Source: Centroberyx gerrardi (taxonomy: Eukaryota; Chordata; Actinopteri; Beryciformes; Berycidae). Taken from it: a stretch of 64,000 nucleotides of DNA. Every line of letters begins with the position of its first letter. Within the stretch, counting starts at the first letter, position 1. The DNA lies in assembly GCF_048128805.1 (NCBI RefSeq), contig NC_135998.1, positions 29,494,992 through 29,558,991 on the forward strand, in the 5' to 3' direction. The notes under the pieces were generated by a model. That model did no database searches. It had not been told where the DNA came from and saw only the letters and a program-made list of their open reading frames with translations. Positions 1 to 64,000 of the stretch are shown one piece after another. The translations under genes and the position numbers were made by a program.

Positions 1-1480
1 ATGTGAAAACTGAGAGTGTAATATCTTATGTGTGAAAAGAATAGCTCTAGCTCCCTCTCCTGATTTAATAGTGATTGCTCATATACATAGAAAATATAGC
101 ATAATTGGTTAAATTCGTGAAAAGTAAAACTTGCAGATACTGATATTCATTTAGTTAATTAAATGAGATTGAGGTATGGTTCATATTAAACAGTACTCAT
201 TTTTCTACCATATAATTTTTTTGACAAGGACAATTTAGCTGATGCTCTTACCCAGAATGACTTTACAATGAATGAGCAGGCAAGGTCAAATGCCTCGCTC
301 AAGGACACATTGACAGGACAGGATTATGGGATGTTATGTTTAAGGCTATCCTGCCGCCCAAAAAAGATATAATGCACATAAGTGAGCATTGCTGCAAAGG
401 TGACAGTGACTTTTCATCGGGGCGGAAACACAGACAAATTTCTCTCTTGGAAATCAATATGAGCCATTATCTACCAATATCTCAAATAGGATAATCCAGC
501 ATCAAATGTAGATATCGAAATAAGCAAATACATTCATATTTATTGGTTTTGGTGTAGCTTTTATTATCTTGAGTCTCCAATCAGTGCGACTACCGCCTTG
601 CTCCTGACGCACGGCTGAGTCAACGGGCGCGCGCGTATAACTGATAATTCCCCAGACAAAAGAGCGCACACATGGCTCCGTCCAAGTGAGAGTATTCAAC
701 CTACTTTAAAGCTGCCAACTTCACGCCAAGTTCCCGGAGGTAGAGAAACACAGAGTGGATGTCTCGCAAATTCCAAACCAGCGGAACCTGACATCGGGTA
801 GGGGCAAAGATACAATTATCATTTTTTATTTTGTCGACAAACGATTGAATTAATTCAGATATATTCATGATATCTACTCAAAAAGAAAATCAATGTAATA
901 ATGATAATAATAAACCTAACACTTTTCTAAGCAGAGTGCTTATATATAGTATAAGATAGTAAAACAATTGTACCACAAAACAAATAGTAGCCTAGATAAT
1001 ATCACTTTCTGGAGTTGCTCTATTGATAGTAAACAGGAAACTTTCTTCAGTATCAAAGGTGAAACTCAAAGTCCATGAAGTCAGCCTCCCATAATGGAGC
1101 AGCTTCAGGAAGTGGCTCTTTTTTTTTTTTTTTGGGAAGTGGCTCTTGATGGCATTACAGATTGGCTTCATGGGTTCTTGGGTTTGAGAGTGAAATGTAC
1201 ATACATTTTTGATAGAGCTATCAGAGATAATAAAAAATATAGCCGCAAGCGGCAATTGCGGGGTCCGAGCACAATTTGAAAAGACAGACAAAACATTACA
1301 GAAGGTAGAAAGACACACACAAATACTGACATGTTGTGAAGATCAGACATGCAGTATATTAGTTACTGGCTTTTGTGTTGACTTCTATCAATCACATTTT
1401 TTCATTGCAACCACATTGCTCAAGTTGTTCACAATGGCCAAACTTTCTATGACTTGTTCTTGACTACTAACGATTCCAGA
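1..1480. other. Gene-free, AT-rich flank
   Basis: I see no protein-coding exon here. The open frames are short and lack splice context or a recognisable motif. A stretch near 240-310 resembles the common fish repeat tail of the 'gatgctcttacccagaatgac' kind. A run of 15 T occurs near 1121. Confidence 0.4.
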
Positions 1481-1556
1481 AAGGACAAGCCTGGATTTGA
1501 ACCAATAACCTTCCACATGAAAGGCTGATGCTTTACCTACTGAGCCAAAGGCCTGT
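1481..1556 (-). repeat. tRNA-derived SINE head (A and B boxes)
   Basis: Read on the minus strand, this holds an A-box-like TGGCTCAGTAGG (1537-1548) and a B-box-like GGTTCAAATCC (1493-1503), spaced as in a tRNA-derived pol III promoter. The flanks do not form a clear acceptor stem, so I call it a SINE head or decayed tRNA pseudogene, not a working tRNA gene. Confidence 0.5.
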
Positions 1557-1865
1557 TACGGGTTTATTGAGGAGAAACTAACAGTATTGTGATACTGCAG
1601 CCTATGAGAAATTGACAGTGCTAATCACTTTATAGAACATTGTAGTGCTCTCCATTAATGAATAAAACAATAGTAAGTCACATGGGCCAGAAAACTGCTG
1701 CTGCACTGCTCTCTGTGGGTTGAAACGTCCGGTCACACCCCAATCAGTGATGCCAATCAGGTATTTTGCCATTGACAGATGATGTCAAACACCTGCTTTG
1801 AGTTTTCTGCACTGTGTGATTTAGAGTTGATTTACTTTTCATGAAACTTCAAAATGGTCACAGTT

Positions 1866-1915
1866 CATAAGGGACTTGAACTCACAACCTTGTGCTCCAA
1901 AGACCTGAGCTTAAA
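1866..1915 (-). repeat. SINE B-box fragment
   Basis: On the minus strand the sequence reads GGTTGTGAGTTCAAGTCCC, a tRNA T-arm/B-box-like string. The upstream part resembles a tRNA D-arm only weakly. It is probably another degraded tRNA-derived SINE head. Confidence 0.3.
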
Positions 1916-2080
1916 GGAATAGTTCACCCAAAAATTTAAATTTGGTCATTATCTACTCATTCTCATGCCAGTACAAACTCAGGTGAGTGTTTTTTCTTCA
2001 TACAACTTACCTACCTAACGGCGTTTTAGAGGTCGTGTTCATTTGGAATAAATATTTGGAGTAAATATGCAAAATTTTAT
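1911..2080 (+). mobile_element. TTAAAGG-type MITE fragment (Kolobok/T2-like)
   Basis: The stretch starts TTAAAGGAATAGTTCACCC, a widely dispersed fish repeat end. Elements with TTAA targets and AGG.. termini belong to the Kolobok/T2 group. I did not find the partner end, so the right limit is approximate. Confidence 0.45.
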
Positions 2081-3070
2081 AAAGGAACATTCTCAGGGTC
2101 CATTGGCCCTGTAGTTATCAGACAATATACTGAAATGAAATTAGAAAAATTCACAATAAAGACTGACGCAAAGAACAACACCTTTGTGATAGTGGGAAAT
2201 GTATGTGTGGCATGTTGAAAGACTGTGATTTGTATTTATCTCTGCTTCAGCAGACGCCACCCATTATTTCTTTAAATTTACTTGGGATGTCTACAGAAGG
2301 CAGTTAATATTTAGAACATACGTGGCATACAAGAAATTTACTGACATATTGCTATTTTTCAGTTATTCTTTTGACACATGCTCTGTGAATATAGCCTGTG
2401 TGTCTCAGCTACAGTGTGACACTCAATTTTCAAGTGTCAGATTTCTCAGTCACGCTACCCTACAAGGAAAAGTTTGTGGTCATCTCCTGTTTCTGTGGTG
2501 TCTTGTTTTTGGAGGAGAACATTGTAAATGTGATTCCAAGTTGTTGGTTTAAGGCGGACGTGGCCAAATTATTCCACAGACGAGAGAAAAAACAAAGCCA
2601 TTAAATACTGTGAGGATCCAGGTCCGTTTAGTGCCTGCATCATATGCGAGAAAGGTAACTGATTTTGATGTTTCTGTTTATTTTCACTTCAAAACAAAAT
2701 TTTCCTTTTGATATTTAATTTAGAGGAATAGTCTTAAAGAGTCTAAAATAGTTTACCACTTTACTATGTTTACCACTTCCAACATGATCTCACACAAATA
2801 CGTGAAATGAACACGAACTCTGAAACATCGATTTACGTGCTGTGGACACGCATTATAGGAAAATAACGTTCAGTTGTCCACCACAAACTAAATTACGTTC
2901 CCCCGTAACGAATTGAAATACATTCCTCCGCCACAAATTGAATTACATTCCAATGGCTACCGGTTAAATTTAGGCAAGTAAAACAACTTTGGTTAAGTTT
3001 AGGCATGTAAAACAACTTACCTGGTAACTAACCTGGTTAAGGATTAAGGTTATGGCCCGCATCGAAGGCA
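2081..3070. other. Intergenic, no gene seen
   Basis: Open frames at 2322-2604 have no recognisable domain. Near 2860-3050 short degenerate repeats occur ('aattacgttcc', 'aaaacaactt' in tandem), suggesting minisatellite-like decay. No supported exon. Confidence 0.4.
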
Positions 3071-3077
3071 AACACAT

Positions 3078-3372
3078 AGGGATGGACGATTCCACATTTT
3101 TTGGAGTCGATTCCAATTCCAACTCCTTGTAATGGAATCGATTCTAAATCGATTCCGATTCCAAGTGAAAATCAAGACAAAAATTTCAGTTTTACGCTGG
3201 TTGGCATTCAACAGTGAGCCTTGAATCCCCCCCCCCAAATTAATTTAAATGAAACAGTTTCAGATTCCAGAGTTTGGAGTCGACTCCGATTCCGTTTATT
3301 AGTAGAATCGATTCTCAGAATTGACGTGATGGAATCGAGAATCGACTCTTTTGGAGTCGACTCTCCATCCCT
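3078..3372. mobile_element. Short inverted-terminal MITE rich in 'gattcc'
   Basis: The left end reads AGGGATGGACGATTCC and the right end, read inversely, AGGGATGGAGAGTCGACTCC. ACACAT(A) flanks both sides (3072-3078 and 3373-3379), consistent with a short target duplication. The interior is made of degenerate 'ggaatcgattcc' units and has no coding capacity. A non-autonomous DNA transposon, perhaps of the hAT type. Confidence 0.55.
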
Positions 3373-3575
3373 ACACATACGCCCATACGCCACTCCGACT
3401 GGATCACCCTCACCGTGCTACTTCAATGTGACAGTACTTCCTGCTTATAGTCGTGTCTCCTTCATGTAACAGTTTTGTGCTAGGAATACATCATTTTAAC
3501 ACTTTTACGTTCCACCAATACGTAACATTTGCTGTTAACACATAGTGTTCATTTCACATTTTTCTTTGAGATCAG

Positions 3576-3794
3576 GCTGACCACTTCACAATCACTGAGA
3601 AACTTCTCCCATTCCTCTTTGCCAACGATATGGATCGAGCCTTTCCAGATCTCACCGTTCTCTACTGCAGCAGCGCCAAAGCAGAGAGAAACTTCAGCTG
3701 CCTGAAACTTATCAAAAGTTATCTGAGAACATGCATGGACGATAGTTCAACGTTTGATAAGGGCTGTTGGATGACTTGCTTTGGACTTTGGTAG
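3576..3794 (+). pseudogene. hAT transposase C-terminal fragment (ZMYM1-like)
   Basis: An open frame of 72 codons follows an acceptor-like 'tttctttgagatcag' and ends at TAG 3792-3794. It contains AKAERNFSCLKLIKSYLRT, which fits the hAT C-terminal dimerisation signature (S-x-ER-x-FS-x-LK-x-IK-x-YLR-x-x-M) of ZMYM1-like domesticated or mobile transposases. No upstream catalytic part lies nearby, so this is an orphan last exon of a decayed element. Related fragments occur at 31654 and 38965. Confidence 0.55.
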
Positions 3795-5400
3795 GACTAC
3801 ACGAATCAGACAGGCTGCGTCTCCAGTCATCTGTTTGGTGAGTAACATACTTTTTGGTTAATATTCTATAGGCCTATGGTCCGTGTATTTTTTGATCATT
3901 TTATTTTATTTTCAGAAACGAATGGTGATTTGATGGAAATACAAGGCATTTTTTGTTTTCCTGATCAGAAATGGCAGAGACATTTAGAAAGGCTTGATTT
4001 TCCATTTCTCCTTAGTAACAAAACAAAAACAAAAAAAGTCCTTGCTCTCTGATGTCTTGAGGGTGGTGAGGAGGTGAAAGTCCGATAGGTCTCTATGGAA
4101 TTACAGATTTCCAAGCATGAAAGATGGATATAAACAGATTAATACTAGTACAATACTATACACAGAATCTGCCACATTCTGAATTGATATAGAGGACACT
4201 TACCTCATCTGGTTCAGTCCAGTTTATAAGTGGCTTCTTTTCAAAACCCATCAGTCTGAGAGCTGGAGTACTTCGGTCTTCTCACAGCTGCCCAGGAACA
4301 ATAGCATATGCATGACAATATTTGACTCGGAGAAGAGTTTGACTGAGAATTACAGTATTCAAGCAGAGACATGGATCATCTCATTTACATCATGGAGAAA
4401 CAATGTGTTCAGATTGTGACTGCCCCAACTCCCTCTGCCAGGGCTTGTGTGTCTGTGGGCGTGTCTGCTCTCTCTGCTGGCAGGTTCTGGTGGGGCGGAG
4501 TTGGGAGCCATCAGAGCAACTGGGAGCACCTGGCCAGTGTTCCCAGGGGTGTAAGACCTGCTCCAACCCAGAAGCCGTGGAGACTCTCTCCCATCGCACC
4601 ACGTTTCGTTTGACCGTCGTTCTGTTCTTTTCTGCATTATCCATACAGTAGTCTACCCTCAGACATACATTTCACTCATCCACTCACTACACTACTGACT
4701 CCACTGATTTAGCTGCATTATGGTGTATTTCGTTGTTAGTTTATTCTGCTTTTGTAAATAAATTCCCTTATCTTTTGCCGGTATCTGCATGTCTGCCGTT
4801 TTTGTTAAGATCTAGGAGCAGGTCATAAGATAAACAAGAATAAAGCAAAATAAATCATTTATTAAACTACTTCTCCATGATACAAATTTGTAAAGCAAAA
4901 TTAAAAAAAAAAAATGTGCCATTACTCACACTGTCTGCACATCTAAGATGTAACACATTGCACATGTAAGACATTTTTCCAGTTAATGTGTGAAGTGGTC
5001 AACACATGTACTGTATATGTGATTGCATTGAGAAAACATCATGAGTGAATTTGTGAAATGATTTACAGTACTTTGCTAATGTGTATTATTCTTTTGCTAA
5101 GTATTTACTGTATTTTTTGGTGATGCATTCTCTACAGTAGGAAATTGGAGATTCTGTGGAAAATAACACTATGGTTAATAATATGTAAAAGCTATGTGTG
5201 TGTAAAAGCTGGTAATATGTCTCACCCCTGTAGTGAGGTTGGTGAAGGCCAGGGGATGTGTCTCTGAAATTGATGGCTGGATTTAAAGAGTTGCTTGGAT
5301 GCCAGCTGGAAAGGAAGGTCAGGCAGTGCAGATGCTGTTATTTTGATTTGGTATTGATATGAGTTGAGTTATCCTCTGTTCTTTAAATCTTCAGTTTTTT
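3795..5400. other. Intergenic with possible LTR remnant
   Basis: No gene is supported. The stretch 4390-4810 (GC-richer, then AATAAA at about 4757, then a pyrimidine-rich end) resembles the R-U5 part of a fish Gypsy-like LTR in plus orientation, but I could not find matching ends or a target duplication. Confidence 0.3.
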
Positions 5401-5418
5401 TCCTAATTTTCATTTTTC

Positions 5419-6939
5419 TTGTGTTGCACTTTTGGTTGCACTGTAAATAAATGTCCACCTGTGGGACCTTCAACTCGCCTTCTGAGTCAGTCTCCTACTT
5501 CACTAAAGGCCCTCAGGCTACAGCTATCTCACAAAATGATTTTCTTAATTTCTTTAATCACAAAATTGACTGTATTAGAGATGAGATTATCAATTCATTA
5601 CCCACCGAGGGTGTTGATCCCTCTCCTAATCGTGCATTAGGTGCCATAGAGACCACCACCGTACTCTGGCAATATGAGACTGTCTCCTTAGACACCTTCT
5701 CTAAATTAGTACTTTCCTCTAAATCCACAACCAACCTATCTGACCATCTTCCAAAATTCTAAATTGGTTAGGGAACTTCTCCCAATATTAGGCCCCTCCT
5801 TACTCAACATCATTAACACCTCTCTCTCCTCTGGCGTTGTGCCCTCCTCCTTCAAATCAGCCATAATTAAACCTCTGCTCAAAAAATCTAACCTCGATCC
5901 TGATGTTCTTAATAACTTTAGACCAATCTCTAATCTCCCCTTCCTCTCTAAAGTCTTGGAAAGAATAGTTTCTATCCAACTAACCGACTACCTCTCGTGC
6001 AATAGTCTTTTCAAACCTTCTCAATCTGGCTTTAGGTCTCTCCATAGCACTGAGACTGCTCTCACAAAGGTGGTAAATGACCTACTCCTCGCCTCAGACT
6101 CCAACTCTTCTTCTGTTCTTATCTTACTTGATTTGAGTGCGGCATTCGATACAGTCGATCATAATATTCCCTTAAACTGCCTAGCGAACTACGTTGGCAT
6201 CCGCGACTCACTAACCCTACTTATCCGATAGAACGCATTGTGTCTCACTAAAAATATTATATCTGAACACTCTAAAGTTAACTTTGGCGTACCACGGGGC
6301 TCTGTGCTAGGACCTTTGCTCCATTTACATGCTACCTCTTGGTGAAATTATCCGCAGCTATGGTATTAAATTTCACTGTTACGCGGATGATACTCAAATT
6401 TACATACCCATTACACCTGACGACCGTTTACAACTTACAAACCTAGAATTATGCCTAATCGCTGAATTGGATGTCACAAAACTTCTTGCGACTAAATGCC
6501 AACAAAAGTGAGATGCTAGTCGTTAGCCCAAAAACCCAACTGCCTCTTGTTGCAGACCTTACTTAAAATTGGGGGGATTGCTTAATTACTTAGAGTTCCA
6601 CAGTTAAAATCCGTGGCGTTACTTTTGACTCAGCTCTCTCATTCGATGCTCACATTAAGGAAATCACTAAGATAGCATTTTTCCACCTTCGCAATATCTC
6701 GAAAATTCATTCCCTGCTAAATACGGCGGACGCTGAAACCTTATACACGCTTTTGTTTCATCAAGACTCGATTATCGTAATGTCTTATTCTCTGGCCTAC
6801 CTAACTGCAGTATAAAAAATCTACAATTCATGCAAAATGCTGCTGCCAGAATACTAACCAGAACTAGAAAATTTGACCACATTACTCCAATCCTGACCTC
6901 CCTTCACTGGCTCCCAATTCAAGCCAGATCTGACATTAA
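5419..6939 (+). mobile_element. L2-type LINE, 5' part of broken ORF2
   Basis: Successive frames give reverse transcriptase pieces of an L2/Maui-like non-LTR retrotransposon: [19 protein letters not shown] and [15 protein letters not shown] (5764-6231), then YADDTQIYIPITP (6329-6511), the catalytic YADD box. Stops and frame changes (TAA at 5761, TAG at 6229-6231, others) show it is dead. A thumb/C-terminal part runs to 6939, where a TTAA-target transposon interrupts it; the 3' end resumes at 9699. Confidence 0.85.
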
Positions 6940-7314
6940 AGGGTAACTTCGGTATTTTTCAACCTGGACCCTATTTTCCCAACTTTTTGTGTCTAAGTGA
7001 CTAAAGGGGACAACAATTTTTGAAATTGGTCCAGTATTGAGCAAGATCGTGTCAGCCAGCAGCCGCGAAACGGGCTGCAATGTAATCCAACAGGGTAAAT
7101 GTGAACCGTCAATGTACGTCCACTAAAAGTGCTTGTTTTTGCCACTGACAGGCTCAGATTGTTATTAAGTGTCTGACAACATTATGGAAAGGACCCTACA
7201 GAGAAATGAAATGTTTTTCTTTACTTTTCGCTTGATCCGGTCTGTTTGTTATTAAGCTAGTCAATCTCCTATTATAATCTATAATGATATATTTATTTAG
7301 CCTATTATACTTAT

Positions 7315-8086
7315 TTATTTAGACAATCTGTATGACTTCCACCTACTCGGCCCATTACTGTCCTCTCCGGTGCTGCTGGATAAAGCCGCGTCCTCCTCAT
7401 CCTCCTTCCCCGCCTTGAGAGGCTCTGACCCCGGCCTCTGTTCGCTCCTCTCCACGCTGTGACAGTCTCTCCACCGGGACCGGTTCGCCTCGTGTGCCTG
7501 GCGGCTCCCCGGTGTGCTCTCCATTTCAGGACCCCCTCCCTCAGTCGCCTCGAAGAACGGGTCGAAACCCGGCGGTAAGATCCCGCTCCGCCCCACCGGG
7601 GAGAGGAGTGGGGAGTGCGGCTTGGGCGCGGAGGGGCTGCCGTGGAAAGTCCGAAGGGCTCCGGCAAACACTTGGGCGTGATAACGCGGACCAGGAGCGC
7701 CATAAACCGCGCCGCCGTACAGAAAACAATCGTTATTGGGGTTGAAGATCCGCTCCGATGAGGGTGGGAGAGTCGGGTTCCCGTGAAAAACAACTTCCTC
7801 CGGGGTGTAGAAGCAGGACGGCAGCGGGGAGGCGACGCGGCTCGCCTGGTAAAGGGACCATTTCCCCGGTGGAGGACACTGCTGCCGGGGCTCGGGGTAA
7901 GTAACAGTAGCCTCGGCAGTCCGGTAATCTCCCCGCTGGATGGCCGTTATGGTCCCTGAAAGTTGTGTCGTGGTTTTGTCTAGAGAGTTGGACCGACTTG
8001 TTGACCCCGGTCTCGGTTAAAAACGGTGAATTAACGGAGCCAAATTCAGACTTGGACACATAGTAGGTGCAGCTTGGTAAATACAT
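7315..8086 (-). pseudogene. Captured Hox paralogue-group-11 exon 1 fragment
   Basis: Read on the minus strand from ATG 8084-8086, the frame opens MYLPSCTYYVSKSEF, the N-terminal signature of HOXA11/HOXD11 proteins. A frame change near 7920-7960 leads to a long open frame ending at 7315. It contains GRSGILPPGFDPFFEAT, matching the group-11 'GRNGILPQGFDQF' block, and an acidic serine-rich tail (KEDEEDAALSSSTGEDS), as precedes the homeodomain. It stops at a donor-like AG|GTGGAAGT (about 7313-7321), where Hox11 exon 1 would join the homeobox exon. No homeobox follows. The fragment is GC-rich and lies wholly inside the inverted arms of the transposon. One frameshift argues for a pseudogene. D11 seems nearest, but A11 or C11 cannot be excluded. 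Confidence 0.75.
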
Positions 8087-8298
8087 GGTGCATTGTAGTT
8101 TACTCTTTCTATAGGCTGGTGTTGTGTTTTTTAAGCGTAGGCTTTATTGTGAAATAGGCTATAAGCCTAAAAGACTTGGTTACACACAACAACAAACAGA
8201 CCGGATCAAGCGAAAGAAAAACGTTTGATTTCTCTGTAGGGTCCTTTCCATAATGTTGTCAGACACTTATAATAACAATCTGAGCCTGTCAGTGGCAA

Positions 8299-9491
8299 CA
8301 GAGTGCGAATTATACAATGACAATCGGGGGGGTCAACTTTTTCTACAGGGCGTAAAGAGAACCCAGTACAGCGCAGACTCGTGCTTCAGTAAACTGAAGT
8401 CTTACAATCCTTACAGCGTCTTGCTTGTTTAACGTAATGTCTGCAGTCTGTAGATGATGATGATAAATCAAATCCATTACACCAGCTCATGGGGCACGTA
8501 CCACACAACAACTTTTGTAGTCAGGGGTCACCAACAAAGTATTCTCTACATAATTGGCAGGGGGGTCTGGGGGTCCTCCCCCAGAAAAAAAATAGTAATT
8601 TAAAACAAATTTCCTGCATTTCTACACCACCTAACCTCTTGGATTAAGTCAAGAAACAGCAACCCTGTATAATGTTAACCAAAAATGTAAAATTATGTTA
8701 TATTACTAGATTTCAGCATTGAGGTGCTTACATTCATGACTTTGCATAGGCATACTAACCTAAAAACCTATTATGGAATCGCAAGAAAGTTTCAAAGCGA
8801 CAGACACAGAGCGTCCCGTAACCATAGCAACTCACTCTTACTCCTGCCTGCGTGGCGCGAGAGGAGAGGGAGAGACGCAGAAGAGCCGCTGACAGATTAC
8901 TCTGAGCAGCATGCATGGGAATAAATTAGGCCTACAATATAATAGATTTGTGTATATTTCTTCTCGCTTTCCCCCATGGTCTGAATAACTCTCTGCTGCA
9001 CGGTGCTGCTCTGTCTCGTCTGTCCGTGCGCTGTCAGTGTCTCTTTTCGCGCCGCGACGTTATTAGTGATGAATTTGTTTTTCACTGCGTGAGAAAATGG
9101 ACTTGTGGCGTGAGAGCGTGTGGAAGTGTCAATTGCGTGAGTCTCACGGTCAATGCGTGAGAGTTGGCAGCCCTGGCGTCTCCATTGGCTTGCGCGACGC
9201 ACGCGAGCATAGACTTTAAAGCCTTGTTTGAGTGAGGCAGGCAGACGAGACGTTCAACTAACGTCAAGGTTAAGAAATGGTATGGTCCACTTTAGGGGTG
9301 TCTGAAATCGTATTACAAGATTCTTCTAGGCATGAATATGGGAAATATATTGTAATATTTACGATTACAAGTAAGAAGGATATATAAATATTTCGACCCC
9401 CCCGACCTGTTGTTTTTACCTCTTTTGGGGGGGTCCAAGTCTTAATTAGGGGGGTCAGACCCCCCCAATCCCCCCCGTAATTCGAACCGTG
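8299..9491. mobile_element. Nested hAT-like element with 8-bp target duplication
   Basis: AGTGGCAA occurs at 8291-8298 and again at 9492-9499, an exact 8-bp target duplication. The ends read CAGAGTGCGAATTA and, inverted, CACGGTTCGAATTA, giving imperfect terminal inverted repeats. C/G runs sit next to both ends. No transposase motif is visible, so it is non-autonomous. It splits the right arm of the surrounding TTAA element and is therefore the youngest layer of this three-level nest. Confidence 0.75.
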
Positions 9492-9698
9492 AGTGGCAAA
9501 AACAAGCACTTTTAGTAGACGTACATTGACGGTTCACATTTGCCCCGTCGGATTACATTGCAGCCCGTTTCGCGGCTGCCGGCTGACGCGATCTCGCTCA
9601 ATACTGGACCAATTTCAAAAATTGTTGTCCCCTTTAGTCACTTAGACACAAAAAGTTGGGAAAATAGGGTCCAGGTTGAAAAATACCTAAGTTACCCT

Positions 9699-9970
9699 TT
9701 AAGATGCTTCTGTTAGCATATAAATCGTTACATGGGCTTGCACCATCATATTTATCTGACCTCATCATCCCTTATGTTCCCCCTCGTGCCCTTACCTTAC
9801 TGTCCCTAGAATCAAGAAAAAAAATCAGCAGGCAGTAGAGCGTTCTCCTACTGAGCTCCCTATCTCTGGAACCAGCTACCTCTTACAGTCAGGGAAGCTA
9901 ATTCTGTCGAAATCTTCAAATCTAGACTCAAAACCTATTTATTCTCGCAATCATACAACCTATGATAGCA
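9699..9970 (+). mobile_element. L2-type LINE, 3' part
   Basis: This continues the L2 frame after the inserted transposon: it reads LAYKSLHGLAPSYLSDLI, typical of the L2 C-terminal region, then degrades (stop near 9835). The last recognisable L2 sequence ('ctcaaaacctatttattctcgcaatc') is near 9930-9955. Confidence 0.75.
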
Positions 9971-10430
9971 CCGTTGGCTTGGGATCGACAGTCTATTTTC
10001 TTACCTTAGACAGTATTTACATAGGAATTTGCCATTGGGAACATAGCATAGGGCTGCCTCCTGGTTACACTGTGTCTAATCACTTTCTATCTGCTGTCTG
10101 TACGAGTGTGTCTGTGGCCAAATATGTCTGGGTTTTGTGTTGCATTTGCACAGCTCTGTGTGTGTGTGCGGCTGGTTTTCCCTTTTCCCTCCCTTTTCCA
10201 GTGCAGTCTTCTAGCTGTCAGCGGACGTGTTAATCTTTAATGAGTATTGTTATATTCCACTGGGTTTAGTGCAGGTAGATTGTGAATATTTATAGTAGAG
10301 AGATAACGCACATCAAAAAAAAAAAAACTTTTTGTAGAGAGGTGCTGATCACTGGCAGTAAACAGGAGAAAACAGAAGAAAAAGTGTCGCACACTCCAGC
10401 TCCATAGAAAATACCCTAAACGCAACCAAG
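9971..10430. other. Intergenic, no gene seen
   Basis: Weakly GT-rich sequence (a tgtgtgtgtg run near 10157) and an A-run near 10315. No supported feature. Confidence 0.4.
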
Positions 10431-10857
10431 TCCTGGGGCACGTTCAATCTGAAGACGGTGTGTACCGTTTTGCTACGGGCTTTGAGGTACGTTGTCTCTC
10501 GTTTGGTGGGTGTGTCAGAGGTGTTACCCAATCAGCAGCGACGTGTATATAAACCCCGCTGTATTAAAAAGGCAGTGCGCACAATGGATCCAACAAAAGT
10601 CCTTTACAAATGCGTCCGCTGCAGCTTGGTGTCTGCAACAATTGAACTAATTAGAAGAAATGTTTGTCGTAAGTATTTTATAGTTTTAAACCGATTTCAT
10701 CAGGCTCTGAAAATTCTTCGAAAAGAATGCAAAGAATGGCCTTCTCAGCTGCCATAGTTGCAACGCTTGCGTAACACAACAGGGTGTTCAACGCACCACC
10801 GTTTCCGTTTAAATAAACGTTTTGCTACGTTTTGTCAGGGCTGAACGCGTCCCTGGT
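10431..10857 (+). mobile_element. MITE-like repeat with promoter-like core
   Basis: The left end is CCTGGGGCACGTTCA and the right end, inverted, CCAGGGACGCGTTCA, suggesting terminal inverted repeats. Inside are a CCAATCAGCAGC-like CCAAT box (10529-10540), a TATA-like GTATATAAA (10545-10553) and an ATG at 10584 opening a short frame (MDPTKVLYKCVRC...) with no known domain. Probably a dispersed fish DNA transposon (Harbinger/ISL2EU type possible) that carries its own promoter. The class is inferred. Confidence 0.4.
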
Positions 10858-11004
10858 AAACTATATAGACCAACAACACCTGATGGTAATCATGCAATCA
10901 GGCTAAACCATTCAGGGTAAAGTATAGGAGGCCCCCGGCCAATCAAATTACTTTTGAGAGAAAACAGTGACAGGAAATGTAATAATAAACAGATATACAC
11001 TAGG

Positions 11005-11012
11005 GGTGTAAC
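11005..11012 (+). repeat. Left target duplication GGTGTAAC
   Basis: This 8-bp string recurs at 13781-13788 directly after the right end of the BED-finger hAT. It lies inside an older repeat end (TAGGGGTGTAACGG...), itself typical of hAT termini. Confidence 0.8.
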
Positions 11013-13780
11013 TAGGGATGCACCGATTGTGAAATTCTGGGCTGATACCGAAGTTTAAAATAACAATTTGGCTGATAGCCGATGCTGATACCGATGGGGT
11101 TTTTTTTGTTTGTTTATTTTGTTTTTGTTGTTATTTATTCCCCCTTTTGTGACAGGGAAACAAAGAAATCTTCATTATAAAAAAAAAAACTGAACTGTTT
11201 TAAAGTCTTTCAGCCCTTCATCACACTATCTTTGAATGAGCACAAATTCAATCATACAAATTTATGAAACAACCTTTAATATAACCTTCTTTCACATGAC
11301 AAAGATTCTTTGTGTGAAAAATAACTGTTTCAAAAGCCTTTTTAGCCTGCTATACAACTACCTACTCAATAAGAAGAATTTTTCAGTACTTCTAGCCCAA
11401 CAAAAATTTTTTGTTTAACATAAATTAAATGTAATTAAATGTAAATGTAAAAGCAATTAGAAAAGCAATAAAATATAAAATAAAATATAAAAAATAAATG
11501 ATTAATAAATACAAACATAAATAGGGCTATCTTTCACCTCTTGTGTTTTTCATACAGAATACAACATTTCCATGTTTCCATTAAGCACAAACTTACAGTA
11601 GGCTGGAACATGGGGCTGAACATGGGCCTCTTTACAAAACAAAAATTGGCCTCTTAGGAAAAGCCTTCCCATACAGTGGGCCGCCTCTTCCGAATATTAA
11701 TGATAAAATAAAATCACCGGTACCTCATAGCCTACTTCTTTTTCTTTACAAAGATAAGCATCTCTGCCTTGTTGCAGCTCAGTCTATGCTCAGTCTATTT
11801 CTCTTCTCATCCAAGATGTGAGATGCAGAGCTGAACAGCCGCTCACTGTCCGTGCTGGTGCATGGAGCACACTATTTGCGTGCCATTTGTGCCAGTGCTG
11901 GAAAACGGAGGTGATTATTTCTCCAATATCCGAGTGCGGTCTCATTTCTGGAAATGGGGGCCTCTGCAAAGAAACCATCCAGCTGCTGTGATGCCCTCGT
12001 CCTTGGCCTTTCTGGTCCCTTTTCCTCCAGAATCTCTTCAAACATGTCATGCAGAGTGGGCCGTGCCCCGTCCGTTCGTGCCCTCTTGCACTGTGGGTGA
12101 TCAGCTCTCTCTCTACCGTGCGTCTGCGTCTCATCTCCAGCACCGGCAGCAGGCCTATCCATCAGTTGCGTGTCAAGTGTTGCTCGTGCGGGTTGTTTAA
12201 CATCCTCATCAAAGTAGCGGTCCTTATATCTGGGATCCAGTGAGGTTGCAATGCAGAAAATGGGATCAGACTCCATTTGATCGAAGCGTTTGTTTACAGC
12301 CTCTAATAACGCTTTGTGGTTTTAACACCATGGTCTGTGTCAGCCTCCTTGCTTAAAAGACGTCTCAGGGCTCTCACCGAGGGGATCACGTCAGCAGCCG
12401 ATGCCTCTGATGAGCTGACTTGTCTTGTCAATTGTTCAAACGGGGAGAGAAGTGTGATAAAGTTTTCAACTAATCCCCACCGGTGCGCAGTGAGGGTTGC
12501 GGGGAGGTCGTAGTCTGCGGCATATGTAGCAAGTGCGTGCTTTTGTTCCAGAAGGCTTTCCATCATATAGAATGTACTATTCCACCGAGTGGAAACATCT
12601 TGCTGTAGCCTTTGGTTTCATCTCCAACTGGATCTGCACAGCCTGCAGGCTCGAGTAGGCAAGGGGTGAGTGTTTAAAGTGTCCGACTATCTTTCGGCCT
12701 ATTGCCACCACATCCAAGATGCTGCGCTGGCTCAGAACACCATCGTGGACAGCCAGCTGCAGGGTGTGTGCCATGCAGCCAAAACTAGCCAGACCACTAT
12801 CTGTCATAGCTTTTGCCATATTTCTGGCGTTATCTCTCACGACAGCATGCACTTTGGATTTGTCTATTTTCCATGTTTCAAACATTTTCTCAAATGCCTC
12901 CGAAATAGCAGATACGGAGTGTAACACTGCTTTTATCAAGTTAAAATCTTTGTCAATCCACTGTGCCGTGAGGCTAAGCATGCTCACAGGGCTAGCATCC
13001 GAACTCCATATATCAGTTGTAAAACTGATGGCAGGGATGTCACGAGCCAGTAGCTCATGAATGTGTGTGGCCACAACGTTGTATATTTCGGGGAGACAGA
13101 CGTCAGCAAAATGACGACGACTGGGCAGTGTGTAGCGGGGCTCCGCATACTCCATCAGGCTTCGAAACCCCACGTCCTCCACAACGGAGAAAGGTTGGTC
13201 ATCTAATGCGATGAACTCCATTACCTTGTTAGTGATCCCTTTAGCTTTGGCGCTGTCTGTGAGGAATTTTTTCCCTTTCTCAAATGCTGTGGTTATCGAC
13301 TGAGTCTTGCTGGTGGTGGTTTGTGCTTTCTTGGTGTCCAGTTCATTTCTCCGTTTTTTATCGGCTTTCAGGTAATCGTTGTACACTTCTCCGTGTCTGC
13401 TTTTCAAATGGCTGATGAGATTTGATGTGTTAAAATTCTTGTTTGTAGTACCTCCTCTTGAAATGTCACTGGAACATGTCTTACAAACTGCATATCGCTG
13501 ATCTTTCTCCGAGACAGTGAAATACTCTGCCCTCTTACGTCATGCCAGAGTCGTGTCCAACCAGTGGCTGTTGCTGGGTAGGCTACTGTTGTCCGAGTCA
13601 GACCGCAAATAACCAACACAACATTTAACGTTAGCCAGCGCAAAATTGATGTGACACAACAGATAAACATCGGCCACTGCCATCGGTGAATGTCATCTTA
13701 TTTGGCGATAGGCCGATGGCAGTCAACAAGGCGAATATCGGCCGATACCGATGTACGGCCGATAAATCGGTGCATCCCTA
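11013..13780 (-). mobile_element. Complete hAT transposon with BED-finger transposase
   Basis: The ends are TAGGGATGCACCGAT and ATCGGTGCATCCCTA, inverted copies of each other, with the GGTGTAAC duplication on both sides. Subterminal 'gccgataccgat' units recur at both ends. The transposase reads on the minus strand but is inactivated. The left third is AT-rich and non-coding. Confidence 0.85.
11775..13500 (-). pseudogene. BED-zinc-finger hAT transposase, inactivated
   Basis: From the 5' side: a BED-type finger (CKTC...SHLKSRH, about 13395-13475), an RNase-H-like core with ISFTTDIWSSDASPVSML and VRDNARNMAKAM (12577-13407), the DVSTRWNS region (about 12575-12605), DPRYKDRYF (about 12225) and the C-terminal dimerisation block STDSERLFSSASHILDEKR (about 11795-11855). 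This domain order is that of ZBED-like hAT transposases. Breaks: a frame change near 12605-12620, another near 12315, and an in-frame TAG at 11872-11874 just before the dimerisation block. It therefore cannot make active transposase. It occupies most of the element with target duplications at 11005 and 13781. Confidence 0.85.
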
Positions 13781-13870
13781 GGTGTAACGGTACGTGTATT
13801 CGTCCTGAACCGTCACGGTACAGACATTACGGTTCGGTGCATGTAGTCGTACGGAGAATACGTGGTACAC
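13781..13870 (+). mobile_element. Truncated end of an older hAT-like element
   Basis: Together with 11001-11012 this gives a TAGGGGTGTAACGG-type end followed by CGG-rich subterminal repeats, as in Tol2/ZBED1-like hAT ends. The BED-finger hAT inserted into it. The rest of the older element is not evident. Confidence 0.4.
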
Positions 13871-13929
13871 TGTAAAACCTGATGAGTAAACTCAACTCAA
13901 ATTGTTTGAGGAAACTGATTGCCTTAAAC

Positions 13930-15117
13930 CATGGGTCTCAAGCTCGCGGCCCGCGGGCCAATTGCGGCCCGCGAGACGATATTTTGTGGCCCCCACCTTA
14001 ATATGAAAGTTTAATGTTAGTGCGGCCCGCGAGTTTTATATGGATGGCACTTTACAGTATTGTGTGCGGAGCTGAACGAACCTACCAATCACGGTGGGGT
14101 ATATGGCTCTCGGGGGTGGGACATCGACCGGGCTTGATGCAAGCAGAGAAACATTTCTCAATGAGTGAAAGTTACAGCAGCGTTGCCATGGAGAGTTTTC
14201 TTACGTGCCTGGCTGGCTGCCTCGTTTCTATTGGGCACACGCGGACATTCGTCCCAGCGCGCTGCGTTCACAACACTTCCAAAAAAAAGTTTTTTAAGTT
14301 GCTGCCCAGCGGGACATTATACGTATATATGTCTCTCTCTGACAAAATAAATCAAAGTGATGCGTACGCGGCGGGATAAAAGAAAAGTAAGGAACTCAAT
14401 GTAGCCTAATGTAGTCTGCAGTCACATAGCGACACCTGTCCGTCGGCGATAACAGTCCCCGGTAAACCGGACCAATTATAGGGTCGCACCGTTATTTGTG
14501 GGTCATTATTTTTTATTTGCATCGCGCTATTTGCATTGCCTCACACGATGAACACTACTAGGTGAGTGGAAAAGCAGACAAGCTTGGGCAATTTTTGAGA
14601 GAATTGACCCCCAGCTTCCCTGAGCTTTCCCGAATGTTCAAGCGGACCATGTGCCTTTTTGGGAGCACATACTTGTGCGAAAAGCTCTTCTCCACCTTGA
14701 ACTTCAATAAGTCCAAGTACAGGTCCAGACTTACTGATAATCATCTTCAAGCCATACTGAGGGTCTCAACTGCTTCCTCCCTCAAGCCAAATGTGGCTCA
14801 GCTATGCGAGAGGAAGCGCTGCCAGGTCTCTAGCAGCAAGGAGTAGGCAAGAGAAGCCATGTTCAGAAGAACAGTTCATGTTCTTCAATGTTCCATTCAT
14901 GTTCAGGACAATTCATATTCAGAAGAACCCATTGAGGTTAAAGAACTGTTAATAAAGACGTTTAAATCTTATTTTGTGTTAAAAAATAAAAATAAAGACA
15001 TTTGAGAAGATTGGAATTTTTTTAACAAAGCTTTTCTTGTGGAATACCTGATGCGGCCCAGCCTCACCCAGACTCTGCCTCCAGCAGCCCCCAGGTAAAT
15101 TGAGTTTGAGACCCCTG
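13930..15117 (+). mobile_element. hAT element, deletion derivative (GTF2IRD2-like)
   Basis: An exact 8-bp duplication CCTTAAAC flanks it (13922-13929 and 15118-15125). The ends CATGGGTCTCAAGCTC and, inverted, CAGGGGTCTCAAACTC are clear terminal inverted repeats. The left part is rich in 'gcggcccgcg' palindromic units. Only the 3' end of a transposase gene remains, so it is internally deleted. Confidence 0.8.
14562..14846 (+). pseudogene. hAT transposase C-terminus (GTF2IRD2/ZBED-type)
   Basis: The open frame contains FGSTYLCEKLFSTLNFNKSK and YRSRLTDNHLQAILRVST, the conserved C-terminal dimerisation region of hAT transposases of the family that was domesticated as GTF2IRD2 and FAM200/ZBED proteins. 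DNA-binding and catalytic domains are missing. The frame runs to TAG at 14844-14846. It is the residue of a larger gene inside the flanking hAT element. Confidence 0.7.
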
Positions 15118-15125
15118 CCTTAAAC

Positions 15126-16380
15126 CATTTAAGTTAATAACTCAAATCATTTTAGTAGAATAAAGTCCTTGAATTGAGTATTATTAACACAAGTATTTAT
15201 TGTTAGGTATACTTAAGTAAATAAGTGAATTGTACTAACTCCATTCATTTTATAGAACTTAAAAGTATTCAGTATTTGCACTCATATGTAATATTTGTAT
15301 GACCTCATTAAAATTATGTAAACATTATGTATATGAATTATGTCTGACTAACTTAAATGCACCATCTTTACCCAAATCTTGCCATTCAAGTTTCATTGAC
15401 TCACTTTCCTTCAATTAAGGTAAAATATTTAGCTTTTGTTGTAACAACTTAAAATTGTATAGTAGCTACTCAATTCATTTAAGGAAACGGATTGCCTTAA
15501 ACCTTTTAAGTTGCATTAGCTCAGTACAAATACTCAACTAGTTAGATGCAATATTTATTAACTGAACATCACATTCTTGACCACAGCATGACAAATTATA
15601 AATTTCAACATTCACAGCTGCCAACAGAAAAATTCACTGATAAAATACTCAGTGCTCACAACTAAAACATCTGTAAAAATGTTGAAATGAAATGTTCTAG
15701 TGAGAGTCAACAAAAGCTTTCATATTTTCTCTTCACAAAATGTTGTGCTTACCAAACTACTGAGCAGCAGGGTTTGAAATTGACACTGGGTAAGCACCAA
15801 ACAGGTAACACCATACAGGTTGTATTTGGCAGACAAATCAATATGGATCTCCTGCCATTTGAGACAATATCATTTGAAACCCTAATTTATATATACAGTC
15901 TTATTGTGAAGCTTTGGCCCTGCTGACCACCATACACACTAACTGCGAGACAATCAAATCCAAGTAAAACACTGGCTCTGTACTGAACAGGTTCCTTGAC
16001 TAGCTGCCTGTTATGCTGCTCTACATAAAACAGTAGAGTCTAAACTTCTATTTATCTGCTGCCTAAATGGTCAATTTGTTGAAACAGTAGAAAGAAAACA
16101 ATGCAGAGGAAAACAGAAAAAGATAAAGTAAATTAAAATTGTAATTAAAACTAAATCTGATTCTTGTCTCCTTGTTGAATGATTCACACAGGACCTGATT
16201 CTAGACACAAAACGGCACTTAAAACTAAACATTGTTCACTGACAAATGTACATTATTTGGGGCAGTAAACAGTATTCTTGACAGGTACATTTTTTTTGTT
16301 TACCAGCCCTTGGCAAGTGAGCCAAAAAGTTCCAGTTTCAGACCAAAAAGTTCCAGTTTCAGACCACATCCTGTCTGACT
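15126..16380. other. AT-rich repeat flank
   Basis: The phrase 'gaaactgattgccttaaacc' at 13911-13930 recurs as 'gaaacggattgccttaaacc' at 15483-15502. The two hAT elements therefore lie within or beside an older AT-rich tandem or dispersed repeat. No exon is supported. Confidence 0.4.
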
Positions 16381-16713
16381 TTACTCTAGCTCATTTCTCA
16401 AGGCCTGCAACTTAGGTTTGAGCTGCTTTCTTCCATCATCAAGATTTAAGAGGACAACCTGGATGAACTCAAAGAAGCCACTCAGCTTCTCTGGGTAGCT
16501 CAAATGGAGAGCATAGATTAGGCCAAACAAAAACACCAGCGCATCTGTCCAAGATGTGTGAGACATTACAACCTGATCCTCAAGGATGACTGACACATGG
16601 AGAGGTTGAAAGGGAATCCCTGCAGCCACATCCTCTTCATCCACCACGGCCACCAGCGCCACTGCACCCTCCTGGAATGCTTCAAACTCCTCCTCCTGAA
16701 AGAGGGAATACAC
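16381..16713 (-). CDS. Unknown repetitive fish gene, 3' exon
   Basis: An open frame of 110 codons on the minus strand includes ALVFLFGLIYALHLSYPEKL followed by FFEFIQVVLLNLDD and a charged end LKPKLQALRNELE. I recall this type of segment ('LFGLTYALHLDYP...') from many multi-copy, uncharacterised teleost proteins that probably belong to a mobile element, but no function is known to me. The frame ends at TAG 16381-16383. Acceptor-like sequence lies near 16700 ('tattccctctttcag' on the minus strand), so the exon probably starts near 16697. Further exons were not identified, so it may be a remnant. Confidence 0.4.
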   Translation of the reverse strand: MYSLFQEEEFEAFQEGAVALVAVVDEEDVAAGIPFQPLHVSVILEDQVVMSHTSWTDALVFLFGLIYALHLSYPEKLSGFFEFIQVVLLNLDDGRKQLKPKLQALRNELE

Positions 16714-16759
16714 ATGAAGTGAAAAACGTGTGTGTACAAATCAGTCAACTATGATAGGC

Positions 16760-18030
16760 TAATTAAGAAGAAATAAACAGGGGGTTCCCCAAATTTTTGA
16801 GTAGCCAGCCAGATGGGAAAAGTAACCGGCTAAGGGATGTTTGTGGTGGCAAGATACAATTTTCCGGTGATGCCACTTTTTACCAAACCTTAAATATGTT
16901 TATGAAAGCATGACAATTAAAATAACATGAACATTTTTATTAAAGGCTCAATTGAAAAATAAATGGATAATCTTTATTAATTGTGAATGTTTAATGTACT
17001 TTGAGTCAGTGCAGAAATGTAATTTTTAAATTGTAGGAAATAAGTAGGCTAAAACAAAAATATAACAAATAGTATTAAATATAAGAACAAAGTTCATATT
17101 TTAGTCTTCTCAGAGCAATACTGGATCTCTCTCCTGAGTACTACTGCACTCACAGAACTGAGATCCAATAATTATGGAAACAAATCAGTTTAAATAATGA
17201 GGAAATGCCCCAATTTTACATGGTCATAACACCTGCATACTGGGGCTTTAACAAACCCTCCTAAAACAGAAGCCCCTATGATCTTTCCCTGTTCCTCCCT
17301 TTACTTCTCCCATTTCTATTTTGAACATTGGCAAAATGGAGTCAGTGTGCAAGTGGGACTTGTTGCGGTTAAAACTATCAAGTCCATGCGGTGAAAAAAG
17401 AGAATGTGACGCCGCTGTCAGTGGCGGTTCATTAAGACCTTATGGATAAATTGACGCCTCTGGTTACTGGTGTCAAGTAAACCGAAAATACAGGCAATGG
17501 TAGCCGCCATATTGATCTGAAGTAAACATTACTATGGTTACAGACATTATTTACAGCCATCGCGAGATCGTAGGAGTGGAGTGACTCTCGTGTAGCATAC
17601 ATATGCGCAATTTGCCCATCTTAACACAGATGGTGAGAGTGTGGACACTTGGCTGTAATTGATTTATCTTTAATTACTTGCTAATGGTGGTGGTCTGCAC
17701 ATGGGACGTGGTCTGCTCCTGGCCTCCACTTCTAGGCCAAGAGGATCAGGAGTGGTAAAGAATTAACCTTAATTTAAACAGGGTAGTCAAAGTGACATTT
17801 GCATCTTTCTTCAAGTGAGCTTTGCAAAGGGACAATGCTTAAATGTTAAAGCAACTGTATAATTTGTTTTATTTGTTTCAGGTTGGAGCAGACAATGTGA
17901 GGTCTCTATACAAGAGGACATTAGAACTCGAGATTGAGTACAAAAACATTTTAATCAAAAAAGTGAAGCTCGAGGTGGAGAAACTAGAGTACGAAAAGAA
18001 GGTATTTCAGTAACGTAATTTATTTCCAGG
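16760..18030. other. Intergenic with possible repeat exon
   Basis: Mostly AT-rich. At 17881-18010 a short coding-like stretch follows an acceptor-like 'tttatttgtttcag' and reads VGADNVRSLYKRTLELEIEY then a charged helix. It resembles the C-terminal coiled-coil exon of fish transposon-associated Myb/SANT-like proteins, but this is a weak call. Confidence 0.3.
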
Positions 18031-19431
18031 TGTGGCGGGGTGGCGATATAAGCAAACAGAATATAACTAACCCGACAAACGCCACCTGAGGAATTTCACC
18101 CCAGGAAGTATATTGAGGAACCTGGACTAATACCTCGGTCGTACACAGGCTACACAAGTTCGATAACTGAAGTAAGACAGAGACGTGATTCCAAAAGAAA
18201 TGCAAATTTATTGAATAATTAATGACTGGAAGGGTCTGTGGAGAGGATGGGTTAAACACAAATGAAAAATGAATCAAACCTATGTGAAAGGAAGTAACAA
18301 AATATTTATTACAATAATTTAATCAATATCTAACAAATGCAATTATTTTACTAAAACACTTCCACTGCTTACAAAGGGGAGCGTGGGCTGAGGCCAGCAA
18401 TGGAGAGGCAGACTAACTGAGGGCGTGTCCAGGGGTGCAACCACTTACCTACCACACGTGTATTCACTGCAAAACAGCAATCACGGCAAACAGGTGAAAA
18501 ACAGTGTCCCAGTGCTCTTTTACCAGTACAAGCTTGTGAAGGGAACCGCACCAGGGTGTCTAGCCTCCCCAACCAGCCAGCACTCTGCTCCACTATAGGG
18601 AGATAACAGAAATATTAAATTACTCGAGCAACATATGAAAAGGTCTTTAATAACAAACCAGTTGGCTCACACTAAAAGTACCAGACAACTGGCAACAAGA
18701 TAAAACAAGCAAGTCAACACACATACACAGTAAATACAAAACTATAGAGGCAAAACAGCAGCTGATAGAGACCTACAATACAAGAGACACATTAGTAACA
18801 GGTCTATAACACTAATAACCATTACCTCAGGTATTTATCATACCCTACTTACCCCTAACTACAGTGACCAGTACCTTGATGAAATGTGCGTTGGCTAAGC
18901 AGACTCAGGGTGGTAAGAATCCACGGCACCCAAGGGCAGACAGGAACTACAGCAGATAAGATTGATCAGTTGCAGTACCACTTCACATGTGCTTGGTGCA
19001 CAAACAGTTGTGAAAACATACCTTAAGTCACAAATCTCAGCCAGCAGACACCAGTACGACCAGGTAGACAGGAGACTATTACAAACAAAATAAAACTCAG
19101 TCATTGAGTACATAAAAAGACCCTTAAACAACCTCATGACTGCATCACCTACCTCAGAGTCACAAAGAGGGGCCAATATGGCAACCAACAGGCAGAGAAA
19201 AGGAAAAGCAGCCATGATGCCACAGCTGCCTTAAATACCCTGACAAGCTAATTGGAGGGCTGGACCAGGGAGGAGTCAATCTAATGCTGTGGGGGTGTGT
19301 CGAGAACTAAGAGGGAGTACTGCATTAATATTGAAACAAGTATTCCTACTACACACAGATTAATAAACCGCTTCTTTACCCACATCCTCTTGTCTGTGTC
19401 CTGCGCCTGGGTCCGACCCGGACCCGTAACA
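18031..19431 (+). mobile_element. Probable LTR (Gypsy-like)
   Basis: The stretch begins TGTGGCGGGGTGG and ends ...GACCCGTAACA, with the TG...CA termini of an LTR. Near the right end are TTAAATACCC (TATA-like, about 19230) and AATAAA at about 19364, followed by a pyrimidine-rich U5-like end. I saw no matching target duplication, and a TGGTGC string follows directly, which could be the start of a primer-binding site. Either a 5' LTR of a truncated element or a decayed solo LTR. No gag/pol motif is present. Confidence 0.4.
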
Positions 19432-20530
19432 TGGTGCTCTACGGAGGTTGGGGGTGTGTGTGTGTTAACAGCAGGTGCCAAGCCTCAATGTGGTGTTGTA
19501 ATGACATTGCTGAACGATAGAAGTCAACATTGAACCAGAAATTATACATAGACCCTGTCATGGCTTCTTTTATCAACAATTTAGCCACTGGATGCGGTAA
19601 AGTTCCAGTGCACAGATAGTAGTAGTAGTAGTAGTTTATTGTAATGTGAAAAAAAAGCAGTGCATTCCAATGGACTATATATACATAAATCTACACACAC
19701 ATGCACTCCATATACACACACTTAAATGTACAGCACCTACAGCATCAGAAGAAAAAGTACAGCAACGGCATAGCAGTAATCTGTACACATAAAGTGCAAG
19801 TAAAACACTGCACATTAGGGGAGCAGTTAGGACTCTGGACGCTGTTAATGAGTCTTACTGCCTGTGGAGAGAAGCGGTCTTTAAAATGAATGGTGTGTGC
19901 CTTTATACTACGGTAACGCTGTCCTGATAATGTAAATTACTCAAATATATATGTATATATTGTATATTCAATATATATTCAAAAATATTCAAATATTCAA
20001 AAGTGTAAATCAATGGAATATCAGGAGAGAACGTTTTATTTGATGGGATGGGCGGAGGAGTGGGATTGTTCAAAAATCTGTGATGGTTGGAGTGGTTGGA
20101 ATTTTTGTTGCTACTCTGTAGTAAAAGAGTAAAATGAATGAGATTTTGATATAAAAATACAAAATAAATTGTCAATTTGGTGGGTGGTGTGATAAAATGA
20201 GCTGAAAAGGCAAAGTTCAGTTTTCATTCAGTGCGACTTTAAGTCTTTGCTCATTTTGTGTGTGTGGTGTTAACGTGATATGTTGTTCTAAACGTCAACA
20301 GATAGTCCATCACGCTGCCTGGGTTGGGGGAGGGGTAATAAGGAGTATTAGGTGACCTCTGTACAATTATGGCCTCATCTTTTTATTCAGTTTGTTCAGT
20401 TAACAGCTGTATCATATAATAAAGTTGGATCATGGTAATTTTTATATTGGCTGTTGAAAACAATGTTGCATTTCCATCTAATACAAACTTCATAAATGCT
20501 AATAACATGGTGCCATTGCCTCTGTCTTGC
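19432..20530. other. Intergenic, simple repeats
   Basis: An (AGT)n microsatellite lies at 19617-19634. A stretch near 19800-19880 ('ctgttaatgagtcttactgcctgtgga') looks like a dispersed LINE/SINE piece. No exon is supported. Confidence 0.35.
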
Positions 20531-20532
20531 AG

Positions 20533-20834
20533 ATATTTTGAAGAGTGTTTCCTCACCAATGGATTGGGTGGAGAAAAATAAACACCTATTTAGAGGAAGA
20601 GTGTCTGAGCCTCCTCTCCGTACCATGGACACAGAGAGTCGGGAGGAGATTATCAATTGGTTGTAACGTCCAGACAAGTCAGATGACAATGATGAGCTGT
20701 CTGAAAAAAGGGAGTGTTACAGTTTCATGTTTGCCCTGAAGGATGACTACAAACTTTTCATGGAGGCGGTCAGGGACAAACAAAATATTAAGGTCAATGG
20801 AGGCTTTACGAGTGTCAAATGTAAAGCAAATTGA
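20533..20834 (+). pseudogene. Decayed exon resembling SMC5 hinge flank
   Basis: After an acceptor-like 'tctgtcttgcag' the frame reads SSPMDWVEKNKHLFRGRV followed by SEPPL, then an in-frame TAA (at about 20665), then ECYSFMFALKDDYKLFMEAV and RDKQNIKVN. The spacing and residues (W...N...F..RV.EP, then F.F...D...F...VRD...KVN) match what I recall of the SMC5 coiled-coil-to-hinge region. The internal stop and missing neighbour exons make it a pseudogene piece or the relic of a duplicated SMC5-like gene. Identity is inferred from memory. Confidence 0.4.
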
Positions 20835-23800
20835 TCAGTCTTGATTGAACTAATAAATAATACTGTCAACACTCTCGATGGTGATTGTAAAGCCATGCCA
20901 GCTGTATTTTTATATTATTTTATGTTTTTGTACATTTCTGTTAATATTAAATTAATTAAAGCAGATGGAATAAAGTTTTGTTTATTTTTATATTATAAAA
21001 AATATAATACATGCATAACATAATATTATATATGTATATATATGTTATGTTTTTTTGTTTTTTTTTAAACAATTCGTAAAAAATAAATGTAAGCAGATGG
21101 GGTTATTCATTGACTTCCATACTGAGATAAAATAGTGGATATTCCAGGAAGCTACTCACTGAAAAACATATACGTTATTAATGACTAATTATTATATATA
21201 GATTATTATTATCATTCATATCTAAAAAAAGAAATGTATGTATGTGTTCATCAAAACTGGAAGTGCTACCATAGGCTGTAAAAATAGGGTGTTACCTGTC
21301 AATATCATAACCTGTAATTACATCAGATAACCAGCAGATGGCAATGAACCTAGTAAAATTTGACTGACCCATGTATATCACCATGTAATTTTGTCTACTT
21401 TACAATACCTAACAGTAACAGCTGTAAAAATAAAAAAATATATACTGGAAAAGGGTAAGATATATGAAGGTAAACCTGAATTGTGACATAAAATTATTAT
21501 TTTATCTTAAATTAATCATGAAATTCTAATCAAATGAGAAACTCCAGCCAAGACACAGCCTCACTGTAGGATTACAGTGATAATGTGTCTGCCACACTTT
21601 CTATTGATCTACAGCAAACAAAGTGAACGAGAACAGCTGAAGTTGGTGCCTATATCAGTAAACTGCTGTTAACTGTTTCCAGCGTTCATGTACCATGCCA
21701 TTTCCATTTTCCAACATAATGGGCACAATAAGAACTAGAAAATGTGCTCAGTAGAGCACAGACCTCCTCCATGTCTGACAACACCCCGCAAGGAAGTTAT
21801 GCACCTTTTGGTGATATGCCACGCCCACCACCTCGCTCCATTTTGGCCAATCACCATGAAAAGTGAATCAGTTCTTCCTTGGCCCATAACCAACCTTCAT
21901 ACCAAGTTTTGTGCAAATCCGTGGCCAACTTTTTGAGATATCCTTCCAACAGACGTGGGTGAAAACATTACCTCCTTGGTGGAGGTAGTTAAAGTGGCGG
22001 CGCTGTACTTTTTACTTCATCCTTTATAGTTGTTTTCACAAAAATGTAAATCTATAATCAGAATGGCTATTTGCATACATTCTCTTACTATGCTAACTTC
22101 TAGTGAACCAAATAACATTGAAATTTAACAATTGCTCTGGGGAGCCCTTGAAACCTCCTGTAGGACCCCTGGAGGTTCCTAGATCCCACTGTGAGAACCA
22201 GTGTTAAAAGAGTCTCTTGACTGTAAGCATCAAATGAACTGCAAAATTGAGTTTTAAAACAGGTAGGTAAAATAATTATAATTAATTAATTATAAGTTGT
22301 CCTGGTGAATATTCACAGCAGCGTAAGATTAATGGTTCGGCTCCTACAACTCCCTTTAGGACACTGCTGTGCCAACCATTTTTTCCTTCCTAGATCATTT
22401 GGTGAGAAAGCCTGTGAGACAAAGGGGAAGACACAGAAATTTGGTGAGTGATAATGCAGAGGTAAGTGGTATCACAGTCTCTGTTTCTAGCAGCAATGAA
22501 GAGGTTGCAGATTAACAGCACACAAAGTGGTAGGATTCCTACTGCTGATCACAACAATACGATCATGATTGAAGACGTCGTTGAGGAGACCCCTGTTGTT
22601 CATGATGTCTATCATGACAGCATTGCTGCGGCAGTAGATGAGCATGTTGATGTTGGTGGGGTTCTCAGTGGAATGCAAACACATGAGTGTGTCATTGATG
22701 GAGACATGGGTTAAGGGATAAGGCTGGTGTTTTTTAATGCATTTCTAGTCTCGTCCATGTAGCCGATGTCCAATAAAGCCATGTCTCGGTAGCCATAGAA
22801 CTCCACTGTATTAAAAAAACTATTAAAAACACATCACAGAGCCATGCCGTTGCTCTGGGCAGCATATTTCATCATCGCGATGCACCGGGCCGGCCGACTT
22901 TTTCCTCAAACAACTTAATAAGCCGGCTGTAAACACGTTTTCCATCTCAGGAAAGTAGATCCGTAGCACCGAAAATAGTCCCCGTCATAATGAAGAATTT
23001 GTTCCCATTTGAATTTGATTTGGTAATAACTACAACAGCCTGACTTTTCATGGTTCAAGACTTTTCAACAGTTAGCGATTTTTAAAATGTAAACTATGTC
23101 TTTGTGAGCTGTATTTATGGTTTTTAGCTTACAATTGGAGCCAATGACTTCCGGTTTGAAGGCTAAAAAGGGAACGTGGGAAGTCGTAAAGTAATGGGAG
23201 TAGAGCAAACGCATTGTTGATTTTGTTATTTTCATAGGATTTGTTGACGATAAGAAATGTATTTAAAAACACCAGCCGTATCCTTTAACTTGCAACGTTA
23301 GAGCTTGTGGTACATCGATCTCAGCCTGCCTCTATGGCAAAAAGTAGCAATATGATGTTACTGTAGAATTCTGAAAATTTAATCTTGCCTGTGAGCCAAC
23401 TAACTTTACAGACCCCATGAAATCAAAAATAACTTTTTTCTTTTTTGTTTTGTTTAACCTTTTTGCCGATGTTGCTGGACCACACCACGCTATTTTTTTC
23501 TAGCATGCAAGCTCAGTGTGAGTGGGCTTGACGTTGACGGCCCACTTCCTCAATATTCAAATAAGGGAGACGCTTCCCGCCCTAACGTTGTTTCATTCGT
23601 CAATACACGGAAGCAAATCGTGTCACTTCTTGGGGTCTTTAACCTCAGTGCGCTGCAGTTACATTGAAAACAACTACAAAAGGCCACCCTCTGCTGCTAG
23701 AAACATGTACTAGACCTTATCTTCCGCTTCATTAATTTTAACAAATTAAATTCAAGGGTTAGGGTTCAGTGTAACTGGACATGAGTCACCAACCTTCACT

Positions 23801-24112
23801 TGTTTGCATCTACACCTTTTGATATTTCGGTTACAAAGTGCATCATCTGAGCTATAGGTATATAGGTGTGTTGAGGTCGACGGTCAACACATATGTCTGA
23901 TTGCTGATCTTAGTAGTGTTCATGTCAGTACTGTTATACCCCGGTATAGACATGTTGTCAAATCTCCCCCCTGGCTCCAGAACGCAGCAGAAGGTGAATC
24001 TGCTGCCAACCTCAACCACTCTGTCCTGTGGAAAAACCTTTGACGAGTTTGTCCCTGTAGAGTAAGATCAATAGATGCATGTCCAAGACCCAGAAAAAAC
24101 AGAGAGTATATA
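20835..24112. other. Gene-free, repeat-rich
   Basis: Very AT-rich at 20900-21250. A dispersed repeat spans about 21735-21995 ('accaagttttgtgcaaatccgtggcc' ... 'ggtggaggtagtt'). The stretch 22120-22205 resembles the common 'gggaccctttgagaaccactg' repeat. An open frame at 22466-22714 has no recognised domain. No gene is supported. Confidence 0.4.
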
Positions 24113-24572
24113 TGTCATGGAGGATGGAGCAGGTGAACCCAAATGCAGACACTGGACAAGCAGGTAATGGTGAAATACCAGAGTCTTTATTTACTTGAGC
24201 AGATGGAGATGGTGAGATGGAGGCTGGCTGGTGTTAGGGCTGAGGTGAGGGGAAGGAATCCGGGAAAAGGCTTGGTAGAGGGAATCCGGAGGATGAGAGC
24301 TGACTTGACGGGCTTGGCAGGCAGACGAGGCGGGCAAGCAGGCAGGTAATCCATGAACGGCATGACGATCCGGCAGGGACTGGCTGTCTGTGCAGTCTTC
24401 TTGGAGTGGTGATCGATTGATTACAGGCAGGTGCACTGATTCCCGATGAGCAACAGGTGTGGAGGAAGAGAGAGACAGAGAACAGACATGCCCACACCAC
24501 ACACACAGAGACAGACTGGGAGGCAGATGAAAAACACCAGGAAGACACAAGGGCTAGGCTGGGATCATGACA
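24113..24572 (-). mobile_element. Solo LTR, minus orientation
   Basis: Ends TGTCATG...CATGACA are inverted copies, and ATATA flanks both sides (24108-24112 and 24573-24577), a 5-bp target duplication as made by retroviral-type integrases. On the minus strand an AATAAA polyadenylation signal (about 24189) lies some 75 bases before the 3' end, as in an LTR R-U5 region. No internal sequence is present, so two LTRs have recombined to one. Confidence 0.7.
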
Positions 24573-24577
24573 ATATA

Positions 24578-26260
24578 TGAATATGTTTTACCGGGCTGTT
24601 ATAGGCTCCCATCAACAAACAATCACACATGACTTTCTCTGCATTTGCGTTTTGAGGTTGAAGTTTGTCTTCACTGTATTTTTTTGTTGACATCACTGTA
24701 TTTTTCTTTTTTTCTATTTTTCTTTTTTGTTGTTTCTAAGTTGTTTCAGTACCGATTTTGGCCAATTTATATATGATTCATACATGATTTCCTTAGGCTG
24801 ATTACTGTGATTCTTGTCCTTGATAGCAAAGGTGCATAGAAGATTGTCTATAAACCACTGGTATATCTTTTAATCTCTTCCCTTTTGGAGTTATCTTTTT
24901 CATTTTGAGTTCTATTCTACAGTGGAGCTGAGTGCCGCCCTGGTGGGGTTACTCACCTTCACTGCCTGCTGTGAGTAAGAGCACTGGACACCGTTTGTAC
25001 ACTTGGTTTGCTGTGGTCACACGTGTGGTGAGTATTGTACCCGCCCTCCTATAGTCTACCAACCTCAAGGGGTCTTAGCCCACTCCAGTGTTTGATTAAC
25101 ATGTTGTAGTTTTTAGTCAATTGTAGATTCATGTAGGGACTGAAGTAGTCCAAAATTATTAACAGAAGATGCTGTATTTTTTATAATTATTGTAATAAAA
25201 TATGTATTTGTCTACTGTTTTCATAACATAGTCTATTGCATTTTACTTCTGTCCCCAGCTCCTTCCAGTCTCCTGTTTAATTCTTAATAAATAAAAAAAT
25301 AAAAAAATTTGTACGGAATCACGTGTCTGTCTTCCTTTAGTGGATGAACCGAACCTGTACATTACAACTTTGGGTTTTCAGGCTTGTGTTAGTGTGTTGT
25401 ATGAAACATCTCCTTGTGTGAAATTACCAAGGTGGCGTAGTTGGCTAATCAACCTCCCCTCCCCTTACCATCACATCACAAATACTACAAAACTAGTATC
25501 TTCAAGTAAACTGATTAGTGGCAACTTTGTTGTAAAGAATTTCTTAAGGATTCTCAATCACATTAAAATACTTACAGATTGCCAAACATTTCAATCCATA
25601 CCCCTGATTGGAATGAAATAAGTCATGATCAGACATCACGCCACGTTGCCACTCGCCTTTTGACTGAAACTGTCAAGCAGTCAGCAGAACGCTAGCATTC
25701 ACATAATCTTTTGATAGCAAGGAGGAAACACGTGGTCTTGTGCGTGTGAAAAAGCAAACTAATACAATGAAATAAATAAGGATATTATTAGGAAATAAGT
25801 AAATTACAATAGAATATACAGTATAACATGTCCTCCTAAGAGGGGGATGGTGGAAGGTAAAAATGATAAGATCTCATTCTTTTTTTTATTATTTTTTATT
25901 ATTTTTTTAAAATCAACAACACAATTTTAATGTCCTCCTAAGAGGTGATGGGGCTCATAATAATGACACAGCACATATGAGAAGCGCTCCTCCTCCAGGT
26001 TGAATTGGGAGGAGAGCGAGGGGCTCCTTAGAGAGAGGTGTACAGTTTCAGCACCCCCAGGGTGCCGGGGGGATCTCAGTGGAAGAGGGCTGGCATGAAG
26101 GTGCTAGGTGGAGGCATGGAGGTTTTCCTTGGGTCAGCTGAGGTAGAGGCTAGGAGCTGGGAGAGGGGGTGGTTGGCATGGTGGCGGCCAAGTTGTTTTA
26201 GTTGATGCGTCCAGAAGCATCAGCAGATGTATTTGCACATCTTAGAACCCGATTCAGTCA
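24578..26260. other. Intergenic, no gene seen
   Basis: AT-rich, with T- and A-runs near 24690 and 25890. A GC-richer stretch at 25960-26190 looks like unclassified repeat. No exon is supported. Confidence 0.4.
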
Positions 26261-26937
26261 GTGACGATCAGGAAATACTGGTTGACGACCACGGAAAGCA
26301 TGGTGACTACTGGAAACCAAGCTACAGAGAAGCTTATGGAAACGTACCCCCAGGGGAGCCCAAGAGGGGGGCAGAATAAGCACCCCATTCAGACGGACCT
26401 AACGGCACTAGACCCAGGCAACAGACAAGCGAGGACGAGCAAGCAGTGTACCTGTGTCAAGATCTGCAAGAATGTATGGGCCTTAAAGATCCACCAATCC
26501 AGGATGAAGTGTTTGATAGGGAGAGGGGCAACACCTGGTGAGATGCATGAGGAGCCAGGCCCGGAGTCACCCCACAGTGCCCGGAACCTCCAAGTGTCGC
26601 AAATGGCTTCCTGTAGCGGATCAAGTGGCATCATTGTGGAACCAGTCTGACAATGATATAGACCAAATTCTGGAGGCAACAGTGAGGAGAAATGTCGACA
26701 GGAAGCTTCAAGCCATGACAACAGTCATTGTGAGCCTCGCATGTCAAAGATTTGGAGAAGAGGAACAGAAAGGCCCCAAAGGACCTTACTTAAAGAACCA
26801 AGTGAGGATCCACAATATCAGGCAGGAGCTGAAGACCCTAAGGCACCAGTACAAGCAGGCAGGAGAAGAGAAGCACATAGACCTTGCTCAGTTGACGTGC
26901 ATCCTAAGGAAGAAGAGCTGCAGCTGAGGGAAGTTTA
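26261..26937 (+). pseudogene. R2-like LINE, N-terminal ORF fragment
   Basis: One frame (26261-26650) has a CCHC-type zinc-finger-like stretch, CTCVKICKNVWALKIHQSRM followed by KC. An overlapping frame (26538-26925) has DNDIDQILEATVRRNVDRKL and later LRHQYKQAGEEKHIDLAQL. This combination occurs in the N-terminal part of fish non-LTR retrotransposon proteins annotated as R2-like. The frame change and missing reverse transcriptase show it is dead. It is cut at 26937 by the large palindromic element. Confidence 0.55.
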
Positions 26938-28759
26938 TGGAGATATTTTCCTATCTTTATTCAAGAGCGTGGTCTTTCAATTTGAGAGCATGATTTATTG
27001 ATTTCACGTTCAGATTTTGTAATGCTTTCCCTCAAACCCTGCCCTCGCACTCAAATATCTCCTGCTTGCACTTAGATTTGCTCTGCTTCTGCTCAAACTG
27101 TATGCTTGCACTCAGATATAATGTTGCTTGCACAGATTTTCTGCGCTCCAGCTTCAGCCCTTCTCCTCGCACTCAGGCTGCTTCTGTGCGCTCGTGAAAC
27201 TTCTGCTCTCAGATTTCTGCTCTGCTCTCGGATTTTTTGTGCAACAACCCTGTCAAAATTCCCCAACCAATAGAATGCCAGGTGTAGTGTTGACCAATGA
27301 AATGATCCCTGCCTCGTTGCGGGTGCGTTCGCTTTACTTCTTAGAGCGTCCCGTACGGGCGGTTACTGTTTAACCGGGTTCATCCACTCTCGCCCTCCGG
27401 GGCTTTATTAATTACGACTTTTGGAATAAAAGGACAGTTAATGTATATACCAGCGTCTGTACTTTTTCTTTTACTATAATAGCTACATAAAATAGTAGCC
27501 GTATAGCACACCGGCCTCCCGTCGGTGTGCTAGAGGAGAAAACGACGTCACCTTCATGACTCAGGAGCGGGAGTCTCGCGGATCGCTGGCCAATATGGAC
27601 CGCCAAAGTCAAGGACCTCAAGTAAGTTTTTTATTTTAATGGTGCTATTACTTCCTTTAAATTGAATTGGTTACGTGTTTACCGTATTTACCGTATTTAC
27701 AATATGTGAAACCTTTCTGATAGAGCAGACTTTGACACAGCAACGGTAAACATCATTTGAAGAGAAGGATATATACACAACACACCAACTGCGTTTTTAA
27801 AATGTAGTAGCTCATTGAATTTACTTTTGTTTTCTACTGTCTTAATGTGTTAGCTGGTTACTTTTGCTGTTGGTACTTTTCCCATTCCTAAATACTAAAA
27901 AAAGAAACACGGCGGCGTCCATTTTGTTGTTAGTTGCCTAGCAACAATGTTCCCATAACGTACAACACTTGAAAGCCAAGCATATTATCATGGATGTATT
28001 CTTGTGCCGCAAATATGACTTAACCAATTCAATTTGAAGGAAGTAATAACACCATTAAAATAAAAAAACGTACTTGAGGTCCTTGACTTTGGCGGTCCAT
28101 ATTGGCCAGCGATCCGCGAGACTCCCGCTCCTGAGTCATGAAGGTGGCGTCGTTTTCTCCTCTAGCACATCGACGGGAGGCCGGTGTGCTATACGGCTAC
28201 TATTTTATGTAGCTACGGTATTATAGTAAAAGAAAAAGTACAGACGCTGGTATATACATTAACTGTCCTTTTATTCCAAAAGTCGTATTTAATAAAGCCC
28301 TGGAGGGTGAGAGTGGATGAACCCGGTTAAACAGTAACCGCCCGTACGGGACGCTCTAAGAAGTAAAGCGAACGCGCCCGCAACGAGGCAGGGATCATTT
28401 CATTGGTCACTACACCTGGCATTCTATTGGTTGGGGAATTTTGACAGGGTTGTTGCACAAAAAATCCGAGAGCAGAGCAGAAATCTGAGAGCAGAAGTTT
28501 CACGAGCGCACAGAAGCAGCCAGAGTGCGAGGAGAAGGGCTGAAGCTGGAGCGCAGAAAATCTGTGCAAGCAACATTATATCTGAGTGCAAGCATACAGT
28601 TTGAGCAGAAGCAGAGCAAATCTAAGTGCAAGCAGGAGATATTTGAGTGCGAGGGCAGGGTTTGAGGGAAAACATTACAAAATCTAAACGTGAAATCAAT
28701 AAATCATGCTCTCAAATTGAAAGACCACACTCTTGAATAAAGATAGGAAAATATCTCCA
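26938..28759. mobile_element. 1.8-kb palindromic foldback element
   Basis: The left arm 26938-27673 and right arm 28021-28759 are inverted copies differing at only a handful of sites; a 347-bp spacer separates them. The ends TGGAGATATTTTCC and GGAAAATATCTCCA are flanked by TA (26936-26937 and 28760-28761), so a TA (or TA-containing) target duplication is likely. Identical short open frames in both arms (27128-27373 plus, 28327-28569 minus) simply mirror each other. No transposase is visible. TA targets are used by Tc1/mariner and, as TWA, by PIF/Harbinger elements; the family is unknown to me. Confidence 0.8.
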
Positions 28760-28915
28760 TAGTAGTTGAAGAGGCTGCCCGCAAAGCGTGAGCAAGCTCT
28801 GCTTCAGGACCTAGCAGTATTTCATATAAGGTTTACAAGAACTGCCCTAAACTCCTGCTGTTATTTAAAGAAGGGGCAGGATCCAAGAACAGTGGAGAGT
28901 TGCCGAAGGGGTTTG

Positions 28916-29130
28916 GATCCTCCTCTCTCCTCCTTAGGCTCCTCTTCTCTCCTCCTTAGGGTCCTTCTGTCTCTTCCTCGTCTCTCCTCTCCTCTCTCCT
29001 CCTTTGGCTCCTCCTCTCTCTTCTTCCTCTCTCCTCCGTCCGCTCCTAGTCTCTCCTCTTGTCCTCTCTCCTCCTTTGGATCCTTCTCTCTCCTCGTCTT
29101 TTGTCCTCCTCTCCTGTCCCCACAGCATAC
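28916..29130 (+). repeat. Polypyrimidine tract (CTCCT)n
   Basis: About 200 bases of imperfect CTCTCCTCC/CTCCTTTGG repeats. The open frames here are low-complexity artefacts. Confidence 0.8.
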
Positions 29131-31650
29131 AGGCTGAGGTCCTCTCTCTTTCTGTCTTTGTCTGCAGTATCTGTGTTACCCTCTGAAAAACAATAAAACA
29201 AACAGTAATTAAGCTTAAAAATAGCCATTCATTTGAAACATTCATCTGAAACATTTTCCCTTAAAAGGCGACAGCGAGTTTTCTGGCCCAGAAAGGGTCT
29301 TTGCCGCTGCCTATACAGTGAAGGCCAGCATGCAAAAATGGCAGTCCTGTATCTACTGCCAAATTAACTATTTGCTGTAAAAGAAAACAAATTAAATCCA
29401 GTCCAAAAACTAATGAGAACATATTTAATCAAAGTTGTGTCTCTATATATTTCATTAACTCATAATATCATTAAATCCTAATAATAAGTTACTTTTTGTT
29501 TGTTTTTCTGTTTGTTTATTATATATGGAAACTTGACTTTAAAATGTGACTTTAAAACTTCACCTCTCATCACCTGTTAGAAAGCTGATATTTTTCCATG
29601 CTACATCATAGCTGTAGAAACAAACATAATTATGCCATGGAAAAGCCTAATCTACTTTGAATGGCTCCAGGGTGTGGACAATGCATTTATAAAAAAAAAA
29701 ATATTGGAAATATATAGGTACAAAGTTTTCAACTTATTTTATCACATTTAAGAGTAACAGTGTCTCAAGTTGAAAATCATACAGATGTTCCATGTGGATG
29801 TACCATATCCTTTGCTAGATGTCATGTGTTGAAAACCATTTTGCGTTTGGAAACATGAAGTTTAGCTGTAGCTTGTCAGCATCTAACTGTGAAGCTAGCG
29901 GGCCGGTCGAGTGTCAACCAAGCGAGCATCAAGTATACATCAGCTCACCAGCACACAGCTGGAGGACTTCTGCTGTCTTTCCAGATTTGGATAATCAGTT
30001 ACTCATTGAACCAAACGAGCACAAATCCTATTATTCTCCTTTTTTTTTTAAACAAAATAAGAAGATCCATATACTGTATCTTGCCTTGTCTTTTCCTGAC
30101 ACTACGTTTTCTGGCTCTACCTCGCCTCCTCTGTCCTCAACCCAGAACTGACCAATTCAGTGTTGCCAACCATTTCAAAGGAAAGTAGCTACTGGCTGCT
30201 CAAAAAGTCACTAGAAGTTGCCAGATGATGCTACAGTCTAATGTGCATATCAATATTTGCTACAGTCCCCCCACACTTAGCAGAGGGAGGGGTCTTTGTA
30301 TGAGAGGTGTTGTGGTCATCAGACCTCTTTGGATTACACAAACAGGTTGCTCGAATGTATGTGCATTGGCCAGAAATCAGCCGTACCAATTTATTGACTA
30401 ATGTCAACACATTGTCAACACACTGAGCCTGGTAACCCAAAATTATGTGAAATGAGCACCATGTATTTAAATGGAAATATATGCTCTGTGCACAAAAAGT
30501 GAGAGAAATACATTTTCCCACCACCAAACAATAACAGACACAACTACAAACAAGTAGTAGTGACATTGAAATAATAGTGTGGTGGTGTAAACACTTGCCT
30601 ACAACTCTGACAACCCGGTTTCAATTCCCAACTCATGCCAAGAAGTTTTCTACTCTGAGTGAAATTTTCATTATTAGCAAAAAATATGTTTGATTTAACC
30701 ATGATTAAAACCTTTTCACGTGACAAACAGGAGCAAATGGCGTGTCCAATTCATGGTATTATCATCCAGTTTGGATGGAACATGTAATCAGTGTTTCAAA
30801 CTTCATGTTTCACTATGAGATTGTGTTGCCACATTAGCCCCTGATTGTCTGAAAAAGAAGCTAGATTTGTCGATAGTAGTTTTAACATATTAAGTCGCCA
30901 GGGGCTTTGCTATGCTACGACAGGCAACCACGCACCGCCGTCCGAAATAAATCATTAGCAACTGTAATCATAATCATAACTAAACTTAACAACTTGCCAT
31001 TATAATTACTACCGGTTCTAGTATTACTGCAGTTCTGCGTGTGGTTTGTCCAAGTGGTGTTGCCGTACCCCAACAGAAGCCGGTGCTCAACCGCTGTGGG
31101 TAGGTACAATCAATGTCATTTCGCGCTGGAACTGTAATTGTGGAAATAAATAATATTTTATACGAGTCTAATCATCATCAGACCGATAGACGATGGGTTC
31201 CGAGATTGGAAACAAACGTTTTTGGTGAAAACGGGCCGATTTGCGAGTGCTAATCAATCAACCATCACTAATGTTAGCTATCATAGCTAAGTTACCTGGA
31301 AAGTAGTCTCACATAGCCAGACCTATCTCCACACTTAACTGCAAAGTTAATTAGCCACACATTCACCCAGCGACCAACAATGGTGCTCACGGGCGTATTC
31401 AACTAACGTTAAGGTCTTTATTACGTTATATTTGTCAGAAAGCCCACGTGAAGTCTGAGTAAAGTGTCAATCATTTATGTTGCGCTGCATGTGTAATTTA
31501 TGTAGACAGTAGTAGCTTATATTTATTGCATATTCGTATAGTATACTGTATACCTGTACTTGCTTATGATAAATAGAATTTTTAGTGTTTGTTTGATTAC
31601 TAAAGTGCAAGCAGTTTTATTACAGTCAGCTTTCATTCACAGTAAGTGTC
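29131..31650. other. Intergenic, SINE-like fragment
   Basis: No gene is supported. A tRNA-like B-box GGTTTCAATTCCC lies at about 30618-30630, preceded by 'gtggtgtaaacacttgcc', so a degraded SINE head may span 30578-30635. The stretch 30890-31130 resembles dispersed repeat. Confidence 0.35.
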
Positions 31651-31653
31651 ATC

Positions 31654-31719
31654 ATGAGCAAGAGGAAGGGTGGCAGTGACATTCGTCAGTTTTTTGGGCA
31701 GCCTCAGAAAAGAAGAAAA
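31654..31719 (+). pseudogene. Orphan first exon of hAT-like transposase
   Basis: From ATG 31654 the frame reads MSKRKGGSDIRQFFGQPQ followed by KRRK and ends at a good donor AAA|GTAAGT (31720). Short N-terminal exons of the type 'MSKRK..DI..FF' are typical of ZMYM1-like (DUF4371) hAT transposases in fish. Nothing downstream continues it: a polypurine tract follows. A relic. Confidence 0.45.
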
Positions 31720-31916
31720 GTAAGTTGAGAGGAGTGAGAAAATGAGTACCAGTGAGATGATAGAAGTACACAGTAGTACAAGAGATGAGTCAATGTTTCT
31801 TGATATCATAATCATTGCCATTCAGATCAGAAATGGTTAGTAATCCATTCCTGAACATCATGGCAAGAAACACCACTTGTTTACTGATAATATTCCTTTC
31901 ATGTTCACTCTGGTGC

Positions 31917-32340
31917 GTTCAGAGTAAAGAGAGAGAGGGAGAGAGAGAGCATGAGGATGCCGACAGGGCAGGGAGAGAGAGGGAGAGATGACTGGAGAGC
32001 AGGGGAGAAGAGGAGAGACCTGAAGAGGAGAGAAGAGCCGAGGAGAGGAGAGGAGAGGAGAAGAGATGACTAGAGAGCAGGGGAGAGGAGGAGAGACCTG
32101 GAGAGGAGAGGAGAGCCGAGGAGAGGAGAAGAGATGACTAGAGAGCAGGGGAGAGGAGGAGAGACCTGGAGAGGAGAGGAGAAGACAGCAGAGGAAAGGA
32201 TAGGGGAGGAGAAGAGATGACTGGAGAGGAGAGGAGAATATAGGACCAGAGGAGAGGAGGAGAGAGGGCTGGAGAGGAGAAAATAGGACGAGAGGAGAAA
32301 ATGAGAGGAGAGCAATTCAGCAAGGAGAGATTCAATGAAA
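31917..32340 (+). repeat. Polypurine tract (GAGAG)n
   Basis: Over 400 bases almost free of pyrimidines, with higher-order repeats of about 60-70 bp ('agagatgactagagagcaggggagagg' recurs at least three times). Frames on the minus strand are low-complexity Ser/Leu artefacts. Confidence 0.85.
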
Positions 32341-32920
32341 CAAGAAAAGGTAAAAAAGAAAAAACAGAGCAATGTAATACAATACAGTATTAGACATTAT
32401 TGTAAAAAATAAATAAAAAGTTCATCCCATGTGTTAGTGAATTTTTAAATATTTTCGAATGGCAGGAAATGAGTTTTCAAATTTTGATTTTTTTCTTGGG
32501 GGGGGGGGGCAGACCCCCCGGCAGATTTGGTCCCCCCCAGTGTCGACTCCATGGCTACGGCCTTGCTGCAGTGTATTCCAATGCTATATGCTCAGAGCTG
32601 TTTCCTGCTTATCCCATGCACACCTCCCTGAGACTGAGAGTGGTTCTCCAAAGCAGTGCAATAATGATGTTTGGACAGCAGAGCAGAAAGCCTATAAACT
32701 AGCTGGAGCTCCTATCGTTCAAACTGGCATTGGAGCATTTTCAGCAACAGTGCCTCATGTACACTGGGCATCATGTTCTCATGCACAGACTCTCTCCCCT
32801 TCTCCTCTCCCTAGCATAAACTCTGCTGGTCTACAATGAACAACTCTATGATATCTTTTAGGAAACATGGCTTGCACACACTCATCTTTGTTATACAATA
32901 GCAGCTCACCACAAAGCCAT
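32341..32920. other. Intergenic with MITE end
   Basis: A G-run/C-run hairpin at 32499-32540 resembles the 'ggggggg...ccccccc' ends of a fish DNA repeat also seen near 8325 and 9400-9475. No polyadenylation signal for the kinase gene is obvious on the minus strand here. Confidence 0.35.
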
Positions 32921-36907
<3,987 letters not shown>

Positions 36908-37389
36908 GGTGGTCGTCTATAAAATCACTTGATGTGTCATTTCTCTGCTCGCTACTGAACGCTGCAATGAAAACCTAAACTGAAAAGAACTGAGCCATTT
37001 ATGACGGTATAGTGGTGCGGCTGGTTCCGAACACTATGATAAAGACCTATAGTAAATGACATAAGAATACTATACAACTATGAGAAATATTATAGGAATA
37101 TCATAGTGATTACTATAAAAGATAAGCAATAGCCTACTATAAAGAACAATACAGCTCAGTATGGACTACCACGGACGCTCTATTGGTCTCAATAGGAATA
37201 TTACAGTGACTTGTCTCTAGAGTTGTGCAGGTAGAGCCTATATGGAAAATCCATCTGATATAATTTGCCACCAAATCCTCCAAACCTGCTTAGATGGAAA
37301 ATACATTTCTGGGGAAAAGTGGAGCAATGACTGATGACTGACAAGAGATTGTTAGACCACTTGGTCAATGTCATAAATTATTGAATAGG

Positions 37390-37428
<39 letters not shown>

Positions 37429-38964
37429 TAGGTCTCTATTGGAATATCATAGCCTACCCTATTGACTTTTAAACTCGTGAAAAATATTTCTCTAATTTAG
37501 TAGGCCTACAACTTTAGGGATATTATTTGGAATACTACAGTAGGCTAATACTATAGGGGATGGAAAATATCATAAATTACGACAAGGTCTGTGAGTTAAT
37601 ATAGGAATATATGGGATTTTTCGTTAGCGCTGTGAGTAGCATTTCTCTGTCTTAGATAGGATTAGTCTACACATGCCATATTTACATTGAAAGTGTATAA
37701 AACACAGACACAAATGAAACCAAAACTACTTTCTTTCTTTCTTTTTTGAACCTTAGGAGCCTGTTATGGATTTTCTCCAAAAAAAAATACAAAAAATTCT
37801 TTACAGGAATTATGAGCGTGATTTGAACGCACCGTTGATTTATACTGTTGCTTGGTTGAAACTAATCCTTATTTCGATGGAAAGTAATGTAAAGTTTTGA
37901 AGCAGACCTACCTACTTTCAGCTACATCAATTAACCCTTTGTGGAAAATATTGTGCTACTTTCTGGTTCTTTTTTTGTTTGTGGAAGGCCTCCTTTGTCC
38001 TATAGGCATAAACCGTTAATCACAGTTACTGTGTCAAATATAGTTACAGTCTCACGTCCATAATCTAACACAGTTTATATCATTATGTCTCAATGAAATC
38101 TCCGAATAGCACACGTTAGTTTCAGGATTGGTTATAAGGTCTGATATCGCTTATTGCAGGTTTAAATGAGAAATAAATTCAATGTACAATTGAATAATAA
38201 GCAACGTTTTAAATGAAACAGTTTATGTGAAAATCATCTAACCTATCGAGAAGGGAACCTATCAAACACTTGCACTTGTCAAATGCAAATCCAACTTCAT
38301 AGCCCACAGTAGGACGACATTGAAGAAGCAAGCAGAGGAACAGCAGCGCCATCTAGTGGCTGCTGGTAGATCTTGCAGGAGCAACTTGGCCTCGTTCAGT
38401 GCTGGGCGTTTCTAGGCTGAAAATGATGGAGACATTTGCTGGAGCTGATCCCTTGATAATGAATGGAAAACTGACTTTGTGCACACAGTTTGTGCCTTGA
38501 GTGAATTTCTGAAGATAAGAGCACATTTACTGGTTAAGTAGTGTTGCCGCTGCCATGAAATAAGATTCATTTTTGTGCTGCTGCAACTCAACAAAATGGG
38601 CTTGATTTTGTCTCTAAAGAATCAAAGCTGCCTGGAGTTTGAGCCTTAGAGCACTTTGCAAGAGAAAACTGTCTCTTCTTGCCCTGCCTCCCAAAAATAG
38701 TATAGAATAGAAAAGAATTGGATCACACCTGGGACAATAGAACAGAAAGGACCACACCCGGGACAGTCAACATCTTCCAGAGAATCCAGAAAGAACAATT
38801 AATACATATGGAACACAGTTAAGTTTAAACATCATTCACAAAAAGGTCTCCCATTTGTGTCATATAGCTCCAAAGAATCTGTCTCGGTGAAATTATGAGT
38901 TGTTCATGTTCAGATGCTTAAAACAAAGAAAGCAGATACATGAATTTACCAATTAAATCCAATT
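36908..38964. other. Kinase upstream region and intergenic
   Basis: This lies between the kinase start and the next repeat. It holds a (CA)n microsatellite at 37391-37426, many 'ctatag/atagga' near-repeats at 37040-37620, and no exon. Any promoter of the kinase would be at the 36.9-37.0 kb end; I see no clear TATA box. Confidence 0.35.
37391..37426 (+). repeat. (CA)n microsatellite
   Basis: An uninterrupted CA dinucleotide run of about 18 units. Confidence 0.95.
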
Positions 38965-39498
38965 TTAAAATGAAATTAAATGGTGAGGAATAGCAGCATT
39001 GCAGTGCAAATGTTGGTAAAGTCTGCGGTCATTGAGCTGTGGTCGACAATGAGCATTTTTGCCAGATCTTACAGATTGCTGTTTTGATATGTCAGACTTA
39101 AAACAGCTGCAGCATTCAAGCATTTGGCCAGGGAACTCCGGTGACAGGTCCATGCTGTAGTGGTCTGTCAGGCGCTTCACGGCCTGGAAGAGTAGGCTAC
39201 TTCATCTTCCGCATGCCTGAGTGCACTTGGGTCAATTCAATTCAAGTTTTCAGTTCAGTTTTTTTAGGGTAACGTTTCCGTGCTCTGAAGATTCCGTGGA
39301 TATAATGCCAGAGACCATTGACCGTCTTTTGATAGGCACTATGGCTAAAAAAAAAGTATAAAGAGCCTCCACAGTATCATAAAATTTGCGCGTCTCACTG
39401 ACATTTTGGACTGCATCGTTTAGAGCCAGATTTAGATTAGGTGCAGCACAGTACACATACTTGGCAAGTGGCTGTATCTCTTTGATTCTGGCCTGCAC
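38965..39498 (-). pseudogene. ZMYM1-like hAT transposase fragment
   Basis: The minus-strand frame 39250-39498 reads QARIKEIQPLAKYVYCAA then PNLNLALNDAV, matching the 'A..VHC..H.LNL...D' stretch of ZMYM1/DUF4371 hAT transposases (the H is P here). The frame 38965-39180 (LTDHYSMDLSPEFPGQM) may be a later part of the same gene. Frame breaks between them and missing ends make this a dead fragment. Confidence 0.6.
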
Positions 39499-39534
39499 CC
39501 CTGATAAATGTGCAAAATACAGAAAATTTGAACA

Positions 39535-40620
39535 TTAATCCCAGAATGGAAGTTGGAAAGATTTTTTTTTTAACCATTGGCTCACGGGAGACTTATCTAT
39601 GTTGGGTTGAATTCTTCTGTCATATGGACACAACTTTTCACCACACAATTCTGTACTGTGGAACAACCCAAGCGGACAAAACCACGGGTGAATTTTGAAG
39701 TCAATAAGGAAGTGTCGGCAGGCGGCAATTCCTCTAGCATCCGCTAGATGCTGGCTCCAAAAAGACTCCAAGCTGCCCAACTCCATCCAAGTCAATGGGA
39801 CCACAACCCAACTTCTCACTCAAAATATAAAGTCAATACATTTTTTCGACAGGAGGTTATGGTCTCAGTAGCTAATTTCACTTCTTCTAATGTGTGTCCT
39901 TATGGCGATTTTAAAAATAATTGTGTCATTAACAGGATATAACGGATAGTGATTGACAGGTCGCCTGTCTTCGGGTCGTCAAAAATCAAAATAGAAGGAT
40001 TGGAAGCATCTTACTTTTTATTTTTTGAAGCTTCAAAAGCACATCAGTAGACAACAGTGCATAATGAACATACAGTATATAGGCTATAAACATGCAGAAC
40101 ATGCAACGCATTTTGGGCTCAGTACCTTTCCTCAGGCAGCACTCAAGGGGAGTGGAAGAGGATCCTAGAAATAAGAAAAGGGGGGGGGATGTGAAAAAAA
40201 GGAAGGAAAATAAAAGGAACTGACGTGAATTTACCTGGGACAGACTAGACTGGATAATGAAAATAAATACAAATGATAGATAATAGTAAATAGTAAACAC
40301 TTCTGCCAGACTCAGTAGCCACTAGAGACGAAACAAAACAGAGAAACTTCAAATACTATGTTCTATTTTATTATACAATATACCCCAAAAATCTACTATA
40401 ATATGGCACTAGCTACATAGCATAGCATTATAACAAAATGAAATGAAATCGTCACGAAAAGGAGAAGTGAGACTCTAATGCAAACAAATTCAAGAAAGGT
40501 AAATGACAATGATCACGAAAAACATGAGAGATCAAGATCTTCATTGAGCCCTTCAGGGGATAAGAGATAAGATAAGACATGACTTTATTAATCCCCTTGG
40601 GGAAATTCGGGTAAGGTACC
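39535..40620. mobile_element. Dispersed fish repeats, unclassified
   Basis: The stretch 39560-39975 carries phrases common in fish genomic repeats ('gctggctccaaaaagactcc', 'aagtcaatgggac'). The stretch 40562-40615 ('gataagataagacatgactttattaatcccc') resembles a LINE 3' tail. No coding sequence is supported. Confidence 0.35.
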
Positions 40621-40840
40621 CATTATAAAAAATCCTTGCTATTTTAATTGATCTTACTTTGCCTCTGTGCTTCTTGTATCAGATATTTTGATTGTGCATA
40701 TTTTTTGTTATCATTTCCTTGTTTATTTGTGTTACAGCTACATACATTGTTGTTCTACAATTCTATTAGGAAGTCTAGTAGGAAGTCGTATCTCCAATTT
40801 TTCCCATGTGTTTGAACGCACCACCATTCGCATCCTGGAA

Positions 40841-40848
40841 TGACGTGT
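40841..40848 (+). promoter_or_regulatory. UPRE/CRE-like site TGACGTGT
   Basis: TGACGTGT lies 35 bases before the Derlin start codon. The UPR element bound by XBP1/ATF6 is TGACGTGG/A, so seven of eight bases match. Derlin-2 and -3 are known unfolded-protein-response targets, which makes a functional site plausible but unproven. It lies so close to the ATG that it may be inside the 5' UTR. Confidence 0.4.
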
Positions 40849-40882
40849 CAAGAAAGTGCCGGAAGCTTTCAGTCCGTCCAAA

Positions 40883-43800
40883 ATGGCTTACCAGACTTTA
40901 CAGCAGGAGTACTTACAGATTCCTGTTGTAACTAGGGCATATACCACCGCCTGTGTCCTCACAACCGCCGCAGTGGTAAGATATGTCCAAATCCAACTAT
41001 TTACTGTGCTATTTCGGCCACTTACGGGCCTTGGATGCCACTCAATTTCATACCTCTTAACCTAGCTACGTGTTTACTTTACTGTTAGCTCGCTCGTTTA
41101 GCCGTAGCGCCTATGGGTGCTGCTGTAGAGAAAGCGAGAACGGTACGTGTCAGGATTTGGTTAGCCAGTGATACTGTAGGTTTAGCTGCCCTAGCAAGGT
41201 AGCAAGACAGCAAAAGCGTATCTGTGGTTGGTGTCTTCTTAATTTCATTTGACCAGTGAATTAATATTGTCAGCAGACGTTACGGTTAGTGTAATTTGCT
41301 TGTGTTAGTTTAGTAGTTTACAAACTGCCTTGCAAGCGAAAGCTCTTCGCTCGCTGGTTGCAGAATATGTGCTGTTCTCGTTAGAGAACGTCATGCCAAA
41401 CTCCATTCAAAAATCTGTCAAATTAAAGTGGCCTTGCTTATCGGCCAAGAGACCCACATCATGAAATGTGACTCAATACCGTTTTTGAATTGTTAGGAAC
41501 CGTTTTTCAACTCGGCAACTATATAATCCACCAAGCAGCACTTATTCCAATACAATTTAAACTTATAATTGGTTCACTCTGTGCACTGCCGCCCACCGCC
41601 ATGTATTTTGGTCGTAGAAGATTGTGGAAACAACAGGCGAACTAGTTATAAAAGTTGATATTTTATTGAAAAAGTGTTGTATGGTGAATTATATGTAGGC
41701 CGATTTGAAGAGATACCCAAGGTCACATTTAAGGGACTTTGGCGTGGTGTTCTCCATACAAGAGAAAAATGTGATCCTGTAAAGGTGAGCAAGGACAGTT
41801 TCAAGAACACAATGATTTTTTTCCTGAAGTGGCATAAAGTCGTGTGTGTTGTGTGTTTTTGTATGTGTGTCTCTGAAGTAGATTTTGGAGGGCAGTTTCT
41901 GAATGAGGGTGTCATTTCAATTCATTTTCATAGACTTAAAGGTTGAAACATGTCCCAAATATGTAAAGTAATACACAGCAGGGGTCCCACTCTTTTCCAT
42001 GTCAAGGTCCCTCAAATATATAGGCACACTAGATTTTTGCTGTTAGATATGACTATGTACATGCATATCTGTCTATACTGTTGGTGGGGTTGTAACAGTA
42101 GGTACAGTGAAACCCATGATCAGAGCAGTCATCCTTTCATTGTGCAAATATGAATGAACTCTTCCTCATTTTGTTGGGGACCTCTAGTAGCCCTCAGACC
42201 CCACTTTGGGAACCACATATCTAAGGAATCTCAGGAATAACCCACGTAATTGTCTTTGACTTTCCTAGAGTGTGTTGGCAAATTGGCACTGTGCACCTCA
42301 TAACTGAACTATATTGGATTGTTTAATAATGCAGAACGCAATCACATTCATGATACACAGTGTCACTTAGAGCGTTTAGAGCGCACTCTAGGCAGGGTGG
42401 AGTTACAGCACAGTATTCAAATGACAGTGGCACAGAATAGTGTCAAGCAGAACTGCTAAACTTGCTATCAAGTTACCTGCCTCTCAACAGCGTTGAAAGC
42501 AAGTCTTGTTCAGCCTGAACTTGCTGCTACAGCCTTTAAAATTGAGAGTTCATTTCATAAACAATTCTAAATCCTCTAAATATTGTTTGTTTTCTTGCAC
42601 TTTAACTTGTTCGGACGTGGTGGGTCGTGCACAGGAGATGACGAATGATCACGATGCATTCTGGGCAAGATGCGCTCCTGAGGTCTGCATCATTGTCGAC
42701 TCGCTCCTTCAGAAAGTTCACTTGAGTTATTGGAGTAATGGAACGGCGCACACACAGTGATGGATAACTCAGCTGGCTGTGTGTAGGTTCAGTACGAAAC
42801 AAGGCTGCGTGAGATATGTACGACTGTTGTGAGAACATGGTGCGCTCTGATATCTTGAAATCTGTTTGCGACACCCGAGTGCCCTCTAATGTCTCTCTTC
42901 TTTTTTATCTGTTTATGAACATGGAGATGAGAGTCAAAACTTGGAGGACGTGAACAAGCTTGAGAAATCCCACACTTGTTTCTGTGTTCGCTTAAAATCC
43001 ATTACACCGAGCAGCCCGCTTGTCTTTTTAGCTCAGAATTAATTCAAAGATCAAAGATTTGGTCCAATATTTTTATTTTTTCAGTCGGCTTGTTTAGTAG
43101 TCCTAGCACAGTGTGAGGTTTATTGGTAGGCGTCAGTGAAAAACAGTTTTGTTTTGCTCCCACAGTCGGCCTAGAATGGTATGTGTGTGAAAACAATTTG
43201 TTCTGTATGCCACCCTCGGTTTGGGATGGGCAAATTAACGTGCAACTTCTCAAGCATGGCGAGTGATTTGAAAAACCACAGCCTAAGCCAGATGGTAATA
43301 GTGTAGTATAATTTTCATAGTTACATTTTTCATTTATCATGTAAAGTGGTCTCACAGTTTATTTCTACCACACACCATTGAAAATAATTCTGCCAGCTGT
43401 TACAAAAATCAAACAAAATCGGATTTAAAATTGTCTTGGGGAGTAGTTATATCCTTTGTTAAATATAATTCATTATTGTAGCACATTAAAATTCTCAGTC
43501 AAATTCTGTTGAATCCTACCGTATGTGTACTTATGTGAGATCTTTAATTTTCACAGACACGTTTTCATAGACTTGAATAGATTTGAGTCCATATCCCAAA
43601 TATGAAAAACCCGAATATGCTAGCTGGGATATGCCGATATTAACTGGTGAATTCTGGCATGTGAACACCATATTAACATAAAATACACAATATAGACAGC
43701 AGGATAACTAGAGCGTTAGACAATATGCATCGGTCCATGTCAACAATCCTGACTAAGATATGACCTTAGCCAGGAGAAGGCTCATATTCACAGTATTAAT

Positions 43801-46800
43801 GAGCATGTAAACACACTCGTGACTCATTATTAGGAGTTTACATTATGAGGATGTTATCATTGGTTAATATCGGCATATTCCAGCTCGCATATTTGTGTTT
43901 CTCATATTTGGGATATGGGCTTATCTCCGTCACTGTAAACAGGACATAGTGTTTACATGCACCAGCTCACAAACAGAATATTTGATTATCTTGAATATAA
44001 ACTGAATATTAATGTGAATGCGAACACACAAAATGAGCAAGGGAACAGGGAGGGTCCCTTCTTTGAGGTCGAGTTTAAATATGCTGAGGCAGAAGTGGAA
44101 AATAAGCAATATTTTTTTCCCATCACATTTCAGCATATTTAATGTTTGTAAAGACCCCCAAATTGTTGTTTATATCAAATGTGTTCATATTGAATTTTGT
44201 TTTTGTCATATGGCGATGGTAATGTATGTCAAAGCTGGATCATCAGTTGAAGTTCTCATGACAGTTATCTTTTCTGTCCTCTTCTCTCACAGCAACTAGA
44301 GCTCATCACACCTTTTCAACTGTACTTCAACCCTGATTTGATTCTAAGGAATTACCAGGTGAGTGATTTCCTCCATTTAGCAGAATAACCTCCAGAGAAG
44401 AGGGTTCTCTGTGCTGTAAGTGTGATGGTGGACAGCGCTAGTTTTTCCAGTCGAGAAGAGGTGCGAGTGGAGAGAAAACAAGGCCGTGGTGCGCCGTGCT
44501 CGGTCGTTCAAATTACAAAAAACGCTGTTGAAAGAGGCGTTGTCTGGGACACGCTGCCAATGCCAGATCCCCAAAAATGCAAGCTGTGGCTGCAATGCAT
44601 TCTGGTCTATTGTCGGCGGAGAAATTGGTGTCTCTGCCCCATGTGATGGATTTCTCCCTGTATGACTGTTTTGTTTTTGGTGAAAGTAATAAAAAGTTAT
44701 CCCAGCTAAAAATCAAATAAAATCCATGATATTTGAAATATTACGATGCAAGAGATACAGGTGTAGAAGGTCGCCCTGGTTAAACATCTTGATCACTTTT
44801 ATCATCATGAGTTTATTATCTTTCACCAGAAACAGACATTGGTGCCTTAGGGACTGACACCAAACTCCATTGTAGCTGCTAATATCTCAGTGTGACGTCA
44901 CATCGTCTACATTTGGTCAGTTATCCACAGGAATGAAAAAATACACCAACAAACAACAAAATGGGCTCAGAAATGAAAGTTACATCACCAATAGCTGTTT
45001 TGTAATGTTGAAAGTGTTTTAAGGCGCTTTTAATATATGGGAAGATAGTTGAGAGGGAGACAGAGATACAGGACAGGATTAAAGGGGGTACATTCACACA
45101 CTATTACTTTTCAGCAGCAGCATTATTGCAGCTCAAAATTCAAATTATTCAGAGAGTTTGTACTGGCTTACAAAGAGGTGAAGCTGATAGGCCTAATAAC
45201 TGTAGCAGAGTGACATGGCAGTATAATGTTGCATAACTGTGTCTAATGAAGCCTTGGCCTCAGGAAGAGGTTTTGGGTGAGCGAGATGATTATCTTGCTA
45301 CTACTTGCTCTTTGGTGTAGCATGGAAACACATTACAGCAGGTGGCTAATGCAAAACAACCCGGTTGCTTTGCAATGTACTTAGTTGCACCTTCATGACA
45401 AAATTAGTAACTTGTTTTTATTACCGGTGTGCTTAGCCCTAGCTTAATTTAAGATAATTCCTTCACAATATACATAATGTTTTCAGCTGTGTTATTTATA
45501 TTTTCAGCCTGACTTCAGGTGTATTCAACAGTAGGGATGTAGAACATTTCTGAATATATTGTTAGCTTTTTTGAAAGGCAACCATTAAATTTGTCTATAC
45601 AGTGTAACTGAACATCTCTGATACAATCGGTTGATTACAGTTCTAAATGAATGTGATTGGAAGGCTTAGCAATAAGTTCGACTTCACTCTTTGTATTTGT
45701 ATTTGAATTCAGCGTACTTAATACAAATACAATCTTAAGTTACCTTTGCAACCAGACTTATGTAACCAAGAAGTCTTTCAGAATTATCTTGGTTGTAACA
45801 TTAAATTCAAACAGTCTGAATCCTCTTGGCAAATTCACATCATTAGCCGTGAATTAAAGTCAAATATTTATTCTATTATTTGTGTGTCCCAAACTGAAGA
45901 TGGCTTACCCAATGCGTCAAGTTTTTGACACGTACTGTACTTCTCCAGGCCTGTTAGTAATGTTTCACATGTCTTGTGGTCTGCTTCACATCATTATGTC
46001 CACAACCGTTTCCATGATGTCATGTTATTTTGCCGCACCTTAGGTTTTACTGAATTGTCCCTGAAGGCTAACTGCTGGAGATTCAATAATAAAACATAGG
46101 CTCCAGCCACTATTAAAACGCAAGCTGTTGAAAAAAGTGATATTTTTTCTCAGACAAATGATTTGTGGATTTATTAATTCTGTTGTATTCATGTCCTGGT
46201 TTACAGCTGAATCTTCTCTCTCTTTGTCTCATTTTCCAGGTATGGCGGCTAATAACCAACTTTCTGTTTTTTGGTCCAGTTGGCTTCAACTTCCTGTTCA
46301 ATATGATTTTTTTGTATCCTTTTCAGTTGCGGGTCTCTCTGCAAGTATGCATATGAAATACATTTGCATATTTTCTGTTTCACTTAAAAAGGGTAAAGGT
46401 ACATGTGGTTTCAGAGATGGGATTATTAAACGCTACGCTGCTCTGGGGACTAGACATACAAATGGAGGGAAATAAGTCACATGATCAGAATCTTTATGTT
46501 ATGATGATGATGATGATGATGAAACGTAAGATTGGCCTTGCAGTTGTGTTTCTATAATCAGGATATGTTGCATGTTTTGTGTATATTTCCTTAACCGCTT
46601 GCCTTCAGGTACCGATACTGTCGTATGCTGGAGGAGGGCTCTTTCAGGGGACGCACGGCTGACTTTGTCTTCATGTTCCTCTTTGGTGGGCTTCTGATGA
46701 CTGTATCCTTCCTCTGAAAGCTTCTCTTTGATTGGTGGGTTTGTCCAAAACAGAGTATGGGCCAGAAAGAGAGATTTGAAAGCCAGAAATCTCAGCACCA

Positions 46801-48565
46801 GGCCAAGTAATCACTGAGTCACTGGTATTGATCAACAGGCATACGAGTAAAAATCTTAGATAATGCACCTTTTTAAAAGTTGTATTTTTTGTTAGCTACA
46901 AACTACTTATCCTGAGGTCCACAGACAATGTATGTACTGGAAATATTTGATGCATTGAAAACATCACATCTGTCCTGTCTGGAGGCTTGTGGGTTGCTTT
47001 CCCACATACTCTTTGCCATCTGGTTTCTTTTCCTGTATCTTTACTGCTAAATTAATACCCTGATTGCTGCAGGTGGTATAACCAGCAAGAAACATATCAC
47101 GCACCTGTTAGAGCCTGTTAAAGAGTGATTAATGGATAATTCTGGTTATTTTCAACCTGGGCATTATTTTCCTAGTTTTTGCCATCATGATGATTGATTG
47201 TGGTCAGAATTTACTCAATTACTTCACTGTAGATCTTCAGTTTGAGCGCTGCTCTTCCATACACACTCAAGGGCCAAAGCAAGCTCCAACCGTTGAACCC
47301 AAAAAGCAATTAAAACACAATAACACTCACACTGCAGTTACACAATGTCTTTAAATACCTGTGATTGAACAATATTCACAACATTTTAGTTATAATAGTC
47401 CATGTGATATTGTTTAGCGTTGCTCACACACTTCCATGTTTAGTTTGCTGGCTGCCAGTTTTCTTTTTTTTATGTTTTTAAAAAAAAAATTTGTTTTTTT
47501 GCCTTTTACCCTTGATTTGATACTTAACAGTGGAGAGAGACAAGAAAGATTGGGGAGGAGAGAGAGGGATCAAATGCTAAAAAAGTCTTTGGCCGGATTC
47601 GAACCCAGTAGGCAGTTCATATTTACAGAACATCCAATATGACTTGAACACAGCATCAGAGTACTTGTGCGCTCTACTTGCAGACTAATTAAAATAACGT
47701 ATCTAATACCACAATGTATACAAGTTTCAGGCAATGGGTAATCGGAAATTGGATGTAGGAAGGTCCCGTTGCAGTGTGAGTGTTACTGTGTTGAAAGGAC
47801 GTGTTAAGTCGTTTTTGGATTCAACTGTTGAATTCTAGTTTATTTAGTTTATTTGCCACGTTCTTCTTTAACAAGCTCCCAGATATTTGGCACTTTTGTG
47901 AGTTTGGTGTTCCTGGGCCAAGCCTTCACTATCATGCTGGTGTACGTGTGGAGTCGGCGAAACCCGAACGTTCGCATGAACTTCTTCGGCCTGCTGAACT
48001 TCCAGGCGCCCTTCCTGCCCTGGGTGCTGATGGGATTCTCTCTGTTGCTGGGCAACTCCATCATTGTGGATCTATTAGGTAGCTGTTGCTCTCATCTTCA
48101 TTCATTATTTAGCGCCTTAGCGGTATTCCAAGAGCCAAAATGTGTCTTTGTGGATGATAGTGATTGTGATTTCATGTTTTGTCCCGTCCTGAGGTATCGC
48201 TGTTGGTCATGTGTACTTCTTCTTGGAGGATGTGTTCCCCAACCAGCCAGGTGGTGGCAGGTGGCTCAAGACCCCCTCTATCATGTGAGTCCTACATTCC
48301 CTTACGCAAATACTAATACAGAGATGTATTTGTTCTGTTTTCTGTCCATTTTGTCGTCATTTTACGAGATATCGGCCTGTTGGAAGTGAGATCCGTCACT
48401 ACCTGTGTGCGTCTCTAGAAGTCGTCCATCCACCTCTTCTTCTCTGTATCTCCCCGCAGAAAGATGCTGTTCGACACTCCAGAGGAAGACGCCAACTACA
48501 ACCCCCTCCCCGAGGAGCGCCCCGGAGGGTTTGCCTGGGGGGAGGGACAGCGCCTTGGGGGTTAA
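40883..48565 (+). CDS. derl3: Derlin (Derlin-2/3 family)
   Basis: Rhomboid-like ER membrane protein without protease activity that serves retrotranslocation of misfolded proteins in ERAD, with p97/VCP. Seven exons: 40883-40975, 44293-44358, 46240-46313, 46609-46702, 47883-48078, 48194-48284, 48460-48565; phases agree and give 239 aa, the usual Derlin-2 length. Features: WR motif in VWRLITNF (W55, R56), GIAVG GxxxG motif 175-179, and a C-terminal SHP box [11 protein letters not shown] (229-239) for p97 binding. The start has a good Kozak context (AAAATGG). The N-terminal half is Derlin-3-like (PVVTRAY, YQVWRL), while the tail is Derlin-2-like. The neighbouring smarcb1 favours derl3, since human DERL3 lies beside SMARCB1; derl2 cannot be excluded. 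Introns 3 and 4 look U12-type. Confidence 0.9.
40976..44292 (+). other. Derlin intron 1 with repeats
   Basis: 3.3-kb intron, donor GTAAGA. It contains a hAT-like repeat about 41975-42225 (CAGGGGTCCC-like start, 'ctttgggaaccac' end) and a palindromic MITE at 43592-43921. Other open frames have no domain. Confidence 0.5.
43592..43921. mobile_element. Palindromic MITE
   Basis: The left arm 'catatcccaaatatgaaaaa'...'atgccgatattaac' (43592-43649) is the inverse of the right arm 'gttaatatcggcatattcc'...'catatttgggatatgg' (43863-43921). The spacer is about 210 bp. Non-coding foldback element in Derlin intron 1. Confidence 0.6.
44385..44690 (+). repeat. Dispersed repeat copy A (Derlin intron 2)
   Basis: The segment holds 'agaagagggttctctgtgct', 'gcattctggtctattgtcgg' and 'tttctccctgtatgactg'. 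The reverse complements of these strings, lightly diverged, occur at 58355-58665 in a smarcb1 intron, so this is a dispersed element of about 300 bp. Class unknown. Confidence 0.6.
46314..46608 (+). other. Derlin intron 3, U12-type signals
   Basis: The donor is GTATCCTTTT and the branch point TTCCTTAAC (46587-46595) lies 14 bases from the acceptor. Both match the minor-spliceosome (U12) consensus, and no strong polypyrimidine tract is present. An (ATG)n run sits at 46500-46521. Confidence 0.75.
46703..47882 (+). other. Derlin intron 4, U12-type signals
   Basis: The donor GTATCCTTCC and branch-like TTCTTTAAC (47864-47872; 8 of 9 bases to TTCCTTAAC) sit 10-11 bases from the acceptor AG at 47881-47882. 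This fits U12-type splicing. The intron also holds a Kolobok-like fragment near 47125-47190 and a minus-strand SINE at 47505-47612. Confidence 0.65.
47505..47612 (-). repeat. tRNA-derived SINE, 5'-truncated
   Basis: On the minus strand a B box GGGTTCGAATCCGGCC (47591-47606) is followed by a body 'cccaatctttcttgtctctctccactg', the same body as in the SINE at 62712. The A-box half is missing. Confidence 0.65.
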
Positions 48566-50493
48566 ACAAGCCCCACCCCACCCCCCCACCCCCCTGATCG
48601 CCAGGTCACTTCTAAGGACATTCCCTCAGAGAGAGAGAGATGAAGGGGACGAACGTGGTCTTTTTTTCCGACTTGTTTGTTTTGTTCTGGACTAAGAATG
48701 CCAAACCACCAGAACTCATTGGGAGATCTCCGTCTGTTGTCTTTGTAAATGGCTTACATCACCCTCAGAAACTCTTCTCGATGCCAGATTGTTGCTCTAA
48801 GACTACTTGAGAGAACAGAAGCCCCGGGGACTTTGGATGGCGAGCCTTTTGGCTCGGTCGATGTTTGTCTTCATCAGAGAAAAAATAGTGATATTCAACA
48901 ATTGTCAGATGAAAGAGAGAAAATGACAGCAGCAGTAAAATATCTGAATTAATTTATTCAGATGGCGAGTGTTTTGTTTTTATTTTATTTTATTTTATTT
49001 TATTTTTTTTCATTTCACTTTTTTAAAGAATAAATGTGTGTGGCAAATTACTTTTTGGTTATATTTCATTTGCCTGACTGTTGTTTGTGAGAGTGTCGCT
49101 GGTTTATTTCAGTGATGCTGCATCCATATTGTTTTTTTAATGTTTTCATTTCAAGCTTACTGGATGAGAGAAACTGACCCAGGAACCCAGGTGGTGATTG
49201 AGAATCCTGTTCAAGAACGTTTGGGCTATGTTTGTTGCTCTTGAGGAGGGGGTATAAAGTCGTGAGTTGGGACAATGCATGTTTCAAATTTTGAACCCAC
49301 TGCTTACCAGTCCAGTCAGAATAAGATCGAAAGGATTTTATAGCCTGGATTGTGCTTGTGCTGGGTCAAATTTTTTGATGGGCCTTGAGTTTTGGCATAT
49401 GTGCTATTGGATTTCTTGTCAGTTGGGTTGTTGGGTTTCCAATAATATTTTCTGAATTTTCTGAAGAATCTGAGTAGCCTAGATGAGTAACAAGCCTTTA
49501 TGGAGCCAGCAGAGCAAGTCTTCATTTTATTATAGCTGATTGTTTAATTGTTTACTTTATAGCACTTTGTAATTTTAAGAAAATTGTCACAATAATCTAG
49601 TTATTATTACTACTACTACTGCAGATATGAATGACCCTTCAATAAGCTGTGTGTGCCATAGTACAATCAAGTATAAATACAAGGTAATGCATTTCCATAT
49701 GGTGTACAGGGGACTACTACATGTTCCCCTGTGCCTTAGCACCACACCTTTTTTTTCAATATGAAAAACACCAATTTTCATAATTTTGTTAATTGATTTA
49801 AACCTCTGGCCTTTGTGTCATTTCTGGGTGATAATGCAACACTTTAGATTTGTATGAATATTCAAATTAATGCGAAGTATAGAATCGCAACTCTCACTTT
49901 ACATCAGTAGGTGGCGGTAATGCTTTTTGTAAATCGTTTGTCAACCGTCATACAACCGAAGAGGAAGAATAATGCTGCGTTCAGGTAATATGGGAAACGC
50001 CGCTTGTTATTGTTCAACGCATTCAAACCATGGAAGTATTCTATTGATTCAAACTCGTTTGAAGCTGCAAAGCCTTTGGCTGCTCTTGATCTTGAGTTTT
50101 TTTTCACACTTAACACATATGCTCTCAGTGAGTGATGCGTTTCAGTTCATATTTTAAAGTAAACCAAACATTGCCATTAAACAATACACCAAAAATACAG
50201 TAAGTAGTTGTGTACTGCCATGGCATTTCAAGAGTTGTGATCACAATATAAGTTATGTAATTAAATTATTTAATTTTATTTGAAATGAATCTATCATCTA
50301 CTACACTTGACTACAGATATTTCCTTGATGGTAACTCAATTCTTTAAATCGGAAAATCGGAGCTGAAAGCTTGAGGTAAACGGTATTTTCAAGGAGGAAG
50401 CTCGCATCTCCCATTTTTCCCGGAGGACTGGAACACAGCAGCAGAAAATAAGGCTACTCACTAGTTAGCTAGCTGGTTAGCGACTGCGTAGAG
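48566..50493 (+). other. Derlin 3' UTR, intergenic and smarcb1 5' flank
   Basis: A (TTTTA)n microsatellite lies at 48978-49007. AATAAA at 49029-49034 is the likely Derlin polyadenylation signal, giving a 3' UTR of about 490 bases. A fish repeat with 'agtaggtggcggtaatgc' lies near 49904-49970. Sequence just before the smarcb1 ATG (50380-50490) would be its promoter/5' UTR; no TATA box is seen. Confidence 0.5.
49029..49034 (+). terminator. Polyadenylation signal AATAAA (Derlin)
   Basis: Canonical AATAAA 464 bases after the stop codon, followed by a GT-rich stretch (tgtgtgtgg), as expected for cleavage. Confidence 0.65.
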
Positions 50494-61888
<11,395 letters not shown>

Positions 61889-61991
61889 AAAGAGGCGTTC
61901 AGCTGCATCAGGGCCTCCATGGGCTGTTGGTGATGCTTCCCCTGGAGATTGCTGTTACTATGAAATAAGCAAGCAACTATACACCTACAGA

Positions 61992-61996
<5 letters not shown>

Positions 61997-62021
<25 letters not shown>
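61997..62021 (+). repeat. (AC)n microsatellite
   Basis: Uninterrupted AC run of about 12 units shortly after the smarcb1 stop codon. Confidence 0.95.
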
Positions 62022-62022
<1 letters not shown>

Positions 62023-62132
62023 AAACACAACACACAGGTCATCCACAAAGGGTCATCGGGACATTCCTGTAAGCATGAAACGCGCACACATGCTGATCAA
62101 TCTCCATGGGCACTTCATCGGACCTGCCTTTT

Positions 62133-62134
<2 letters not shown>

Positions 62135-62168
<34 letters not shown>
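62135..62168 (+). repeat. (AC)n microsatellite
   Basis: Second AC run of about 17 units. It produces artefactual Thr-His and Val-Cys open frames on the two strands. Confidence 0.95.
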
Positions 62169-62173
<5 letters not shown>

Positions 62174-62711
62174 GGCATTCCACTGGTTATACAGTCTACC
62201 ATCCTCTTTGTTAACGTTGCCTTTGTTGCATCAATCATGACAACAACTAAGATCTAATCCAGGATCACTCTTAGCTAGTGTTTTTCTTTTAAGGAGGTTT
62301 ATCTGTCGTCTGTTACAGAATGAAAACCAAACCATGCTAATCCGCAACGTTCGTACATTTGTCATGTAAAAATGCTTGGCGTTGCATTGGATTAAAAGTA
62401 TCTGAATAGGGTGTATGAATGGTTTGTGAAATGACACCGTGGGGTTTGTGACACTGGCTTTAGCCCTCTCCAGACGGCAGCAGTATTTCTAGGGGAGGTC
62501 TTGCAGTTGGTATTTCTTACCTCAGGAACCCAGGAATTTGATCTCGTCGGAACAAACATGTCTGTCATTTTCTCTGGTTACTCTGGTCAAAATTCCATCT
62601 TAAATTACCTACTGTAATTCGTAACTGTGACGTCCTGGGGTGATGTTCATCTATTGGCGTTTTTATTGCAAAGACCACATAAGCATTGGTGGGGCTTTAC
62701 AAAGTTACTGA

Positions 62712-62850
62712 TGGCGTCCCGGTGGCTCAGCGGGCTCAGGAGCAGGCCATGTACCTGTGACATCCTGGGTTTGAACCTGGCCTGGGACCTCTGTCGCATG
62801 CCATCCACCCACTTTCTTCCCCAATCTTTCCTGTCTCTATCCACTGTGAA
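62712..62850 (+). repeat. tRNA-derived SINE
   Basis: A box TGGCTCAGCGGG (62723-62734), B box GGGTTTGAACCTGG (62767-62780) and the body 'ccccaatctttcctgtctct' identify a fish tRNA-derived SINE. The minus-strand copy at 47505-47612 shares the body. Confidence 0.75.
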
Positions 62851-63346
62851 CTATCAGAATCAATGTAATTACCAAAATCATCCGACCTCCCCGGTAATTC
62901 TAACGCTGTCTGGAGAAGGCTTTAGACGCAATATGGCCCGGATCTACTAAACATTTGCACCGCCCAAATCAAATAGTAAGTTTAGGTTTCAGCAATTAGC
63001 CTCTATGTCATTTTCTCGCCCCTTATATTTGCGGGTTCTCACTAATGAAGTATGTGCACCTGTGTTCATTTGCATGCTAAATCTTAGTAAATACCTTGCA
63101 CGTGTGAGACTAATCGCACCCTCGCTTACTATATGTTAGTAGATCCGGGCCGACGTATTTTACTGGGAGTCTTGTTGGGTAGTGTAGGCAGAAATAACAT
63201 GCTGACAAGAACCAATCGTGTCTTTTTAAAGTAATGATATTCAACTTGACTATACTCTTGAGAACGATGTAAACGTATTTGTTGTTGCTTCCTGTTCTTT
63301 TGTAAAATTCCGTTACCTTTTTAGTGGACTTGTTTTTATAAAAAGA

Positions 63347-63356
63347 AATAAATAAA
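63347..63356 (+). terminator. Overlapping AATAAA polyadenylation signals
   Basis: AATAAATAAA, i.e. two overlapping canonical hexamers, followed within about 30 bases by a GT-rich stretch ('gtggaaaatgtgtggtggttc'). Candidate 3' end of smarcb1. Confidence 0.45.
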
Positions 63357-63370
63357 TGAAATAGTTGTGG

Positions 63371-64000
63371 AAAATGTGTGGTGGTTCTTTCGCTAACCTG
63401 TGTATGAATTTCTTAATAATATAACATGAATTGTGCTAATGATAGACAACAAGTTCTATTCTAGAACCCCCTTAACTGCTTTTAATTAAGATATTTCATG
63501 ATTTCCCTTCAACAATTTGATGAATAACTTACAATTTGATGAGTAACTTAGATTTTGATTCTTGGGCGTGTTGTTACAATTCTTTATACATCATATATAT
63601 ATATTTTTTTTGACAGATTTTGAGTTCTCATCTAATAATTTCATTGTAGTAATTAATGTCTAAGAATATTATTTCCCTACAGTGACAGCTGCTATTATTG
63701 TTCCTGACAAAAGGGAAAGGATGGTGATTAAAATGACTTGTAAAACCCATTTAAAACCACATAACATATCATACTTGTTTCAAGTATACCTTGTTCAATA
63801 CTGTTGGTTATGTGAATCTCACAGTCAAATTTTGGACATTCATAGATCTGAAAAAAAATAATACTAAATTTGTAAAGAACAGATGAAAACAGGCAAGGGA
63901 ATGGGTGATGTCTGCAGACTGCCATGTCACTGCTCTGACAAGCATTTTGAATAATAGATTAATAGATAAGAACAATAGATTTAAGATGAGTAGGGGTGCT
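63371..64000. other. Intergenic, no gene seen
   Basis: AT-rich sequence with a direct near-repeat 'caatttgatgaataactta / caatttgatgagtaactta' at 63514-63551. No supported feature. Confidence 0.4.

Follow-up and report, generated by a model that had tools for sequence, protein, structure and literature searches.

A DNA transposon in the genome of Centroberyx gerrardi in all likelihood carries a captured piece of a Hox gene. In the window, by which is meant the whole stretch of 64,000 nucleotides that was analysed, a non-autonomous, Kolobok-like transposon with TTAA at its ends holds at its centre a 934-bp segment that appears to stem from the hoxd11b gene of the host's own lineage, and the element would accordingly be classed as a Pack-TIR. 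An earlier note on this DNA had proposed that a DNA transposon with a TTAA target carries exon 1 of a group-11 Hox gene, which is borne out by the arms, the TTAA copies, the Hox-D11b-like match and the reading frame of the joined flanks. The Hox clusters of most vertebrates are unusually poor in transposons, and the hoxd11b exon found here as cargo indicates that fragments of Hox genes can be acquired by DNA transposons. The presence in such an element of a complete coding exon of a Hox gene, together with an apparent intron edge, represents a clean, datable duplication of part of a developmental regulator. Moreover, the intact gene in a close relative, together with the arms as an independent clock, makes the distinction between gap filling in place and capture before a jump testable. 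The accumulated changes point to a cargo that is a decayed passenger with no present function.

Structure of the TTAA transposon

The features of the element and its surroundings are collected in Table 1.

Table 1. Features of the TTAA transposon, its cargo and its surroundings in the window
Feature	Position	Strand	Basis or remark
Upstream part of the non-LTR retrotransposon, with a reverse transcriptase fragment	5710-6935	+	Pfam RVT_1, E 1.6e-14 on 5710-6231; one frame reaches the TTAA
TTAA target copies	6936-6939 and 9699-9702		
TTAA-flanked inverted-repeat DNA transposon	6940-9698	.	Cargo and later nested insert within its bounds
Left inverted arm	6940-7253	+	Starts with AGGGTAACTT; aligned to right arm
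Cargo, probable captured hoxd11b segment, 934 bp	7254-8187	-	Database search, alignment, tree
Presumed start of hoxd11b intron 1, 93 bp	7254-7346	-	Starts with donor GTAGGT
Hox-D11b exon 1, coding part, 740 nt	7347-8086	-	4-nt insertion near 7,900 shifts the frame
Presumed 5' UTR or proximal upstream DNA, 101 bp before the Hox ATG	8087-8187	-	Inferred from position only
Right inverted arm, inner part	8188-8298	-	Arm alignment
8-bp direct repeat AGTGGCAA	8291-8298 and 9492-9499		Flanks the nested insert on both sides
hAT-like non-autonomous insertion, 1193 bp	8299-9491	.	Splits the right arm
Right inverted arm, outer part	9500-9698	-	Arm alignment
Same non-LTR retrotransposon, resuming beyond the element	9703-9990 (end approximate)	+	Joined-flank frame
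DYRK4-like host gene, several exons	32900-36290	-	Protein comparison

With the TTAA counted in, the inverted match pairs 6936-7253 with 8188-8298 plus 9489-9702. After removal of the nested insert, the arm alignment, TTAA included, extends over 312 columns and contains 8 gap columns and 11 mismatches, of which nine are transitions; the two arms differ by 3.5% and by two gaps. Both arms open with AGGGTAAC, in which the AG terminal dinucleotide (RR) is present, and AGGG/CCCT is found at both outer ends of the element. The arms flank the cargo symmetrically, and their shared inner sequence stops at one common point. When the flanks are joined without the element, an open retrotransposon frame runs across the junction, ...QARSDIKMLLLAYKSLHGLAPSYLSDL..., and the same frame read into the element meets a stop within three codons. 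The element is inserted in a non-LTR retrotransposon.

The right arm is itself interrupted by a nested insert, which is read as hAT-type because of its 8-bp target repeat; the repeat suggests this class, to which the insert is provisionally assigned. Its ends, CAGAGTGCGAATTA and CACGGTTCGAATTA, match in part by eye, and local alignment reported an internal match only. The nested insertion is later than the element, which has probably been less mobile since the insert entered its right arm. The interval 6940-9698, which the earlier note treated as one element, is thus a TTAA-flanked inverted-repeat transposon as claimed, but about 1.2 kb of it is a separate, later insertion.

Peptides encoded by the arms matched a single database protein, which has 82 residues and occurs on 6 contigs (E 8.6e-7); arms related by sequence to those of the element thus occur elsewhere. 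A 20-base arm pattern found no match in viral and prokaryotic contig collections, nor did the left arm in a phage collection, neither search having a bearing on copy number. In addition, Rfam returned no match at the gathering score on 6500-10200, and the tandem repeat scan of 4000-12000 gave four rows, none of them within the element.

Identity of the cargo

The GC content of the cargo exceeds 0.6 over part of its length, compared to about 0.4 in the adjoining stretches, and its extent of 934 bp (7254-8187) agrees with the GC-rich segment of about 935 bp described before. Its minus strand reads MYLPSCTYYVS... and GRSGILPPGFDPFFE... in two overlapping frames, and no single open frame spans the exon; the two peptides had been reported as one following the other, and both are present, but a 4-nt insertion near 7,900 parts them into different frames. 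The best database match of the joined cargo reading is a Hox-D11b-like protein of Centroberyx affinis (P0001; E 4.2e-111), followed by proteins of Myripristis, Polymixia and many further fish. Forty-seven proteins were obtained at E up to 10, 31 with a Hox-D11 name, 11 with another or a generic name and 5 unnamed. This strong similarity answers the comparison with Hox11 proteins that had been put forward as a check, and a lack of similarity is excluded. With the frame change placed correctly, 219 of 236 aligned residues (92.8%) are identical between the cargo and P0001 across the whole exon, and 186 of 245 (75.9%) between the cargo and the Myripristis protein. Pfam reported DUF3528 in the cargo (E 2.5e-4; 22.3 bits, below the curated cut-off of 29.5 bits) and no transposase domain. 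Among solved structures, neither the first-frame ORF nor the joined exon had a relevant counterpart.

In a maximum-likelihood tree of 17 rows, comprising the cargo and 16 sequences selected from the 47 matches (HoxA11, HoxC11 and canonical teleost D11a left out), the cargo and the C. affinis Hox-D11b-like protein are sisters with support of 100/99. The name D11b is the label of the C. affinis record, and three close matches, from Myripristis, Polymixia and Lampris, are labelled Hox-D11a-like. The cargo gene is best described as a probable Hox-D11, "D11b" being the annotation of the closest species.

The window also holds a DYRK4-like gene, for which comparison proteins were chosen among the best 120 of 804 matches. 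It shares 419 of 443 residues (94.6%) with a C. affinis protein (P0048) and 69.9-71.9% with four other fish proteins, two from C. affinis, one from C. gerrardi and one from Myripristis. Since the DYRK4-like gene and the Hox cargo are both closest to C. affinis among the proteins compared, the cargo and the host appear to belong to a common lineage. Because the best Hox match is from Centroberyx, arrival of the cargo by horizontal transfer from a different group of fish was also considered, but there is no need to assume it, the DYRK4-like gene being likewise closest to C. affinis.

Edges of the cargo

The exon ends at 7347 and the donor GT occupies 7346-7345, in agreement with the earlier claim of a donor-like site at the exon end. 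The match to P0001 stops at ...DSNGP, after which one base is followed by GTAGGTGGAAGTC, which is donor-like, and the phase of this donor suits the next residues of the intact C. affinis protein. From the donor, the cargo continues for 93 bp to 7254, where the left arm takes over. Six of the 47 matches have no homeobox domain, and the ends of all six were inspected. One of them, P0014, reads through as DPSKWKSY, compared to PSRWKSY in the cargo, a likeness that fits a conserved start of intron 1; the ends of P0008, P0013, P0023, P0046 and P0047 showed no clear match to the cargo past the donor. A six-frame pattern scan of the whole window found no homeobox motif, and the cargo has no poly-A tail. 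Judging from the position of the donor and from P0014, the cargo apparently extends into the beginning of intron 1; it also seems to take in about 100 bp upstream of the ATG. The GT donor at which the exon match stops, in the phase that the parent protein requires, suggests that genomic DNA was copied and that the capture took place at the DNA level rather than by way of a retrocopy. Folding of the 101-bp upstream piece gave nothing beyond that of its shuffles (z -0.53).

Decay and age of the cargo

The 4-nt insertion breaks the Hox frame after about 62 codons. Compared to C. affinis, one further residue is missing in frame from the cargo, and nine residues common to the cargo and Myripristis are absent from C. 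affinis. Seventeen residue differences separate the cargo from C. affinis; with Myripristis as outgroup, 11 could be placed on the cargo side and 1 on the C. affinis side, and 5 were undecided. The alignment used for this polarisation comprised the cargo and 42 of the 47 matches, P0043 to P0047 being left out. The binomial chance of at least 11 of 12 changes on the cargo side is P 0.003, and the branch lengths of the tree are 0.069 for the cargo and 0.012 for C. affinis.

The 11 changes over about 562 nonsynonymous sites amount to 2.0%, and the divergence of the arms corresponds to 1.8% per arm on the assumption that the arms were once identical. Neutral simulation at 1.8% yielded a mean of 9.3 changes (95% range 4-15), with 69% of runs free of stops, and at 2.5% a mean of 12.8 changes, with 59% of runs free of stops. 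The absence of stops is thus no sign of constraint, because neutrally evolving sequences mostly remain stop-free in these simulations. Protein constraint on the cargo was rejected on the strength of the 11:1 asymmetry, the tree branches and the neutral simulation. Since the 2.0% change of the cargo is near the 1.8% of each arm and the excess changes lie on the cargo side, the cargo resembles a pseudo-exon free of constraint, with an age roughly equal to that of the element's insertion. Any change that the host lineage had acquired by the time of capture is counted within the 11:1 asymmetry, part of which could predate the capture. A broken frame and no homeobox motif set the cargo apart from a functional Hox gene, and it probably has no present protein function.

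Transposon class and known systems

Inverted repeats of piggyBac elements start with CCC, and membership in piggyBac was rejected on the AGGG start of the element. The plant Pack-MULEs, to which the earlier note likened the element, belong to the Mutator superfamily and have longer target repeats; as in the element described here, gene fragments have been captured by non-autonomous DNA transposons. This likeness is apt, but the class is not new, as Pack-TIRs of animals have been described (PMC8277862).

According to the description of the Kolobok superfamily of Xenopus in PMC6004289, its members have a TTAA target and RR (AG) termini, and T2-MITE termini read AGGRR. The element shares with these T2-MITE and Kolobok elements the TTAA target and the purine start AG. 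Its terminus AGGGT agrees with the T2-MITE motif at four of five bases, the fifth being T. The element itself has no transposase, and from the TTAA and the AG terminus it is a probable member of the Kolobok superfamily.

As reported in the main text of Tan et al. 2021 (PMC8277862), 100 animal genomes contain 370 Pack-TIRs, eight of them in zebrafish, and 323 of the 370 are hAT or TcMariner elements. To a class made up mainly of these two groups, the present element is a probable TTAA (Kolobok-like) addition. Like the animal Pack-TIRs of that article, which are mostly single-copy, it is an inverted-repeat DNA transposon with host DNA inside and a target duplication. Its TIRs enclose non-transposon DNA, and the target site is duplicated at the outer ends, with TTAA on both sides and joined flanks that continue the retrotransposon frame; a relative, the intact Hox-D11b-like protein, was found in another species, C. 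affinis. The fold-back element Ssk-FB4 that carries a fly gene, as treated in the same main text, is similar in its long arms and its central gene segment with upstream DNA, but it belongs to another superfamily and has a 9-10 bp target repeat. In addition, according to the abstract of that article the Ssk-FB4s form a family of proteins that bears signs of positive selection; the Hox exon described here, in contrast, is broken. The words Hox, Kolobok, piggyBac and TTAA gave no hit when the main text of PMC8277862 was searched for them. A literature search that covered few subscription journals found no earlier case of a Hox exon captured by a DNA transposon.

Proposed route of capture and alternative explanations

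A plausible route of capture could start from the long inverted repeat, which would stall replication and break at its centre. Repair, or the polymerase of the stalled fork, would then switch to the hoxd11b locus as template, copy about 100 bp of upstream DNA, the whole coding exon 1 and 93 bp of intron 1, and return to the element, after which the cargo would decay as an unconstrained pseudo-exon. The main text of PMC8277862 explains single-copy Pack-TIRs mostly by in-place gap filling, accompanied by short stretches of microhomology and by breakpoints that lie preferentially inside the element, and attributes those with several copies to fork switching and subsequent transposition. The central place of the Hox segment fits gap filling and fork switching alike, and we consider capture in place and capture before a jump about equally likely. 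The parents of animal Pack-TIRs are mostly near according to the same text (160 of 281 within 15 kb). No such bias is apparent here as far as the window reaches, in which inspection of the ORF lists by eye and a motif scan recognised no further Hox gene; to the extent that its sequence can tell, the window is not a Hox cluster.

Several other origins of the structure can be weighed against a capture by one transposon. It is quite unlikely that a duplicated hoxd11b fragment came by chance to lie between two separate, opposed copies of a short element and was moved jointly with them. Such a composite would not require arms that were identical at birth, which is compatible with their 3.5% divergence and two gaps, and a TTAA (7252-7255) does coincide with the inner limit of the left arm. 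However, the right inner junction has no TTAA, the nearest in the scanned stretch being at 8131, and neither inner arm end has AGGG or CCCT nearby, whereas both outer ends have them; the common inner sequence of the arms also reaches one identical point. A processed hoxd11b retrocopy inserted in the element would account for the coding exon sequence but not for the continuation of the exon into a GT donor and intron-like DNA, nor for the absence of poly-A and of a homeobox exon, of which the motif scan showed no trace in the window; such a retrocopy is extremely improbable. An assembly artefact that fused a Hox fragment with a transposon is very unlikely as well, since a Hox fragment joined in error from the resident gene would be expected to be intact; the cargo instead differs from the C. 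affinis gene by its own frameshift and extra changes, consistent with the divergence of the arms. Least credible, to the point of being nearly impossible, is that ordinary transposase or non-Hox GC-rich sequence was misread as Hox. The sub-threshold DUF3528 match would be in line with such an error, but the E-value of 4.2e-111, the 92.8% identity across the exon and the lack of a reported transposase domain speak against it, and the Hox match together with the missing domain rules out the transposase reading.

The remaining alternatives concern not the origin of the cargo but its use. The element might act as a mobile first exon, its upstream DNA, exon 1 and donor being transcribed and spliced to neighbouring host exons, or hairpin-flanked small RNAs might act on the resident hoxd11b. 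It would favour this that the element combines upstream DNA with the exon and with GTAGGT, a donor close to the consensus, but the reading frame is lost after about 62 codons, the cargo evolves without visible constraint, a later insertion interrupts the right arm and the element sits within a retrotransposon, all of which makes such a role unlikely. A broader form, in which the first exon of a Hox gene, along with its upstream DNA and a splice donor, would have become a mobile 5' exon of the TTAA family, present in several copies in Centroberyx and its kin and either starting transcripts and splicing downstream or yielding hairpin RNA against the resident hoxd11b, strikes us as improbable. 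The reading that we favour remains a hoxd11b segment that was probably captured at the DNA level and has since decayed in a Pack-TIR.

Other features of the window

DERL- and SMARCB1-like exons are located farther along the window (Pfam DER1 and SNF5). Among the best 120 of the 804 matches to the DYRK4-like gene, C. affinis has at least three DYRK4-like proteins of differing sequence (P0048, P0051 and P0053), which suggests an expansion of this putative kinase family in the C. affinis lineage. Remnants of a hAT-type transposase occupy 11872-13539 on the minus strand: 12577-13539 matches a BED zinc finger (E 1.4e-7), and 11872-12321 gives a sub-threshold hAT dimerisation match (E 0.0026). Two inverted arms of about 741-744 bp, at 26936-27676 and 28018-28761, are 97% identical with 341 bp between them and form a recent large palindrome or fold-back-like structure. 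Related repeats at 44362-44670 and 58357-58700 make up an inverted pair that is 68% identical over 354 columns. The sole arm-like stretch in the window, 52 nt at 47129-47180, is 75% like the outer arm of the element and adjoins a TTAA; it is possibly the end of an older, related TTAA element.
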